Assembly: GCF_036250695.1 (NCBI RefSeq)
Contig: NZ_CP109427.1
Coordinates: forward strand, 5,084,001-5,148,000
Direction: 5' to 3'
From: Streptomyces sp. NBC_01497
GTDB lineage: Bacteria > Actinomycetota > Actinomycetes > Streptomycetales > Streptomycetaceae
DNA length: 64,000 nt
Of the stretch, positions 1-64,000 are shown piece after piece. The position numbers and the translations under genes were made by a program. Each line of letters opens with the position of its first letter. Within the stretch, counting starts at the first letter, position 1. The notes under the pieces are model-generated. The model made no database searches and was not told where the DNA came from. It saw nothing but the letters and a program-made list of their open reading frames with translations.

Positions 1-419
1 ACGGCATGATCTTCGACCGCATCCTGGACCGCGCGGCCCGGGACGCCGGCGTGTCCGCCAGCCGCCACGAGGTGCAGACCGCGCGGCAGCAGGCGGCGGC
101 ACAGTCCGGCGGCGAGAAGCAGCTGCAGGCCTCGCTGCTCCAGCAGGGTGCGCTGACACCCGGTCAGATCGACGAGGCCGTCCGCAGGGACGTCCTCATG
201 TCGAAGCTGGCGGCGGCCGTCGGCGGCGACACCACCACCCCCGCGGGGCAGCAGAAACTGCTCACCGTGCTCACGAAGACGTCGAAGGACCTGCACGTCG
301 ACGTCAACCCGCGCTACGGGACCTGGGACGACGCCAAGGTCGCGCTCGGCTCCACCAGGACCGACTGGATCAAGCAGGTCTCGGGCGACACGCAGGCCCA
401 GGAGCCGTCGGACATGTGA
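1..419 (+). CDS. SurA N-terminal domain-like protein, 3' part only
   Basis: C-terminal part of a protein whose start lies left of the window; the frame is open at base 1. The visible part is a helical region rich in Ala, Gln and Arg, including the stretch LMSKLAAAVG, of the kind seen in SurA-type extracytoplasmic chaperone N-terminal domains. The tail contains NPRYGTWD, which I recall from streptomycete lipoproteins that carry only this domain and no parvulin isomerase domain. The stop lies 48 bases before the mazG start on the same strand. Signal peptide and lipobox cannot be checked here. Family assignment is by resemblance only. Confidence 0.7.
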   Translation, partial: GMIFDRILDRAARDAGVSASRHEVQTARQQAAAQSGGEKQLQASLLQQGALTPGQIDEAVRRDVLMSKLAAAVGGDTTTPAGQQKLLTVLTKTSKDLHVDVNPRYGTWDDAKVALGSTRTDWIKQVSGDTQAQEPSDM

Positions 420-467
420 CGCGCACGCATGAGGGGTCGGTGGCCCGCTGCGGGTAAGTTCGGAAGG

Positions 468-1475
468 GTGACGGAGAAGACCACCACCCAGCCGGCCGCG
501 GGCCGGATCGTCCTGCTCACGGTGAGCCACCGGGTCGCGCCGGGACTGCTGTCCTGGCAGGCGTGGGAGACGCTGCGCACCGCCGACCGCGTGCTGTGCG
601 CCGACCCCCGCCATCCCCAGCTCCCGTACGTGCGGGACGCCGGCGTCACGGTCGAGCCCGCGGTGCCGACGGCGGAGGAACTCGTCGACGCCTGCCCGCC
701 CGGCACGACGCTCGTGGTGATCCCGTCAGCGGCAGGCGACGACACCGACACGGCCCTGACCGACGGTCTCGCCCGCCTCGCCGGCTCCGGCCGTGTCCGG
801 ATGCCGGACCTGGAACTGCTGCCCGGCTCGTACGACCTGCCCGGCGCGCGCCTGCTCGACCTCGTGCAGGTCATGGACCGGATCAGGCGGGAGTGCCCCT
901 GGACGTCGACGCAGACCCACAAGGGCCTCGCGAAGTACGGAATCGAGGAGGCGTACGAACTCGTCGAGGCCATCGAGGACGGTGACGCGGACGAACTGCG
1001 CGAGGAACTCGGGGACGTCCTGCTCCAGGTCGTCTTCCACGCGCGCATCGCCGAGGACGCGCAGGACCCCGACGACACGTTCTCCATCGACGACGTCGCC
1101 GCGACCCTCGTGGAGAAGCTGATCCACCGCCACCCGCACGTCTTCGGTGACGAGAGCGCACACACCCCCGACGACGTGCACGCCCTGTGGGAGCGCACGA
1201 AGGCCGTGGAGAAAGCGCACCGCACCTCCGTCACCGACGGCATCCCCCTGGGCCAGCCCGCCCTGGCCCTCGCGGCGAAACTGTCGAGCCGCGCCAGGTC
1301 GGCCCGCCTGAGCATCGAACTGCCCACCGAGGACAACCCGCTGGGCTACGCCCTGCTCGCCCTGGCCGCCGAGGCGGAGTCCCAGGGCGTCGACCCGGAG
1401 ACCGCCCTGCGCGCGGCTGCCCGCACCTACCGCGACGCGATCAGGGCCACGGAGAAGGCGCGGCGTACCGACTAG
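468..1475 (+). CDS. mazG: MazG family nucleoside triphosphate pyrophosphohydrolase
   Basis: Predicted all-alpha NTP pyrophosphohydrolase of the cytosol, expected to hydrolyse (d)NTPs to NMP plus pyrophosphate as a nucleotide-pool cleaner. The MazG core is clear: RRECPWTSTQTHKGL, then EEAYELVEAI and EELGDVLLQVVFHARI, which supply the EXXE and EXXD metal ligands. About 125 N-terminal residues (LLTVSHRVAPGLLSWQAW onward) precede the core, as is usual in actinobacteria. I chose the GTG at 468 over an in-frame ATG at 429. TAAGTT (455-460) lies 7 bases upstream of 468 and fits a -10 box for a leaderless transcript, and no good ribosome site serves 429. The stop overlaps the convergent SMI1 gene end by 4 bases. 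Confidence 0.9.
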   Translation: MTEKTTTQPAAGRIVLLTVSHRVAPGLLSWQAWETLRTADRVLCADPRHPQLPYVRDAGVTVEPAVPTAEELVDACPPGTTLVVIPSAAGDDTDTALTDGLARLAGSGRVRMPDLELLPGSYDLPGARLLDLVQVMDRIRRECPWTSTQTHKGLAKYGIEEAYELVEAIEDGDADELREELGDVLLQVVFHARIAEDAQDPDDTFSIDDVAATLVEKLIHRHPHVFGDESAHTPDDVHALWERTKAVEKAHRTSVTDGIPLGQPALALAAKLSSRARSARLSIELPTEDNPLGYALLALAAEAESQGVDPETALRAAARTYRDAIRATEKARRTD

Positions 1476-2062
1476 TCCTCGTCCCCGGCGAGCGTGATCA
1501 TCAAATCCCTGCTGGCGTCAAGCAGTTCGGCGAAGCCCGGGTGATCGGTGGCCTCCCCGTACTTGGGCGCGAACTCGTGGGCGGCCCACTCGCCGTCCGG
1601 GCCGGTCGCGGCGGGATCGAGCAGCCAGAGATCTTCGCCTTCGGCGATCACCAGGGCGCGCCCGAACAGCGCCGACAGCTCACCCGGTTCGCCGACCTCC
1701 TCGTCCACTTCCGTGTAGATCTCGATCAGGTGGGCGCCCCTGTCGGTGTTCCGCAGCCAGTCGATCCCGGCGCACGGCCCGATCTCGTCGATCCACCCGC
1801 CGACGCCCTGCCAGCCGTCGGTGACGCTCAGGAAGGTCCGCAGACTCGGCGGGAGGCGGGTACCCAGGCGTTGTTCGGTCGCCGTGAGGGTCTCCTCGTC
1901 CGCCGGCTCGGCGCCCAGCCAGTGGGTCTCGATCTGCTCAGCGGTCAGACGCGGGCGCACGTACTCGTTCGCGGTCCGCACGAACACCCCGCCGTACTCG
2001 ACGAGGTAGCCCCTCCACTCCTCGGCGGTTCGTGGCACATCTGTGACCGGTATGGACGTCAT
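1472..2062 (-). CDS. SMI1/KNR4 family protein
   Basis: 196-residue cytosolic protein. The core (EEWRGYLVEYGG, then TATEQRLGTRLPPSLRTFLSVTDGW) matches the SMI1/KNR4 fold, where the LP.S...FL...NG-type motif is diagnostic. In bacteria this superfamily often supplies immunity proteins against contact-dependent toxins, but no toxin gene is adjacent, so the role is unknown. The start at 2062 (MTSIPVTDV) follows a GAAGAGG ribosome site. The frame stays open 246 bases further upstream, but that part is Arg/Gly-rich and does not look coding. Convergent with mazG and overlapping its last 4 bases. Confidence 0.82.
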   Translation of the reverse strand: MTSIPVTDVPRTAEEWRGYLVEYGGVFVRTANEYVRPRLTAEQIETHWLGAEPADEETLTATEQRLGTRLPPSLRTFLSVTDGWQGVGGWIDEIGPCAGIDWLRNTDRGAHLIEIYTEVDEEVGEPGELSALFGRALVIAEGEDLWLLDPAATGPDGEWAAHEFAPKYGEATDHPGFAELLDASRDLMITLAGDED

Positions 2063-2168
2063 GTCAGCGTTCCTCTTCTCCGGAAGGTTCCGCGCACCAT
2101 TGTGGACCGGCCGCGGAACCGGTCGGCTCCCTGGGCAACGCACGCGGGGAACCGGCCAGTTGGCGCCG

Positions 2169-2744
2169 TCAGCGCGCCGGAGCGACCCGGATCTCCACGA
2201 CCCTGCCCCGTCCGCGCAGGCGCAACGGGCCCGTACCGTCCTGCCGTACGCAGTCCAGGCGCCCCGGCGGAGCCGCACGTCCGTCGTCCCCGCCCAGGGC
2301 GATACCACCGTCGACGGGCAGCACGAGCAGGGTCTCGTCGCTCGCGCAGTCCAGATCGAGGACGCCGGCGACGCCGACGACCCGCACCCGCCCCGCCGTA
2401 CGGCCCCGGCGCGTCATCAGGTTCAGGTCGCGCGCGGGGCCGCCCGGAAGGCGGCAGGCCGTTATGGCGTCCCCCGGGAACGCGAACGGCTCCAGGGGCG
2501 CGAGCCGGTGCTCCACGCCGTCCACGCTCAGCACCATGCCGTCGCCGTCGACCAGCGTGATCACCCGGTCCACCCCCGGGAAGGCGGAGAACGGCCCCTC
2601 GAAGGCCACGTCCGCGACACTCACCCGCCAGTCGAAACCATCCCCGTCGGCGGACGGGCAAGCGGCGACCTCCAGCGTGGTCCCGCCGCCGTTCTTCCAC
2701 GGCACCCTGCGGTACTCGCCCTCCCGCAGCACTGCGGTCCCCAT
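2169..2744 (-). CDS. HutD/Ves family cupin protein
   Basis: 191 residues. The opening Y-R-x-V-P-W-K-N-G-G-G-T-T-L-E-V segment is the hallmark of the HutD/Ves family, double-stranded beta-helix (bicupin) proteins. HutD genes accompany histidine-utilisation operons in many proteobacteria, but the biochemical role is unsettled and Ves of E. coli is not tied to hut. Here it is a lone gene about 46 kb from the hut operon of the same window, so a link to histidine breakdown is only a guess. It is divergent from the XRE regulator gene at 2815, with about 70 bases between the starts. Confidence 0.85.
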   Translation of the reverse strand: MGTAVLREGEYRRVPWKNGGGTTLEVAACPSADGDGFDWRVSVADVAFEGPFSAFPGVDRVITLVDGDGMVLSVDGVEHRLAPLEPFAFPGDAITACRLPGGPARDLNLMTRRGRTAGRVRVVGVAGVLDLDCASDETLLVLPVDGGIALGGDDGRAAPPGRLDCVRQDGTGPLRLRGRGRVVEIRVAPAR

Positions 2745-2814
2745 GCCGGTGATCCCTTCCCTCGCGTGCGCCGGACCAGCATACGAAGCACGTGGCGAGG
2801 CTTACGGTGGGGCC

Positions 2815-3999
2815 ATGGCGTCAGAAGGCGGAGAGCACCTTGGTGAGAAGCTGCGGCGGCTGCGGCGCCTGGCCAAACTGACCCAGGAGGAACTCGCCGA
2901 ACGCTCCGGTGTGTCCGTCGACGTCATCCGTCGGCTGGAGCAGCGCCGCAAGCACTCCGCGCGGCTGCCGACCCTGCACGCGCTGGCGGCGGGCCTCGGC
3001 GTCGAGCTGACGTCCCTGCTCGGCGACCCGCCCGGCGTGGCGTCCAACGGGGAGGCGGACGCCCCGCAGTTCGTCGCGGTGCGGCGCGCCATCATGCCGC
3101 CCCTGTTCGCGGCCCCGCCCGACGGGCCACTCGTACCGGACCTGCGCGAACGGATCGCCGAGGCCTGGACCCTGTACCACGACGCCGAGTTCGAGCGGCT
3201 GATGTCCGTCCTTCCCGAACTGATCGGTGCGGCGCGCCGCGCGGCGGACCCGGTCGCCCTGTGCAAGGCACTCCAGCTGGGCGGGCACCTCGCCGTCCGG
3301 ATGGGCAAGACCGACCTCGCGCTCGCGAGCCTGGAGCGCGCCATGACGGCGGCGGAAGAGGCCGCGTCCTGCGACCCGCTGCTCGCGTTGATGATCGTCA
3401 ACTCCGTCGCCTGGACCTACCAGCGGCAGGGGCGCCTGGACGACGCCCGGGACGTGGCCCTGCACGCGGCCGAGTCGATGGAGCGGGGCCTCCAGATCAC
3501 CGCCGAGGCGGTCAAGGTACGGGGCGGCCTGCTGATGTCCGCCGCCACGAGCTACGCGCGCGGCGGCGACTACGAGCGGGCGGACGAGATGATGCGCGCC
3601 GCCGAAGCGGCCGCGCAACGGCTCAAGGACCTCCCGGCCGCCGAGGACAACCGGATGGTCTCCGTCTTCAGTACGTCGTCGGTGCGCATCGAACGCGTGC
3701 GGCTCGCCGTCCAGTTCGGCCGCCCCGAGGACGCCCTCGACCTCGCGCGCGGCATGCGCCTCGCCAAGGACACCCCGCCCTCCTGGCGCACCTGGCTGCT
3801 GCTGGACGTGGCCCGCGCGCACACGGACCTCGGTGATGCCGACGGCGCGGTGAAGACCCTGGAGTCACTGCGCCGTGTGGCACCGACCTGGATGCGCCAC
3901 CACACGCTGGCGGTGGCGATCGTCGAAGACCTGTGGGAACTGCCCAATCGACCTGCGGGGCTGAGGGCGCTGGCGGAGTTCCTGGGGGTCGCCGCTTAG
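2815..3999 (+). CDS. XRE family regulator with TPR-like C-terminal domain
   Basis: 394 residues. Residues about 8-70 form an XRE helix-turn-helix (KLTQEELAERSGVSVDVIRRLE), followed by a helical repeat region with TPR-like pairs (ALCKALQLGGHLAVRMGKTD, then MIVNSVAWTYQRQGR). This layout is common in streptomycete regulators that sense peptides or partner proteins through the repeats. The ATG at 2815 has no ribosome site, but TACGGT (2803-2808) lies 6 bases upstream, the spacing expected for a leaderless transcript. It is divergent from the HutD/Ves gene, so the short shared spacer is the obvious place for its operator. Target genes are unknown. Confidence 0.86.
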   Translation: MASEGGEHLGEKLRRLRRLAKLTQEELAERSGVSVDVIRRLEQRRKHSARLPTLHALAAGLGVELTSLLGDPPGVASNGEADAPQFVAVRRAIMPPLFAAPPDGPLVPDLRERIAEAWTLYHDAEFERLMSVLPELIGAARRAADPVALCKALQLGGHLAVRMGKTDLALASLERAMTAAEEAASCDPLLALMIVNSVAWTYQRQGRLDDARDVALHAAESMERGLQITAEAVKVRGGLLMSAATSYARGGDYERADEMMRAAEAAAQRLKDLPAAEDNRMVSVFSTSSVRIERVRLAVQFGRPEDALDLARGMRLAKDTPPSWRTWLLLDVARAHTDLGDADGAVKTLESLRRVAPTWMRHHTLAVAIVEDLWELPNRPAGLRALAEFLGVAA

Positions 4000-4126
4000 C
4001 GTGCGAAAAGCAGGACGCTCCGTCCCTGTGCGTGCGCGGACCGTAACGACAGCCTGGTTGTGACGGGTGGCGGGCCTCGTGTTCGGTCCCCGGACCCCAC
4101 TCCACAACGGACGAGGTGAGCAGGGC

Positions 4127-4456
4127 ATGAGCGGAAGTGATGCCAGGAAGTTCCTGGCCGGGTTGACGAGTCGGTTCGGCGCCGACGGGATCCTCGTGGT
4201 CCGCACGGCAGGAGCCGGGGAATCCGCCGACGGCGCGGAGCCCGCTCCGGGCGACGGTCTGAAATGGCCCCCGTGCCGTTGCGGGCAGGCAGTTTGCCCC
4301 GATCGCGGGCTGGACGACGAAGTGACGGCCCCGGAGGGCGCGGAGACCCGGAGCGAGACCGGCGCCGTGCGGCGAGCCGACGCGTTGCCGGACGCGGACC
4401 GGCTGCGCTCGCGGCTCGCGGAGCGAAACCGGTACAGCAGCCGTGGCGGGCTGTGA
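4127..4456 (+). CDS. Hypothetical protein with CxC...C motif
   Basis: 109 residues, function not recognised. Start 4127 (MSGSDARKFLAGL) follows a GAGGTGAG ribosome site. The protein begins with a helix-like segment, passes through an Ala/Gly/Asp-rich linker, and has a compact cysteine cluster PPCRCGQAVCPD near residue 50 that could bind a metal. The C terminus is charged (DADRLRSRLAERNRY). Third positions are GC-rich but less extreme than in neighbouring genes. It stands alone between the XRE regulator and the P450. A small expressed protein and a decayed remnant are both possible. Confidence 0.5.
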   Translation: MSGSDARKFLAGLTSRFGADGILVVRTAGAGESADGAEPAPGDGLKWPPCRCGQAVCPDRGLDDEVTAPEGAETRSETGAVRRADALPDADRLRSRLAERNRYSSRGGL

Positions 4457-4511
4457 GTGGCCGCGCCGTACGCCGGAGGCCCCAGCAATCAGGTCCCGCC
4501 CGGTGACGGTG

Positions 4512-4862
4512 CGTCCCCTATATACGCGCACCTTTGCGGGCGCGTGCGGAAGGGGGCAAGGGCAGGCAACCGGGCGGCGCCGCTGGATGTGTGGCGTCCG
4601 CCGGGCGCGGATGCCCCTGGTCGGTGCCGTCGGATTCTCGACTCCAACGCCCCTTGGAGGATCACCGTTCCCCGGGTCCCTGGCTGCGAGCGGCAGCGCC
4701 CCCGGCTGCCCCCGCCCGCGCCCCCGGCGGCCCGCGCCGGGGCACTTCCGCGCGCTCCGGCGTGACGTGCCGCGGAGCCTTCGCGTGCTCCGGCGGTCCG
4801 GGGCGAGGCGTGTACGCGCCGGGGCGTGCAGGGCTTTCGCACCGGTGTGTATATAGGGGACG
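4512..4862. repeat. 14-bp perfect inverted repeat with arms 323 bp apart
   Basis: Left arm CGTCCCCTATATAC at 4512-4525, right arm GTATATAGGGGACG at 4849-4862, identical over 14 of 14 positions in inverted orientation. The AT-rich TATATA cores stand out in a region of about 75 percent GC. The right arm lies about 30 bases upstream of the likely P450 -10 box. Possible readings are two operator sites allowing DNA looping, or the ends of a small non-autonomous element. No target duplication is visible outside the arms. Confidence 0.7.
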
Positions 4863-4890
4863 GGCGTGCGCCGCCGGAGGGCGTGCGCCG

Positions 4891-4896
4891 TACCGT
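4891..4896 (+). promoter_or_regulatory. Putative -10 box for leaderless P450 transcript
   Basis: TACCGT lies 6 bases upstream of the P450 ATG at 4903, with no ribosome site between. This spacing is characteristic of leaderless actinobacterial transcripts. No convincing -35 is seen. Confidence 0.4.
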
Positions 4897-4902
4897 TCAG
4901 GC

Positions 4903-6150
4903 ATGTCCGATGCCGCTTCACCGTCCCCCGAACTCTTCTCCTGGGAGTTCGCCTCCGACCCGTACCCCGCGTACGCCTGGCTGCGCGAGCACGAGCCCGT
5001 GCGGTGGACGCGGTTGCCCAGCGGGGTGGAGGCGTGGCTCGTGACGCGGTACGCGGACGCCCGCGTGGCGCTCGCGGAGACCCGGCTGTCGAAGAACCCG
5101 GTGCACCATTCCGAGCCGGCGCACGCCCGGGGCAAGACCGGGATCCCGGGGGAGCGGGGCGCGGATCTGATGACGCATCTGCTGAACATCGACCCGCCGG
5201 ACCACACCCGGCTGCGCCGGCTCGTCTCGAAGGCGTTCACCCCTCGCCGGGTGGCCGAGTTCGCGCCCCGCGTGCAGGAGCTGTCCGACCAGCTCATCGA
5301 CCGGTTCGCGGCCACCGGGTCCGCCGACCTCATCCATGATTTCGCGTTCCCGCTGCCGATCTACGCGATCTGCGACCTCCTCGGCGTGCCCCCCGAGGAC
5401 CAGGACGACTTCCGGGACTGGGCGGGCATGATGATCCGCCACGGGGGCGGGCCGCGCGGCGGCGTCGCACGGGCCGTAAAGAAGATCAGGGCGTACCTCG
5501 CGGACCTGATCCACCGCAAACGGCAGGCGCTCGGCGACGACCTCATCTCCGGCCTCATCCGCGCCAGCGACCACGAGGAGAGCCTGACGGAGAACGAAGT
5601 GGCCGCGATGTGCTTCGTGTTGCTTTTCGCCGGATTCGAGACGACAGTGAACTTGATCGGCAATGGGGTGTTCGCCCTGTTGCGCAACCCCGGGCAGCGG
5701 GCCGTGCTCCAGGACGCGCTGCGCGCGGGCGACGAGTCGCCGCTCGCCACGGGCATCGAGGAACTGCTGCGGTACGACGGCCCTGTTGAGCTCGCCACCT
5801 GGCGTTACGCCACCGAGCCGCTGACGATCGGCGGCCGGTCCATCGCCACCGGGGACCCGGTTCTCGTGGTGCTCGCCGCGGCGAACCGCGACCCCGAGCG
5901 GTTCGCCGCGCCCGACACCCTCGACCTCGGCCGGCGTGACAATCAACACCTCGGCTACGGCCACGGAATCCACTACTGTCTCGGCGCACCGCTCGCCCGC
6001 CTCGAAGGGCGCACGGCGCTCGTGTCGCTGCTGACGCGCTTGCCCGATCTGCGGCTTGCGGCCGATCCGGCCGAATTGCGGTGGCGTGGTGGTCTCATCA
6101 TGCGGGGTCTGCGCACGCTTCCGGTCCGCTTCGCACCCCTGCGTGACTGA
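4903..6150 (+). CDS. Cytochrome P450
   Basis: 415-residue soluble class I bacterial P450, a haem-thiolate monooxygenase needing ferredoxin and ferredoxin reductase; neither partner is encoded nearby. Visible motifs: the I-helix A/G-G-x-x-T as AGFETT (residues 243-248), K-helix ExxR as ELLR (287-290) and the haem pocket GYGHGIHYCLG with ligand Cys359. The usual Phe at the start of the haem loop is replaced by Leu. Length and motifs fit the CYP107-like group. The substrate is unknown, and it stands alone rather than in a biosynthetic cluster. The start at 4903 agrees with the family N terminus (FSWEFASDPYPAYAWLREHEPV). Confidence 0.93.
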   Translation: MSDAASPSPELFSWEFASDPYPAYAWLREHEPVRWTRLPSGVEAWLVTRYADARVALAETRLSKNPVHHSEPAHARGKTGIPGERGADLMTHLLNIDPPDHTRLRRLVSKAFTPRRVAEFAPRVQELSDQLIDRFAATGSADLIHDFAFPLPIYAICDLLGVPPEDQDDFRDWAGMMIRHGGGPRGGVARAVKKIRAYLADLIHRKRQALGDDLISGLIRASDHEESLTENEVAAMCFVLLFAGFETTVNLIGNGVFALLRNPGQRAVLQDALRAGDESPLATGIEELLRYDGPVELATWRYATEPLTIGGRSIATGDPVLVVLAAANRDPERFAAPDTLDLGRRDNQHLGYGHGIHYCLGAPLARLEGRTALVSLLTRLPDLRLAADPAELRWRGGLIMRGLRTLPVRFAPLRD

Positions 6151-6196
6151 GGTCGTATCAACTCTGTGATATTCGCGTGATCTCCGCTGCACCGAC

Positions 6197-6226
6197 TTGT
6201 GACAAGCGTTCGACTGACGCTACGTT
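6197..6226 (+). promoter_or_regulatory. Putative promoter of the first rpf gene
   Basis: TTGTGA (6197-6202) and TACGTT (6221-6226) are separated by 18 bases, about 105 bases upstream of the ATG at 6332. Just downstream is the imperfect palindrome TCACCGGTCACAGGTGA. No ydaO riboswitch motif is visible here, unlike upstream of the second rpf gene. Confidence 0.35.
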
Positions 6227-6331
6227 TCCGAGCGACTCACCGGTCACAGGTGACGTGTACAGCCCCAGGGCCGTGAGTCGCTTCGCGCGTCGCGCATTCC
6301 ATGCGTGACCACGTAAACGGAAGGTAATCGC

Positions 6332-7822
6332 ATGTCCGGGAACGGTCGACACCGTCGCCCCCGCCAGGCGCCCGCCATCGTCGTGGCCGCAGGGGTGACC
6401 GGTTCCGCCATCGCCATTCCGCTGCTCGGCGCCGCGAGCGCGCACGCGGCGGACGCTTCCACTTGGGACAAGGTCGCCGCCTGCGAGAGCGGCGGACAGT
6501 GGAGCGCCAACCTCAGCAACGGCTACTTCGGCGGCCTCCAGATCACTCAGGACACCTGGGACCAGTTCGGCGGCAGCGACTACGCCGCCCGTCCCGACCT
6601 GGCCACCAAGTCCCAGCAGATCGCGGTGGCGGAGAAGATCCTCGCGGGGCAGGGCCCCCAGACCTGGGCGAGCTGTGCGGACTCGGCCGGTCTGCCGCAA
6701 TCCAAGCCGGCGCCGAGCTCTGACGGGAGCGGCACCGACGGCGGGGGTCTGGGCGCTGTCCTGGGCGGCCTGCTCGGCGGCTCGCACGGTTCGGGCGGCT
6801 CCGCCGCGACGAACCCGTCCGGCACCCCGGCGACGACGGGCGGCACGGCCACCCCCGACCCGTCCGGAAGTTCCCAGACGTCCGGTGGCACGGCGACGGG
6901 GGACGACGGCACGAGCGGTACGCCGAACCCGTCCGCGAGCCCCTCGGGCTCCGCGTCGCCGGGTGTCTCCGGCTCGGGGCACGGCAAGGCGGGCGGCGGC
7001 ACCTCCGCGAGGGGCGGCAAGCACCGCGCCGCGACGCCGGGCACCGCGCCCTCCACCGACGACGGGGGTTTCCCGCTCAGCGTGAGCCGCGACAACAGCG
7101 GCGGTCTCGCGTCCGGCTCGGAGACGAGCGGCGCGGGTTCCATCGGCAACTCCGACCTGCCGGGTGTCGTACCGGACTCGGGCGCGACGCCCGTCATCCA
7201 CATCCCCTTCGCGCCGCACTACTCCGGCACGCACGCCGGGGGCGCCTCGCGTTCGCTGTTCCAGTTCCCGGACGAGGTCACCTGGACCTCTCCCGACGCG
7301 GCGCCGGCCGGCGCCGCCGCGCGTGCCACCGCGACTCCCTCGGCCACCGGCACGCCGTCCGGCACGCAGGGCGCTCAGGGTGCCCTGGGCGCCCCGGGTG
7401 GCGTCGGCGCGTCCGGCACGCCGTCGTCGGCGGCCGTGCCCGGCGGGACCGGCGCGCCCGGTACGACGACGGTCACGCCGGCGCCCTCGGGTTCGGCGGT
7501 GACCGGAGGCAAGCACCGTGGCGGCGCCGCGACCGAGGCGTCCCGCACCTCCACCCCGACGTCCGAAACGGACGGTGGGGGTCAGACCGGCCAAACCGGA
7601 CGCCAGGTCGGATCGGGTGACACTTCGTCAGACGCGGGGACCCCGGCGGCGGATTCCGGGGCCCGCTACACCGTCCACGCCGGCGACAGTCTCTCCGGTA
7701 TCGCGGTGGGCCAGCGGGTGGACGGCGGCTGGCAGGCCCTGTACGAGGCGAACAAGGCCGCGCTCGGGTCCGATCCGAACCACATCGTTCCTGGCCAGAG
7801 TCTCAGCCTCCCGGTGGGCTGA
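6332..7822 (+). CDS. rpfC: Resuscitation-promoting factor-like transglycosylase with LysM
   Basis: 496-residue secreted peptidoglycan hydrolase. The signal peptide ends near residue 37 (AASAHA). The Rpf transglycosylase domain follows (about 40-115: TWDKVAACESGGQW with the catalytic Glu, then GYFGGLQITQDTW). A long Gly/Ser/Thr/Pro linker of about 300 residues leads to a C-terminal LysM domain (YTVHAGDSLSGIA... PGQSLSLPVG). Rpf proteins cleave glycan strands to promote spore germination and resuscitation. A GGAAGG ribosome site lies 7 bases before the ATG. The symbol is tentative: two Rpf genes stand side by side, and this one is farther from eno and lacks the riboswitch. Confidence 0.88.
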   Translation: MSGNGRHRRPRQAPAIVVAAGVTGSAIAIPLLGAASAHAADASTWDKVAACESGGQWSANLSNGYFGGLQITQDTWDQFGGSDYAARPDLATKSQQIAVAEKILAGQGPQTWASCADSAGLPQSKPAPSSDGSGTDGGGLGAVLGGLLGGSHGSGGSAATNPSGTPATTGGTATPDPSGSSQTSGGTATGDDGTSGTPNPSASPSGSASPGVSGSGHGKAGGGTSARGGKHRAATPGTAPSTDDGGFPLSVSRDNSGGLASGSETSGAGSIGNSDLPGVVPDSGATPVIHIPFAPHYSGTHAGGASRSLFQFPDEVTWTSPDAAPAGAAARATATPSATGTPSGTQGAQGALGAPGGVGASGTPSSAAVPGGTGAPGTTTVTPAPSGSAVTGGKHRGGAATEASRTSTPTSETDGGGQTGQTGRQVGSGDTSSDAGTPAADSGARYTVHAGDSLSGIAVGQRVDGGWQALYEANKAALGSDPNHIVPGQSLSLPVG

Positions 7823-7844
7823 CGCCTCAGGCGAAGCGGGGACG

Positions 7845-7878
7845 GCGCACGGGTGGCCACGAAGTGGCCCCCGTGCGC
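7845..7878 (+). terminator. Hairpin terminator after the first rpf gene
   Basis: A stem of about 15 bp with one bulged T (GCGCACGGG-T-GGCCAC against GTGGCCCCCGTGCGC) around a GAA loop, 22 bases after the stop codon. There is no U-tract, as is usual in Streptomyces. Confidence 0.7.
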
Positions 7879-7915
7879 TGTCAGTTCGGCCCCCTATGTC
7901 CGATTCTGTGAAAAT

Positions 7916-7929
7916 GAGACAAGCGTCTC
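7916..7929. promoter_or_regulatory. Palindrome in the rpfA upstream region
   Basis: GAGAC-aagc-GTCTC is a perfect 5-bp dyad in a locally AT-rich stretch (7895-8070) that probably contains the rpfA promoter. No regulator can be assigned. Confidence 0.25.
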
Positions 7930-8100
7930 TTCGGGTTGTTTGGTCGAAATGGGCCGTCAGATTCGCCTTTTTCAGGGCTCACCTGGGGAAATGCCGCCAC
8001 CCGGGTGAACGCTATGAGTGTTATTACCGGGATGTCCTTCTTTGAAGATCTGACAGTCGTATGTTTACGGTCTTCACCGCTCGCACCGCGGGCCCTGTCG

Positions 8101-8358
8101 ACCGAAACGCCGAATCCTGCCGTCGGTCGACCGGAACAGTCGTCGCGTCAAGCGCCGAAGGCAGGAGCGGGGGACCCAAGGTTCCGCCGCCGGACCGGGA
8201 AGGCTGTCCGTGAAGGACGGCCCAGCGGCCCGGCTTGGGGTTAAGCCGCGAGCGGTACGCACCGCCAGTGCGTACCGCGTGGACCACACACGTGGGCCGA
8301 TCGCGACCGGGCAACTCACTGCGCCCGAACCCGACAGCTGACCTCGCAGGCGTCGGTG
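8101..8358 (+). ncRNA. ydaO-type cyclic di-AMP riboswitch in the rpfA leader
   Basis: The conserved ydaO/yuaA segments occur in the right order: GAATCCTGCC, then GCAGGAGCGGGGGACCCAA (8161-8179), then GGCTTGGGGTTAA (8232-8244), then GGGCAACTCACT and GCCCGAACCCGACAGCTGACC, closing with CTCGCAGGCGTCGG. CCGAAACGCC (8102-8111) can pair with GGCGTCGG (8349-8356) as the closing P1 stem. It ends next to the rpfA ribosome site. This class binds c-di-AMP, and in Streptomyces it is known to switch rpfA off at high ligand. Boundaries are approximate. Confidence 0.92.
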
Positions 8359-8370
8359 AGGAGATGCTTC

Positions 8371-9051
8371 ATGCTGCGTTCGAGCAAGTCCCACAAGCAC
8401 CGTCGCCCGTCCAAGGCCGTCCGCTACGCCGCGCTCGCAGGCGTCACCGGCGCCGTCGTCGCGGTCCCGCTGCTGTCCGCCACGTCGGCCTCCGCCGCGT
8501 CCGTCTCCGAGTGGGACCAGGTCGCGAGTTGCGAGTCCGGCGGCAACTGGGCGATCAACACCGGCAACGGCTTCTACGGCGGCCTCCAGTTCACCAGCTC
8601 CACCTGGTCGGCGTACGGCGGCACCGCCTACGCGGCCCAGGCCAACCAGGCCTCGAAGTCCCAGCAGATCGCCATCGGCGAGAAGGTCCTCGCGGGCCAG
8701 GGCAAGGGCGCCTGGCCGGTGTGCGGCAAGGGCCTCTCGGGCCCCGGCGGCTCCGGTGCGGCCCCGAGCACCTCCACCTCCACACAGTCGGCCCCGGCCA
8801 AGCAGCAGAGCCAGCCGCAGGCGAGCCCGGCGCGGCAGCGCCCGGCCCAGCCCGCGAGCCGTGGCAGCGCCCGCCCCACCGTGATCAAGAAGGGTGACGG
8901 TGAGTACAAGGTCAAGGGCGGCGACACCCTGTCCACGATCGCCTCGGCGCACCACGTCAAGGGCGGCTGGAAGAAGCTGTTCGACCTGAACAAGAAGATC
9001 GTCACGGACGCCGACGTGATCTACCCGGGCCAGCAGCTGCACCTGCACTGA
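8371..9051 (+). CDS. rpfA: Resuscitation-promoting factor RpfA (Rpf plus LysM)
   Basis: 226-residue secreted cell-wall lytic transglycosylase. A basic N terminus and Ala-rich hydrophobic segment lead to a signal cleavage near ATSASA (about residue 42). The Rpf domain follows (VSEWDQVASCESGGNW, catalytic Glu in CESGG; GGLQFTSSTW), then a short Gln/Pro/Ala/Ser linker, then LysM (YKVKGGDTLSTIA... PGQQLHLH). The start at 8371 has the ribosome site GGTGAGGAG ending 7 bases upstream. Expression should be under the c-di-AMP riboswitch directly upstream, tying spore-wall remodelling to that messenger. Transcribed toward eno, with a terminator between. Confidence 0.93.
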   Translation: MLRSSKSHKHRRPSKAVRYAALAGVTGAVVAVPLLSATSASAASVSEWDQVASCESGGNWAINTGNGFYGGLQFTSSTWSAYGGTAYAAQANQASKSQQIAIGEKVLAGQGKGAWPVCGKGLSGPGGSGAAPSTSTSTQSAPAKQQSQPQASPARQRPAQPASRGSARPTVIKKGDGEYKVKGGDTLSTIASAHHVKGGWKKLFDLNKKIVTDADVIYPGQQLHLH

Positions 9052-10902
<1,851 letters not shown>

Positions 10903-10918
10903 GACCCCCTCGTGTCAC

Positions 10919-10959
10919 CGCGTCCCCGGCCATGGTCCCGTACCGTGTCCGGGGACGCG
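10919..10959 (+). terminator. Hairpin terminator after eno
   Basis: Perfect 11-bp arms CGCGTCCCCGG and CCGGGGACGCG with a 19-base loop, 16 bases after the eno stop. Confidence 0.65.
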
Positions 10960-11002
10960 CACGTACGTACGGGACGTACGACAGGTGACAGGGAGTGTGG
11001 CC

Positions 11003-11698
11003 ATGGCACGCACCGGAGACCGGGACGGAGCGCGTAACGGCGCCGGCGACCGCACCGGCGAGCGCCGTCCCCGCGACCCCGTCCCCGGCCGGACGCCCGT
11101 GAGGGAACCGGGTGTTCCGTCGCGCCGCGGCGGAGGCGGCCGTTCCACGGGTGGCCGTTCCGGCGGGGGCCGTTCCGAGGACCGCTTCTCCACCGCGACG
11201 CGGCTGCGGGTGCTCGGCGAGCAGACGGCGGCCCGCGTCTACCGCTCGCAGAACCGCAGACAGGCGCACCGCTCCCGGCTGACGGGACGCGCCGCGTTCC
11301 TCGCGCTGGTGCTGTGCACGCTGGTCGTCGCGCTCGCGTACCCGATGCGGCAGTACGTCTCGCAGCAGGGCGACATCGCCGACCAGCAGCGGACCGCGCG
11401 GGAGGCGAAGGCGCAGGTCGAGAAGTTGCGGGACGAGAAGGCCAGGCTCCAGGACGACGCCTACGTCGAACGGCTCGCGCGCGAGCGCCTGCACTTCGTG
11501 ATGCCGGGGGAGAAGGGGTACACGATGAACGCCCCGAGCGCCGTCAAGCAGGAGCAGCAGGCGATCGGGCCCGCGAACCGCCCCTGGTACGCGAACATGA
11601 TGGACGACGTCGACCACGCGGACACGGCGGCGGCGGTGCGTACCAGGACCGGTACGGGCACCGGCGCGGACGCGACGCGGGGCGGCGCGAAGAACTGA
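11003..11698 (+). CDS. divIC: FtsB/DivIC-type septum formation initiator
   Basis: 231-residue bitopic divisome protein. About 95 basic, Gly/Arg-rich cytoplasmic residues precede one membrane segment (AAFLALVLCTLVVALAYPM). A coiled coil follows (QQGDIADQQRTAREAKAQVEKLRDEKARL) and then the FtsB/DivIC signature ERLARERLHFVMPGEKGY. The extracellular tail is low complexity (RTRTGTGTG). The family bridges FtsL and FtsQ at the septum. In Streptomyces it matters mainly for sporulation septa. ATG 11003 has GGGAG seven bases upstream. Likely in one transcription unit with the DUF501 gene and ppx downstream. Confidence 0.92.
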   Translation: MARTGDRDGARNGAGDRTGERRPRDPVPGRTPVREPGVPSRRGGGGRSTGGRSGGGRSEDRFSTATRLRVLGEQTAARVYRSQNRRQAHRSRLTGRAAFLALVLCTLVVALAYPMRQYVSQQGDIADQQRTAREAKAQVEKLRDEKARLQDDAYVERLARERLHFVMPGEKGYTMNAPSAVKQEQQAIGPANRPWYANMMDDVDHADTAAAVRTRTGTGTGADATRGGAKN

Positions 11699-11763
11699 GG
11701 ACCGCGGGGCGCGGCCCTTTACGCACGGTCCCCCAACGAGCAGCAAGGCAGTACAGACCAGCC

Positions 11764-12339
11764 ATGGAAACCCCTCCTCCGCAGACTGAACGCACCGAGC
11801 CGCCCACGGCGGACGACATCGCGGCCTTCCGGGCCCAGCTCGGCCGGCCGCCGCGCGGGCTGCGCGCCATCGCGCACCGCTGCCCGTGCGGGCTGCCCGA
11901 CGTGGTGGAGACCGCGCCGCGCCTGCCGGACGGGACGCCGTTCCCGACCACGTACTACCTGACCTGCCCGCGCGCCGCGTCCGCGATCGGCACGCTGGAG
12001 GCGAACGGCGTCATGAAGGAGATGACCGAACGCCTCGCGAGGGACCCGGAACTGGCCGCCGCGTACCGGGCCGCGCACGAGGACTACCTCGCGCGCCGCG
12101 ACGCGATCGAGGTGCTGGCGAACTTCCCGAGCGCGGGCGGCATGCCGGACCGGGTGAAGTGCCTGCACGTGCTGGTGGCGCACTCCCTGGCGGCGGGTCC
12201 CGGCGTCAACCCGCTGGGCGACGAGGCGATCGCCCTGCTGCCGCAGTGGTGGCGGAAGGGCCCGTGCGTGGACGCCGCGTGCGTCCAGGCCCCGCGGGCC
12301 CCGCACGAACAGGAAACGACGACGGAGACGGGCGAATGA
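11764..12339 (+). CDS. DUF501 domain protein
   Basis: 191 residues, cytosolic. The core has the DUF501 features: FRAQLGRPPRGLRAIAHRCPCG, PDGTPFPTTYYLTCPRA and PDRVKCLHVLVAHSLAAGPGVNPLGDE. The conserved cysteines and histidines (CPCG, TCPR, KCLH, HSLA) suggest metal binding, but the function of the family is not known. In actinobacteria it stands almost invariably between the divIC-like gene and the exopolyphosphatase gene, as here. Its last bases overlap the ppx start in an ATGA junction, implying translational coupling. Confidence 0.92.
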   Translation: METPPPQTERTEPPTADDIAAFRAQLGRPPRGLRAIAHRCPCGLPDVVETAPRLPDGTPFPTTYYLTCPRAASAIGTLEANGVMKEMTERLARDPELAAAYRAAHEDYLARRDAIEVLANFPSAGGMPDRVKCLHVLVAHSLAAGPGVNPLGDEAIALLPQWWRKGPCVDAACVQAPRAPHEQETTTETGE

Positions 12340-13277
12340 CCAAGGTTGCGGCGATCGACTGCGGCACCAACTCGATCCGGCTGCTGGTGGCAGAGGCCGA
12401 CCCGGCGACGGGTTCGCTGACCGACCTGGACCGGCGGATGGAGATCGTCCGGCTGGGCCAGGGCGTGGACCGCACGGGCCGGCTGGCGCCGGAGGCGCTG
12501 GAGCGGACGTTCGCCGCGTGCCGCGCCTACGCGGAGGTGATCGCGGCGCACGACGTCTCGCGTGTCCGCTTCGTCGCCACGTCCGCCTCGCGGGACGCCT
12601 CCAACCGCGACGACTTCGTCGGCGGCGTGCTCGACATCCTGGGCGTGCGGCCCGAGGTCATCACCGGCGACGAGGAGGCGGCGCTCTCCTTCACCGGCGC
12701 GACCCGCGAACTCGCCACCCACCAGGCGGCGCTGGTGGTCGACATCGGCGGCGGCTCCACCGAGTTCGTCCTCGGCGACGAGCGGGTACGGGCGGCGCGT
12801 TCGGTCGACATCGGCTGCGTACGCCTGACGGAACGTCATCTGCTGCACGACGGCGAGCTGACGGACCCGCCGACCGCCGCGCAGATCGCGGCGATCCGCG
12901 CGGACATCGAGCGGGCGATCGACGAGGCGGCTGCGACCGTTCCGATGCGGGACTCCACGACGCTGGTGGGACTCGCGGGCTCGGTGACGACGGTGGGCGC
13001 GATCGCGCAGGGGCTCACGGCGTACGACTCGGCGGCCATCCACCGCTCACGGGTCTCGTACGAGCAGGTCAAGGACATCACGGCGACGCTGCTCGCGGCG
13101 ACCCACGCGGAGCGCGCCGCGAACCCGGTGATCCATCCCGGGCGGGTGGACGTGATCGGGGTGGGCGCCCTGATCCTTCAGACGATCATGGAACGCACGT
13201 CGGCGGCCGAGGTCGTCGTCAGCGAACACGACATCCTGGACGGCATCGCCTGGAGCGTGGCCGAAGCGGGTGCGTGA
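12336..13277 (+). CDS. ppx: Exopolyphosphatase (Ppx/GppA family)
   Basis: 313-residue cytosolic phosphatase of the ASKHA fold, expected to remove terminal phosphates from polyphosphate and perhaps pppGpp. Motifs: phosphate-1 loop VAAIDCGTNSIRLLVAE at the N terminus, RFVATSASRDASNRDDF, ITGDEEAALSF, phosphate-2 loop VVDIGGGSTEFVLG, and the adenosine-type motif VGLAGSVTTVGAIA. The length matches the short actinobacterial form, which lacks the C-terminal HD extension. It starts inside the last codons of the DUF501 gene. A long nested hairpin 4 bases after the stop closes the divIC-DUF501-ppx unit. Confidence 0.94.
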   Translation: MTKVAAIDCGTNSIRLLVAEADPATGSLTDLDRRMEIVRLGQGVDRTGRLAPEALERTFAACRAYAEVIAAHDVSRVRFVATSASRDASNRDDFVGGVLDILGVRPEVITGDEEAALSFTGATRELATHQAALVVDIGGGSTEFVLGDERVRAARSVDIGCVRLTERHLLHDGELTDPPTAAQIAAIRADIERAIDEAAATVPMRDSTTLVGLAGSVTTVGAIAQGLTAYDSAAIHRSRVSYEQVKDITATLLAATHAERAANPVIHPGRVDVIGVGALILQTIMERTSAAEVVVSEHDILDGIAWSVAEAGA

Positions 13278-13280
13278 CCC

Positions 13281-13330
13281 CGCGGGGGCGGTGGCGCGGA
13301 GGCCACGGGTCCGCGCAGTCCGCCCCCGCG
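13281..13330 (+). terminator. Nested hairpin terminator after ppx
   Basis: Outer arms CGCGGGGGCGG and CCGCCCCCGCG (11 bp, perfect) enclose inner arms GCGCGGA and TCCGCGC (7 bp, perfect) around a 9-base loop. Confidence 0.8.
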
Positions 13331-13392
13331 TGAGTCCGGGGGCCGGCCCGTGTGCGGACGGGTTCACCCGGCCGACCGGATGAACCCGCCGG

Positions 13393-13713
13393 ATGGCGCG
13401 TCGGGCGTCGCGGCGGTCGCCGGCCGTGGCGACGGGAACGACGGGGTTCACCGTCCTCGGTCCCGCGCACGGCCCGGTAGCCGCCGGCCCGGAGCCGATG
13501 GAGGTCCGTGGGACCCACGAGTCCTGGCCTCTGCGTCGTCAGGCCTTTCTCGCGGCCGTGGCTTCCCTCGCGGAGTTCCCCACGCCGGAGGAAGCAGCCG
13601 ATGCCCTGGCGGCCCGGCAGGCGGAAGCGTCCCTGGACCGGCGCGGTCCGACGCCGGCGAGGGCCGAACTGGTCGCGGACCTGTGCGCCGAAGACGGTGG
13701 CGGTGCGGCGTGA
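13393..13713 (+). CDS. Possible small hypothetical protein or gene remnant
   Basis: 106 residues, not recognised. Codon third positions are GC-rich, and the middle reads like a folded helical protein (LRRQAFLAAVASLAEFPTPEEAADALAARQ). The first 30 residues are Arg/Ala-rich and may not be translated; no ribosome site supports the ATG. The 3' end runs into the 44-bp tandem repeat, whose first unit supplies the last codons (LCAEDGGGAA) and the stop. It could be the C-terminal remnant of a larger gene. The opposite strand also stays open from 13955 to 13539. Confidence 0.3.
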   Translation: MARRASRRSPAVATGTTGFTVLGPAHGPVAAGPEPMEVRGTHESWPLRRQAFLAAVASLAEFPTPEEAADALAARQAEASLDRRGPTPARAELVADLCAEDGGGAA

Positions 13714-13776
13714 GGCAGCCGTTCCTGTGCGCCGAAGACGGTGGCGGTGCGGTGTGAGGCAGCCGTTCCTGTGCGC
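13681..13776. repeat. 44-bp tandem direct repeat, two copies plus a partial third
   Basis: Units start at 13681 and 13725 with CTGTGCGCCGAAGACGG and differ at one base (GCGGCGTG versus GCGGTGTG). A third begins at 13769 (CTGTGCGC) and breaks off. The near identity suggests recent duplication. Confidence 0.8.
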
Positions 13777-14137
13777 TGCGGCGGCACAGTGGCAGCTTCC
13801 GGCCATCGGCCGGCGTTGCGGGTGATCAGCGTGGGCGCGCCCTCCTCCTCCGCGCGATGGATGCGCTCCGCCCCGGCGCGGGCAGGGCTTCCCCTTGCGG
13901 TCGCCGCGCGTTCGGCCGTGGCGGACATGTAAGCGGGAGGGCACCGGGTGTCCATGCGCCGACGGCCGGGGACCGACGTGCGTTTGCCGGCGGGCGAGTA
14001 AGCGCGATGCGGCGGGCACGCACCGCCCCGGTCCTGTGGCGTGCGCTGCCGCGAGCCGCTCTCCGTTCACATACATCTGTCGTGTTCATGGTCTTGACGG
14101 CTCGGTGTCCCCGGGGTTTGACTCCGGCCCAGGTCGT

Positions 14138-14149
14138 GAAAGCGCTTTC
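14138..14149. promoter_or_regulatory. LacI-family-type operator upstream of the GH30 gene
   Basis: GAAAGCGCTTTC is a perfect 12-bp palindrome with the central CG step typical of LacI/GalR operators, 84 bases before the GH30 start. In actinobacteria such sites usually control glycoside hydrolase genes in response to oligosaccharides. No LacI gene is in the window. Confidence 0.6.
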
Positions 14150-14232
14150 GCCCCACCGCCCTTCTCCCGTTCCGCCCGTTCCTGAGTCCTCCGGTTCCAC
14201 CCGCGCCCCGCCCCCACTCAACGGAGAGTCAG

Positions 14233-15744
14233 ATGCGTCCACGTCGTCCCCGGGCCCGCGCCCTCAGCCTCGCCGTCGCCCTCGTCGCCACCGCCGGTCT
14301 CGCCGTGACCGGCGTCTCCGCCTCGGCCGCCCCCGGCCACCAGGACCACCACGGCCCGTCCGCCCCGCGCCAGGTGGAGGCGTGGACCTCCGGTGCCAAG
14401 GGCCAGTCCGGAGCCACAACGGACCGGCTGACCGCGGCGCCGGTCTCCGCGGGGGCGCCGGCCGACGGCACCACCGTGCGGGTCGACCCGCAGGTGAAGT
14501 ACCAGACCATGACCGGCTTCGGCGCCTCGGTCACCGACTCGTCCGCACAGGTCCTCTACGGCATCCCGAAGGACCAGCGGGACACGGTCATGAAGAACCT
14601 CTTCGACCCGGAGACCGGCGACGGCACCAGCTTCCTGCGCCAGCCCATCGGCGCCTCCGACTTCGTCAAGGGCGCCGACTACAGCCTCGACGACATGCCG
14701 GCGGGTCAGAAGGACTACGGCCTGAAGCACTTCTCCGTCGCCCACGACCAGAAGCAGATCCTGCCGCTGCTCCGGCAGGCCGAGAAGCTCAACCCCGGCC
14801 TGAAGATCGTGGGTACTCCCTGGTCCCCGCCGGGCTGGATGAAGACCGGCGACTCCATGATCGACGGCAAGCTGATCGACTCGCCCGCCATCTACCGGGC
14901 GTACGCGGACTACCTGGTCAAGTTCGTCAAGGCGTACGCGGCGAACGGCGTCACGGTCGACTACCTGACGGTGCAGAACGAACCGCAGGCGCTCAACCGG
15001 AACAACTACCCCGGCTCGGACATGTCGTTCGAGCAGGAGACCAAGGTCATCGACGCGCTCGGCCCCGCTCTCAAGAAGGCCGGCCTGGACACGAAGATCC
15101 TCGGCTACGACCACAACTGGTCCGAACACCCCAACGACATCAAGGCACATGAGGCCGTCGGCGAGGACCCCGAGGTCAACTACCCCTACGACCTGCTCGC
15201 GTCGAGCGCCGCGAAGTGGATCGACGGAACCGCGTACCACTGCTACGCGGGCGACGCGTCGGCGATGACGGCGCTGCGGGCGTCCTTCCCCGGCAAGGAC
15301 ATCTACGAGACGGAGTGCGAGGGCGGCACCATCACGACCGGCCTCGACTCGGTCAACAACTGGGCCAAGACGGTCACGTACTGGAACATCGCGCTCGACG
15401 AGAACCACAACCCGCACCAGGGCGGCTGCGGCACGTGCAACGGCACCGTCACCGTCAACTCCACGACCGGTGTCGTCACCTACAACGCGCAGTACTACGC
15501 GCTCGGTCACCTCTCCCGCTTCGTGAAGCCCGGTGCCGTGCACGTCGGCGCGAGCGCGGCGCGCAGCGACGCCACCGACAGCCCGGTGCAGACGTCGGCG
15601 TTCGTGAACCCCGACGGATCCACGGCCGTCGTCGCCCACAACACCAGCGGCACGGCGTCCGAGCCGGTGACCGTCGTCTCCGGCGGCCGCGGCTTCACCG
15701 CCACGCTCGCCGCGGGAGCCACCGCCACCTACAGCTGGCGCTGA
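14233..15744 (+). CDS. Secreted glycoside hydrolase family 30 enzyme
   Basis: 503 residues with an N-terminal signal peptide (ALSLAVALVATAGLAVTGVSASA). The TIM-barrel domain runs from about residue 75 (YQTMTGFGASVTDSSAQ) to 420, and a beta-sandwich closes the protein. The proton donor is Glu250 in VQNEPQA and the nucleophile Glu361 in ETECEGG, both as in GH30 glucosylceramidase-type enzymes. Further family signatures are FLRQPIGASDF and GTPWSPPGWMKT. Likely substrates are beta-1,6- or beta-1,3-glucans or glycosylceramides, not resolved by sequence. GGAGAG precedes the ATG. The LacI-type palindrome upstream predicts sugar-responsive repression. It stands alone in its orientation. Confidence 0.93.
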   Translation: MRPRRPRARALSLAVALVATAGLAVTGVSASAAPGHQDHHGPSAPRQVEAWTSGAKGQSGATTDRLTAAPVSAGAPADGTTVRVDPQVKYQTMTGFGASVTDSSAQVLYGIPKDQRDTVMKNLFDPETGDGTSFLRQPIGASDFVKGADYSLDDMPAGQKDYGLKHFSVAHDQKQILPLLRQAEKLNPGLKIVGTPWSPPGWMKTGDSMIDGKLIDSPAIYRAYADYLVKFVKAYAANGVTVDYLTVQNEPQALNRNNYPGSDMSFEQETKVIDALGPALKKAGLDTKILGYDHNWSEHPNDIKAHEAVGEDPEVNYPYDLLASSAAKWIDGTAYHCYAGDASAMTALRASFPGKDIYETECEGGTITTGLDSVNNWAKTVTYWNIALDENHNPHQGGCGTCNGTVTVNSTTGVVTYNAQYYALGHLSRFVKPGAVHVGASAARSDATDSPVQTSAFVNPDGSTAVVAHNTSGTASEPVTVVSGGRGFTATLAAGATATYSWR

Positions 15745-16024
15745 GCGGCCGCCCGGCTGACCGCTGGACCGTCCTTCCTGCGGGACGGCTGACCGGCCGC
15801 CCGGCTGGGCGACTGCCCGCCCCGGCCGCGGTGTTCGTGCCCTGCGCACGGCGCCGCGGCCGGCGCGTCGGGCCCGGCCGGGAGCATGCCGCGCCGGCCC
15901 GTGAACGCGCTCTCCGCCACCTCGCGCGTACCGGTGAGGGTCCCGTCGGGACCGCTCGGGTTAGGCTCGCGGGACCACCGCGCGGCACGTCCCGAAACGC
16001 CGGGGCGGGGCCACTATCAAAACT

Positions 16025-16042
16025 TCGTGAAGTTCTTCACAA
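16025..16042. promoter_or_regulatory. Rex operator candidate (distal) of ndh
   Basis: TCGTGAA-gttc-TTCACAA differs by one base from the Streptomyces Rex consensus TTGTGAA-N4-TTCACAA. Rex senses the NADH/NAD ratio and is known to repress respiratory genes in S. coelicolor. The AT-rich flanks (ACTATCAAAAC, GGAAAATTG) support a promoter here. Confidence 0.75.
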
Positions 16043-16297
16043 GGAAAATTGCACCGCCGGGTCCGGCATGACCCCCAACGGGGTGGAAAGGCTCTCCACG
16101 GAGCGGCGGCCGCCACGAACGAGCGGGCCGGACCAGGGCGCGGCGAGGCCGGCAGCACCCGCCTCCGCCCTCGCGCGAAGCGACGGACGGGCAGCTCAGC
16201 GCGGGTGTGACCGGGCTCCGTACCGTCCGGTAGGCATGGGGCCGGTCGTGCACCCTCGGTGAGCGGCCGGGCAGGGTAACACACCCTGTCCACCTTC

Positions 16298-16315
16298 TTG
16301 TGAAGGGGCTCACGA
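16298..16315. promoter_or_regulatory. Second Rex-like site, promoter-proximal to ndh
   Basis: TTGTGAA-gggg-CTCACGA has a perfect left half and two mismatches in the right half of the Rex consensus. It lies about 35 bases before the ndh ATG, overlapping the expected -35 of the proximal promoter. Confidence 0.5.
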
Positions 16316-16349
16316 GGACCCCCCTCGGAGCGGGTGGATACTCGATGGC

Positions 16350-17738
16350 ATGAGCACCACGGAGCGTCCCAGGATCCTCGTTGTAGGCGGTGGGTACGTT
16401 GGCTTGTACGCGGCTCGCCGCATTCTGAAGAAGATGCGGTACGGCGAAGCGACCGTCACGGTCGTGGACCCGCGCTCGTACATGACGTATCAGCCCTTTC
16501 TTCCCGAAGCCGCGGCCGGGAACATCTCGCCTCGGCACGTCGTCGTCCCGCTGCGACGCGTGCTGCCCAAGGCCGAGGTACTGACAGGCCGCGTCACCAC
16601 CATCGACCAGGACCGCAAGGTCGCCACCGTCGCGCCGCTGGTCGGCGAGGCGTACGAGCTGCCCTTCGACTACCTGGTGATCGCGCTCGGCGCCGTCTCC
16701 CGCACCTTCCCGATCCCCGGCCTCGCCGAGCAGGGCATCGGTATGAAGGGTGTCGAGGAGGCCATCGGCCTGCGCAACCACGTGCTGGAGCAGCTCGACA
16801 AGGCCGACTCCACGACGGACGAGGAGATCCGCCGCAAGGCGCTCACCTTCGTCTTCGTCGGTGGCGGTTTCGCCGGCGCCGAGACCGTCGGCGAGGTGGA
16901 GGACATGGCGCGCGACGCGGCCAAGTACTACACCAACGTCAAGCGCGAGGACATGCGCTTCGTCCTCGTCGACGTCGCCGACAAGATCCTTCCCGAGGTC
17001 GGCCCGAAGCTGGGCACCTGGGGCAAGGAGCACCTTGAGGGCCGCGGTGTCGAGATCTACCTCAAGACCGGCATGGACTCCTGCGTCGACGGCCACGTGG
17101 TCCTGAACAACGGCCTTGAGGTCGACGCGAACACCATCGTGTGGACCGCGGGCGTCAAGCCCAACCCGGCGCTCGCGCGCTACGGCCTCCCGCTCGGCCC
17201 CCGTGGCCACGTCGACGCCGCCGCGACGCTCCAGGTGCAGGGCACCGACTACATCTGGGCCGCGGGCGACAACGCCCAGGTGCCGGACATGGTCGGCCGC
17301 AAGGCGGGCAACGAGAACGCCTGGTGCCCGCCGAACGCGCAGCACGCGCTGCGGCAGGCGAAGGTCCTCGGCGACAACGTCATCTCCGGTATGCGGGGCT
17401 TCCCGCAGCGGGAGTACAGCCACGCCAACAAGGGCGCGGTGGCGGGCCTCGGTCTGCACAAGGGCGTCGCGATGATCGTCTTCGGCAAGACGAAGATCAA
17501 GCTGCGCGGCCGTCTGGCCTGGTACATGCACCGTGGCTACCACGGCATGGCGATGCCGACGTTCAACCGCAAGATCCGGGTCATCGCCGACTGGACCCTG
17601 GGCATGTTCCTCAAGCGCGAGGTCGTGTCCCTGGGCGCCATGGAGACGCCGCGCGAGGAGTTCTACGAGGCCGCGAAGCCGGCCCCGAAGCCGGTGGCGG
17701 CGGCTCCCGCCGAACCCGAGAAGGCCAAGGCCAGCTGA
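16350..17738 (+). CDS. ndh: Type II NADH dehydrogenase
   Basis: 462-residue FAD enzyme passing electrons from NADH to menaquinone at the inner face of the membrane without proton pumping. Two Rossmann motifs are present: FAD-binding ILVVGGGYVGLYAA at residues 9-22 and NADH-binding FVFVGGGFAGAE from residue 168. The second FAD contact is IWAAGDNAQVP (Asp307). The C-terminal third holds the membrane-anchoring amphipathic helices (IRVIADWTLGMFLKREVVSLG) and ends in a Pro/Ala/Lys tail. ATG 16350 has no ribosome site, but GATACT ends 7 bases upstream, so the proximal transcript may be leaderless. Two Rex-like dyads upstream predict redox control. A strong terminator follows. Confidence 0.94.
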   Translation: MSTTERPRILVVGGGYVGLYAARRILKKMRYGEATVTVVDPRSYMTYQPFLPEAAAGNISPRHVVVPLRRVLPKAEVLTGRVTTIDQDRKVATVAPLVGEAYELPFDYLVIALGAVSRTFPIPGLAEQGIGMKGVEEAIGLRNHVLEQLDKADSTTDEEIRRKALTFVFVGGGFAGAETVGEVEDMARDAAKYYTNVKREDMRFVLVDVADKILPEVGPKLGTWGKEHLEGRGVEIYLKTGMDSCVDGHVVLNNGLEVDANTIVWTAGVKPNPALARYGLPLGPRGHVDAAATLQVQGTDYIWAAGDNAQVPDMVGRKAGNENAWCPPNAQHALRQAKVLGDNVISGMRGFPQREYSHANKGAVAGLGLHKGVAMIVFGKTKIKLRGRLAWYMHRGYHGMAMPTFNRKIRVIADWTLGMFLKREVVSLGAMETPREEFYEAAKPAPKPVAAAPAEPEKAKAS

Positions 17739-18067
17739 CCCCCGGCCCGGGTCGGGCCGCCCAGGCGGCACACCGGGCCCGAGGGTCGTCGAGGCCGGCT
17801 CAAGGACGCGCCGGAAACACCCCAGAACCGAGAAGGCCGCCCGCCATCCGTGGTGCGGGCGGCTTTCTCATGTCCATGTCCGTCCGCAGCCGGGTACGGT
17901 CTCGTCCGGGTGCGCTCGCCGGCTTCCCGCCACGGTGTTCACGGCAAGGTGCGTGGTAGGGGCAAGTATTTTGCCGTCCCGTTACGCTCCAACGGGATCG
18001 CAACGGGACCCCCGCGGTGTTTACGTGGTGTTGAACAAACCCAGACCTGAACACGGAGGTGTGCGCC
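17739..18067. other. Spacer between ndh and the cfa-like gene
   Basis: 329 bases. Holds the ndh terminator (17830-17869), and further right the dyads GGCAAGTATTTTGCC (17962-17976) and CCCGTTACGCTCCAACGGG (17979-17997) in a locally AT-rich stretch likely to contain the promoter or operator of the methyltransferase gene. Confidence 0.4.
17830..17869 (+). terminator. Hairpin terminator after ndh
   Basis: 15-bp arms GAGAAGGCCGCCCGC and GCGGGCGGCTTTCTC (one mismatch) around a 10-base loop. Confidence 0.85.
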
Positions 18068-19360
18068 ATGGCCGACGCCGCGTCGCGGCTGTCCGCTCTG
18101 ACCCAGGAGCTGATCGGGGCGCCGCCCCCGGTACGCATCCGGGCATGGGACGGCAGTACGGCAGGTCCCGCGGAGGGACCGACCGTGGTGATCCGTAGCC
18201 GGCGGGCCCTGCGCCGCATCATGTGGAAGCCGGGCGAGTTGGGCCTTGCCCGGGCCTACGTCTCCGGCGACCTCGATGTCGAGGGCGACCTGTACGAGGT
18301 GCTCGACCGGCTCGCGTCCTTCATCTGGGAGCGCACGGACGCGGAACCGCACAAGCTGTCCGCGCTCGACCCGAAGGTGCGCTCCGCGGCGAAGCAGTTC
18401 CTCCAGCTCGCCGGGCCCTTCCCGCCGCCCCCGCCGCCGGTGGAGGAGATCCGGGGCCGGGCCGGGACGATACACACCAAGCGCCGTGACAAGCAGGCCA
18501 TCAGCCACCACTACGACGTCGGCAACGACTTCTACGGGATGGTGCTCGGCCCCTCGATGGTCTACTCGTGCGCCTACTGGGACGACGCGCCGGGCTTCAC
18601 GCTGGAGGACGCCCAGCGCGACAAGCTCGACCTCGTGTGCCGCAAGCTCGACCTCAAGGAGGGCGACCGGCTCCTCGACGTCGGCTGCGGCTGGGGCAGC
18701 ATGGCCCTGCACGCGGCCCGCGAGTACGGCGCCCACGTCACCGGCGTCACGCTCTCCCGCGAACAGGCCGCGTACGCGCGCAAGCGTGTCGCCGACGCGG
18801 GCCTGACCGACCGCGTCGAGATCCGCGTCCAGGACTACCGGGACGTCAAGGACGGGCCCTACGACGCGATCTCGTCGATCGGCATGGCCGAGCACGTCGG
18901 GTCCGTCCAGTTCCGTGAGTACGCGGACGTCCTGTACGCCCTGCTCAAGCCGGGCGGCCGGCTGCTGAACCACCAGATCGCGCGCAGACCGCTCGCCCAC
19001 GACGAGGCGTACGAGATCGACGCGTTCATCGACCGCTACGTCTTCCCCGACGGGGAACTCGCGCCGGTCGGCCGGACGCTCGCCACGTTGGAGGAGGCCG
19101 GGTTCGAGGCCCGGGACGTGCACTCCATCCGGGAGCACTACGCGCTGACCCTGCGCCGCTGGGTGGCGAACCTGGAGGAGAACTGGCGGGACGCCGTACG
19201 GGCGACATCGCCCGGGCGGGCCCGGGTGTGGCGGCTCTACATGGCGGCGTCCGCGCTGTCCTTCGAGCGGAACAAGATCGGCGTGAACCAGATCCTCGCG
19301 GTCAGGACCCCCGAGAGCGGTGCGTCGGGGACCCCGCGCAGGGCGCTGGACTGGCGCTGA
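18068..19360 (+). CDS. Cyclopropane-fatty-acyl-phospholipid synthase family methyltransferase
   Basis: 430-residue SAM-dependent enzyme. The N-terminal part (IRAWDGSTAGP, VSGDLDVEGDLYEVLDRL) matches the lipid-binding region of CFA synthases. The methyltransferase core has QAISHHYDVGNDFY, MVYSCAYW and the SAM loop LLDVGCGWGSMALHAA from residue 202. The family moves a methyl group from SAM to acyl-chain double bonds in membrane lipids, giving cyclopropane or branched chains. The start at 18068 has CGGAGG 8 bases upstream. It follows ndh but sits behind a terminator and dyad-rich spacer, so it is probably separately controlled. Whether it makes a cyclopropane or a methyl branch is not decidable here. 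Confidence 0.92.
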   Translation: MADAASRLSALTQELIGAPPPVRIRAWDGSTAGPAEGPTVVIRSRRALRRIMWKPGELGLARAYVSGDLDVEGDLYEVLDRLASFIWERTDAEPHKLSALDPKVRSAAKQFLQLAGPFPPPPPPVEEIRGRAGTIHTKRRDKQAISHHYDVGNDFYGMVLGPSMVYSCAYWDDAPGFTLEDAQRDKLDLVCRKLDLKEGDRLLDVGCGWGSMALHAAREYGAHVTGVTLSREQAAYARKRVADAGLTDRVEIRVQDYRDVKDGPYDAISSIGMAEHVGSVQFREYADVLYALLKPGGRLLNHQIARRPLAHDEAYEIDAFIDRYVFPDGELAPVGRTLATLEEAGFEARDVHSIREHYALTLRRWVANLEENWRDAVRATSPGRARVWRLYMAASALSFERNKIGVNQILAVRTPESGASGTPRRALDWR

Positions 19361-19361
19361 G

Positions 19362-19421
19362 GCACACCGCCCGCGGGCGGTGTGCGCGTGGCCCCGGAGG
19401 AGCACTCCTGCGGGGCCACGC
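19362..19421. terminator. Double hairpin between convergent genes
   Basis: Two dyads in series: GCACACCGCCCG with CGGGCGGTGTGC (19362-19385), and GCGTGGCCCC with GGGGCCACGC enclosing GGAG/CTCC (19386-19421). Placed to stop both the cfa-like transcript and the oppositely oriented ABC permease transcript. Confidence 0.8.
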
Positions 19422-19438
19422 GCTTGATCCGTACGCCG

Positions 19439-22024
19439 CTACTCGGTCTTGACGGCCGTCAGCATGTCCAGCCGGGCCGCGCTGCGCGCGGGCCAGACGG
19501 AGGCGAGGACGCCGACCACCGCGGACAGCGCCAGGAAGATCAGGATCCGCTCCCACGGGATGACCAGCGTGTAGCCGGGCACCGAGCCCTTGAGGGTGTC
19601 GCCGACGGCCCAGCCGAGGAACACGCCGAGCGCGATCCCGAGCACCGCGCCGAACAGCGAGATCACCACGGCCTCGACGCGGATCATCCGCTTGACGCCG
19701 CGCCGGTCCAGGCCGATCGCCCGGAGCATGCCGATCTCCTGCTGCCGCTCGAAGACGGACATGGCGAGCGTGTTGACCACTCCGAGCACCGCGATGAGCA
19801 GAGCCATGGCGAGCAGCCCGTACAGGATGCCCAGAGCGGTGTTGACGGAGCCGCCGTAGGCCGCGCGGACACCGTCGCGGTCCTGGATGTCGAAGGCGGG
19901 GTTGGCGCCGAGCGCGTGCACGAGCGCCCGCTCGTGGGCCGCGCTCGCGCCGCCCGCCGTCTTGACCCACACGCCCGATACGAGCGGATCGCTCTCGTGC
20001 CCCGCGATGACGTCGGTGGAGACGATGAGCGGGGAGAGGAAGGCGTTGGACCGGATCGTGGCCCCGACGCGCAGCGTGCCCTTCGTGTCGTCGTCGTAGG
20101 TGACGTGCAGCGTCTGGCCGACACGCCAGCCGTTGGCCTTCGCGGTCTCCTGGTCGACCGCGACCCCGCCCCGGGCGAGGGTGTCGAGGGACCCGTCCAC
20201 GACGTGCATCGTGAGCACCTGCCCCACGGTGGCGGGGGTGACGGCGGACGTGGAGTGGTACGCGCCGCCGATCCGCAGGTTCGCCTCCTCGTCGGGGGAC
20301 GAGGCGGTGACGCCGGGCGCGTGCGCCAGCGCCTTGGCTACCGAGGGGTTCAGGCCGCCGCCCGTGGCCGTCGACACCATGTAGTCGGCTCGCATGTTGT
20401 CGGTCGTCATCCGGTCGACGGAGCCGCCGAGCGTCACCCCGACGACCGTCAGCCCGGTGACCAGGGTCAGGCCGATCGCGAGGGCCGACGCGGTGGCGCC
20501 CGTACGGCGCGGATTGCGCACGGCGTTACGGCTCGCCAGTGTGCCCGGCGTACCGAACAGGCGGCGCAGCAGCGGCCGCACCAGCGCGACGGAGGGCCGC
20601 GACAGCAGGGGGATCAGCACGATGACGCCCAGCAGCAGGACGAACGCGCCGGCCGAGATCAGCAGCCGGCCGTTGTCGCCGCCCGTGCCCGCGCCGCCGG
20701 CGATACCGACCGCGCCGATCGCCGCGAGGGCGGCGCCCAGGCAGTTGCGTACGACGAGGGAGCGCGTACCGGCCGGCAGGTGGGCGCTGCCCATCGCCGC
20801 GACCGGCGGGATCTTCGCCGCGCGGCGCGAGGGCAGCCACGCCGCGATCAGGGTGACGAGGACGCCGACCCCGAACGCGGCGGCCACCGCGTCCGGCGCG
20901 ACGACCAGCGGGCCCGCGGGAATCCGCGCCGCACCGAAGGAACCCATCACCGACCGCAGCCCGACGGCGAGCGCCAGGCCCACCGCGAAGCCGGCCACAG
21001 AGGCGACGAGACCGACGAGGGCGGCCTCGCCCATGACGGACCTGCGCACCTGCCGCCGGGACGCGCCGACGGCACGCATCAGGGCGAGTTCCCTGGTGCG
21101 CTGGGCGACGAGCATCGTGAACGTGTTGGAGATCAGGAAGATCCCGACGAACAAGGCGATGCCCGCGAAGGTCAGCAGCATCTCGTTGAGCGAGGCGAGC
21201 GCGTTGGCGGACGCCCGCGCGTCATCGGCGGCGAGGTCCTTGCCGGTCTCGGCGGTGGCGCCGTGCGGCAGCAGCGGCCGGACGGCGGCCAGCACGGCCG
21301 CGTCGGAGGTGCCGTGACGGGCCGCCAGGGTGGCGTCCGTCCAGATGGTGCCGGTGCCGGTGCCGGTGCCGGTGCCGGTGCCGGTCGCGGTGGCGGGTCC
21401 CTTGCCCGGCGCGCCGCGGCCCGGCGCCGCGTACAGGTGCTGCGCCTCCGCCGTGTCGAACAGGACGAGGCTCCCCCCGGCGTCCACGGCGCCGTCGTGC
21501 GTGGTGAAGACGCCCGCCAGCGTGTACGTGCGCACGGGCCCGTCGGTGGCGACGCGGACGGTGTCCCCGACGCGGTAGTGGCCGGTGGCGGCGGAGTGCG
21601 CGTCGAGGGCGATCTCGTGCGCGTCGCGCGGGCCGTGTCCCTGGCGCAGCACGTACGCGGGGTCGGAGCCGTGCGGGCCGGGCGCGAAGTTGCCGCCCCG
21701 GTTCGACCACGCGCTGCCGATGAGCTTGCCGTCGCGGTCCGCGACCCCGGCGAAGCCGCTGACGCGCCCGGTGGCGGTGGCCACGCCGGGCGCCTCGCGC
21801 AGCCGGTCGAGGTCGTGCGCGGTCAGCGGGTGCGCGGTCTCGGTCGAGACGGAGACGGCGACCCCCGCGTAGTCCTTCGCGCTCTCGTGGGCGAAGGCGC
21901 GGCCGAGGGTGTCGGTGAAGACGAGGGTGCCGGAGACGAACGCGACGCCGAGGAGGACGGCGAGGACGGTCATGAGGAGGCGCGCCTTGTGGGCGAGGAC
22001 GTTGCGCAGGGAGGTTCGGAGCAT
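19439..22024 (-). CDS. ABC transporter permease, MacB/FtsX type
   Basis: 861-residue integral membrane permease with two FtsX domains. An N-terminal segment (ARLLMTVLAVLLGVAFVSGTLVF) is followed by a large extracytoplasmic domain, then three membrane segments with the FtsX motif SLNEMLLTFAGIALFVGIFLISNTF. A central pair precedes a second extracytoplasmic domain and a C-terminal three-helix set (GLLAMALLIAVLGVVNTLAMSVFERQQEIGMLRAIGL). The family works mechanically rather than as a classic importer. Residues around 225 form a Thr-Gly repeat coded by six GGTGCC units (seen on the + strand, 21347-21382). The ATPase gene lies 114 bases upstream on the same strand. The ribosome site is weak. Confidence 0.93.
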   Translation of the reverse strand: MLRTSLRNVLAHKARLLMTVLAVLLGVAFVSGTLVFTDTLGRAFAHESAKDYAGVAVSVSTETAHPLTAHDLDRLREAPGVATATGRVSGFAGVADRDGKLIGSAWSNRGGNFAPGPHGSDPAYVLRQGHGPRDAHEIALDAHSAATGHYRVGDTVRVATDGPVRTYTLAGVFTTHDGAVDAGGSLVLFDTAEAQHLYAAPGRGAPGKGPATATGTGTGTGTGTGTIWTDATLAARHGTSDAAVLAAVRPLLPHGATAETGKDLAADDARASANALASLNEMLLTFAGIALFVGIFLISNTFTMLVAQRTRELALMRAVGASRRQVRRSVMGEAALVGLVASVAGFAVGLALAVGLRSVMGSFGAARIPAGPLVVAPDAVAAAFGVGVLVTLIAAWLPSRRAAKIPPVAAMGSAHLPAGTRSLVVRNCLGAALAAIGAVGIAGGAGTGGDNGRLLISAGAFVLLLGVIVLIPLLSRPSVALVRPLLRRLFGTPGTLASRNAVRNPRRTGATASALAIGLTLVTGLTVVGVTLGGSVDRMTTDNMRADYMVSTATGGGLNPSVAKALAHAPGVTASSPDEEANLRIGGAYHSTSAVTPATVGQVLTMHVVDGSLDTLARGGVAVDQETAKANGWRVGQTLHVTYDDDTKGTLRVGATIRSNAFLSPLIVSTDVIAGHESDPLVSGVWVKTAGGASAAHERALVHALGANPAFDIQDRDGVRAAYGGSVNTALGILYGLLAMALLIAVLGVVNTLAMSVFERQQEIGMLRAIGLDRRGVKRMIRVEAVVISLFGAVLGIALGVFLGWAVGDTLKGSVPGYTLVIPWERILIFLALSAVVGVLASVWPARSAARLDMLTAVKTE

Positions 22025-22138
22025 GAAGGGTCCAGGAGAGGGGTGGTGGGGGTGGAGTCGCGGCCGAGAGCTGAGAGCTGAGAGCGAGGGGCGGTCGTGC
22101 GGACCGGGCCCGCATGGCTCCGGCGCGGGCCGGACGGG

Positions 22139-22909
22139 TCAGGCCGCGCGGCCCCGGCCGTCGAACGCCTTCATGCGGTCCAGTACGCCGTCCGCCGTGG
22201 GCTCGTACATCTCGTCCACGACCCGCCCGTCCGCCAGGAAGATCACCCGGTCCGCGAACGACGCAGCCACCGGGTCGTGGGTGACCATCACGACCGTCTG
22301 GCCGAGCCCGCGCACCGAGTCGCGCAGGAAGCCCAGCACCTCGGCGCCCGCGCGGGAGTCCAGGTTGCCGGTCGGTTCGTCGCCGAAGACGATGTCCGGA
22401 CGGGAGGCCAGCGCACGGGCGACCGCGACGCGTTGCTGCTGTCCGCCGGAGAGCTGCGTCGGCCGGTGCTTGAGGCGGTCCCGCAGGCCCGTCATCGTGA
22501 TGACCCGGTCCAGCCACTCCTGGTCGGGCCTGCGGCCCGCGATGTCCATCGGCAGCGTGATGTTCTCGATCGCGTTGAGCGTCGGCAGCAGGTTGAACGC
22601 CTGGAAGATGAAGCCGATCCGGTCCCTGCGCAACTGCGTCAGCTGCTTGTCCTTCAGCGTGCTCAGTTCGACGTCGCCGATGCGCACCGACCCCTCGCTG
22701 AACGAGTCGAGCCCCGCGACGCAGTGCATCAGCGTGGACTTGCCGGAGCCGGAGGGGCCCATGATCGCGGTGAACTCGCCCTGCCGGAAGTCGACCGTGA
22801 CCCGGTCGAGGGCGACGACGCGCGTCTCGCCCTCCCCGTAGACCTTCGAGACTCCGACGGCCCGCGCCGCCGCGATGTCCTTCAGACCGATCGGTGGGGA
22901 CATGGTCAT
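22139..22909 (-). CDS. ABC transporter ATP-binding protein, LolD/MacB type
   Basis: 256 residues. Walker A GPSGSGKST at 51-59, Q-loop FIFQAFNLLP, signature LSGGQQQR near 155, Walker B and D-loop VFGDEPTGNLDSRAG, and the switch His in VMVTHDPVAASFADRV. The LolD-type phrase IGFIFQAFNLLPTL separates it from importer ATPases. It pairs with the FtsX-type permease directly downstream; together they would act on a lipid, peptide or cell-envelope substrate that sequence cannot name. The ATG at 22909 has GGGAG 7 bases upstream; MSPP at 22903 is an alternative. It is divergent from the beta-mannosidase gene across a 245-base spacer. Confidence 0.95.
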   Translation of the reverse strand: MTMSPPIGLKDIAAARAVGVSKVYGEGETRVVALDRVTVDFRQGEFTAIMGPSGSGKSTLMHCVAGLDSFSEGSVRIGDVELSTLKDKQLTQLRRDRIGFIFQAFNLLPTLNAIENITLPMDIAGRRPDQEWLDRVITMTGLRDRLKHRPTQLSGGQQQRVAVARALASRPDIVFGDEPTGNLDSRAGAEVLGFLRDSVRGLGQTVVMVTHDPVAASFADRVIFLADGRVVDEMYEPTADGVLDRMKAFDGRGRAA

Positions 22910-23154
22910 GGTGGGGCTCCCGGAAGAGGTGAAGTGCTGGAGTGTCGGACACCATCGTCCCGGCGGGGAGCCCGGCGATCGTCCGTCTCCGTGTCCGTTC
23001 CTGAGGGCGACTCGGGAGTGACACCGGCTGTCCGTGTCCGACTCCGGGATGACGGCCGACCCCGAGGCGATCTTCCGCCCGGGCCCCCTTCTCCATACTC
23101 TGGGTGCATCACCTGCACCATTCCGTCACAGTGCCCGAGACCGGAAGGACCCCT

Positions 23155-25770
23155 GTGCCCCGGACCGCCACCCCCCTCCTCGACGGCTGGACCCTGACCA
23201 CCGGCGAGGGCACGGAGATCGACGCCGCCCTGCCCGTCCCGGCCACCGTGCCGGGGTGCGTCCACACCGATCTGCTCGCCGCCGGGCTCATCCCCGAGCC
23301 GTACGAGGGCGACAACGAGACGCGGCTCGGCTGGATCGGCCGCAGGGACTGGACGTACTCGACGGTCTTCGACCACCCGGCCGACGGTGAGGACGGTGAG
23401 GCGAGCGGGGGCGGCGGGAATGACGGAGGTCCCGCGGACGGCGGGGCGGCGCGGGACGACGGCCCGCTGAGCGACGTCGGTGTCCGCAGGGACCTCGTGT
23501 TCCAGGGCCTCGACACCGTCGCCACCGTCGTCCTCAACGGCACCGAGCTCGGCCGCACCGCCAACCAGCACCGCTCCTACCGCTTCCCCGTGGACGGTCT
23601 CCTGCGCCCAGGACCCAACACCCTCACCGTCTGCTTCACCTCGCCGTACACGTACGCCGAGGAGCAGCGGGAGCGGATCGGGCCGCTGCCGGGCGCGTAC
23701 GACGAGCCGTACCAGTACATCCGCAAGATGGCCTGCAACTTCGGCTGGGACTGGGGCCCGACGCTGGTGACCTCCGGGATCTGGCGGCCCGTCACGCTGG
23801 AGACCTGGCGCGCCGCCCGCATCGCGGACGTCCTGCTCACGCCGGACGTGGCGTCCGACGGGGTGCCGACGCTCCGCGCGAGCGTGGAGCTGGAACGCGC
23901 CCCGGGCGTCACCGGTCCGCTGGAGGTCGTGGTGGAGACCGCGGGCGCCCGCGCGACCGTCCTCGTACCGCGCGACGCAACGACGGGCGAGGTGGACCTG
24001 CCGGTGCCCGAGGCGGAGCTGTGGTGGCCGCGCGGGTACGGCGAACAGCCGCTGTACGACGTGACGGTGACGCTCCAAGACGACAGTGACGGCGGCGCTG
24101 TGGGGGACGTCCGAGGCGCTGAGGGGGACGGCGGCGGTGTGGCCGCCGCCGGGACCGGGGACGGCCGGGCCGCCGCCGACGTCTGGCGGGGGCGCACCGG
24201 TTTCCGGTCCGTCTCCCTGGACCCGGACGCCTTCCGGATATCCGTCAACGACGAGCCCGTCTTCGTCCGGGGCGTCAACTGGATCCCGGACGACTGCTTC
24301 CCGTCCCGCCTCACCCGCGAGCGGATCGCCGAGCGGCTCGACCAGGCCGTCGCGGCCGGGGTCAACCTCGTCCGGGTATGGGGCGGCGGCCTCTACGAGA
24401 GTGACGACTTCTACGAGCTCGCCGACGAGAGGGGGCTGCTGGTCTGGCAGGACTTCCTCTTCGCGTGCGCCGCCTATCCGGAGGAAGCGCCGCTGTACGA
24501 CGAGGTCGAGGCCGAGGCGCGGCAGAACGTGACACGGCTCGCCCCGCACCCCTCACTCGTGCTGTGGTGCGGCAACAACGAGAACATCGAGGGCTACGCG
24601 GACTGGGGCTGGCGGCGCGAGCTGGCTCCAGGCCGCACCTGGGGCGGCGGTTACTACCACGAGCTGCTGCCGTCGGTCGTCGCCGAACTCGACCAGACCC
24701 GGCCGTACTGGCCCGGCACCCCCTACTCGGGCGCCCCCGAGGTGCCGCCGCAGGACCCCGAGCACGGCACGGTGCACCTCTGGGACGTGTGGAACCGCGT
24801 GGACTACCGCGCCTACGCGGACGGGGTGCCCCGGTTCGTCGCGGAGTTCGGCTTCCAGGGTCCGGCGACGTACACCACGCTGCGCGCGGCCATCGGGGAC
24901 CAGGGGCTGCACCCGGACTCCCCGCTGCTGGCCGCGCACCAGAAGGCGCAGGACGGGCAGGAGAAGCTGCTGCGCGGCCTCGGCGACCACCTGCCGCAGC
25001 CGCCCGCCGGTGACTTCGACGCCTGGCACTGGCTGACGCAGCTCAACCAGGCGCGGGCCGTGGCGTTCGGCATCCGGCACCTGCGCTCGCACGCGCCGTA
25101 CTGCATGGGCGCGATCGTCTGGCAGCTGAACGACTGCTGGCCGGTGGTGTCGTGGGCGGCCGTCGACAGCGGAGGCCGACGCAAGCCGCTGTGGTACGCC
25201 CTGCGTGCCGCCTACGCGGACCGGATCCTCGTCGTACGGGACGGCGCCGTGCACGCCGTCAACGACTCGCCGAAGGAGTGGGCGGGGAGGCTGACCCTGA
25301 CGGCGCGCTCCTTCGACGGTGCGGTTCTGGCCAAAGAAGAACAGCGGGTGCGGATCGCCGCGCGCTCCGTCGCACACATCGATCTGCCCGCGGACCTGGC
25401 GCGGCCCGCCGACCCGCTCGGCGCGTTCCTCACCGCGGAACTCGCCGGGGCACGCACCGTCGAACCGTACGGCGAGGACACGACGGCCGCGCTGCCGCAG
25501 GCCCGGTTCGCGACGGACGTGAAGGAGACCGGCCCCGGCGCGTACGAGGTGCGGGTCACCGCCGAGACCTTCGTCCGTGATCTCGCGCTCTTCCCCGATC
25601 GGCTCCATCCGGGGGCCGAGGCTGACGACATGCTGGTCACTCTGGCCCCCGGGGAAAGCGCTGTCTTCCGTGTCACGGGCGCGGCACTGGCCGATCCCGC
25701 GGCTCTCGCCGCCGCCCCGGTGCTGCGCTGCGTCAACGAGGCGCCGCGCACGACCGGCGGAACCGCGTGA
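23155..25770 (+). CDS. Glycoside hydrolase family 2 beta-mannosidase
   Basis: 871 residues, no signal peptide, hence probably cytosolic. Layout: N-terminal jelly-roll (WTLTTGEGTEIDAALPVPATVPGCVHTDLL), Ig-like domains, TIM barrel (VFVRGVNWIPDDCFP, VRVWGGGLYESDDFYELADERGLLVWQDF) and C-terminal beta domains. The proton donor is Glu476 in GNNENIEG and the nucleophile Glu564 in AEFGFQGP, as in beta-mannosidases. It would release mannose from mannan-derived oligosaccharides. Two Asp/Gly-rich insertions (near residues 75-105 and 305-345) are unlike the compact family. GTG 23155 with GGAAGGA 5 bases upstream was preferred to upstream frame extensions. Confidence 0.93.
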   Translation: MPRTATPLLDGWTLTTGEGTEIDAALPVPATVPGCVHTDLLAAGLIPEPYEGDNETRLGWIGRRDWTYSTVFDHPADGEDGEASGGGGNDGGPADGGAARDDGPLSDVGVRRDLVFQGLDTVATVVLNGTELGRTANQHRSYRFPVDGLLRPGPNTLTVCFTSPYTYAEEQRERIGPLPGAYDEPYQYIRKMACNFGWDWGPTLVTSGIWRPVTLETWRAARIADVLLTPDVASDGVPTLRASVELERAPGVTGPLEVVVETAGARATVLVPRDATTGEVDLPVPEAELWWPRGYGEQPLYDVTVTLQDDSDGGAVGDVRGAEGDGGGVAAAGTGDGRAAADVWRGRTGFRSVSLDPDAFRISVNDEPVFVRGVNWIPDDCFPSRLTRERIAERLDQAVAAGVNLVRVWGGGLYESDDFYELADERGLLVWQDFLFACAAYPEEAPLYDEVEAEARQNVTRLAPHPSLVLWCGNNENIEGYADWGWRRELAPGRTWGGGYYHELLPSVVAELDQTRPYWPGTPYSGAPEVPPQDPEHGTVHLWDVWNRVDYRAYADGVPRFVAEFGFQGPATYTTLRAAIGDQGLHPDSPLLAAHQKAQDGQEKLLRGLGDHLPQPPAGDFDAWHWLTQLNQARAVAFGIRHLRSHAPYCMGAIVWQLNDCWPVVSWAAVDSGGRRKPLWYALRAAYADRILVVRDGAVHAVNDSPKEWAGRLTLTARSFDGAVLAKEEQRVRIAARSVAHIDLPADLARPADPLGAFLTAELAGARTVEPYGEDTTAALPQARFATDVKETGPGAYEVRVTAETFVRDLALFPDRLHPGAEADDMLVTLAPGESAVFRVTGAALADPAALAAAPVLRCVNEAPRTTGGTA

Positions 25771-25822
25771 CGTGCGGTGACCTCTGCGCAGAGTGACGGG
25801 ACGGCGACTTTTCGTCATTCCG

Positions 25823-25857
25823 GCGGGAGGCGCGGGTCGGAGCGCCGTGCCTCCCGC
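25823..25857 (+). terminator. Hairpin after the beta-mannosidase gene
   Basis: 9-bp arms GCGGGAGGC and GCCTCCCGC around a 17-base loop that can pair partly. Confidence 0.5.
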
Positions 25858-25946
25858 GCGCCTCCGGCATGTGCCCAAGGCCTCTCCCCGGTGCTGACGC
25901 ACCCTCAGACGCCAATAAAATAAGACAAGATCGGGTCAGCGGCCCG

Positions 25947-25974
25947 TTGTTGAACTGCCGCATCCCGATAGGCT
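25947..25974 (+). promoter_or_regulatory. Putative bldA promoter
   Basis: TTGTTG (25947-25952) and TAGGCT (25969-25974) with a 16-base spacer, 28 bases upstream of the mature tRNA. The AT-rich stretch AATAAAATAAGACAAG just before it (25913-25928) is unusual for this genome. Confidence 0.45.
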
Positions 25975-26002
25975 CGTGAGCCAACGCGGAGCCGCGCGCC
26001 AC

Positions 26003-26088
26003 GCCCGGATGGTGGAATGCAGACACGGCGAGCTTAAACCTCGCTGCCCTCAGTGGGCGTGCCGGTTCAAGTCCGGCTCCGGGCACCA
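26003..26088 (+). tRNA. bldA: tRNA-Leu(UAA), the bldA tRNA
   Basis: The cloverleaf is complete. Acceptor stem GCCCGGA (26003-26009) pairs with TCCGGGC (26078-26084), followed by discriminator A and an encoded CCA. The anticodon stem GCGAG/CTCGC encloses loop CTTAAAC with anticodon TAA (26035-26037). A long variable arm marks a class II leucine tRNA, and the T arm contains GGTTCAAGTCC. In Streptomyces the only tRNA reading UUA is bldA, and its loss blocks aerial growth and antibiotic production. Sequence and structure match what I recall of S. coelicolor bldA. TTA-bearing genes of this window are all in the polysaccharide cluster at 54.6-60.3 kb. Confidence 0.98.
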
Positions 26089-26442
26089 CACGGCCTATGT
26101 GCCCTGATGTACGAAAGCGACCGATCTCCATGGTCACGCTCTGTGTGGAGAGACGCACGGTGGGCGCACGGCGCCCCGGCTTCCCGCCATGGCGTGCGTC
26201 GCGGGGTGGAAGGACGCTGCGGCGTGGTGGTCGCCGTGGTGATGACCCGTCAGGTGACGTCGCGTCAAGGAAGCGGGCACGGGCCCGTCCCTGAGGGGAG
26301 CGGTTCGACGAGGACGAGACCGGTAGGCCCGCGCCGGTCGGGACGTCGCACCCGATGTGCGGCTACGGCCCGCGCGCAGCGGCCACGGAAGGCGCCCCGA
26401 CTGTCGCCCCGCAGACCGACCGCCCGGCGGGGCCCTGCCGCG
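26089..26442. other. Spacer downstream of bldA
   Basis: 354 bases in which I see no gene, tRNA or clear terminator; frames are Arg/Pro-rich shadows. Confidence 0.4.
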
Positions 26443-26655
26443 TCAGGAACCCCACTCGTGCGCGCGCTCGCCCCGCCACTCGATCCAATCCGGATCATCG
26501 AGCAGTCCCGTCGAGTCGGCATCCGGGAGGCCCGCGTGGTCCAGGAGAAGCGCCAGGTCCCGGTCGCTGTGTGCGAGACCGACGATCTCTCCGCGCACGG
26601 TCACGCCCCGGCCGCCCGTGGACACCCGGTGTACGACGATCGGTGCGTCTGTCAT
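26443..26655 (-). CDS. Small conserved-looking hypothetical protein
   Basis: 70 residues: an N-terminal beta-like part (VVHRVSTGGRGVTVRGEIVGLAHSD), then LALLLDHAGL and an acidic end with DDPDWIEWRG. Balanced composition and high third-position GC suggest a real gene, and I recall similar 65-75 residue proteins in many Streptomyces; the function is unknown. The ATG at 26655 immediately follows a GGAGGG purine run, leaving no spacing, so the true start may be slightly downstream. The much longer frame extending upstream to 27849 is Arg/Pro-rich and was not accepted. Confidence 0.6.
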   Translation of the reverse strand: MTDAPIVVHRVSTGGRGVTVRGEIVGLAHSDRDLALLLDHAGLPDADSTGLLDDPDWIEWRGERAHEWGS

Positions 26656-27354
26656 CCCTCCAGCGTGCGCCGGATCGCTCACTCCGGCACGCCGGGGCCT
26701 CCCGACCGGGAGCGGCCGGGCCGGGGCGCACGGACAGGGCGCAGGCGCGCGCGGTCGGCAGCCCTGCGCATCCGGCTCACCGGGCAGGCACGGCACCCGG
26801 GGCCGAGACGGCCGTCCGTGGCGGGGCCGTCCGGGGCGGTCCGGGTCGACGCAGGTGAGGCCGGCCGTGGCGATGCGGAAACGTCGCCGACCCGGGCCGG
26901 AACCCGGCGGCGGTACGCGACGGCCATCGGCTCGGGCGCCGTGGTGCGGTGCCGAGCCGGGCGATGCTGCCCGGGGTGCCGTGCGGTCATGGCAGGCAGG
27001 ACATCTCTGGTGACTGCGAACGCCGCACGCGTCCCGGCGTCGAGCCTGCCGAGCCTGCAGAGCCGCTGGGTACTTCCCCGGGCATGACCCCGGAAGGCTT
27101 GACCGCGTACGGGATGAGCGCGTGGTGCACGAGCCCGTCGATGCCGCCCTTGGCGGTGCGAAGGGCGCCTTGGGCGGTACTCGCACCGGACCGGGGATCC
27201 GGTCGCGTCGAACCTGGTGGACCCGCACAGCAGCGCGTGACGCGGGCTGTCGCCCGGCGCCAGGCCGCCGGGCGGGCCGCCGGCCTACGCTCACCAGGGC
27301 TCCGGTAGGGCCAGGACGCGCGTCGGCCGACGGGTGACGCCATGGAGGAGAGCA
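26656..27354. other. Spacer without recognised genes
   Basis: 699 bases. Frames on both strands are open but compositionally like shadows. A minus-strand segment near 27060-27150 reads as a possible decayed enzyme fragment (GGIDGLVHHALIPYAVKPSG), too short to assign. The right end holds the ribosome site of the next gene. Confidence 0.3.
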
Positions 27355-27744
27355 GTGGAAAAGCAGTGGGACCGTCTGGTCGGCGTGTGGACCCTCACCG
27401 ACGTCACCGACGTCGACGGCGAGGGGCGCGTGCGCTCCAGGCCCTACGGTGACGCCCCGCAGGGGCAGTTGATCTACACCCGGGACGCACACATGGCCGT
27501 CGTCATCGCCGGCCGGGGCCCGGCGTCCGCCGTGGCGTACGCGGGCCGGGTGAGCGCCGAGGGCGACCGCGAACGGCACGTGGTGCACGTCGGCCTGCCG
27601 CCGTTCGGCGAGGACCAGGAGCGCTGTGCCCGCCTGGACGAGCGGCCCGGTCAGTTGGTGCCGGCGACCGACCGCCCCGGACGGCCGCGCACCGAACTCG
27701 TCTGGCAGCGGCTGTCGGACGCGGCGGTCGCGGTGGCCGGCTGA
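27355..27744 (+). CDS. Lipocalin-like domain protein
   Basis: 129 residues. The N terminus EKQWDRLVGVWTLTDVTDVDGEG and the following strand pattern (PQGQLIYTRDAHMAVVIAGRG, AYAGRVSAEGDRERHVVHVG) match lipocalin-like (calycin) proteins that begin with a LxGxWxL motif and may bind a small hydrophobic ligand; the function is unknown. GTG 27355 has GGAGGAG 4 bases upstream; a GTG at 27334 is a weaker alternative. It is monocistronic, with the DUF574 methyltransferase starting about 100 bases downstream. Confidence 0.7.
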   Translation: MEKQWDRLVGVWTLTDVTDVDGEGRVRSRPYGDAPQGQLIYTRDAHMAVVIAGRGPASAVAYAGRVSAEGDRERHVVHVGLPPFGEDQERCARLDERPGQLVPATDRPGRPRTELVWQRLSDAAVAVAG

Positions 27745-27842
27745 GACGCCGGTCGGCAAAACATCTGCGAGCCAACTGCCTCTGTAGGTGGGTGAGATGA
27801 TCCTCGGGCAACCGTCGCCCGTGCACCCACCAGGAGCCGCAG

Positions 27843-28634
27843 ATGACATCGGACACCCCGAGAGCCTTCATCGACACCAGCAAGCCGCATCCGGCCCGGA
27901 TGTACGACTTCCTGCTCGGCGGCAAGGACAACTACCCCGTCGACCGTGAGGTGGCGCGGCGCCTGCCCGTGAACGCGCCGATGGACGCGCGGCTGAACCG
28001 GGCGTTCATGCACCGGGCGATGGCCTGGCTGGCCGAGTCGGGTGTCGACCAGTTCCTGGACGTCGGCACCGGCATACCGACGGAGCCCAACCTGCACCAG
28101 GTCGTGCAGCGCGTGAACCCCGCCTGCCGCGTCGTGTACACCGACAACGACCCCATCGTCCTGCGGCACGCGGAGGCCCTGCTGGTCTCCGCCCCGGGCG
28201 GCGCGACCGACTACGTCCAGGCCGACGTCCGCGAGCCGGCGGCGATCCTGGACCGCGCGAGGAAACTGCTGGACTTCGAGCGGCCGGTCGCCCTGTCGCT
28301 CATCGCGCTGATGCACTTCATCCCGGACGAGCAGGACCCGTACGGGATCGCCCGCACGCTCGTGGACGCGCTGGCGCCCGGGAGTTACCTCGTGCTGACC
28401 CAGGGCACCGGCGACTTCCACCCGCAGCTCGCGGCGGCGGCCTCCACCACCTACCGCAGCGGCGGGATCCCTCTCGCGCTGCGCCCGCACGCGGCTGTGG
28501 CCCGCTTCTTCGACGGGCTCGACCTGGTCGCGCCCGGGCTCGTGCGCGCCACCGAGTGGTACCGGACGGGGGCCGCGCCCGAGGCGGGGGACAGCTCCTT
28601 CTACGTCGGGGTCGCACGCGTGCCCTCGGCGTGA
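27843..28634 (+). CDS. DUF574 family SAM-dependent methyltransferase
   Basis: 263 residues, the usual size for this actinobacterial family (PF04672). Signatures: PHPARMYDFLLGGKDNYPVDRE near the N terminus, SAM loop FLDVGTGIPTEPNLHQ, TDNDPIVLRHAEAL, LSLIALMHFIPDE and the C-terminal WYRTG. Streptomyces genomes carry dozens of paralogues; the substrate is not known for most. The start at 27843 follows CAGGAG at good spacing. No functional partner is evident nearby. Confidence 0.9.
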   Translation: MTSDTPRAFIDTSKPHPARMYDFLLGGKDNYPVDREVARRLPVNAPMDARLNRAFMHRAMAWLAESGVDQFLDVGTGIPTEPNLHQVVQRVNPACRVVYTDNDPIVLRHAEALLVSAPGGATDYVQADVREPAAILDRARKLLDFERPVALSLIALMHFIPDEQDPYGIARTLVDALAPGSYLVLTQGTGDFHPQLAAAASTTYRSGGIPLALRPHAAVARFFDGLDLVAPGLVRATEWYRTGAAPEAGDSSFYVGVARVPSA

Positions 28635-29138
28635 GGAGTGAGGCGTTCGGCGTGAGGCGTTCGACGTTCGATGTGAGGCGCGGCGCGGGGGACGCCCGGC
28701 GTCAGTACACGTCCCGTACGTAGCGCCGGGCGGTGCAGCGGCGGACCCGCGACAGCCCGGCCAGGTGACGGCGACCGAGCCCCGAAAGTGGCGGCGCCGG
28801 ATCGTCCGCGCCGGCCGGACCGAGCGCACCCGGCAAGGGCTCCGACGCCCGGGTCGGGGCCCGCCCCCGCGCCCCACCGCGTCCGTCACCGGGCCCCCTC
28901 TCCGCGCCGGCGCCGCCCGGGAAGAACCGGGCGCGTACCGACGATCAGGACGTCACGGTAGGAAGCGCCGGTTGCGGGCCCGTGAAGGAGAGGACCCCCG
29001 CCCCGCCACGACCCCCCCGCAGGTGGCTCCGGGCGCGGTGTGAGGACCGCCGGGGGAGGTGCGAACCCGCCGGGGGAGGTGCGAACCCGCCGGGGGAGGT
29101 GCGAACCCGCCGCCTGTGGGGCGGCGGGCGTCCGGCCG
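28635..29138. other. Spacer between the methyltransferase and S53 peptidase genes
   Basis: 504 bases between convergent genes. No gene is seen. Contains a three-copy 20-bp tandem repeat (29051-29110) followed by the short dyad CCCGCCGC/GCGGCGGG (29106-29128). Confidence 0.4.
29051..29110. repeat. 20-bp tandem repeat, three exact copies
   Basis: Units CGGGGGAGGTGCGAACCCGC start at 29051, 29071 and 29091. Confidence 0.9.
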
Positions 29139-30836
29139 TCAGCCGCGCGTCGCCCGCAGGTGGTTCAGGAGCGCAGTGCCGTGCGGGGTGCCCAGGCCGG
29201 TGCAGGGGTCCCAGCCGGCGGCCGCCTCGTAGTCGCCGTTGCCGCCCGACGTGATGTCCGTCAGCGGCGCGGGCGCCGTCTGCGCCTCCAGCGCGTACAG
29301 CAGCGGCGGAAGCAGGCCGAGCGGGGCGTCGAGCGCCTCGCTCAGGCGGCAGACCAGGGCCGCCCACAGCGGGGCGGCCGCACTGGTTCCGCCGAGCGTG
29401 GTCGCCTTGCCGCCGACACGTATGCGGTAGCCGGTCGAGGGGTCGGCGACCGCCGCCACGTCCGGCACGCCGCGACGGTCGGCGGGGCCCTGGCCGTGGT
29501 CGTGGCCCTGCCCAGGGTGTTGCCGCTGGTGCGTCCGACGATGGTGCAGCCGCTGCCACAGGGGCAGCGGAAAGGTCGCGCTGCGTCCGCCGCCCGTGGC
29601 CCCGCCGCCCACCGCCAGCGCGTTCCAGACGGTCTCGACGGCATGGGGAACAGCCGCGGAACCCGCTCCGTTCCCGGCCCCGGCACCCATACGCAGGGAG
29701 GTGCCGCCCACCGACAGTACGTGCGGACTCGACCCCGGATAGTCCAGGTGCGGCCTGCCGTCCCGCTCGCCGTCGGTGCTGCCCGTGTCGCCCGCCGCCG
29801 CGCAGACCGTGATGCCCAGCGCCGCCGCGTCGGCGAGCGCCTCCTCCAGTGCGGCGAGGGACTGCGGTGTCCACCGGTCCTCCGGCGCACCCCAGCTGAT
29901 GGAGAGCACCGTCGGTGTCGGGCTCGCGTGCACGGCCGCCGACACCGCCTCGACATAGCCGCGCATCGTGCCGGGGGCGAAGTAGACGACGAGCTCAGCG
30001 CCGGGTGCCAGCGCGCCGAGCACCTCGATGTCGAGCTGGACCTCGCCGTCCGCGTCCTCGTCCGTGCCGGGGCTGTTCACGGCGCCCGCCACGCTCACCG
30101 ACCGTACGGCCGGGGGCCGCAGGCCGAGTTCGCGGAAGTACGTCCCGAGCTCGGCCTCGTCGTACCCGCCGCCGAACTCCACCAGCGCGGCGATCCGGCC
30201 ACGGCCGTCCGTGCCCGCCGGGAAGCCGTACGCCTCGGCCAACTGCGGTGGGGTGTACGAGATTGCCGCCGCGTCACCGCGTGGCGTCCCCGGCCGGTGT
30301 GTGCCCTCTGTCAGTCTGCGCAGCAGGGGCCTGCCGTGCGGCCGGTCGCCCGTTCCGAGCACCGCGACGACCCGGTCCGCGAGCGTCGCCTGCCCGGACA
30401 GCTCCCCGGTGCGGGCGCGCTGCCCGGCCGTGCCCGCACCGCGGCCCGTTCCGGGCACCGCAGGCGGTTCGCCGCCGAGCAGCGCGCCGACCGGGCCCGC
30501 CGGGCCCGCCGGGCCCGCCGGGCCCGACACGGTCATCCGCCGCGAGCCCTCGTGAACGTCCGTCACCGTCAGCCCGGCGTCCTCGACGGTGCGCCGCACC
30601 TCCTCCACATCGGCCGGGTCCGCGCCGAACCTGGCCGCCAACTCCTCGCGTCCGACGGTCCCCGTCCCGTGCACGAGGTCGCGGGGGAGGGCCGCCCTGC
30701 GCCGCAGCACGACGGTGAAGCCGGCCTGATCGCCGGCGGCGGGCGCGACGGGCCCGGTGTCCTTCGGGAGGTCGTCGCGCGAGCCGCCGGGGAGCGGCAC
30801 ACTGGGGCAGGGCGAGGGGGCAGGCGAGGGGATCAT
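29139..30836 (-). CDS. S53 family serine-carboxyl peptidase (sedolisin)
   Basis: 565 residues. A pro-domain (about 35-150; FTVVLRRRAALPRDL, DVEEVRRTVEDAGLTVTDVHEGSRRMTVSG) precedes the subtilisin-like catalytic domain. The complete sedolisin set is visible: Glu265 and Asp269 in EVQLDIE, oxyanion Asp350 in AAGDTGSTDG, and Ser485 in GGTSAAAP; the C-terminal DITSGGNGDYEAAAGWDPCTGLG is the calcium site. No signal peptide or membrane segment is seen at the N terminus, unusual for an acid protease. The pro-domain carries a collagen-like GPAGPAGPAGPVG run, and a His/Gln-rich insertion lies at 430-452. Convergent with the DUF574 methyltransferase gene, divergent from the Bax-inhibitor gene. Confidence 0.92.
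   Translation of the reverse strand: MIPSPAPSPCPSVPLPGGSRDDLPKDTGPVAPAAGDQAGFTVVLRRRAALPRDLVHGTGTVGREELAARFGADPADVEEVRRTVEDAGLTVTDVHEGSRRMTVSGPAGPAGPAGPVGALLGGEPPAVPGTGRGAGTAGQRARTGELSGQATLADRVVAVLGTGDRPHGRPLLRRLTEGTHRPGTPRGDAAAISYTPPQLAEAYGFPAGTDGRGRIAALVEFGGGYDEAELGTYFRELGLRPPAVRSVSVAGAVNSPGTDEDADGEVQLDIEVLGALAPGAELVVYFAPGTMRGYVEAVSAAVHASPTPTVLSISWGAPEDRWTPQSLAALEEALADAAALGITVCAAAGDTGSTDGERDGRPHLDYPGSSPHVLSVGGTSLRMGAGAGNGAGSAAVPHAVETVWNALAVGGGATGGGRSATFPLPLWQRLHHRRTHQRQHPGQGHDHGQGPADRRGVPDVAAVADPSTGYRIRVGGKATTLGGTSAAAPLWAALVCRLSEALDAPLGLLPPLLYALEAQTAPAPLTDITSGGNGDYEAAAGWDPCTGLGTPHGTALLNHLRATRG
30492..30527. repeat. 9-bp tandem repeat inside the S53 pro-domain
   Basis: CGGGCCCGC repeats at 30492, 30501 and 30510, with a degenerate fourth copy. 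On the minus strand it codes the Gly-Pro-Ala run of the pro-domain. Confidence 0.85.
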
Positions 30837-31022
30837 CCGATCAGGCTAGGCGGGTACGCGGCCGGTGACGGCCGGTACCGGGCGGAGCGGTATTCCCCCT
30901 CGCACATACGCCGGTAAGACGATGTCATGATCGGGCAAGATCCCCCGCGCGGACGAGATCTTCCCTTTGCCTACGCATTACTGTTGACGCGAGACCGCGC
31001 GAGGCGGTCATGGAGGAGTGAG

Positions 31023-31886
31023 ATGAGAAGCAGCAACCCGGTCTTCTCACGACGGGGCTTCACCCGCGACACCGGCGCGCGCGCCGGGTACGCGGGGTTC
31101 AACACGGCGCCCCGGACCGGGGGCACCGCCGTTGGCACCGACCCGTACGCGACGAACCCGTGCGCGGCCGACCCCTACGGGCAGCGGACCGCCGCCCGGT
31201 CCGGCGCCATGACGATCGACGACGTCGTCTCCCGCACGGCCCTCACGCTCGGCACGGTCGTCGTCACGGCCGTCCTGTCGTGGCTGCTGCTGCCGGTGGA
31301 CGCGGCGAACGTCAACAAGTCCTACGGCATCGCTGCCGGGGCCGCGCTCGTCGCGCTGGTCCTCGGCCTGATCCAGTCCTTCAAGCGCCGGCCGACGCCG
31401 GCGCTGATCCTCGCGTACGCGGCGTTCGAGGGCGTCTTCCTCGGGGTGCTGAGCAGCGTCGTCAGCACGTACATCGCGTCGGGAGTCGTCGTCCAGGCCG
31501 TCCTCGGCACGATGGCGGTCTTCGCGGGCACGCTCATCGCGTACAAGATGCGCTGGATCCGCGTCACGAACCGCTTCTACCGGTTCGTGACGGCCGCGGC
31601 GATCGGCTTCCTGATCCTGATGGCCGTGAACCTGCTGTTCTCCGTCTTCACCCACGGCGACGGGCTGGGCTTCCGCAGCGGCGGTCTCGGCGTCGCCTTC
31701 GGCATCGTCGGCATCCTGCTCGGCGCTTGCTTCCTGGCGCTCGACTTCAAGCAGGTCGAGGACGGCGTCGCCTACGGCGCGCCCCGCGAGGAGGCGTGGC
31801 TCGCGGCCTTCGGGCTGACGATGACACTGGTGTGGATCTACCTTGAGGTCCTGCGGGTGCTGTCGATCCTGCAAAGCAACAACTGA
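31023..31886 (+). CDS. Bax inhibitor-1/YccA family membrane protein
   Basis: 287 residues. About 65 N-terminal cytoplasmic residues, Gly/Tyr-rich (GYAGFNTAPRTGGTAVGTDPY), then seven predicted membrane segments starting with ALTLGTVVVTAVLSWLLLPV. The actinobacterial signatures LAYAAFEGVFLGVLSSV and FLALDFKQVEDGVAYGAPREEAW match the BI-1 group, whose members are proposed calcium leak channels or regulators; the physiological role in Streptomyces is not established. ATG 31023 has GGAGGAG 5 bases upstream. A TTGACG (30984-30989) may be its -35. An 18-bp stem terminator follows. Confidence 0.93.
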   Translation: MRSSNPVFSRRGFTRDTGARAGYAGFNTAPRTGGTAVGTDPYATNPCAADPYGQRTAARSGAMTIDDVVSRTALTLGTVVVTAVLSWLLLPVDAANVNKSYGIAAGAALVALVLGLIQSFKRRPTPALILAYAAFEGVFLGVLSSVVSTYIASGVVVQAVLGTMAVFAGTLIAYKMRWIRVTNRFYRFVTAAAIGFLILMAVNLLFSVFTHGDGLGFRSGGLGVAFGIVGILLGACFLALDFKQVEDGVAYGAPREEAWLAAFGLTMTLVWIYLEVLRVLSILQSNN

Positions 31887-31949
31887 CGGCCGCGCGGCCC
31901 GCGCGCCCGGGTCCCGGACCGGGCCGGAGCGGGACGCGAGGGAGCATGA

Positions 31950-31992
31950 ACGGAGGGGGCCCGCGGGCATGACACCCGCGGACCCCCTCCGT
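31950..31992 (+). terminator. Long hairpin terminator after the Bax-inhibitor gene
   Basis: 18-bp arms (31950-31967 and 31975-31992) starting ACGGAGGGGG and ending CCCCCTCCGT, with one mismatch and a 7-base loop. It can also serve the convergent DUF4287 gene. Confidence 0.9.
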
Positions 31993-32106
31993 GCGTGCAC
32001 GTGTGTCTTTGCCGGTCTTCGGCGGTCTCCGTGACGGTTTCTCCGGCGGCCACCCGCACGGCCGCCCGGTCCGGTCCGGTCCCGCTCCGGGCGGGGCCGG
32101 CCGAGG

Positions 32107-32337
32107 TCAGAGCAGACGGCGGGCCGCCCGCCTCAGATCGTGTTCGTGGACGATCGCCTTCGCGTGTCCGTAGGAGAGGTCGTGCTCGCCACGCAGCCAG
32201 CTGACCTTCTCCTCGAAGCGGACGAGGGCCGGACCTTCGTCGAGCGCACGCAGCCACTCCGAGACGCCTCGGCCGGTGCACTGCGGGATGTGGGAGAGCA
32301 GATTGCGATGGGTCTCTTCGGAGAAGACAAGGGACAT
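32107..32337 (-). CDS. DUF4287 domain protein
   Basis: 76 residues, almost all one helical domain: SEETHRNLLSHIPQCTGRGVSEWLRALDEGP followed by RFEEKVSWLRGEHDLSYGHAKAIVHEHDL. This T-G-R...EW...GP...L...H.L.HG.A..IV.E pattern is DUF4287, small cytosolic actinobacterial proteins of unknown role. The start at 32337 has GGAGG 7 bases upstream. The frame continues 117 bases further but without family character. Its 3' end faces the Bax-inhibitor gene, with the shared terminator between. Confidence 0.85.
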   Translation of the reverse strand: MSLVFSEETHRNLLSHIPQCTGRGVSEWLRALDEGPALVRFEEKVSWLRGEHDLSYGHAKAIVHEHDLRRAARRLL

Positions 32338-32472
32338 CGGCGCCTCCGGACGCGTCGCGCGTACTGGTGCAGCGGCGGCCGCAGATGAAGCGGCCGTTAA
32401 CGACACCGTGCCTGAGCGTTCGCCCGTTGGCAACAGTCCCGGCCTCTTTCCCACCGTTCGTGGCGGGCCGCG

Positions 32473-32478
32473 TAGGGT
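32473..32478 (+). promoter_or_regulatory. Putative -10 box of a leaderless gene
   Basis: TAGGGT lies 6 bases before the GTG at 32485 with no ribosome site between. Confidence 0.45.
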
Positions 32479-32484
32479 CGCACC

Positions 32485-32805
32485 GTGCTCGATACGACAC
32501 CGCTGACCTCGCCCGTGGACCGGTTCACCGACCGGCTGCGCGCCGCCCCGCAGAGCAGGCTCAGACGCGGCCCGGCCGCCGCGGCACTCGCCCTGGCCAG
32601 GGAGCTCTCCGTCCGGGCCCAGCGCCTGGAGGATCCCGGCGCGGAACCCCGGATCATGTCCGATGCCGGGGTCTTCGTGGTCGCCGACCAGCTCGCGGTG
32701 GCCGCGGGCGACCTGGTCGAGGCACTGAGAACGGCCCCGTCCCAGCAGGAGCTGGACGAGGCCGTCAGGTCGGTCGCGCGGACGATTGCGGAGGCAAAGT
32801 TCTGA
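32485..32805 (+). CDS. Hypothetical helical protein
   Basis: 106 residues, function unknown. It is almost all alpha-helical and Ala-rich (AAALALARELSVRAQRLED, VFVVADQLAVAAGDLVEALRTA, QELDEAVRSVARTIAEAKF), with very high third-position GC that supports translation. The GTG start is placed by the TAGGGT box 6 bases upstream and the absence of a ribosome site, suggesting a leaderless mRNA. It is divergent from the DUF4287 gene and convergent with the membrane-anchored protein gene ending at 32900. Confidence 0.65.
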   Translation: MLDTTPLTSPVDRFTDRLRAAPQSRLRRGPAAAALALARELSVRAQRLEDPGAEPRIMSDAGVFVVADQLAVAAGDLVEALRTAPSQQELDEAVRSVARTIAEAKF

Positions 32806-32852
32806 CCGGTCACCGCGGCGGCCCGGACCGCCGGGCCGGCTCCGAAGGGCGT

Positions 32853-32897
32853 GTCCGCCCCGAGCGCCGGGTCCGCCCCGAGCGCCGGGTCCGCCGG
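32853..32897. repeat. 18-bp tandem repeat between convergent genes
   Basis: GTCCGCCCCGAGCGCCGG occurs at 32853 and 32871, and a partial third copy starts at 32889. Confidence 0.8.
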
Positions 32898-32899
32898 CG

Positions 32900-34051
32900 C
32901 TAGAGCGACGCGATGACGCGGTCCGCGAGGATGTACACGTGCTCCTCGGTGGTGTCCGTGCCGTCCGTGCTGCTCGCGCCGCACGAGAAGGTCAGGCTGT
33001 ACGCGCCGGAGACCCCGGAGCCGCCGAGCAGGAAGGGCGCACCGCCCTCGCGCAGCGAGCGCGCGAGCCGTTCCGCCGTTTCCCGGTGGCCGGGCGTCAT
33101 GCAGAGCGTGGTGCCGTCGGCGAACAGGTACACGTCCAGCGTGCCCAGCGGTCCCGGCCGTACGTCGGACAGCGCCGTCCGCGTCTCGGCCAGGTGCTCC
33201 AGCCGACCGACCGTCCGCTCGTGATCGGTGACGATCGGCGTCCTGGTGGGCACGAAGTCCGGGTGCGAGGGGTGCCTGCGGCGGGCCGCCGCCAGCTCGG
33301 CGGAGTCCTCGGGGAACTCGTCCGCCGGAGCGGCCGGAGCCGCGTCGTCCGCGTCGCCCACGCCGGACGTGCCGGTGCGGGACTCACCCGGCGCGTCCTG
33401 GGGACCGACGGGCGGCAGGCCCGCGAGTTCGTCGAACGCGTCGGCGACCTGGTCGTGGACGGCGGGGTCGTAGACGGCCCTGTCGTACGAGAGCTGCTCG
33501 TGCGCGGCCTGGTCGAACGGGTCGCGCGACACGCCCTCGGCGGGGTGCGGGGCACCGTGGACACCGGAGGCGTCGGCGAAGCCGGGCAGGTCGTGGCCGA
33601 AGGTCTCGAAGGCGGAGAAGTCGGCCTGGCGCGGCATGAAGAAGGCCACGTCCCCGAGGGAGGGGTCGACGCCCGGCCCGATGAGGCCGCCGAGCACCGA
33701 GGGGCTGTCCGACGCGTCCCGGGCCTCCTGGGCCGCCCAGAAGGCGCGCGCCTCGGCCAGCTCGCGCTCGCGCTCCTCGGCCAGGGCCTCGGCGACCGCG
33801 GTGCGTATCGCGTCGGTGGTGTCCGCCGCCGTGGTGGCCGCCACGGACACGGAGACGGCGGAGCCGGCCCCCACCGCGGCGTTTCTGGCCTGCGGTACGG
33901 AGGCGCCCAATCCGCCGCCGTTGACCCCGGCGAGATCGCCGCGCAGGGCGGTGACCTCCTTGCGCAGCCCATGGGCCGCGCACAGTGCGGCCGCGCCCAC
34001 GGCGGTCGCGGTGGCCGTGGTCAGCAGCAAGGCAAGAGACATGGCGCTCAC
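32900..34051 (-). CDS. Membrane-anchored hypothetical protein
   Basis: 383 residues, function not recognised. One N-terminal membrane segment (LALLLTTATATAVGAAALCAA) is followed by a short coiled stretch (EEREREL...FWAAQEA). A long acidic, low-complexity middle follows (about 115-260), then a compact C-terminal domain from TDHERTVGRLEHLAETRTAL to the end with strands and one conserved-looking Cys in TLCMTPG. The GTG start at 34051 has GGGGAG 6 bases upstream, with a further ATG three codons in. Orientation of the soluble part is uncertain. I recall similar genes in other Streptomyces but cannot name a family. Confidence 0.75.
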   Translation of the reverse strand: MSAMSLALLLTTATATAVGAAALCAAHGLRKEVTALRGDLAGVNGGGLGASVPQARNAAVGAGSAVSVSVAATTAADTTDAIRTAVAEALAEERERELAEARAFWAAQEARDASDSPSVLGGLIGPGVDPSLGDVAFFMPRQADFSAFETFGHDLPGFADASGVHGAPHPAEGVSRDPFDQAAHEQLSYDRAVYDPAVHDQVADAFDELAGLPPVGPQDAPGESRTGTSGVGDADDAAPAAPADEFPEDSAELAAARRRHPSHPDFVPTRTPIVTDHERTVGRLEHLAETRTALSDVRPGPLGTLDVYLFADGTTLCMTPGHRETAERLARSLREGGAPFLLGGSGVSGAYSLTFSCGASSTDGTDTTEEHVYILADRVIASL

Positions 34052-34199
34052 TTACTACTCCCCAAACTCATCGGATTCCCCCGTCTTCCTATCTCAGCTT
34101 GTCGTGGGCGCGCGGCGGTCGTCAGTGCATTACGTCATGAAATGCGTGGGTCTTTGGGCCCTTGGACGCTGCCGTCGACGCCGCTGACCTGCGCAAAAG

Positions 34200-34240
34200 A
34201 ATCTCCCCCCGGAATTGGTCACAATCCGGGGGGAGATTCC
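34200..34240 (-). terminator. Perfect 15-bp hairpin terminator on the thiolase side
   Basis: Arms GAATCTCCCCCCGGA (34200-34214) and TCCGGGGGGAGATTC (34226-34240), perfect over 15 bp. The left flank GCAAAA gives a short U-tract when read on the minus strand. So it should end the thiolase transcript about 500 bases after its stop, placing the 100-bp repeat array inside the thiolase 3' UTR. Confidence 0.85.
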
Positions 34241-34340
34241 ATTACGAGGGGGGCTCACGGGATGTGAGGGGCGCCCGCGACCGTGACCGGGGTGTCACGG
34301 CCCCCGCTCGGCCTCCCGCGGCCCCGCCGGGCGTCCGGTG

Positions 34341-34758
34341 GCTCAGCTCAGCCGCTCGCGTTGTCGGTCGCGCTGAGTTTCGCCGACGCTGCGGGCAGGT
34401 GCCGCCCTCGTTCCTCGGGCGACCCCTACCCTCCGCCAGGGCTCAGCTCAGCCGCTCGCGTTGTCGGTCGCGCTGAGTTTCGCCCGCGCTGCGGGCAGGT
34501 GCCGCCCTCGTTCCTCGGGCGACCCCTACCCTCCGCTACGGCTCAGCTCAGCCGCTCGCGTTGTCGGTCGCGCTGAGTTTCGCCCGCGCTGCGGGCAGGT
34601 GCCGCCCTCGTTCCTCGGGCGACCCCTACCCTCCGCTACGGCTCAGCTCAGCCGCTCGCGTTGTCGGTCGCGCTGAGTTTCGCCCGCGCTGCGGGCAGGT
34701 GCCGCCCTCGTTCCTCGGGCGACCCCTACCCTCCGCCAGGGCTCAGCTCAGCCGCTCG
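34341..34758. repeat. 100-bp tandem repeat array, four copies plus 18 bp of a fifth
   Basis: Units start at 34341, 34441, 34541 and 34641 with GCTCAGCTCAGCCGCTCG. A final 18 bases (34741-34758) are the last codons and stop of the thiolase gene. Copy 1 differs at one site (CGCCGACGC for CGCCCGCGC). Copies 1 and 4 end CCAGG, while copies 2 and 3 end CTACG. Each unit contains GCCCGC-gct-GCGGGC and GCCC...GGGC hairpins. There are no unique spacers, so it is not CRISPR. Confidence 0.95.
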
Positions 34759-35963
34759 ATGACCATGGCCATGCCCTGGCCGCCGCCCACGCACATCGTC
34801 TCCAGGCCGAACTGCTTGTCGTGGAACTGGAGGCTGTTGATCAGCGTGCCCGTGATGCGCGCGCCCGTCATGCCGAAGGGGTGGCCGACCGCGATGGCGC
34901 CGCCGTTCACGTTCAGCTTCTCCAGCGGGATGCCCAGGTCCTGGTAGGACGGGATGACCTGCGCCGCGAAGGCCTCGTTGATCTCCACCAGGTCGATGTC
35001 GCCCACGGACAGCCCGGCCCGCTTCAGCGCCTGCCGGGACGCCTCGACGGGACCGAGACCCATGATCTCCGGCGACAGGCCGGTCACGCCGGTGGAGACG
35101 ATGCGGGCGAGCGGAGTGAGGCCCAGCTGGGCCGCCTTCGTGTCGGACATGATCACGAGCGCGGCCGCGCCGTCGTTCAGCGGGCAGCAGTTGCCCGCGG
35201 TGACCCGGCCGTCGGGGCGGAACACCGGCTTCAGACCCGCGACGCCGTCCACGGTGACACCGGCACGCGGGCCGTCGTCCTTGGCCACGACGGTGCCGTC
35301 CGGCAGCGTGACGGGCGTGATCTCGCGCTCCCAGAAGCCGTTCTTGAGGGCTTCCTCGGCGAGGTTCTGCGACCGGACGCCGAACTCGTCCATCTCCTGG
35401 CGCGTCACGCCCTTCAGCCGGGCGAGGTTCTCCGCGGTCTGGCCCATGGCGATGTACGGGTCGGGGAACAGCCCGTCCGCGCGCGGGTCGTGCCAGTCGG
35501 CGCCGGTGGACTGCGCGACCTCGACGGTACGGGCCTCGGCGCTCGCGAACAGGGGGTTGTGCGTGTCCGGCATGCCGTCGCTCGTGCCCTTCACCGACCG
35601 GGACACCATCTCGACACCGGCCGAGATGAAGACGTCACCCTCGCCGGCCTTGATCGCGTGCAGCGCCATCCGCGAGGTCTGCAGCGAGGACGAGCAGTAC
35701 CGGGTGATCGTGCAGCCGGGAAGGTGGTCCATCCCCATCTGCACGGCCACGATGCGCGCCAGGTTGTGGCCCTGCTCGCCGCCGGGCAGGCCGCAGCCGA
35801 GCATCAGGTCGTCGATGTCGTGCGGGTCGAGCGCGGGGATCTTGTCGAGCGCGGTCTTGATGATCGTGGCGGTCAGGTCGTCGGGACGCAGTTCCTTGAG
35901 CGATCCCTTGAAGGCCCGCCCGATGGGGGAGCGGGCGGCTGAGACGATCACGGCTTCTGGCAT
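34743..35963 (-). CDS. Thiolase (acetyl-CoA C-acyltransferase)
   Basis: 406-residue cytosolic enzyme that cleaves 3-ketoacyl-CoA in beta-oxidation or condenses two acetyl-CoA. Catalytic residues are in place: Cys90 in RYCSSSLQT, His in AVGHPFGMTGAR and Cys in CVGGGQGMA; NEAFAAQ is also present. The substrate loop and length suggest a FadA/AtoB-like enzyme, but chain-length preference cannot be read from sequence. The start at 35963 (MPEAVIVSAARSPIGRA) follows AGGAGC. The frame runs far upstream without thiolase character. Its last 18 bases are repeated in each unit of the downstream 100-bp array. Confidence 0.95.
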   Translation of the reverse strand: MPEAVIVSAARSPIGRAFKGSLKELRPDDLTATIIKTALDKIPALDPHDIDDLMLGCGLPGGEQGHNLARIVAVQMGMDHLPGCTITRYCSSSLQTSRMALHAIKAGEGDVFISAGVEMVSRSVKGTSDGMPDTHNPLFASAEARTVEVAQSTGADWHDPRADGLFPDPYIAMGQTAENLARLKGVTRQEMDEFGVRSQNLAEEALKNGFWEREITPVTLPDGTVVAKDDGPRAGVTVDGVAGLKPVFRPDGRVTAGNCCPLNDGAAALVIMSDTKAAQLGLTPLARIVSTGVTGLSPEIMGLGPVEASRQALKRAGLSVGDIDLVEINEAFAAQVIPSYQDLGIPLEKLNVNGGAIAVGHPFGMTGARITGTLINSLQFHDKQFGLETMCVGGGQGMAMVIERLS

Positions 35964-36720
35964 CGGGCGCTCCTGGGGGCGGGACGGGTCGGCGGCTCTG
36001 CCGGGTTCCATCCTAAGCGGTTGCTCAGGCGGATGGGAGGGTAGTCCCCGCGGGCTCGGGCCCCGAAACCGCGGGGGCGGCTGCGGAGGCGTGAGATGGA
36101 GCACGTGGGGCCCGGCGGGACCGCGCCGCCCGGTGGCGGGCGGACCGCCGCCCTCCTGCCCCGCCGCACGGTCCCCGGAGCGCCTGTGCGGTCCCGCGAC
36201 CGGGCGGGCGGTTACGGGTGGGGCATCCGCCGGCGCCCCTGTCCCCGGAGCGCTTGGGGCCCCGCCCCCGCCCCCGTGTCCGGTCCGCATCGGGGGTGCT
36301 CCCCCACCCGCGCCCCGGCGGCGGAGGGCGGGAAGCGGCGCGTGCGGGCCGGGAGGCCTGGCCGTCCTCGCGGCGCGTCGGGGTGACGGCGGTCGCGACC
36401 GGGTCGGCGGAGTGGCCCGGGTGATGCGGGGCGGCCCGTGAGGGCGTGGCGTGGCGTGTGCGAGGCAGGCCAGGGGGTGAGAGCCGGCGACGGCTCGTAC
36501 GGGCGAGGCGGTGGCTTGCGCGGGCCGGCGGGTGGGGACCGGCGACTTGGCGGTGGCCGGTTCGGCGGTGCGGTGGATGGGGTGGCGGTGTGGTGGATGG
36601 GGCGGCGGAGCGAGCGGAGCAGCGGGGCGACGGGGCGGACGCCGCAGGGGGTGGCGTACGGTCCCCGTACGCCACCCCCTGCGGCCGTCGTGCTCCACGC
36701 CCCGGGCGGACCTCCCCACG
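35964..36720. other. Spacer upstream of the thiolase gene
   Basis: 757 bases of extremely GC-rich sequence without a supportable gene; all frames are Arg/Pro/Gly shadows. It carries the thiolase upstream region and, at the right, the terminator of the SGNH hydrolase gene. Confidence 0.5.
36642..36684 (-). terminator. Perfect 20-bp hairpin after the SGNH hydrolase gene
   Basis: Arms 36642-36661 (CCGCAGGGGGTGG...) and 36665-36684 are perfectly complementary over 20 bp with a 3-base loop, 37 bases past the stop. One of the strongest dyads in the window. Confidence 0.9.
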
Positions 36721-37722
36721 TCACGACTCCTGGTGCGCCTCGCGCGGAGCCGGTTCCTGCTGCGTCACGACATGGCGCCTGCGGCGGTGCTTCAGCAGCG
36801 CCCAGGGAGCGCGCGCACCGGTGACCTCCGTGCCACCCCGCGACGCCGCCTCGGACGCGGCCTTGGCGACCGGCAGCATGTTCTCGTCGCGCAGCACGTC
36901 CAGCCGGTCCGTCTCCGGCCACAGGCCCAGCGTCGCGCAGACCGTCGGCAGGACGGCCATCGCCGCCGTCGCGTACCCGTCGACCGACGGGTGGTAGTGA
37001 TCCGGGCCGAACATCTCGCCCGGGTGCGCCTCGAACTCGGGGCCCAGCAGGTCACCCAGCGACACCGTGCGCCCGCCCTGCTCGACCGTGACGATCGTCT
37101 GCGCCGCCGCCAGCTGCCGGCTCGTACGGCGCGCGAGCCAGCGCAGCGGCTGGTAGACGGGTTCGACCGTGCCCAGGTCCGGGCACGTCGCGACCACCAC
37201 CTCCGCGCCCGCCGTGCGCAGCCGCCGCACCGACGCCGACAGGTACCGCACGGACTGGGTGGGCGCCATCCGGTGCGTCACGTCGTTCGCGCCGATCATG
37301 ATCACGCAGACGTCCGGCAGCCTGGACGGGTCGGAGAGCATCAGCGTGACCTGGCGGTCCAGGTCGTTGGAGCGGGCGCCGGGCAGCGCCACGTTGATCA
37401 GGTCCACCGGCCGTTCCGCCACCGCCGCGAGCCCCGACGCCACCAGCGCCCCCGGCGTCTGGCCGACCCGCCGCACCCCCTGTCCCGCGGCCAGGGAGTC
37501 CCCCAGCATTCCCAGGCGAAGTGCGTCCGCCTGGCCGTATCCGAGCCCGTACCAGCCGTTCCCGTTGGCGGGTACCGGGGCGTCAGGACTGCCCACCCGT
37601 CTCTTGGCGAGCTGTACCTCCGCCAGTAGCACGCCCACCCCCGCCGCACCGATCAGACCGATGCCTCCGCCTCCGAAAGCCGCGCCTGTCGCGATTCGTC
37701 GCGCCACCCTCGCTCTCGACAC
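36721..37722 (-). CDS. SGNH/GDSL hydrolase, membrane-anchored
   Basis: 333 residues. An N-terminal hydrophobic segment (TGAAFGGGGIGLIGAAGVGVLLAEV) should anchor or export it. The SGNH blocks are present: block I GMLGDSLAAGQGV with the nucleophile Ser, block II Gly in VALPGARSND, block III IGANDVTH and block V DHYHPSVDGY with the Asp-His pair. The family hydrolyses esters of lipids or acetylated polysaccharides. A basic tail (LLKHRRRRHVV) ends the protein. The GTG at 37722 was chosen because GGAGG lies 11 bases upstream, while the GTG at 37734 overlaps it; the start is moderately certain. It is divergent from the cystathionine beta-synthase gene. Confidence 0.88.
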   Translation of the reverse strand: MSRARVARRIATGAAFGGGGIGLIGAAGVGVLLAEVQLAKRRVGSPDAPVPANGNGWYGLGYGQADALRLGMLGDSLAAGQGVRRVGQTPGALVASGLAAVAERPVDLINVALPGARSNDLDRQVTLMLSDPSRLPDVCVIMIGANDVTHRMAPTQSVRYLSASVRRLRTAGAEVVVATCPDLGTVEPVYQPLRWLARRTSRQLAAAQTIVTVEQGGRTVSLGDLLGPEFEAHPGEMFGPDHYHPSVDGYATAAMAVLPTVCATLGLWPETDRLDVLRDENMLPVAKAASEAASRGGTEVTGARAPWALLKHRRRRHVVTQQEPAPREAHQES

Positions 37723-37846
37723 TGTCCGAGCCACCTCCTCTGCACACACGCACGTACATCGCATATCTGCCCCCGGAGGGCCCCCGCACCAACGACATCA
37801 GCGGTCCAATCTCGGCCTGTGTGCCGGAAGGCGGCGCGGTGCTGCC

Positions 37847-37888
37847 TAGGCTGCCGTGACTGGGCCGCGCGCACGCCGTGCCTAGGCT
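37847..37888 (+). promoter_or_regulatory. Two TAGGCT -10-like boxes before cbs
   Basis: CCTAGGCTG occurs at 37845-37853 and again at 37881-37889, 36 bases apart, with TAGGCT at 37847-37852 and 37883-37888. Either could serve the cystathionine beta-synthase start at 37944. Confidence 0.4.
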
Positions 37889-37943
37889 GTCGGGACCATC
37901 ACGGAGATCCCGATGGCAGCCCCGGACAAACCGGAGACATACG

Positions 37944-39356
37944 GTGCAATTCCACGAATCGATGATCAGTCTTGTCGGCAATACCCCGCTGGTGAGACTG
38001 CGCAGCGTGACCTCGGGCATTCAGGCGACTGTTCTGGCCAAGGTCGAGTACTTCAATCCCGGCGGCTCGGTGAAGGACCGCATCGCCCTCCGCATGATCG
38101 AGGCGGCCGAGCGCAGCGGCGAGCTGCGCCCCGGCGGCACGATCGTCGAGCCCACGAGCGGCAACACGGGTGTCGGCCTGGCCATCGTGGCGCAGCAGAA
38201 GGGCTACAAATGCCTCTTCGTCTGCCCCGACAAGGTCTCCACCGACAAGATCAACGTGCTGCGGGCCTACGGCGCCGAGGTCGTCGTCTGCCCGACCGCG
38301 GTCGACCCGGACCACCCCGACTCGTACTACAACGTGTCCGACCGCCTGGTACGGGAGACCCCCGACGCCTGGAAGCCGGACCAGTACAGCAACGTGAACA
38401 ACCCCCTCTCGCACTACGAGACGACCGGGCCCGAGCTGTGGAAGCAGACCGACGGCCGCATCACGCACTTCGTGGCGGGCGTCGGCACCGGCGGCACCAT
38501 CTCCGGGACCGGCCGCTACCTCAAGGAGATCAGCGCGGACCGTGCCGAGGGACCGGTGCGCATCATCGGCGCCGACCCCGAGGGCTCCGTGTACTCGGGC
38601 GGGTCGGGACGTCCGTACCTGGTCGAGGGCGTGGGTGAGGACTTCTGGCCGAGCGCCTACGACAGCACGGTGACGGACGACATCGTCGCCGTCTCCGACA
38701 AGGACTCCTTCCAGATGACGCGCCGCCTCGCCAAGGAGGAGGGCCTGCTGGTCGGCGGGTCCTGCGGGATGGCGGTCGTCGCGGCGCTGAAGGTCGCGGA
38801 GGGGCTCGGCCCCGACGACGTGGTGGTCGTGCTGCTGCCGGACAGCGGGCGCGGCTACCTCAGCAAGATCTTCAACGACGAGTGGATGAACGACTACGGC
38901 TTCCTGGAGCACGGCGGCGGTTCCGCCAGCGTCGGCGACGTCCTGCGGCACAAGGAGGGCGCGATCCCGACACTCGTCCACATGCACCCCGACGAGACGG
39001 TCGGCGAGGCCATCGAGGTGCTGCGGGAGTACGGCGTCTCGCAGATGCCGATCGTCAAGCCCGGCGCGGGCCACCCCGACGTGATGGCGGCGGAGGTCGT
39101 CGGCTCGGTCGTCGAGCGCGAACTGCTCGACGCCCTGTTCGCGAAGCGCGCCACCCTGACGGACGCGCTGGAACGCCACATGTCGGCGCCGCTGCCGCAG
39201 GTCGGCTCGGGCGAGCCGGTCGGGGACCTCATGGCGGTGCTGAGCGGCACCGGACGCGAGGGGGCCGACGCGGCGATCGTCCTGGTGGAGGGCAAGCCGA
39301 CGGGCGTCGTGAGCCGGCAGGACCTGCTGTCGTTCCTGTCGGTGGACGGGCGGTAG
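37944..39356 (+). CDS. cbs: Cystathionine beta-synthase with CBS domain pair
   Basis: 470 residues. Residues 1-320 are a type II PLP fold: Lys44 in GGSVKDR binds PLP, PTSGNTGVGLA is the substrate loop, and GVGTGGTISGTGRYLKE holds the phosphate. Residues about 345-465 are two CBS motifs (TLVHMHPDETVGEAIEVLREYGVSQMPIV and PVGDLMAVL... GKPTGVVSRQDLLSFL). It condenses serine with homocysteine to cystathionine in reverse transsulfuration; the CBS pair suggests adenosyl-ligand regulation. A cysteine synthase role is less likely, given the C-terminal domain. GTG 37944 follows GGAG at 8 bases. Two TAGGCT boxes lie upstream. Confidence 0.93.
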   Translation: MQFHESMISLVGNTPLVRLRSVTSGIQATVLAKVEYFNPGGSVKDRIALRMIEAAERSGELRPGGTIVEPTSGNTGVGLAIVAQQKGYKCLFVCPDKVSTDKINVLRAYGAEVVVCPTAVDPDHPDSYYNVSDRLVRETPDAWKPDQYSNVNNPLSHYETTGPELWKQTDGRITHFVAGVGTGGTISGTGRYLKEISADRAEGPVRIIGADPEGSVYSGGSGRPYLVEGVGEDFWPSAYDSTVTDDIVAVSDKDSFQMTRRLAKEEGLLVGGSCGMAVVAALKVAEGLGPDDVVVVLLPDSGRGYLSKIFNDEWMNDYGFLEHGGGSASVGDVLRHKEGAIPTLVHMHPDETVGEAIEVLREYGVSQMPIVKPGAGHPDVMAAEVVGSVVERELLDALFAKRATLTDALERHMSAPLPQVGSGEPVGDLMAVLSGTGREGADAAIVLVEGKPTGVVSRQDLLSFLSVDGR

Positions 39357-39986
39357 GCGGAGCCCGCGTGCGCGGGTGTGTCTGCGCGTCCGGTGCGTCT
39401 GTGCGTGCGGGTGCGTCTGCGCGTGCGGGTATGCCTGCGTCTGCTGGGGCGGGTGGGCCCGGGTGCCCGTGCGCGTGCGGGTGGACGGGCACCCGGGCCG
39501 GGTGGCGGCGCGTGTCGCCGCTGGTGGGAGCGGTCCGGGTTCGGGTCGGCCGGCGTTCGGTCCGGACCGGGCCTTCGGACTGCCGCCGCGCCCCGGGCGG
39601 ATTCGCGCAAGTGGTACGAGGCCGACACGTCCACGCAGCACGCGCTTAACACGCCACGGGCAAGGTGGGTGTCGCGCCGGGGAACGACGGAGCGGCTCCC
39701 GGACCTCCCTTCGGCGCCCGGGCACACGGGTCGGCCCTGACCCGAACCGTGCCCCCTGCGCGGGGACCGCCGTCGTCCCGCCCCCTGTGTCATCACGGGG
39801 GTGCGGCGGTCCCCGCGCTTCTCTCGTCCCCCGCGCCGGCAGGGCGCCCCCGCGTGTTCCCCGGGTACGCCACGGCCGAGGTCGTTCCCGACCGACGGCA
39901 CTGTTCGCGCGGAGGGCTCGCGCCCACCCGTTCCCGTCTGCCGCTCGTGCCTCACCGGCCTTACGTGCCTCACCGCCGCGCCACGG
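39357..39986. other. Spacer between cbs and the deacetylase gene
   Basis: 630 bases between convergent genes. 39365-39490 is a degenerate GTGCGGGTGCGTCTGC-type simple repeat. A long nested hairpin follows at 39758-39818. No gene is supported. Confidence 0.5.
39758..39818. terminator. Long nested hairpin between convergent genes
   Basis: Perfect 15-bp outer arms GCGCGGGGACCGCCG and CGGCGGTCCCCGCGC enclose an inner CCCCTG...CGGGG stem. Confidence 0.75.
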
Positions 39987-40856
39987 TCACGGCTTGTCCG
40001 GGCGGTAGACCTCACCCGGCACGGGCTTGGCCGGCCACAGCAGCTGGGAGACGGTGACGACGGTGTAGCCCTTCTGGTCCAGCGCGGAGAGGATCCCCGG
40101 CAGCGCGGGCGCTGTGCCGGGGTAGATGTCGTGCAGCAGGATGATGCCGTCGCGCCGGGTCTGTTCGAGGACACGCTGCCGGATGACGGCCGAGTCCTTC
40201 GTCTTGTAGTCCTTGGCGGTGACGCTCCACAGCACCTGGGACAGGCCCAGCTCGCGGCAGACCTTCGTGACGTCCTCGTCGGTGCGGCCCTGCGGCGGGC
40301 GCATCAGGGTGGGCGCCTTGCCGGTGATCTTCTTGACCGCGTCCTGGTCGAGCTTGAGTTCCCTGCGCGCCTCGGCCGGCTTGATCTTGGTCAGGATCTG
40401 GTGCGTCCAGGTGTGGTTGCCGATCTCCATCCCGGCGGCGGCCTCCTGCCGCACCAGGTCCGGGTGCTTGAGGACGTGGTTCTTGCCGAGGGTCATGAAC
40501 GTGGCGTGCGCGTGGTACTTCTCCAGCGACTTCAGGACCGCGGGCGTGTACGGGCTGGGGCCCGCGTCGAAGCTGAGCGCCACGCACTTCACCTTCCGGC
40601 AGTCCACCGCCCCCGGTCGGCCTGCCGCGATCGCGGCGGCGCTGCCGGGCGCCGCGCCGACCCCGGTCCTGGCCCTGCCGGTGACGGCGGGCGTGGCGGG
40701 GGCCGCGGGAACGCCCTTGGCGGCGTCCCGCGCGGCCTTGGGGCTGGTCACGGGGTAGGACGCGCCGCAGGCGCTGAGGACGGGGACGAGGCACGCGACG
40801 GCCGCGACGCCGGCGAGGAGCCGTGCGGGGGCCGAGGAGGCTATGTGCTGGGGCAT
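39987..40856 (-). CDS. Polysaccharide deacetylase family lipoprotein
   Basis: 289 residues. The signal peptide ends in the lipobox LSAC, so it is probably a lipoprotein on the outer face of the membrane. After a Pro/Ala linker, the CE4 NodB domain runs from VALSFDAGPSPYTP (catalytic Asp) through GNHTWTHQ (metal-binding His pair) and LMRPPQGRTDE to DGIILLHDIYPGTAPALPGIL. It would remove acetyl groups from peptidoglycan, chitin-like or other amino-sugar polymers. The usual first metal Asp of the FDDGP motif is Ala here (FDAGP), a substitution seen in some active and some inactive members. The start at 40856 follows GGAAG. A promoter lies about 290 bases upstream. Confidence 0.92.
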   Translation of the reverse strand: MPQHIASSAPARLLAGVAAVACLVPVLSACGASYPVTSPKAARDAAKGVPAAPATPAVTGRARTGVGAAPGSAAAIAAGRPGAVDCRKVKCVALSFDAGPSPYTPAVLKSLEKYHAHATFMTLGKNHVLKHPDLVRQEAAAGMEIGNHTWTHQILTKIKPAEARRELKLDQDAVKKITGKAPTLMRPPQGRTDEDVTKVCRELGLSQVLWSVTAKDYKTKDSAVIRQRVLEQTRRDGIILLHDIYPGTAPALPGILSALDQKGYTVVTVSQLLWPAKPVPGEVYRPDKP

Positions 40857-41146
40857 GGCGTTACTTCCGTACTTCCGTGGTTCGGGGAGTGTGAGGGCTG
40901 CGCGGGCCGGTTCGGTCTCCGGCCGTGCGGGGCTCGCCCGCACGGGAGGACATGCGGACGTCGGCCTGACCGCCTGCGTGCCGCGACGGGCAGGGCCGTG
41001 ACCCGTCCGAGGGCATGGGTGTGCCACGGACCTGGGCAGGGATGTGCAATAGACATGGGCATGACAGATGGCCGGATGAAGGGCCGAGCGGAATCCGGCC
41101 TCCTCCGGGCCGGCGCACCGCAGCCTTGTCCGCCACCTGGTCAAGG

Positions 41147-41176
41147 ACTATACATGGTGGGTATACACATGGTGAA
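41147..41176 (-). promoter_or_regulatory. Putative promoter of the deacetylase gene
   Basis: Read on the minus strand: TTCACC (41176-41171), an 18-base spacer and TATAGT (41152-41147). The spacer contains the near-repeat ATACATGGTG/ATACACATGGTG, possibly an operator. Confidence 0.5.
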
Positions 41177-41242
41177 TAGCTGCCCCGGGGAAACCCCCGG
41201 GGGGCGATCTGGCGGGGCGTCACAGCGCGGGGCGACGGGTTG

Positions 41243-41277
41243 GTGCGAGGTGCGAGGTGCGAGGTGCGAGGTGCGAG
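41243..41277. repeat. 7-bp tandem repeat, five copies
   Basis: GTGCGAG repeated exactly five times. Confidence 0.95.
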
Positions 41278-41300
41278 GTCGGGCCGGGCCCTGCCGGATC

Positions 41301-41366
41301 CTTCGGTGCGACTCGGTGCGACTCGGTGCGACTCGGTGCGACTCGGTGCGACTCGGTGCGGGCTCG
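41301..41366. repeat. 10-bp tandem repeat, about six copies
   Basis: ACTCGGTGCG at 41311, 41321, 41331, 41341 and 41351, with degenerate flanking units. Confidence 0.95.
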
Positions 41367-41608
41367 GTCCGACCGGACACGCCTAGGCCCAGTGGCACAG
41401 CCAGAACTCAGGGGCGCGGCCGGGGCCCGTGGGCGCCGGGCTCGCACGGGGCGTGGGTGCCCGTGAGGTCGGGCGGGCGGGAGTGCCGCGCGGCGGCGGA
41501 GGCGGGCAGGGCGGCGGCGGTCGGGCCCGGGGCGGCCGGCCCCGGTCGGTCATGCCACGGGCTGTCGCGCATCCCACGGGCGGTCGGGCCCGGGGCAGCC
41601 GGCTCCGG

Positions 41609-42016
41609 TCAGTCCTCCCACGTCGAGCGGCGGTGGGCGCGGGCCCAGGGCCAGAAGCGGGTGGAGTGGACGGTGTTCACGCCCACGATCCCCAGCCACG
41701 CCACGAGCAGGCCCGCGAGGCCGCCGAGCGATCCCGCGATCGCCGAGAGCGGCACGGCCAGGACCAGCGAGACGATGCCGAAGCCGTACCGCTCGCCGAA
41801 GCCGTCCTCGGTACGCGGGCGGGAGGCGCCGCGCGCCACCACGAGCTGCTGCTCGGCGAGTTCGCGCCTGACGCGCTTGTCCGTCGCGCCGAGGCGCTGC
41901 TCGACCTTGTCCAGGAACGAGTCCACGAGCGCGGAGTCGTAGTCCTCGCCGAGCTCTCGGCGGGCCTGGAGGGTGGCGTTGAGCTCCTTCTTGAGCTCCG
42001 GGTCGTGGGTGTCCAT
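41609..42016 (-). CDS. Small integral membrane protein
   Basis: 135 residues. The N-terminal half is a charged helix or coiled coil (LKKELNATLQARRELGEDYDSALVDSFLDKVEQRL... RRELAEQQLV). It is followed by one or two membrane segments (GIVSLVLAVPLSAIAGSLGGLAGLLVAWLGIVGVNTV) and a short basic tail. Proteins with this layout (a DxxLVDSFLDKVE helix before a hairpin of membrane helices) recur in Streptomyces as unannotated integral membrane proteins. The start at 42016 is the first Met of the conserved-looking helix. Divergent from the RpiR regulator gene. Function unknown. Confidence 0.78.
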   Translation of the reverse strand: MDTHDPELKKELNATLQARRELGEDYDSALVDSFLDKVEQRLGATDKRVRRELAEQQLVVARGASRPRTEDGFGERYGFGIVSLVLAVPLSAIAGSLGGLAGLLVAWLGIVGVNTVHSTRFWPWARAHRRSTWED

Positions 42017-42148
42017 ACCCCATGACGGTAGGCGTCGGGGCCCCTCCGCACACGGGGGTTAGCCCCCCTCTTCGCCTTCGTGTCCACCCCTCCGGAGCCC
42101 CGTCAGGGGCGTGCGGAGTGTCCGTGCGGGTCGCCGCGGGACGACTCT

Positions 42149-42190
42149 GTATGAAGCTATGCATACGGGTGCGGTAGTGAATGGATCACT
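42149..42190. promoter_or_regulatory. Operator-like palindromes upstream of the rpiR gene
   Basis: Two dyads, GTATG-aagctatg-CATAC (42149-42166) and AGTGA-atgga-TCACT (42176-42190, perfect). The second ends 3 bases before a TACCTT -10 (42193-42198) that lies 6 bases from the ATG, so it could support autorepression of a leaderless transcript. Confidence 0.45.
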
Positions 42191-42204
42191 GATACCTTGC
42201 CCGC

Positions 42205-43050
42205 ATGAGCGACACCCCCGCCGAGCGGTTGCAGCGCCTCTTCGAGGGGCACCGCCTGACCCCCGCGCAGCGTCGCATCGCGCACAGCATGGTGCGCCGG
42301 GCCGGTGAGGCGCCGTTCCTCTCCAGCGTCGAGCTGGCCGAACTGGCCGGGGTGAGCCAGCCCTCCGTCACGCGGTTCGCCGTCGCGCTCGGTTTCGACG
42401 GGTACCCCGCGCTGCGCAGGCATCTGCGCGAGGTCGCGCCCTCCGCACCGCCGGAGACGAGCCACCAGGACGCCGAGTGCAACGCGTACCAGCAGGCCGT
42501 GCTCGGCGAGATCGACAACCTGCGCGAACTCGCCGCGCTGCTGGCCGACCCCACTCCCGTGGAACGGGCCGGCCGGCTGCTCGCCGCGTCCCGGCCGCTC
42601 CCCGTGCTCGGCCTGCGCGCGGCCTCCTCGCAGGCGCGTGGATTCGCGTACTTCGCGGCCAAGGTGCACCCCGATGTGCGCCTGCTGGACGAGGGCGGCA
42701 GCATGCTCGTCGACCGGCTCGACGCCGCCCGCCGCAGCGGGGCCACCGCGCTCATGTGCTTCGCCCTGCCGCGCCACCCGCGCGAGGTGGTCGAGGCGTT
42801 GGCGCACGCGCGGGAGATCGGGCTGACCGTGGTGACCGTCGCCGACTCCTCGTTCGCGCCGGTCGCCCCGTACAGCGATGTCCTCATCCCGGCCGCCGTC
42901 GGCACCGGACTCGCCTTCGACACGGTGTGCGCACCCATGCTCCTCGGGCGCGTGCTGCTGGAAGCGATGTGCGACGAACTGCCGGACGCACCCACCCGGC
43001 TGGAGGAGTTCGACGCGGCCGCCCTCGCCCGCGGGCTCTTCGCCGAGTGA
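42205..43050 (+). CDS. MurR/RpiR family transcriptional regulator
   Basis: 281 residues. The N-terminal HTH_6 domain (about 1-75: LTPAQRRIAHSMVRRAGEAPFLSSVELAELAGVSQPSVTRFAVALGFDGYPALRRHLRE) is followed by a linker and an SIS sugar-isomerase domain (about 120-260: LPVLGLRAASSQARGFAYF, RSGATALMCFALPRHPREVVEAL). RpiR proteins respond to phosphosugars or related ligands, and some streptomycete and pseudomonad members control amino acid or hut genes. The hut operon is 6 kb downstream, so a role there is possible but unproven. Probably leaderless, with operator-like palindromes just upstream. Confidence 0.92.
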   Translation: MSDTPAERLQRLFEGHRLTPAQRRIAHSMVRRAGEAPFLSSVELAELAGVSQPSVTRFAVALGFDGYPALRRHLREVAPSAPPETSHQDAECNAYQQAVLGEIDNLRELAALLADPTPVERAGRLLAASRPLPVLGLRAASSQARGFAYFAAKVHPDVRLLDEGGSMLVDRLDAARRSGATALMCFALPRHPREVVEALAHAREIGLTVVTVADSSFAPVAPYSDVLIPAAVGTGLAFDTVCAPMLLGRVLLEAMCDELPDAPTRLEEFDAAALARGLFAE

Positions 43051-43152
43051 CCACCGCGGTCTTTCTCAGGCCTCCTTCACCTTCTCTCATGGCTCCCTCA
43101 CGTGCTCTCACTACGCTGCGGACACCAACGGCAGCCGCGGAGGAGGCACATC

Positions 43153-43719
43153 ATGGCGCGCGGAGGGCAGCAGTCCCTGGCCCGGGTGGCGGTGATCGTG
43201 CGGGCGGGTTCCGTCCCACTGTTCTGGCTGGGTGCACTGTCCGCCGGAGTGGGCCTGCTGCTGCCCGGGTTCACCGGGCGGCACGTCGGCGCCTACGCGG
43301 GGGCCGCACTGTTTGTGGGGTGCGCGGCCGTCGTCGCCCTCGTACGGCGCGGCCGCTACCGGGCGTGGGCCGACCGTGCTTCGCGCGCGGGCAAGTTCGA
43401 CCTCCTGCAGGACCGGGTGGTCACCCAGCGGAACTGGCGGCGGGCCCACCGGTGGTGGCTCGTCGCCGCGTTCGTGGTCGGCGTCGCCTGCTCGTTCGCG
43501 GTGCCTGCCGCGTTCGGCATGGCCGTCGCGGGCACCGGAGCCGGGCTGTGGCTGAAGGCAGTGTGGATCGGCCGCGGAGAGCGGAGGAACGACGCGATCC
43601 TGTGGGTCCGTACGGACTGGGCCGGAACCGGCCGCCCCGTCGGCAAGCAGGTCAAGGGGTACCGGACGACCGGCATCCTGGCGGGCGACGCCGCGCCCGG
43701 CGGAACACGGCGCCGCTGA
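43153..43719 (+). CDS. Hypothetical membrane protein
   Basis: 188 residues, function unknown. Two membrane segments near the N terminus (LFWLGALSAGVGLLLPGF, YAGAALFVGCAAVVALV) and a second pair later (WWLVAAFVVGVACSFAVPAAFGMAVAGTGAGLWL) flank a basic cytoplasmic loop (RRGRYRAWADRASRAGKFDLLQDRVV). The C terminus is basic and ends RRR. Start 43153 has GGAGGCA 5 bases upstream. It lies about 100 bases after the RpiR gene on the same strand and is convergent with the Roadblock cluster. A GC-rich hairpin at 43806-43833 separates the convergent ends. Confidence 0.7.
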   Translation: MARGGQQSLARVAVIVRAGSVPLFWLGALSAGVGLLLPGFTGRHVGAYAGAALFVGCAAVVALVRRGRYRAWADRASRAGKFDLLQDRVVTQRNWRRAHRWWLVAAFVVGVACSFAVPAAFGMAVAGTGAGLWLKAVWIGRGERRNDAILWVRTDWAGTGRPVGKQVKGYRTTGILAGDAAPGGTRRR

Positions 43720-43842
43720 GCCGCTGAGCCGCCGCGAGTACGGGCCCGGGCGCCGTACCCACGGCGAGGTCGGGACGGGCCGGGGCGCCGTACTCACAGC
43801 GAAGCGGGGACCGGGGGCCCTCGGCCCCGGACCGGTTACCCG

Positions 43843-44217
43843 TCAGAGATCCAGTTCGGACTCGACCTTGGCGAGCTGGTGGCGGGCCATCGCCAGGTTC
43901 GCCCTGCTCTTGTCCAGCGCGAGATAGAGGAACAGGCCGTTCTTCCCGCGTCCCTTGAGCAGACGGATCAGGTGGTACTGGTTGCCCAGCGTGATCAGGA
44001 TGTCCTCGATCTCGTCCTTCATCCCGAGCATTTCCATCGTGCGGACCTTCGCTCTGACCACGTCCGTGTTGCCGGCGGCCGCGACGGTCAGGTCGAGGTC
44101 CTTGCCGCCGCCGACCGTGCCGAGCGCCATACCGCTGGTGTAGTCGACGAGCGCGGCGCCGATCGCGCCGTCGATGGAGGTGAGGGCATCCTTGAGGGAG
44201 GCTTCGGTGTTGGCCAT
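43843..44217 (-). CDS. Roadblock/LC7-like domain protein
   Basis: 124 residues, a single Roadblock/LC7 fold: helix (SLKDALTSIDGAIGAALVDYTSGMALG), strands with DLTVAAAGNTDVVRAKVRTMEMLG, then IEDILITLGNQYHLIRLL and NGLFLYLALDKSRANLAMARHQLAKVE. In bacteria such proteins (MglB, conservon CvnB) bind small Ras-like GTPases and set polarity or signalling. It is the last gene of a four-gene minus-strand cluster with a second Roadblock protein (44320), a DUF4388 protein (44795) and a third Roadblock-like protein (46042). No GTPase or kinase is present. The start at 44217 (MANTEASL) has AGGAAG upstream; upstream codons are Thr/Lys-rich and unlikely to be translated. Confidence 0.83.
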   Translation of the reverse strand: MANTEASLKDALTSIDGAIGAALVDYTSGMALGTVGGGKDLDLTVAAAGNTDVVRAKVRTMEMLGMKDEIEDILITLGNQYHLIRLLKGRGKNGLFLYLALDKSRANLAMARHQLAKVESELDL

Positions 44218-44319
44218 GGGTGTCGTACTTCCTTTGCTTGTGGTGGCCGTCTTCTTCACTGTCCTGCGGCCACGGGTCGTTGAGGTCGTGGGGGGTTTCC
44301 CGGAGGCTGAAGTCATCGC

Positions 44320-44712
44320 TCAGGCGTTCTCCAATCGGTCGAGGGCGCCGTCCACCAACTCACCGATCCGCGCGCTCGACCTGCGGGCCTCCAGGTGCAA
44401 CCGGCCCACGTTGGTCCGCGGTTCGGCCAGCAGCGTCAGCACCGCCGACGAGCCCGCCGCGTAGGTCGCGACGTAGCCGCGCTCACCTCGTACGAGGAGT
44501 TCGCGGAAGTCGCCCTGCCCCGTGGTCTCCGTCAGACGCTGCGCCACACCCAGTGCGGCGGCGGTCAGAGCGGCCACGCCCTCCGCCTGGTTGCCCGCGG
44601 TCTCCTGGGCGAGCACCAGTCCGTCGGCGCTCGCCGCGAGCGCTCCCGTCACCTGGGGGAGGCAGGCCCTGAGGCGTCTCAGCTCGCCGAGCACATCGGC
44701 CTCTGCCGTCAT
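44320..44712 (-). CDS. Second Roadblock/LC7-like domain protein
   Basis: 130 residues. Helix-strand pattern of the Roadblock fold: DVLGELRRLRACLPQVTGALAASADGLVLAQE, VAALTAAALGVAQRLTETTGQGDFRELLVRGERGYVATYAAGSSAVLTLLA, then NVGRLHLEARRSSARIGELV. This is closer to CvnB-type streptomycete members than the 43843 protein is (S-x-D-G-L-x-L-A signature). The start at 44712 has AGAGGAG 7 bases upstream. It lies between the first Roadblock gene and the DUF4388 gene, with gaps of about 80-100 bases. Interaction with the neighbouring proteins is inferred, not shown. Confidence 0.85.
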   Translation of the reverse strand: MTAEADVLGELRRLRACLPQVTGALAASADGLVLAQETAGNQAEGVAALTAAALGVAQRLTETTGQGDFRELLVRGERGYVATYAAGSSAVLTLLAEPRTNVGRLHLEARRSSARIGELVDGALDRLENA

Positions 44713-44794
44713 CAGCTGTCTCCTCTCGGCGCGTTGCCGCAACGTGCGCCTCATGACGGTGTGGTCGGGGCGTGTCCGGTGGGGGAGCAGGGGA

Positions 44795-46045
44795 TCACAG
44801 GGTTGCCTCCAGGGCGTCGCGCAGCCTGCGCAGCAGGGCGATGTCGGGATCGCCGGAGAGCGTCGCGACCCAGGCGGGCACGGCCCCGGTCGACTCCGGC
44901 GGCGGGAGCGGGTCCTGCGGGGTGTCCACCAGCCCGGCCGCGGCGAGCCTGCGGATGTCCAGGAGGATGTGGAAGGCGGGGCGGCCGAGCGCCCAGGCGA
45001 TGGCCGCGGGCGACTTGGTGCCGTCAGCCAGGGCGAGTACGTCACGCTGCCTGCGCGGCACGCTCTGGCCGGGCGCGGGCTCGCGGGCCGTCACCGGCGC
45101 GGTGTCGACACTCGCGTAGGGCCAGACGCTGTCGAGGAGTTCGCGGCGGCGGAGCGTCTCGCGCTCGACGGCCGCCGCGGACACGGGACGCACGGTGCCG
45201 AACCAGTGCGCGACCCCATAGCGGAACCGGGTCGGCCCACTGCCGGGGGCGAGTGCGAAGAACGCCGCGTCGAACAGCGCGCCCAGGTGGCATATCTCCA
45301 TCTCACCGCCGCCGACCCGGCCGCTGTCGACCAGGAAGCGGGCGACCTCGCGGCGGGCGCCGGCCTTGTCGACGGCCTCCTGCCAGCCGGTGCGCGGCAG
45401 CCGGCCGCCCGCCATGAGCAGGACGTCGACGCCGGGCGCCGTGGGGCTCTCCGCGTGGACGATCCGGCCCTCGGAGAGGTAGAGGGTCCCGTGATCGCGC
45501 AGCAGCGCCCCTGTGGCGCGTTCCTCGGCGAGGCGCAGCAGCATGGGGGACACGGAGCGCGGGGACGGCGACGGGGCTCCCGCTCCCGGACGCGAGGGCA
45601 GGGAGTCCGCTGACGCGGGCGTGGGGCCGTGGGAGGGGGAGTTCCACGCCGCGGGGCCGGTGGAGGCGCTGTCCTCGGACAGGGACCGGACGGATGCGGA
45701 ACTGCCGGACGCGGAAGCGGACTTCCCGGACCCGGACCCGGACCCGGACTTCCCGGACCCTGAGCTGCTGGGCCCCGAGCCGCTGGACCCGGAGCCGCTT
45801 GACCCCGAGCCGCTGGGCCCTGAGCCGCTGGACCCGGAGCCGCTTGACCCCGAGCCGCCGGACCCGGAGCCGCCGGACCGCGAGCCGCTTGACCCCGAGC
45901 CGCCGGACCCCGAGCCGCTCGACCCGGAGTCCTCGGACGCGGGGCCGGCCGGCGCTGCCGTCCGCGATGCGGAGTCCTGGGAGGCGGGACCGGCGGAAAC
46001 CGGGTCCGGGACCGGGGGCCCGGCGGACAAGGAGCGTGCGGTCAT
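44795..46045 (-). CDS. DUF4388-like protein with long Ser/Gly linker
   Basis: 416 residues. The first 150 residues are disordered and very rich in Ser, Gly, Pro and Ala (GSSGSGSGGSGSS-type runs). From PMLLRLAEERATGALL onward, the pattern G-T-L-Y-L-S-E-G-R-I-V-H-A-E-S resembles DUF4388/PATAN domains. These are found with two-component and Roadblock/GTPase modules. The C-terminal part (DVLALADGTKSPAAIAWALGRPAFHILLDIRRLAAAGLV) looks like a winged-helix. The start overlaps the upstream Roadblock gene stop by 4 bases (ATGA), implying coupled translation. The linker is coded by degenerate repeats at 45720-45945. Confidence 0.78.
   Translation of the reverse strand: MTARSLSAGPPVPDPVSAGPASQDSASRTAAPAGPASEDSGSSGSGSGGSGSSGSRSGGSGSGGSGSSGSGSSGSGPSGSGSSGSGSSGSGPSSSGSGKSGSGSGSGKSASASGSSASVRSLSEDSASTGPAAWNSPSHGPTPASADSLPSRPGAGAPSPSPRSVSPMLLRLAEERATGALLRDHGTLYLSEGRIVHAESPTAPGVDVLLMAGGRLPRTGWQEAVDKAGARREVARFLVDSGRVGGGEMEICHLGALFDAAFFALAPGSGPTRFRYGVAHWFGTVRPVSAAAVERETLRRRELLDSVWPYASVDTAPVTAREPAPGQSVPRRQRDVLALADGTKSPAAIAWALGRPAFHILLDIRRLAAAGLVDTPQDPLPPPESTGAVPAWVATLSGDPDIALLRRLRDALEATL
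45720..45945. repeat. Degenerate coding repeat of the Ser/Gly linker
   Basis: Many near-copies of a 15-bp CCGGACCCGGAGCCG-type unit (for example GAGCCGCTGGACCC, GAGCCGCTTGACCCC). They encode the linker on the minus strand. Such runs are prone to slippage. Confidence 0.8.
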
Positions 46046-46515
46046 CCGAGCACCAGCCGTTCCGCCAGCTGTCGCATGCGTATGCGGGCGAGCGCGAGAT
46101 TGCCGGTGTCCCGGTCGAGCCAGAGGTGCAGGAAGACACTGCTGTCGAACGTCGTCTCCACGAAGCACAGCAGGTGGTACCCGGTGCGGGTGGAGACGAT
46201 CACGTCCTCGACCGGGAGCCCTTTGTCCGCCCCCTCGCCCCCGCCCTCGGAGCGGGCGGCGGTGCCGGAGGAGCGGGCGCCGCCGGACGGGGCGCGATCG
46301 GAGGAGAGGTCCCGCGCGCCGTCCGGGGCGAACGTCGTGTACTCGGCCGCGGCGCGGGCCAGTTCCGCGGTCTCCGCGGCCGTCGCCTCCGCGTCGCCAC
46401 CGGGCGACTCGCCCGCCGTGCCGAGGGCCAGCCCGCTCGTCCAGTCGACGACCGACGCGCCGCGTGCCCCCGGCAGGGCCATGGCCTCGTCCAGGCATGC
46501 GTCGATTCCGGGCAC
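46042..46515 (-). CDS. Third Roadblock-like protein with internal low-complexity loop
   Basis: 157 residues. The start (PGIDACLDEAMALPGARGASVVDWTSGLALG) and end (VEDVIVSTRTGYHLLCFVETTFDSSVFLHLWLDRDTGNLALARIRMRQLAERLV) parallel the 43843 protein: helix, D-x-T-S-G-x-A-L-G, then I-x-T-x-x-Y-H-L-x-x, and L-D-x-x-x-x-N-L-A-x-A-R. Between them is an insertion rich in Ala, Gly and Ser (about 60-95). GTG 46515 follows GGGAGGGAG at 7 bases; a GTG at 46551 is less well supported. First gene of the cluster; its end overlaps the DUF4388 gene. Confidence 0.75.
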   Translation of the reverse strand: MPGIDACLDEAMALPGARGASVVDWTSGLALGTAGESPGGDAEATAAETAELARAAAEYTTFAPDGARDLSSDRAPSGGARSSGTAARSEGGGEGADKGLPVEDVIVSTRTGYHLLCFVETTFDSSVFLHLWLDRDTGNLALARIRMRQLAERLVLG

Positions 46516-46911
46516 GCGAACTCCCTCCCCCAGTCGGGCGTGCAGGCGCACAGTCGTGCGGAAGCAGTAACCGCGACACTACGCATAGCGTTCGCGCGGG
46601 AGAGCGAGTCCGGCATATTCCGCCGAGAGAAATCAGTTATGAACCTGGCATATGCAAAAACATGCCCGATCGTGATCGAACACGATCGGGCATGTCTTAT
46701 TTGTAGATGAGCTGGCTACCGGCAGACGCTCTCCTCGCGCACGGCGACGGAAGTCGCGATCACGCGCGACCGCGTGCGGGCGCACGCGCGCGAAGCTCGC
46801 CGGCCGAGGACCAGGGCGCCGGGGGTCGGGGCGCCGGGGGCCGGGGGCCGGGACGCCGGGGGCCGGGAGGCGTCCACGCCATGGGGCGGGCGCCCGGTGG
46901 CGCGGGTCCGC
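46516..46911. other. Spacer with AT-rich patch
   Basis: 396 bases. 46610-46710 is strikingly AT-rich for this genome and holds a perfect hairpin (46660-46695) plus the probable promoter of the Roadblock cluster. The rest, to 46911, is G-rich low complexity (GCCGGGGGCCGGG-type runs). Confidence 0.5.
46660..46695 (-). terminator. Perfect 15-bp terminator with U-tract
   Basis: Arms ACATGCCCGATCGTG and CACGATCGGGCATGT, perfect over 15 bp, loop ATCGAA. Read on the minus strand it is followed by TTTTTG, a classical intrinsic terminator for the decarboxylase transcript ending at 46912. AAAAA on one side and CTTATTT on the other make it usable in both directions. Confidence 0.9.
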
Positions 46912-48273
46912 CTACGGCAGCAGTGCGTCCGTGTGCTCCGCGCCCGACTCGGCGACGATCTCCTCGACCGTCTGCGGGGTGCGGACCGTCGCGAAGCCGA
47001 CCGGCCCGTCCGCCGTCTGTGCCTCAGGGGCCGTGAAGCCGTACACGCCCGGCCGCGGCAGGCTGTTGTACGCGTAGTGGTGCGCGAAGTAGTACGCCCC
47101 GGTGTCCAGCGCCGCGACCACGTCGCCCTGCTCGATCAGGGGCAGCGGGCGGTCGGTCGCGAGCAGGTCGCCCGCGAAGCAGGCCGGGCCCGCCACGTCC
47201 TGCGCGACCGGCTCGCCCGTACGCGGCTCGCCCTTCGCGTCGTACGCGGCGATCCGCAGCGGCCACGACTCGGGGGCGTACACCGTGCGGGTCGCCACCT
47301 GCACGCCCGCGTGCGTCACGGCGATCGGACGGGCGCCCGCCGACTTCGTGTACTCGACCTTCGCGAGGATCGTGCCGTGCTTGGCGAGCAGCGACCTGCC
47401 GAACTCCGTCACCAGCCCGTACCTGCCGTCGAACAGCCCCGGCACCGTCTCCTTCAGGACGCGCACGTAGTCCGCGTAACCGGGCGTGTGCTCCTCGGAG
47501 GCGAAGTTCACCGGGAGGCCGCCTCCGATGTCGAGCGTGTCGACCTGCTGCCGGCCGGCCGCGGTGTTGATCTCCTCGGCCAGCTCGTACAGCGCCTTGA
47601 TGCCCTCGGCGATCAGCGCCAGCGGCACCCCCTGGGAGCCGGAGTGCGCGTGCAGGCGAGTCAGCCACGGCCGCTCCGTGTAGGCCCGGACGACCCACTC
47701 CCGGGCGCCCGGGTCCCGCAGTGCCACGCCGAACTTCGAGGTCGACGTCGCCGTGGACAGCGCGCCGATCGATCCGGTGCCGGTCTGCGGGTTGACCCGG
47801 ACGCCGATCGGGGAGCGCGTGCCGAGCTCCGCGACGAGGGCGTCGAGGCGCGCCAGCTCCTGCCGGTTGTCGGCGTTGACCGCGATGCCGAGGGACAGGG
47901 CCTCCCGCAGCTCGCCGGTCGTCTTCGCGGGGGAGTCCAGCACGACCGATGCGGCGGGCATCCCGGCGGCGCGCGCCAGCGCCAGCTCTCCGGGGCTCGC
48001 CACCTCGGCGCCGACGCCCAGTTCCCGCAGCAGGCGCACGACGGGCACGAGCGGCGACGCCTTGACGGCGAAGGCGTGCAGCACCGGCGTGCCGGCGGGA
48101 AGGGCCTCTTCGAACGCGGTGCGCAGTGTGGCGACGGACTCCCGGATGCCCGCCACGTCGAGCAGGCCCACGACGGGCTGCTCGTCACTGATCAGGCCCT
48201 CGACGACGGCGGCGCGCACCGCGCGGTGCCGTCGGGCGGCCGCCGCCGCACCCCGGTCCTGTATGTCGGTCAT
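46912..48273 (-). CDS. Type III PLP-dependent decarboxylase-like enzyme
   Basis: 453 residues. Alanine-racemase-type TIM barrel with PLP lysine in HAFAVKASPL, then GAEVASPGELALARAAG, LDSPAKTTGELREAL, HAHSGSQG and the phosphate loop DIGGGLPVNF. The C-terminal barrel contains TEFGRSLLAKHGTI, GPACFAGDLLA and GAYYFAHHYAYNSLPRPGVYGF. The group includes diaminopimelate, ornithine and related decarboxylases. GPxCxxxD and GAY are present, but specificity is not predictable. The substrate and its link to the divergent hut operon are unknown. The start is uncertain: 48273 (MTDIQDRG), 48294 and 48300 are all possible. Confidence 0.85.
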   Translation of the reverse strand: MTDIQDRGAAAAARRHRAVRAAVVEGLISDEQPVVGLLDVAGIRESVATLRTAFEEALPAGTPVLHAFAVKASPLVPVVRLLRELGVGAEVASPGELALARAAGMPAASVVLDSPAKTTGELREALSLGIAVNADNRQELARLDALVAELGTRSPIGVRVNPQTGTGSIGALSTATSTSKFGVALRDPGAREWVVRAYTERPWLTRLHAHSGSQGVPLALIAEGIKALYELAEEINTAAGRQQVDTLDIGGGLPVNFASEEHTPGYADYVRVLKETVPGLFDGRYGLVTEFGRSLLAKHGTILAKVEYTKSAGARPIAVTHAGVQVATRTVYAPESWPLRIAAYDAKGEPRTGEPVAQDVAGPACFAGDLLATDRPLPLIEQGDVVAALDTGAYYFAHHYAYNSLPRPGVYGFTAPEAQTADGPVGFATVRTPQTVEEIVAESGAEHTDALLP

Positions 48274-48343
48274 GTCGGTCTCTGTCTTGCCCATGTGCAT
48301 GTGCCCATCATGCTCGATGGCCCGGCCGGCCGAGCGGGCCCTG

Positions 48344-48413
48344 TTGACTAGGAATATTCAGAGCGTCAGGATGTGAATATCTGGTTCACCCAGCCGTTCA
48401 CTCAGCAGTTCAC
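48344..48413 (+). promoter_or_regulatory. hutU promoter with three GTTCAC direct repeats
   Basis: TTGACT (48344-48349), a 17-base spacer and CAGGAT (48367-48372) form a good vegetative promoter. Just downstream, GTTCAC occurs at 48384, 48396 and 48408, exactly 12 bases apart (GTTCACCCAGCC, GTTCACTCAGCA, GTTCACCCGTAT). GAATATTC (48352-48359) and GAATATC (48375-48381) flank the -10. The repeats sit where a repressor would block initiation. Confidence 0.65.
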
Positions 48414-48451
48414 CCGTATACGTCGGATCGCTCGTGGAGGAGTCCCCCGCC

Positions 48452-50125
48452 ATGTCAGAGCCTCGCCTTGTCAGGGCCCCGCGCGGCCCCCAGCTCAGCG
48501 CCCTGGGATGGCAGCAGGAAGCCGCGCTGCGCATGCTCCAGAACAACCTCGACCCGGAGGTCGCGGAGCACCCCGAGAAGCTCGTCGTCTACGGCGGCAC
48601 CGGCAAGGCCGCCCGTGACTGGCGCTCCTTCGACGCCATGGTCCGCACGCTGCGCACCCTGAAGCAGGACGAGACGATGCTCGTCCAGTCCGGCCGTCCC
48701 GTCGGCGTCATGCAGACCCACGAGTGGGCGCCGCGTGTCCTCATCGCCAACTCCAACCTCGTCGGCGACTGGGCGAACTGGGAGGAGTTCCGCCGCCTGG
48801 AGGCCCTCGGTCTGACCATGTACGGCCAGATGACCGCGGGCTCCTGGATCTACATCGGCACGCAGGGCATCCTCCAGGGCACCTACGAGACCTTCGCGGC
48901 CGTCGCCGCCAAGCGCTTCGGCGGCACACTCGCCGGGACGATCACCCTCACCGCCGGCCTCGGCGGCATGGGCGGCGCCCAGCCCCTCGCCGTCACCATG
49001 AACGACGGCGTGGCCATCTGCGTGGACGTCGACCCGCGCGCCATCCAGCGCCGCATCGAGCACCGCTACCTCGACGTACGCGCCGACAGCGTGGAGCACG
49101 CCTTCCAGCTCGCCGTGGAGGCCCGCGACGCACGCCGCCCCCTGTCCATCGGACTGCTCGGCAACGCCGCCGAGCTGCTGCCCCGGATGCTCGCCGAGGG
49201 CGCGCCCGTCGACATCGTCACCGACCAGACGTCCGCGCACGACCCCCTCGCGTACCTGCCCATCGGCGTCGACTTCGACGACATGGCCGACTACGCCGCC
49301 GAGAAGCCCGCCGACTTCACCACCCGGGCCCGCGAATCCATGGCCCGCCACGTCGAGGCCATGGTCGGCTTCCAGGACGCGGGCGCCGAGGTCTTCGACT
49401 ACGGCAACTCGCTGCGCGGCGAGGCCAAACTGGCCGGCTACGAGCGCGCCTTCGACTACCCGGGCTTCGTCCCCGCCTACATCCGCCCGCTGTTCTGCGA
49501 GGGCAAGGGCCCCTTCCGCTGGGCCGCCCTGTCCGGCGAGGCCTCCGACATCCACAAGACGGACAAGGCGATCCTGGACCTCTTCCCGGAGAACGAGTCC
49601 CTGCACCGCTGGATCAACCTGGCCCAGGAGCGCGTCCACTTCCAGGGACTGCCCGCCCGCATCTGCTGGCTCGGTTACGGCGAACGCGACCGCGCCGGCG
49701 AGCGCTTCAACGACATGGTCGCCTCCGGCGAACTCGCCGCGCCGATCGTCATCGGCCGCGACCACCTCGACACCGGTTCGGTCGCCTCCCCCTACCGCGA
49801 GACGGAGGCCATGCGGGACGGTTCCGACGCCATCGCCGACTGGCCGCTGCTCAACGCCATGGTCAACGTCGCCTCCGGTGCCTCCTGGGTATCGATCCAC
49901 CACGGCGGCGGCGTCGGCATGGGCCGCTCCCTGCACGCGGGCCAGGTCACGGTCGCCGACGGCACCCCGCTCGCTGGCGAGAAGATCCGCCGCGTCCTCA
50001 CCAACGACCCCGGCATGGGCGTCATCCGCCACGTCGACGCCGGTTACGAGGAGGCCGAGGCCGTCGCCGAGGCCAAGGGCGTGCGGGTCCCGATGCGCGA
50101 GCAGGCGCAGGAGGAGACCAAGTGA
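48452..50125 (+). CDS. hutU: Urocanate hydratase (urocanase)
   Basis: 557-residue cytosolic enzyme converting urocanate to imidazolone propionate with tightly bound NAD, second step of histidine degradation. Full-length signatures: [93 protein letters not shown] [28 protein letters not shown] and [19 protein letters not shown]. The start at 48452 has GGAGGAG 9 bases upstream. First gene of hutU-M20-hutF-hutI; its stop overlaps the next start (GTGA). Histidase (hutH) is not in the window. Confidence 0.98.
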
Positions 50126-51348
50126 GCGTCCCCGCCTTCCAGACGATGTGGGCGGACCTCGCCCGCATCGGCCGCGACGACGCCACCGGCGGCTACCGCC
50201 GCTACGCCTGGACGGGGGCCGACGCCGAGTGCCGCTCCTGGTTCCGCGACCAGGCCGCGGCCCGGGGGCTGCGCAACGAGACCGACCGCAACGGCAACCT
50301 GTGGGCATGGCTCGGCGACCCCGAGGCGGGCGACGCCGTCGTCACCGGATCCCACCTCGACTCCGTCCCCGACGGGGGCGCCTTCGACGGCCCCCTCGGT
50401 GTCGTGTCCGCCTTCGCGGCCCTCGACGAGCTCCGCGCCCGCGGCGCCCGGCCGACCAGGCCCATCGCCGTCACGGCCTTCGGCGACGAGGAGGGCGCCC
50501 GCTTCGGCGTCGCCTGCGTCGGCTCCCGGCTGTCCGCGGGGCAGCTCACCCGCGAACAGGCCCACGCCCTGCGCGCGACCGACGGCACCACGCTGCCGCA
50601 GGCGATGGAGGCCGCCGGCCAGGACCCCGACGCCATCGGCCCCGACCCCGAACGGCTCGGCCGCATCGGCGCCCTCGTCGAGTTGCACGTCGAACAGGGC
50701 CGCGCCCTCGACCTCACCGACAGCCCCGTCGGCCTCGCCTCCGCCGTGTGGCCGCACGGCCGCTGGCGGTTCGACTTCCAGGGCGAGGCGAACCACGCGG
50801 GCACCACCCGCCTCGAAGACCGCAGGGACCCGATGCTCCCCTACGCGGAGACCGTGCTCGCGGCTCGCCGTGAAGCGGAACTCGCCGGTGCCCTCGCCAC
50901 CTTCGGCAAGGTCCTCGTCCAGCCGAACGGCGTCAACGCCATCCCCTCCCTCGTCAGTGCCTGGCTCGACTCCCGAGCGGCCGACCCGGCATCCCTCGAC
51001 ACCGTCGTGGCCGCCGTCGAAGCGGCGGCCCGCGAGGCCGCCGCCCGCTCGGGCGTCGAACTCGCCGTCATACGCGAGTCCTTCACCCCCATCGTCGAAT
51101 TCGGGCACACCCTGCGCGACGAACTCGCCCGTATCCTCGGCCGCTCGTCCACCGCATCCCTCCCCGTGATCCCCTCGGGCGCGGGGCACGACGCGGGCAT
51201 CCTGTCCGCGTCCGTACCGACGGCCATGCTGTTCGTGCGGAACCCCACCGGTGTCTCGCACTCCCCGGCCGAGACCGCGGCCGAGGACGACTGCGTGGCC
51301 GGGGTGCGCGCCCTCGCCGACGTACTGGAAGGACTCGCGTGCGCATGA
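50122..51348 (+). CDS. M20 family amidohydrolase, probable formylglutamate or allantoate hydrolase
   Basis: 408 residues, M20/M28 binuclear metal hydrolase of the allantoate amidohydrolase/N-carbamoylase group. Metal ligands: [20 protein letters not shown] (His, Asp), [10 protein letters not shown] (Glu pair), ELHVEQG (His) and GVSHSPAE (His). The dimerisation domain has [17 protein letters not shown]. Usually annotated as AllC, but it is inside the hut operon, coupled to both hutU (4-base overlap) and hutF (4-base overlap). HutF produces N-formylglutamate and no HutG is visible, so deformylation of N-formylglutamate is the likeliest role. Ureide hydrolysis remains possible. Confidence 0.88.
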
Positions 51349-52718
51349 GCACCACCGGCGCCGCCACCACCTACTGGCTGGAGCACGCCTGGCTCGACAC
51401 CCACGTCGAGCCGGGCGTCACGGTCGAGACCGCGGGCGGCCGCATCACCGCCGTACGCACCGACACGCCCGCCCCGCCGCCCGGCGCCACCGCGCTGCGC
51501 GGCCTCACCGTCCCCGGCCTGGCCAACGCCCACAGCCATGCCTTCCACCGGGCACTGCGCTCCGAAGTGCAGGTCGGCAGCGGCACGTTCTGGACCTGGC
51601 GCGACGTCATGTACCGCACCGCGGGCCGCCTCACCCCCGACACGTACTACGCGCTGGCCCGCGCCACCTACGCGGAGATGGCCCTCGCCGGCATCACGGC
51701 GGTGGGCGAGTTCCACTACCTGCACCACGGACCCGGCGGCACCCCCTACGCCGACCCCAACGCCATGGGCGAGGCCCTCATCGCCGCCGCCGCGGAAGCG
51801 GGCGTGCGCATCACCCTGCTCGACACCCTGTACCTCTCCTCCGGTCTGTCGTCCACCGAACCCGGTGGCGCCCCCCTCACCCGTCACCAACTCCGCTTCT
51901 CCGACGGGAGCGCCGACGCCTGGGCGGAGCGCGTCGGCGCCCTCCGGACGCCGGACCCCGACCAGGCGCTCGTCGGCGCCGCCATCCATTCCGTACGCGC
52001 CGTGCCGGCCGACCAGATGGGCACCGTGGCCGCCTGGGCCGAGGCCCGGGCCGCGCCGCTGCACATCCATCTGTCCGAGCAGACGGCCGAGAACGACGCC
52101 TGCCTCGATGTCCACGGCCGGACCCCGACCCGGCTCCTCGCCGACCGGGGCGTCCTCGGCCCCCGCACCACCGCCGTGCACGCCACGCACCTCACCGACG
52201 AGGACATCGCGCTCATCGGCGCGGCCCACACCGGCACGTGCATGTGCCCCACCACGGAACGCGACCTGGCCGACGGCATCGGGCCCGCCGTCGCACTGGA
52301 ACGCGCGGGCTCACCCCTCTCGCTCGGCAGCGACAGCCACGCCGTCATCGACCTGCTCGAAGAGGCACGCGCCATGGAGCTCGACGAGCGACTGCGCACC
52401 CGCAGGCGCGGCCACTGGACCGCGGCGGCGCTGCTGCGCGCCGCCTCCGCGAACGGCCACGCCGCTCTGGGCCGCCCCGACGCCGGCAGCATCGAACAGG
52501 GCATGCTGGCCGACCTGACGACCGTCGCCCTCGACTCCGTCAGAACCGCGGGGCCACGGGCCAGGCTCGGCGCGGAGACCGCGGTATTCGCCGCGTCAGC
52601 GGCCGACGTGCGGCATACCGTGGTGGCCGGACGCCATGTCGTACAGGACGGGGTGCACACCCTCGTACCCGACGTGCCCACCGCGCTCGCCGAGGCGATC
52701 GCCGTCCTGCGCTCCTGA
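51345..52718 (+). CDS. hutF: Formimidoylglutamate deiminase
   Basis: 457-residue amidohydrolase-superfamily enzyme that converts N-formimino-L-glutamate to N-formyl-L-glutamate and ammonia. Signatures: [15 protein letters not shown] (metal HxH), [65 protein letters not shown] and [25 protein letters not shown], all as in HutF. The start at 51345 overlaps the M20 gene stop (ATGA), with GGAAGGA 10 bases upstream. It requires HutI output; the gene order fits the five-step pathway through formylglutamate rather than direct hydrolysis. Confidence 0.96.
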
Positions 52719-52903
52719 GCACCGACGACTCCGGGCGCGGGCCCGGTTCCGTACCCGCCTCCGGGTCGCTTCCCCCACCGGGCGCGACGCCGCGGCTCCC
52801 CGGACCCCTCCGGGCCCTGCCGGGCACGCCGCGCCGGCGGGCCGCGGCCCCCAGGGCCCGACCGCCATCACCCGAGCGTCCCAGGAAGGAAGACAGCACC
52901 GCG
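52719..52903. other. Gap inside the hut operon
   Basis: 185 bases between hutF and hutI with GC-rich dyads (GGGCGCGGGCCCG, CCGCGCCGGCGGGCCGCGG). No gene. It may attenuate or stabilise the downstream hutI message. The hutI ribosome site AGGAAGGAAG lies at its end. Confidence 0.4.
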
Positions 52904-54109
52904 ATGACGACACTCGTCACCCACATCGCAAGCCTGGTCACCAACGATCCCTCCCTCGGATCGGGGCCGCCCCGCTCCCGCACATCCGGGAGCGGGGAAG
53001 GAGATCCCCTCGGTCTGATCCAGGACGCGGCCGTCGTCATCGACGGCGACCGCATCGCCTGGGTCGGTGAGTCAAGCAAAGCACCCGCCACTGACAACCG
53101 GGTCGACGCCGAGGGCCGGGCAGGTATCCCCGGGTTCGTGGACTCCCACTCCCACCTGGTCTTCGCCGGTGACCGCACCGCCGAGTTCAACGCCCGCATG
53201 TCCGGCCGCCCCTACTCGGCCGGGGGCATCCGCACCACGGTCGCCGCGACCCGCGCCGCCGACGACGCCGAACTCGCGGCGAACCTCGACCGCTACCTCG
53301 CCGAGGCCCTGCGCCAGGGCACCACGACCATGGAGACCAAGTCCGGCTACGGCCTGACGGCCGCCGACGAGTCCCGTGCGCTGCGTATCGCCGCGGCCAG
53401 GACCGACGACGTCACCTACCTCGGCGCGCACATCGTCGCTCCCGAGTACGCGGACGACCCCGCCGCCTACGTCGACCTCGTCACCGGCCCGATGCTCGAC
53501 GCCTGCGCGCCGCACGCCCGCTGGGTCGACGTCTTCTGCGAGCGGGGCGCCTTCGACGCGGACCAGGCCCGCGCGGTCCTCGCCGCCGGAATGAAGAAGG
53601 GGCTGCTGCCCCGGGTCCACGCCAACCAGCTCTCGTACGGTCCCGGTGTCCAACTTGCCGTGGAACTCGGCGCCGCGTCCGCCGACCACTGCACCCACCT
53701 CACGGACGCCGACATCGACGCGCTCGCGCAGAGCGACACCGTCGCGACGCTGCTGCCGGGCGCCGAGTTCTCCACCCGCGCCAAGTGGCCCGACGCCCGC
53801 CGCCTCCTGGACGCCGGCGTCACGGTGGCGCTTGCCTCCGACTGCAACCCGGGCTCCTCGTTCACCTCGTCCGTCCCCTTCTGTATCGCACTGGCCGTGC
53901 GGGACATGGGGATGACGCCCGACGAAGCGGTTCTGGCCGCCACCGCCGGCGGCGCGGCCGCTCTCCGGCGCACCGATGTCGGCCGCCTCAGCGTCGGCGC
54001 CCGCGCGGACCTCGTACTTCTCGACGCCCCGAGCCATGTGCACCTGGCGTACCGGCCGGGTGTGCCGCTGGTGTCCGCCGTCTGGAAGTCCGGACGGCGG
54101 GAAGTGTGA
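52904..54109 (+). CDS. hutI: Imidazolonepropionase
   Basis: 401-residue amidohydrolase that opens imidazolone propionate to N-formiminoglutamate, third step of histidine breakdown. Signatures: [25 protein letters not shown] (metal HxH and the substrate Arg), [63 protein letters not shown] and [19 protein letters not shown] (Asp ligand). The start at 52904 ([11 protein letters not shown]) has AGGAAGG upstream. An insertion of about 15 residues ([17 protein letters not shown]) in the first beta-sandwich is longer than usual. Likely the last gene of the hut unit. Confidence 0.97.
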
Positions 54110-54579
54110 CCTGACGGCGTCTCAGGACGGGGGCGACCGCCTCAGCCGAACGTGATGACGCCGCGCCCGTGGGAGGTGTGGGCGTCCATGGCGTCCAGCA
54201 CCGGGGGAACAGCGTCCAGGCCCACCACGTGGCATCGGGCAGGATGGTGTGCCGCGCGGAGGAGCCGGGAGCGTCCCGGAGGCCGTGCGGCGGACCCGGG
54301 GGCGGGGCCATGACGTGCAGCCGGAAGAGCACCATCGGCTGGGCGTTGGGCGCCAGGGGGTCATGGGCGTAGCCGCATCGAGCCTTAATGGGATCGAAGT
54401 CCTGTCAGTCGGCTTCCCGTCGTTCCTCTTCGGGCCTGTGCCGCACAACAGTTGACCCGTACACCCCTCGCGTCCCATCCGTCCCACTCGAAAGGCGGAG
54501 CCCTGTCCCCTGCGGATTTGGGCCGGTAACGTCCTGTTCCGCATGCGGGCGCCGCGGGGAAGGTGGGCCCGCGGGGGGA
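54110..54579. other. Spacer with a possible dehydrogenase remnant
   Basis: 470 bases. Contains the short fragment described at 54142-54240 and nothing else I can support. The short dyad CCTGA...TCAGG follows the hutI stop. Confidence 0.4.
54142..54240 (-). pseudogene. Possible remnant of a zinc-type dehydrogenase C terminus
   Basis: One minus-strand frame reads HVVGLDAVPPVLDAMDAHTS followed by HGRGVITFG and a stop. This resembles the last 30 residues of medium-chain dehydrogenases or reductases (VxPVxDAMxxHxxxGRxVIT). Nothing upstream in the same frame continues the family. It could equally be chance. Confidence 0.25.
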
Positions 54580-55749
54580 ATGGGGCGACAGCCCCGCGAC
54601 CGGGGGGTCGAGTTGAGCGTTGTACGCGGTGCTGTGCGTATACGGGTGGTCGCGCCGGGGGAGCTGGGCGAGGGCGACCTCGACGCGTGGCGTGCCTTAC
54701 GGGCGAAGTCGGGGGCTCCCATGAATCCGTTCATGGAGCCCGAGTTCAGCCGCGCCGTGGGCCGGGTGCGGCCGGCGGCGCGGGTCGCGGTGATCACGGA
54801 AGGGCCGGAGGGCACCGAAGGAACGGGAGTTCCGGGCGTGGCCGCCGAGGCCGCCGGATTCTTTCCCTACGAGACCGGACCGCTGGGCCACGGCAGGGCG
54901 ATCGGCCTCGGCGTGTCCGACAGCCAGGGTGCGGTTCTGCGGCCGGGCCTGTCGCTCACCGCCCGGGATCTGATGCGCGCGTGCTCACTGTCGGCCTGGG
55001 AGTTCGACAACCTCGAAGACGGTCAGACGCCCTTCGTGCCCCAGGCGGCGGAGGAGTTCGACTCGCCGATCGTGGACGTGGGGGAGGGCTTCGAGGCGTA
55101 CGAGGCGGGGCTGCGCGAACGGTCGCCGAAGTTTTACCGGACGACCACGGCCAAGGAACGCAGGCTGGGGCGGCAGGTGGGCGAGGTCCGGTTCGTCTTC
55201 GACGAGCGCGATCCGGCCGCACTGGCACAGCTCATGGAGTGGAAGTCGGCGCAGTACCGGCGCACGGGCCGCCGCGACCGGTTCGCCAAGGACTGGATCC
55301 GCGACCTGGTGCACCTGCTGGCCGAGACGCGCAGCCCGGGCTGCTCCGGCGTGCTGAGCGTGCTGTACGTGGGTGACCGGCCGGTCGCCGCGCACTTCGG
55401 CCTGCGCTCGCGGTCCGTACTGTCGTGCTGGTTCCCCGCGTACGAGACGGAGTTCGCGAAGTACTCCCCCGGTCTCATCCTCCACCTGCGGATGGCGGAG
55501 GCGGCGGCGGCCGAGGGCATCGGGATGCTCGACCTCGGCCGGGGAGCCGCGGAGTACAAGGACTCGCTCAAGACGGGCGCGCTGAAGGTCTACGAGGGAT
55601 CGGCGGTGCGCCCGGGGGCGCGTGCCGCCCTGTACCGGCTGAGCAGGGAGCCCTCCAGGCGGGCCCACAGCTTCGTCAGGACCAGGCCCCGGCTCGCCTC
55701 CTTCGCCCAGAGCACGCTGAACCAGGTGGGCAGGATCCGCGATCGCTGA
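54580..55749 (+). CDS. GNAT/FemAB-like acyltransferase (CelD/BcsL family), TTA-containing
   Basis: 389 residues, cytosolic. Double GNAT fold of the CelD/BcsL family, often found with polysaccharide clusters: PMNPFMEPEFSRAVGRVRP, ACSLSAWEFDNLEDGQ, KFYRTTTAKERRLGRQVGEVRFVFDERDP, ALAQLMEWKSAQYRRTGRRDRF, SVLYVGDRPVAAHFGLRS and MLDLGRGAAEYKDSLKTGA. Likely attaches an acyl group to a sugar or precursor. A TTA leucine codon lies at 54697-54699 (codon 40), so translation should need bldA tRNA. The start is uncertain: ATG 54580, or TTG at 54613 further in. First gene of the polysaccharide cluster. Confidence 0.85.
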   Translation: MGRQPRDRGVELSVVRGAVRIRVVAPGELGEGDLDAWRALRAKSGAPMNPFMEPEFSRAVGRVRPAARVAVITEGPEGTEGTGVPGVAAEAAGFFPYETGPLGHGRAIGLGVSDSQGAVLRPGLSLTARDLMRACSLSAWEFDNLEDGQTPFVPQAAEEFDSPIVDVGEGFEAYEAGLRERSPKFYRTTTAKERRLGRQVGEVRFVFDERDPAALAQLMEWKSAQYRRTGRRDRFAKDWIRDLVHLLAETRSPGCSGVLSVLYVGDRPVAAHFGLRSRSVLSCWFPAYETEFAKYSPGLILHLRMAEAAAAEGIGMLDLGRGAAEYKDSLKTGALKVYEGSAVRPGARAALYRLSREPSRRAHSFVRTRPRLASFAQSTLNQVGRIRDR

Positions 55750-56120
55750 CGGACGTCCCGACGGCGCGCGAACCGAGGTGAGGGCCTTCGATGGGTCGAG
55801 AACAGCGCGTGACCAAGGGGCCGAAGCTCCGTACGGGTACGGCGGCAGGACCAGCACCCGGCGCATCGGCACCGCACGTGAGGAGCGCCGCCGGTGCGTG
55901 TCGCGCCTACGGCGCGATACGCACTCCCCACGCGATTCGCACGGACAGCACGGACAGCACGGACAGCACGGACAGCACGGAGAGAACGAACAGCACGAAC
56001 GGAACAAACAGTACGAACGGCACGGGCGGAACGAACAGTGCGGAGAACCAGAACCCGCAGCCGGCACGCCCAGCACGTCCAGCACAGCCGGCACTTTCAG
56101 CGCCGTACCAAGGGGGGACC
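55750..56120. other. Leader region of the glycosyltransferase gene
   Basis: 371 bases. The frame of the glycosyltransferase is open from an ATG at 55791, which has a fair ribosome site (GAGGTGAGGG), and would add about 110 Ser/Thr/Asn-rich residues. The lower third-position GC argues against this. Contains a 9-bp tandem repeat at 55941-55976. Confidence 0.45.
55941..55976. repeat. 9-bp tandem repeat, four exact copies
   Basis: ACGGACAGC at 55941, 55950, 55959 and 55968, decaying into AACGAACAG-type units to about 56041. The period keeps the downstream frame and would encode Thr-Asp-Ser repeats. Confidence 0.9.
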
Positions 56121-57530
56121 ATGCCGTACCGGGATCTGCCGCCGCAGTTACCACCTCGTGCCGGGCGCGCCTCGCGCGAGCACGACGCGGTGAACACGGG
56201 TGCGGCGGCGGCGTCGCGGCCCTCCGCGATCGCCGTCGTCGACCTCGATCTGGCGGCCCCGGGCGGGCCTGTGCTCTCCTGCACGCCGGCGCCGGGGGGC
56301 CCCGAGCCACTTCCGGGCGGTGACGTGTACGCGCTGGTCCGCCTGCGGGGCAGACCGGTCGGCACGGTACGTGTGCGCGTCCCGGCGGACGGGGATCCGG
56401 CCGAGGCGCTCGTCGCCGCCCACCGCGCCGGCCACCGCGGCGAGGAGGCCGCGACGGCGGGTGCCGCCGCGCCGGGGACGGCGGGAATAGCGCCGCGAAC
56501 GACCGTCGTCGTCGCCACGCGCGAGCGTGCGGGCCGTCTCGCGCGCGCCCTCACCTCGCTCCTCGCGCAGGACCATCCGGACTTCCGGGTCCTCGTGGTG
56601 GACAACGCACCGACCACCACCGCCACCCACGACCTCGTGACGGGGTCGTTCGCCGGACGCGTCGACTATGTGCGGGAACCCGTCCCGGGGCTCGCGACCG
56701 CACACAACCGGGGCCTCGCGAGTGTCCCGCAGGACACGGAGGTCGTCGCGTTCACCGACGACGACGTCGTGGCCGATCCGCACTGGCTCACGGCCCTGAC
56801 CGTGCCGTTCACGACGGATCCGCGCCTCGGCTGTGCGACGGGCCTCATCCTGCCGGCGCGGCTGGGCACTCCCGCCCAGATCCTCCTGGAGAGCCACGGC
56901 GGCTTCGCCAAGGGGTTCACACCCCGGCTCTACGATCCGGCGCGACCGCCCGCCGACGAGCCGCTGTTCCCGTTCACGGCCGGCAGCTTCGGTTCCGGCG
57001 CCAACATGGCCTTCCGTACGGGCGCGCTGCGTTCGGTCGGCGGCTTCGACCCGGCCACCGGCACGGGCACACCCGCGCGGGGCGGTGACGACCTGTACGG
57101 GTTCGTCAGGGTCCTCGGCGCGGGACACCGGTTGCTGTACACGCCGGACGCGCTCGTGTGGCACCACCACCGGGAGACCTGGCAGGACCTCAGGAACCAG
57201 GCGTACGGGTACGGGGCCGGTCTGACGGCGTATCTCACCGCTGTCCTCGTGCGGCAGCCGGCGCTGCTGCCCTCGCTGCTCCGCAGGCTCCCGCGCGGAC
57301 TGGCGCACGCCCGCGCGATCACGGCGCACCGGCCGGAGGCCGTCGCGAGCGTGACGACCGGCCCGGGGGAGCCCGACGGGCCCGGCGCACCGGCGGCGCC
57401 CGGTGCGCACGGGGCACAGGGACACCCGTGGCCCCGCTCACTGTCCCGGCTCGAACGCCGGGGCATGCTCTACGGGCCCCTCGGCTACCTCACGGCGCGC
57501 GTGGCGCGGCGCGGGGGGCGGCGGTCGTGA
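56121..57530 (+). CDS. Family 2 glycosyltransferase, TTA-containing
   Basis: 469 residues. After about 120 residues with a strand-rich N-terminal part (IAVVDLDLAAPGGPVLSC), the GT-A domain runs from TTVVVATRERAGRLARALTSLLAQ through the UDP-binding VLVVDNAP, the DxD motif AFTDDDVVADP and AGSFGSGANMAFRT to GGDDLYGFVRVLGAG. The C terminus has LVWHHHRETWQDLRNQAYGYGAGLTAYL. A processive or branching transferase for a polysaccharide is likely; the donor sugar is unknown. A TTA codon at 56148-56150 is codon 10. Start 56121 follows GGGGGG; an upstream start at 55791 is possible. Overlaps the deacetylase gene by 4 bases. Confidence 0.88.
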   Translation: MPYRDLPPQLPPRAGRASREHDAVNTGAAAASRPSAIAVVDLDLAAPGGPVLSCTPAPGGPEPLPGGDVYALVRLRGRPVGTVRVRVPADGDPAEALVAAHRAGHRGEEAATAGAAAPGTAGIAPRTTVVVATRERAGRLARALTSLLAQDHPDFRVLVVDNAPTTTATHDLVTGSFAGRVDYVREPVPGLATAHNRGLASVPQDTEVVAFTDDDVVADPHWLTALTVPFTTDPRLGCATGLILPARLGTPAQILLESHGGFAKGFTPRLYDPARPPADEPLFPFTAGSFGSGANMAFRTGALRSVGGFDPATGTGTPARGGDDLYGFVRVLGAGHRLLYTPDALVWHHHRETWQDLRNQAYGYGAGLTAYLTAVLVRQPALLPSLLRRLPRGLAHARAITAHRPEAVASVTTGPGEPDGPGAPAAPGAHGAQGHPWPRSLSRLERRGMLYGPLGYLTARVARRGGRRS

Positions 57531-58318
57531 CAGTCGTTCCGGTCCTCCTGTACCACGCCGTGATGGCCGACCCGCCCGACTGGATCGCCGAGTTCACCGT
57601 CGATCCGGGGATGTTCGCGGCCCAGCTGGACGCCGTGGTGGCGAGCGGCCGCACACCGCTCACCGTGGGCGCGTTCGCGGACGGGCTCGCGGGACGCGGG
57701 GAGCTTCCCGCCAGGCCCGTCGTGCTGACCTTCGACGACGGCTTCGCCGACCTGCCGGGGCCGACGGCGGAACTCCTGGCGAAGCGCTCACTCCCGGCCA
57801 CCGCGTATCTCACGACGGGCGCGGTGACACCGGGCCGCGGCAGTCTGCTCCCGCCGGCGCCGATGATGTCCCTCGCGCAGGCGGCCGGGCTGGAGAAGTA
57901 CGGGATCGAGGTCGGCGCCCACACCGTCACGCATCCCCAGCTCGACACCCTCTCCGCGAGCGAACTCCGCCGCGAACTGCGCGAGTCGAAGGATGCCCTT
58001 CAGGACGCCCTCGGACACGCGGTGGATCACCTCGCCTACCCGCACGGCTACAACAGCCGCGCGGTGCGGGCCGCCGCAGCGGCCGCCGGATACGCGTCCG
58101 CGGTCGCCGTTCGGCACGCGCTGAGTTCGATGGCCGACGAGCCGTTGCGGATAGCGCGGCTCATCCTGCGCCGGTCGCACACGGCGAGGGACGTTGCCGC
58201 GTGGATGGCAGGGGAGGGTGCCAGGGTGGCGCCGTTCCCCGACGCGCCCAGGACCGTCGGCTGGCGGCTCTACCGCCGGGCCCGCGCGCGGGTGCGCGGA
58301 CCGGAGTTCGCGGGGTAG
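57527..58318 (+). CDS. Polysaccharide deacetylase (CE4 family)
   Basis: 263 residues. NodB fold without a signal peptide: PVLLYHAVMADPPDWIAEFTVDPGMF, catalytic and metal-binding VVLTFDDGFADLPG, HTVTHPQLDTLS (His pair) and LAYPHGYNSRAVRAAAAAAGYASAVAV. The C-terminal ending VGWRLYRRARARVRG is basic. It would de-N-acetylate a sugar polymer or precursor. Coupled to the glycosyltransferase gene by a GTGA overlap, so both probably act on the same glycan. No TTA codon. Confidence 0.9.
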   Translation: MTVVPVLLYHAVMADPPDWIAEFTVDPGMFAAQLDAVVASGRTPLTVGAFADGLAGRGELPARPVVLTFDDGFADLPGPTAELLAKRSLPATAYLTTGAVTPGRGSLLPPAPMMSLAQAAGLEKYGIEVGAHTVTHPQLDTLSASELRRELRESKDALQDALGHAVDHLAYPHGYNSRAVRAAAAAAGYASAVAVRHALSSMADEPLRIARLILRRSHTARDVAAWMAGEGARVAPFPDAPRTVGWRLYRRARARVRGPEFAG

Positions 58319-58426
58319 CGGGCGGGGACGAGGCACGGCGGCGGCCCGACGCGGCGCAGCCGGGGCGGGAACGCGGACAGGGCAGAGGGCCGGGCACCAC
58401 CGACACACATCAGGGGGAGCAGGACC

Positions 58427-60313
58427 GTGGCACAGCATGAGATGTCCACGCCGGGCGCAGCGCGCGGCACGCTGACGCGGGAGGGAGCCAGACGCCTCCC
58501 GGTCGGTCCCGGCCGGCTGCTGACGTGGCTGCCGTTACCCGTCGGCGCGGCCCTGTGGGCCTGGTCGCTGCCGAAGATCCGCTTTCACGACCTGGGGGAC
58601 TTCGGTCTGCTCGACCGCTTCCCCATCGCCTTCTACGCCTCGCTCGCTGTCCTCACCGTCGGCTTCATCGCCTCGCTGCGCCGGGCCGGCACGGCTCCGT
58701 GGTGGCCGCTGACGTACAGCCTGGGGATGCTGTTCGCACTGAAGGCACCCACAGCGCTGTTGTACGACACGGTCCGCTACGCGTGGGCGTCCAAACACGA
58801 CGCGGTCATCGCCCGCCTGCTCACCGAAGGCACGGTCCATCCGCACCACACGCTGAACGGCGGCATGTCCGCCTACGACCAGTGGCCGGGCTTCTTCTCC
58901 CTCAACGCGGCCCTCATCCGCGCCTTCGGTGTGCACGGGGCGGCCGTCTACACGAACTGGGCCCCGGTCATCTACGGCGCCCTGATGCTGCCGATCCTCG
59001 TCCTGATCTACCGCACGTTCACCGACGACTGGCGGCTCGTGTGGACGGCGGTGTGGATCTTCCAGCTTGCCAACTGGGTGGGTCAGGACTACCTCTCGCC
59101 GCAGGGCTTCGCCTATGTGCTGTTCCTCGCCGTCTTCGCGGTGGTGCTGCGCAACTTCGTCCGGCCGGGCACGGCGGGCCGGCTGCGGGAGCGGGACGCG
59201 CTCGATCCCGCGGCGGCGCCCGTCCCGCCGTCGACCACCTGGCAGCAGCGGGCCGTCGGTGTCGTGCTGCTGGCGCCGCTGATCGCCGCGATCAACGCCG
59301 CCCACCAACTGACGCCCGTCATGCTGTGTGTGACGCTGCTCGCGTTCTGCCTGACCCGGCGCTACCGCAACATCGGACTGTTCGTCGTCGCCGTCGTCAT
59401 CATGGGCGTCTGGGACCTGACGATGGGCAGAGCGCTGTTCGTCGACACGATGAAGACGCTGAGCGGGCAGCTCGGCGACCTGCTCAGCAACGCGAAGCCC
59501 GGCATCGGCGGCAACCCCACGGGCGAGGGCGCCGAACTGGTCGGCGTGGTCAACATCGTGATGGTGGTGTCCCTCGGAGTGCTCGCCGTGGCGGCCGTGC
59601 TGCTGCGCCGCCGCCTCGCCAGGTCGGCGCTCCCGCTGCTGCTCGCCGCCGTCGCGCCGGCGCCGCTGCTCGCCGTGAACAACTACGGCGGCGAAATGGT
59701 CTTCCGTGTCTACCTGTTCGGTCTGCCCGGCTCGGCGTTCTTCGCCGCCGCCGCGCTGGTGCCGTCCGTGGCGTACGCGGGCAGGGCCCGCAGGATCGCG
59801 CAGCGCGTCATGGTCGTGGCGCTGCCGGCGGGGGTGCTCGTCCTGCTCGCCGGATTCCTTCCGTCGTACTACGGCAAGGAGGACATGCAGTACGCGCCCC
59901 CGCAGGAGGTCGCCTTCGTGGAGCACGCCTACGACCGGGCGCCGGTCGGGTCGCTCGTCATGGCCGCCACGGGATCGTTCCCCGGCGCGTACTACCACTA
60001 CAACCACTACGACCACTGGTTCTTCACCGAGCAGGACGCGGCGGCCAACAAGCAGTTGCTCAAGGACCCGGGCGACTACCTGGCGGAGGGCATACCCGCG
60101 GGTTGTCCTGCCTTCATCCTCCTGACTCCGACGCAGGGCGAAGCCGTGCAGGGCGAGGGCTATCTGCCGCCGGGCGGCTACAACAAACTGGTCGCGGCGC
60201 TGAAGGTCTCCCCGCACTTCAAGATCGTCGAGGACACCAGCCATGGGCTGCTGCTCCAGCACCTTCCGGTGCCGACGAAGGCCGAGTCCCTGCCGTCCGA
60301 TGTCGAACCCTGA
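58427..60313 (+). CDS. Polytopic membrane protein, GT-C-like, TTA-containing
   Basis: 628 residues with about 12-13 membrane segments between residues 25 and 480 (for example WLPLPVGAALWAWSL, FAYVLFLAVFAVVL, NIGLFVVAVVIMGVWDLTM, RVMVVALPAGVLVLLAGFLP). A C-terminal extracytoplasmic domain of about 150 residues follows (YDRAPVGSLVMAATGSFPGAYYHYNHYDHWFF). The layout is that of GT-C glycosyltransferases or polymerases; no classical DxD or WWDYG motif was recognised. A candidate polymerase or lipid-linked sugar transferase of the cluster. A TTA codon at 58535-58537 is codon 37. GTG 58427 was chosen because GGGGAGCAGG lies upstream; ATG 58442 is another option. Confidence 0.82.
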   Translation: MAQHEMSTPGAARGTLTREGARRLPVGPGRLLTWLPLPVGAALWAWSLPKIRFHDLGDFGLLDRFPIAFYASLAVLTVGFIASLRRAGTAPWWPLTYSLGMLFALKAPTALLYDTVRYAWASKHDAVIARLLTEGTVHPHHTLNGGMSAYDQWPGFFSLNAALIRAFGVHGAAVYTNWAPVIYGALMLPILVLIYRTFTDDWRLVWTAVWIFQLANWVGQDYLSPQGFAYVLFLAVFAVVLRNFVRPGTAGRLRERDALDPAAAPVPPSTTWQQRAVGVVLLAPLIAAINAAHQLTPVMLCVTLLAFCLTRRYRNIGLFVVAVVIMGVWDLTMGRALFVDTMKTLSGQLGDLLSNAKPGIGGNPTGEGAELVGVVNIVMVVSLGVLAVAAVLLRRRLARSALPLLLAAVAPAPLLAVNNYGGEMVFRVYLFGLPGSAFFAAAALVPSVAYAGRARRIAQRVMVVALPAGVLVLLAGFLPSYYGKEDMQYAPPQEVAFVEHAYDRAPVGSLVMAATGSFPGAYYHYNHYDHWFFTEQDAAANKQLLKDPGDYLAEGIPAGCPAFILLTPTQGEAVQGEGYLPPGGYNKLVAALKVSPHFKIVEDTSHGLLLQHLPVPTKAESLPSDVEP

Positions 60314-60602
60314 CCGCCCGGGCCGCGGGACGGGCCCGTCCGCCGATGACCCCGGTCGTCCCGGCGCTCCGTCCTCCGCCGGCGCGGGCCGCCCGGGAGA
60401 ACCGTCCGCGAGCCGCCCGGGCAGCCCGCCCGCCGGGAGCCCGGAGCGCTCCCGGCCGCCGGCCCGGCGAGCCCATGCCCGGCGCGCCCCGGCGCACAGC
60501 GGCCGGGGACGTCCCGCCGCTCTCCGGCCTGCCGCGCCCCCGGACACGGCCACCACCGTCAGCGCTCATGCCGCCCCACGCCACCAGGAGTCACGTCACG
60601 CC

Positions 60603-61019
60603 ATGAACCGCACACAGGCACAGCTCAGAGCAGTCCTCGCACTGTCAGGATGGGTCGCTCTCGGCGCGACGCTGCTGCCCGCCGGGGCATTTCTGCGCTG
60701 GGCCCCCATCCTGCTGTTCGTCACCTTCGGCCCGGGGCTCGCTCTCCTGCACCCCCAGCCCGTCGCCTCCCGTCCGGCGGCCCGCCTGGAGACACTGGCG
60801 CTGGCGGCACCACTGAGCTGGTCGCTGGCGACGCTCGCGGCGACGGCACTGTTCCTGGTGCAGGGTTTCTCGGCGACGGTTTTCCTGATCTCGCTCGCCG
60901 CGTTCTGCACGGTGGCGGCACTGCTGCCCGGACTGCCGCTCCCGGCGGCGATACGCGCGGCCGGTGACGAGTCCGCGGAGGCGGCCGGCGCGGGGACCGG
61001 CGCGGGCGGAGAGCCCTGA
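60603..61019 (+). CDS. Small membrane protein of the polysaccharide cluster
   Basis: 138 residues with three to four membrane helices: LRAVLALSGWVALGATLLPAG, WAPILLFVTFGPGLALL, LETLALAAPLSWSLATLAATALFLV and TVFLISLAAFCTVAALLPGL. The FGPGLALL motif resembles small membrane proteins next to glycosyltransferases in actinobacteria. The C-terminal tail is Ala/Gly-rich. The ATG at 60603 has AGGAG about 13 bases upstream, rather far. It is separated from the GT-C-like gene by a 289-base spacer without a gene and followed 3 bases later by the GH26-like gene. A flippase-related or accessory role is possible but unproven. Confidence 0.65.
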   Translation: MNRTQAQLRAVLALSGWVALGATLLPAGAFLRWAPILLFVTFGPGLALLHPQPVASRPAARLETLALAAPLSWSLATLAATALFLVQGFSATVFLISLAAFCTVAALLPGLPLPAAIRAAGDESAEAAGAGTGAGGEP

Positions 61020-61021
61020 GC

Positions 61022-62137
61022 ATGAGGCACTCCTCGGCCAGGCCCCCGGCCAGGCCCTTCGGCCGGCCTCCGGCGCGTGGCTCCGGCGGCACGCGGCTGT
61101 TCCTCGCCCTCGCGACGGTGGGGGCGCTGCTCGCCGGGCTCGGCACCTGGTGGTTCGCCCGCTCCTCGGACCACGCCCGGCCGCCGGGCGACTGCGCGCC
61201 GACGAAACTGCTGGAGCCGCCGTGCGGGGCGTGGTGGGGAGCGTACGTGCCGTACGCGTCGAACGGCTCGCTCACCGACGCCGTGCTCAGCTTCGAGCAG
61301 AAGATCGGCCGCAGGCTCGACCTGGTGTACACGTACCACGACATGTCCAACACCCAGCGCGACGGCGTGCTGCTGACGCCCGACGAACGCCGGCTCGGCG
61401 AGGACCGGATGCTGATGCTCGCGTGGGAGTCGACGGTCTGGACGGAGCCGCACCACAGGAACTACACGCAGACACAACTGGGCTGGGCGCGGGTGGCCGC
61501 CGGGGACTTCGACCGGACGATCATCGATCCGCAGGCGGAGCGCATCAAGAAGTACGGGAAGACGATCTTCTTCTCCTTCGACCAGGAGGCGGACTTCCGT
61601 ACGCCCGACGCGGGCACCCCGGCGGAGTTCATCGCCGCCTACCGTCATGTGCACGACCGCTTCGCGCAGTTGGGCGTCAACAACGTGATCTGGGTCTGGA
61701 CCGTGTCGGGCTACCTCGGCCACACGTCGCAGATGAAGGCGCTGTACCCGGGAGACGCGTACGTCGACTGGATCGGCATGGACCAGTACAACTACTACCT
61801 CTGCCACAAGTCGCCGGACTGGCTGGACTTCCGGCAGAGCCAGCAACCCGCCTACGACTGGCTGCGGAAGAACATCTCGGCGACCAAGCCGATCATGATG
61901 TCGGAGTTCAGCACGGCCCCCGACCCGGCCGACCCGGACCGGCAGAAGGGCTGGTACGAGCAGATACCGAAGGCCGCCCCAGAACTTCCGGGCGTCAAGG
62001 CCATGGTGCAGTGGGACAGCCCGGTCCCCGGACCTGACTGCGACCTGCGGGCGGATCACGGTCCGGCCCTCCAGGGCTACCGCGAGGCCGGCGGGGCCCC
62101 CTACGTGAACCAGCCGCTGCCGGCGCAGGTGCGCTGA
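61022..62137 (+). CDS. GH26-like glycoside hydrolase, membrane-anchored
   Basis: 371 residues. An N-terminal anchor (RLFLALATVGALLAGLGTWWF) follows a basic cytoplasmic tail. The TIM barrel begins at CGAWWGAYVPYASNGSLTDAV. It shows FFSFDQEADF (proton donor Glu), IWVWTVSGYL, YPGDAYVDWIGMDQYNYYL and MMSEFSTA (nucleophile Glu), as in GH26 mannanases and related enzymes. In a synthesis cluster it may trim or release the polymer. Substrate mannan is inferred from family only. Starts 3 bases after the small membrane protein stop. A terminator lies 27 bases downstream. Confidence 0.88.
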   Translation: MRHSSARPPARPFGRPPARGSGGTRLFLALATVGALLAGLGTWWFARSSDHARPPGDCAPTKLLEPPCGAWWGAYVPYASNGSLTDAVLSFEQKIGRRLDLVYTYHDMSNTQRDGVLLTPDERRLGEDRMLMLAWESTVWTEPHHRNYTQTQLGWARVAAGDFDRTIIDPQAERIKKYGKTIFFSFDQEADFRTPDAGTPAEFIAAYRHVHDRFAQLGVNNVIWVWTVSGYLGHTSQMKALYPGDAYVDWIGMDQYNYYLCHKSPDWLDFRQSQQPAYDWLRKNISATKPIMMSEFSTAPDPADPDRQKGWYEQIPKAAPELPGVKAMVQWDSPVPGPDCDLRADHGPALQGYREAGGAPYVNQPLPAQVR

Positions 62138-62163
62138 GGCGGGCCGGGACGGCCCGCAGCGAT

Positions 62164-62198
62164 CCGGCGGCCGGGCCACGATCGGGCCCGGCCGCCGG
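62164..62198. terminator. Hairpin between convergent genes
   Basis: 14-bp perfect arms CCGGCGGCCGGGCC and GGCCCGGCCGCCGG around a 7-base loop, between the GH26-like gene and the dipeptidase gene. Confidence 0.85.
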
Positions 62199-62239
62199 AG
62201 TCCGGGCAGCGGGTGGCGCGGGGCGAGGCGTGGCGCGGG

Positions 62240-63475
62240 CTAGGCGGCCGGTGCGCCGTCCAGCTGCTCGATCGTCGCCAGGGACGGGCCCCGGCGGGCG
62301 CGGAGCGTGCGGGAGGCCTCCTCCGCGCCGCGCAGGGCGCGGACCGCGTTCTGCCACGTCAGCTTCGCCAGGTCCTCGCGGGACCAGTCGCGGGCGCGCA
62401 GTTCAGCCAGCAGGTTGGGGTAGCCGGCCACGTCGGACAGGTCGCTCGGGGTGAACGCCGTGCCGTCGAAGTCGCCGCCGATGCCCACGTGGTCCACGCC
62501 GGCGACCTCGCGCATGTGGTCCAGGTGGTCCGCCACCGTGGCCGCCGTGGCGACCGGGCGGGGGTGCGCCGCCTCGAACTCCTCGTGCAGGCGCATGGCG
62601 CCCGGCGTGGTGTCCAGGTGGTGCAGCCCGTGCGCGCGCAGGTTCTCGTCGGCGGCCTGTGTCCAGGCGACCGCCTCCGGCAGGACGAACTTGGGGACGA
62701 ACGTCGCCATGGCGACTCCGCCGTTCGCGGGCAGCTGCGCCAGCACGTCGTCGGGGATGTTCCTCGGGTGGTCGCAGACGGCCCGCGACGACGAGTGGGA
62801 GAAGATGACCGGTGCCTCGGCCACGGCGAGCGCGTCGCGCATCGTGGTCGCCGCCACGTGCGAGAGGTCGACCAGCATGCCCAGCCGGTTCATCTCGCGC
62901 ACGACCTCGCGGCCGAAGGCGGTGAGGCCGCCGGCGCGGGGGGTGTCCGTCGCCGAGTCCGCCCAGCGCAGGTTGTGGTTGTGGGTGAGGGTCATGTAGC
63001 GGACGCCGAGCTCGTACAGCGCGCGCAGCGTGCCCAGCGAGTCGGCGATGGACTGGCCGCCCTCGGCCCCCATCAGCGACGCGATCCGGCCCTCGGAGCG
63101 CGCCACCTCCATCTCGTCGGCTGTGCGGGCCGGTGCCAGGTCCTTCGGGTAGCGGGCCACGAGTTGGCGCACGAAGTCGATCTGCTCCAGCGTCGCCGCG
63201 ACGGCGTTCTCGTCCGGGCCCAGGTCGGAGGGCACGTACACCGACCAGAACTGGCCGCCGACGCCGCCGCGCCGCAGCCGGGGGATGTCCGTGTGGAGTT
63301 CGCCGCTGCGGTCGCCCGCCACGTCCACCGCGTCGAGGTCGTAGCCGGCCTTCTGGCGCATCGCCCAGGGCAGGTCGTTGTGGCCGTCGACCACGGGGAA
63401 CGCCGCCAGCAGTTCCCGCGCCTCGTCCAGGTATCCGTTCGCGTCCGTCACCGTGCCGCTCACTTCCCGCCTCAC
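62240..63475 (-). CDS. Membrane dipeptidase-like (M19) peptidase
   Basis: 411 residues, no signal peptide. Renal-dipeptidase type TIM barrel with binuclear zinc ligands: [12 protein letters not shown] (His, Asp), [10 protein letters not shown] (Glu), [10 protein letters not shown] (His) and [19 protein letters not shown] (His). The C terminus has [18 protein letters not shown]. Members cleave dipeptides, including some with a D-residue; the streptomycete enzyme also takes L-D dipeptides as far as I recall. The GTG at 63475 overlaps the purE stop by 4 bases, so it is translationally coupled to purE. Alternative GTG starts lie a few codons further in. Confidence 0.92.
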
Positions 63476-64000
63476 TTCCTGAAACCGAAGGACGCCTCGC
63501 CCTGGGCCTTCGCCCGGAGCCGCTTGCCCTTCTCCGTCGCCTGGTCGTTCAGCTCCTGCTGGAATTCCTTCATGTGCGTCAGCAGTGCCGGGTCGTGTGC
63601 GGCGAGGATCCGGGCGGCGAGCAGGCCCGCGTTGCGCGCCCCGCCGACCGAGACCGTCGCGACCGGGACACCGGCGGGCATCTGCACGATCGACAGGAGG
63701 GAGTCCATGCCGTCGAGGTACTTCAGCGGGACCGGCACGCCGATCACCGGGAGCGGTGTCACCGAGGCCAGCATGCCCGGCAGGTGGGCAGCGCCGCCCG
63801 CGCCCGCGATGATCGTCTTCAGGCCGCGGTCCACCGCGCCCTCGCCGTACGCGATCATCTCGCGCGGCATGCGGTGCGCCGAGACCACGTCGACCTCGTA
63901 GGGGACCCCGAACTCGTCCAGTGCCTTGGCGGCGGCCTCCATCACCGGCCAGTCGGAGTCGGAGCCCATCACGATGCCGACGAGCGGCGCGTTCTCGGAG
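63472..64000 (-). CDS. purE: N5-carboxyaminoimidazole ribonucleotide mutase, 5' end missing
   Basis: 176 residues visible to the stop; the start lies beyond the right edge, with [23 protein letters not shown] as the first recognisable part. PurE converts N5-CAIR to CAIR in purine synthesis. Typical motifs: GSDSDW (phosphate and CO2 pocket), [54 protein letters not shown] and [15 protein letters not shown]. The C-terminal extension ([15 protein letters not shown]) is short. In actinobacteria purK normally lies immediately upstream. The dipeptidase gene overlaps its stop. Confidence 0.97.

Follow-up and report, generated by a model that had tools for sequence, protein, structure and literature searches.

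A group of Streptomyces genes with a probable role in building a surface sugar coat has the rare TTA codon in three of its members in Streptomyces sp. NBC_01497, and comparison with related loci favors the reading that this is a surface-glycan cluster whose translation depends on bldA in a lineage-specific way. To this reading, drawn from sequence, we assign a probability of roughly 60%. Close relatives keep TTA within the same gene group, though not at fixed positions, and this suggests that production of the coat may be limited to times when the tRNA is available. The gene order and gene families, the TTA codons, and their recurrence and enrichment were observed directly. The product of bldA is the developmental tRNA of Streptomyces and the reader of TTA. 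The window referred to below is the whole stretch of 64,000 nucleotides that was analyzed (contig NZ_CP109427.1, positions 5,084,001 to 5,148,000).

Genes of the cluster and their TTA codons

ARAGORN confirmed the tRNA-Leu(UAA) gene at its predicted position (Table 1), and its DNA has a single match in its own genome at E ≤ 0.001. The two strands of the window contain 61 TTA trinucleotides, of which only those at 54697 and 58535 are in frame among the 49 genes of the automatic gene caller; the GT2 open reading frame contains the one at 56148 in frame, outside the automatic call, which starts late at GTG 56325. The original prediction had named these three, in the acyltransferase, GT2, and GT-C genes, as the only in-frame TTA codons of called genes and had described all three as early, and both statements stand. 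Its codon numbers were right for GT2 and GT-C, whereas the acyltransferase codon, counted as 40, is probably codon 29.

Table 1. The bldA gene and features of the glycan-type cluster, in window coordinates
Feature	Position	Strand	Evidence or remark
tRNA-Leu(UAA) gene, bldA	26003..26088	+	ARAGORN
Conserved promoter-like box CCGGTAACGTCCTGTTCC, 5' of first cluster gene	54523..54540	+	putative function
Conserved ribosome-site region GACCGGGGGGTCGAG	54598..54612	+	alignment of relatives
Acyltransferase, Acetyltransf_6 (GNAT), probable TTG start	54613..55749	+	PF13480, E 2.2e-42, scanned from 54580
TTA codon, probably 29, of acyltransferase (40 from ATG 54580)	54697..54699	+	conserved WRxL site
GT2 glycosyltransferase	56121..57530	+	Pfam PF13641 and PF00535
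TTA codon 10 of GT2	56148..56150	+	in-frame reading from ATG 56121
Polysaccharide deacetylase, start overlapping GT2 stop by 4 bases	57527..58318	+	PF01522, E 3e-23
Membrane glycosyltransferase, predicted GT-C fold	58427..60313	+	structure model, fold matches
TTA codon 37 of GT-C protein	58535..58537	+	first long predicted helix, residues 36-50
Small protein, by eye a probable membrane protein	60603..61019	+	present in 76/80 loci
GH26-type glycoside hydrolase	61022..62137	+	PF02156, E 2.8e-7

These numbers depend on the choice of starts. ATG 56121, which is preceded by a AAGGGGGG ribosome site, is taken as the start of GT2, and TTA 56148 is therefore its codon 10. The automatic starts of GT2 and of the acyltransferase were set aside, as they cut off the N terminus despite an upstream ribosome site or conservation. 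For the acyltransferase, ATG 54580 was rejected in favor of TTG 54613, where the combination of GACCGGGGGGTCGAG and TTG is conserved; relatives show ATG, GTG, or TTG at this position, and this comparison, made by eye, makes it the probable start, hence the renumbering of the TTA codon. Elsewhere in the window, the longer starts that would bring a TTA codon into the genes 9496 (TTA 9541), 30927 (TTA 30978), and 46579 (TTA 46570) have no ribosome site, and in the gene at 32107-32454 (TTA 32400) the upstream TTG has a moderate site and the start at 32337 a stronger one.

Pfam supports the glycan-type gene set that had been proposed, and the cluster proves larger than originally described, with the small protein, GH26, a DegT aminotransferase, and a flippase-like gene added. 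The small protein has no Pfam family, and the best PDB match of the GH26 protein is Endoglucanase H (7e-14). DegT and the flippase-like gene are found in 66/80 and 67/80 related loci, respectively, downstream and nearly always on the other strand; in the genome studied here, their relatives are located at C1:5159673-5162112, some 13.5 kb beyond GH26. The flippase-like gene (about 720 aa), named from a reading of its sequence, has no match in Pfam or NCBIfam. A Pfam scan assigns no family to the 58427-60313 protein, but its structure model (pLDDT 76, pTM 0.80, 29 aligned sequences) matches AftA, ArnT, and oligosaccharyltransferases in a fold search, and the protein is modeled as having the GT-C fold, with other families possible from the same search. 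It resembles GT-C arabinosyltransferases, ArnT, and oligosaccharyltransferases in overall fold, at an identity of about 8-14%. Among the cluster genes scanned with Pfam there is no initiating phosphoglycosyltransferase. From these families, we infer a putative pathway for a lipid-linked surface glycan.

The pairing of GT2 with a polysaccharide deacetylase is shared with the poly-GlcNAc (PgaB/IcaB) and holdfast (HfsH) systems, and holdfast clusters also include an acetyltransferase. With the NCBIfam equivalog models of these deacetylase families, the cluster's deacetylase reaches 49.2, 27.2, and 29.4 bits, below the respective cutoffs of 321.9, 248.35, and 400. Unlike those systems, the present cluster is linked with GT-C, GH26, DegT, and flippase-like genes.

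Rarity of TTA and its recurrence at related loci

TTA is rare in this genome, as had been claimed: in 0.84 Mb sampled, 6/633 genes outside the cluster contain it, with 6 TTA and 48 CTA codons. Of 353 genes called in a 464-kb region surrounding the window, 6 have it, including two cluster genes (the GT2 codon was missed in this count), as do 2/287 genes of 19 scattered 20-kb stretches of the chromosome. A further 26/353 genes would hold TTA only with the longest possible start, and a relaxed gene caller finds it in 10/672 genes, cluster included. At 1% TTA genes, the probability of at least 3 among 6 genes is 2e-5, or about 0.15 such groups per 7500 sliding windows. A chance grouping in one genome would gain from a rate of 2%, at which roughly one six-gene group of this kind would be expected per genome (about 1.1 per 7500 windows), but the observed rate is about 1% and the pattern is repeated in other species, some of the 18 further genomes included; we consider this explanation very improbable. 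The single genome alone is suggestive, and the case rests on comparison across loci.

The comparison set consisted of the best 80 of 159 related loci, more distant ones being left out. Under a fixed start rule, TTA is present in 8/72 acyltransferase, 8/76 GT2, 1/78 deacetylase, 16/80 GT-C, 4/76 small, 8/67 GH26, 14/66 DegT, and 3/68 flippase-like genes of these best 80 loci, and in none of the hutI, hutF, and hutU genes of the same loci (0/46, 0/44, and 0/17). DegT and the flippase-like gene are counted as cluster because they are linked to it in most loci; they were moved from the flank to the cluster set after the many TTA codons of DegT had been seen. Before this regrouping, TTA was found in 21/810 "other" flank genes, DegT and flippase-like among them, and after it in 7/810; without regrouping, TTA occurs in 33/443 cluster genes versus 21/944 others. 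With one gene caller throughout, the counts are 47/575 genes for the cluster (families 0-7) versus 4/623 for families 8-39.

The original prediction held such clustering unlikely by chance, and a shuffle test of the 72 loci with at least six cluster genes (8/80 loci dropped) bears this out. At least three TTA genes occur in 8/72 loci, with 2.6 expected, a number reached in 5/20000 shuffles; this and the other p-values overstate the case because the rows are related. A stricter start rule gives 7 such loci, with 2.0 expected (7/20000 shuffles). Loci with at least two TTA genes show no clear excess under the stricter rule (14 loci, reached in 3970/20000 shuffles). The largest number seen in the cluster of one species is four TTA genes, and the flank genes of loci with at least three TTA genes contain none (0/69). 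As many as 38/72 loci lack any cluster TTA, and thus the cluster works without bldA in many species; in a wider set under the fixed start rule, these are 43/81 rows, some of them on truncated contigs.

A search of 392 genomes yielded 49 with a close GT-C orthologue, of which 40 were fetched and 22 dropped as repeating a named locus. Among the 18 that remained outside the first set, 9 have TTA and 3 have at least three TTA genes; related species are included (L190, L194, and L210 have common TTA sites), and the GT-C TTA of L195 lies 5' of the homologous start.

Turnover of single codons and base composition

Some TTA codons recur at the column used in the window: in the acyltransferase of L033, L034, L037, L039, L086, and L094, in GT2 of L032, and in GT-C of L093, L095, L096, L097, L098, and L100. 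Among close relatives, L032 retains only the GT2 codon, and L033 and L034 only that of the acyltransferase; L100 has the GT-C codon, with acyltransferase, GT2, and deacetylase not found at that locus. The TTA conservation in close relatives on which the original prediction depended therefore holds for the cluster, with TTA in 10/10 members of the window's clade, and fails for individual codons, which change place. Nine of these ten were scored by the fixed start rule and L100 by its aligned codon, its GT-C gene being left out by the rule for having no start codon within range.

The same patterns could be an inherited remnant, in which an ancestral TTA has been lost one by one in relatives, by decay rather than maintenance. 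Distant species have TTA in the same columns, entire clades on the tree are TTA-free, and, among conserved Leu columns, TTG, one step from TTA, peaks at the two where TTA recurs, acyltransferase 40 (6 TTG, 7 TTA) and GT-C 37 (18 TTG, 7 TTA). Against decay, TTA is kept in every member of the window's clade, and clades differ in the TTA column within one gene, most simply through gains, an argument limited by the fact that counts of changes do not separate gain from loss (at the fewest, 10 for GT-C, 7 each for acyltransferase and GT2, and 8 for DegT). We regard decay as unlikely. In GT-C, TTA falls at window residues 23, 26, 37, 43, and 48, as well as at 137 and one column past the C terminus; columns 23 and 26 may be one site divided by the alignment. 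Three of the five early columns are conserved Leu columns in the helix of residues 36-50.

Relaxed codon selection offers another account, namely, that rare codons are tolerated in genes of weak expression and fast evolution, where TTA would accumulate with no regulatory value. Base composition does contribute: the number of TTA genes falls as GC3 rises (Spearman -0.65 for cluster and -0.49 for flank GC3), so that composition would set the ease with which TTA persists. Cluster and flank GC3 are nearly equal within species, at 0.916 and 0.916 in loci with at least three TTA genes, 0.934 and 0.933 in those with one or two, and 0.953 and 0.946 in those with none. CTA, CTT, and TTG are likewise more frequent early in cluster genes. 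TTA is more concentrated than these three in the first 65 codons (odds ratio 6.6; acyltransferase, GT2, GT-C, and GH26 pooled). Against relaxed selection, CTA is out of step with TTA. Cluster genes contain 61 TTA and 56 CTA among 28874 Leu codons ("small" from 35 loci only), versus 8 and 35 among 23827 in the 810 flanking genes (odds ratio 4.8, p 1.4e-4, kinship ignored). The TTA:CTA ratio in the lower-GC3 half of loci is 39:18 in the cluster and 5:23 in the flank, and in loci with at least three TTA genes the codons TTA and CTA number 15 and 4 in the cluster versus 0 and 3 in the flanks (automatic starts). Moreover, the flippase-like gene has 3 TTA codons versus 17 in GT-C, at 6955 versus 7481 Leu codons, with a mean identity of 64%, like that of GT-C (measured against different reference proteins), and TTA recurs at conserved Leu columns. 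On this evidence, relaxed selection appears improbable, to about the same degree as decay. Two points weigh against the bldA-dependent reading: DegT has its TTA codons mid-gene (none among its first 65 codons and 12 beyond them), and a general early bias of TTA across streptomycetes is described in section 11 of PMC4255298. Since TTA itself was the criterion for choosing TTA-bearing and TTA-free clades, comparing the two is circular, and the all-locus comparisons were used instead.

The upstream box does not follow the codons. The motif GGTANCGT is present 5' of the acyltransferase in 61/71 loci, aligned with L032-L034, and occurs in TTA-bearing and TTA-free species alike; transcription control therefore seems common to the loci while the putative TTA gate varies.

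A putative translational gate and known TTA clusters

Several cluster genes overlap or nearly touch, with median gaps of -4 for GT2-deacetylase, -4 for small-GH26, and -8 for DegT-flippase, and in 74/76 loci the deacetylase starts between -40 and +20 relative to the GT2 stop. In the first set, TTA is present in 50/370 instances of genes heading such units and in 12/213 followers, GH26 alone accounting for 8/67; in the 18 further genomes, the counts are 19/85 and 0/49. A rule that TTA resides in head genes is thus partly borne out, GH26 being the exception among coupled followers. Selection may act on a TTA codon somewhere at the head of each coupled unit, with the gate re-placed among the leading genes, a tentative proposal that we think somewhat more apt to fail than to hold. 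The leading genes would be acyltransferase, GT2, GT-C, small, and DegT, and the seldom-used followers deacetylase and the flippase-like gene.

Returning to bldA-dependent translation of the cluster, we infer its glycan chemistry, stalling, coupling, selection, and timing as follows. The cluster would make and export a lipid-linked surface polysaccharide, deacetylated or acylated. At the early UUA codons of the three TTA-bearing messages (acyltransferase, GT2, and GT-C), ribosomes would stall for as long as charged tRNA-Leu(UAA) is scarce, and the UUA of GT2 would be expected to control the overlapping deacetylase as well, by translational coupling. The gate would be kept for the whole cluster in several Streptomyces lineages as single TTA codons are gained and lost, often through TTG.

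Known bldA targets provide a frame for this model. Table 2 of Chandra and Chater (2013; PMC4255298) presents 29 genes or clusters that frequently have TTA, and that paper notes clusters with TTA in one or another gene. In the Table 2 clusters, as in the present one, TTA varies in place among genes that serve a common role and recurs across species without being universal; the difference is that here up to four genes per species have it. Judged by the descriptions in Table 2, no entry corresponds to the present gene set. TTA in at least five other genomes, the arbitrary level of recurrence used in PMC4255298, is seen here for GT-C, DegT, acyltransferase, and GT2. The cluster fits this known kind of TTA cluster as that table describes it and extends it by its gene set and by the turnover of its TTA codons. 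The classic bldA target adpA likewise has a rare TTA read by the bldA tRNA, but there the codon is universal (14/14 genomes in PMC4255298), whereas that of the present cluster is lineage-specific and shifts between genes.

If correct, the bldA-dependent reading would link bldA to a specific gene cluster of the surface-glycan type and would show a rare-codon switch retained by a pathway while individual codons turn over. If selection does act at the heads of coupled units, the gate would be a property of the pathway, turning over codon by codon. Among related clusters the number of TTA genes ranges from zero to four, a natural series suited to tests of codon-level control.

Codons at the recurring TTA columns

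TTG is unusually frequent at two columns in which TTA recurs, namely, codon 37 of the GT-C gene (18/81) and codon 40 of the acyltransferase gene (6 of 71 sequences), a codon pattern that looks as if TTA and TTG were being swapped for each other. At locus L100, from the same clade as the window, the GT-C, small, and GH26 genes are all present, the GT-C gene lacks a clear start, and searches for the acyltransferase, GT2, and deacetylase genes found none of the three; the three missing hits and the unclear start may reflect either a rearrangement or an assembly problem.

Noncoding elements around the acyltransferase gene

Of the two boxes upstream of this gene (see the table), CGCACAACAGTTG is conserved only with L032 to L034, whereas the conservation of CCGGTAACGTCCTGTTCC extends to a wider set. 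Inspection by eye shows a second ACCGTC-like copy approximately two helix turns upstream in several relatives.

Features in and beyond the window (L122, own-genome stretch past the window)
Feature	Position	Strand
Conserved boxes upstream of acyltransferase, CGCACAACAGTTG and CCGGTAACGTCCTGTTCC	window 54445-54540	
Short tandem repeats, ACGGACAGC-like, in acyltransferase-GT2 gap (read from sequence)	window 55940-56010	
Sigma-factor-like gene, accompanied by STAS and anti-sigma ATPase-like genes, between cluster halves (by eye)	L122:6812-9182	
HATPase_c_2 protein, 150 aa, near DegT/flippase half	L122:14852-15304 (G000:C1:5162852-5163304)	minus

Regulatory-type genes

The family of the sigma-factor-like gene is situated beyond DegT in 48 of the 80 best loci (of 159). 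The HATPase_c_2 gene, which adjoins a helix-turn-helix gene, presumably WhiJ-like, and a small gene that we take to be DUF397-like, has TTA as codon 54. Possible antisigma factors appear among the frequent TTA carriers in a Streptomyces survey (Chandra and Chater 2013, PMC4255298).
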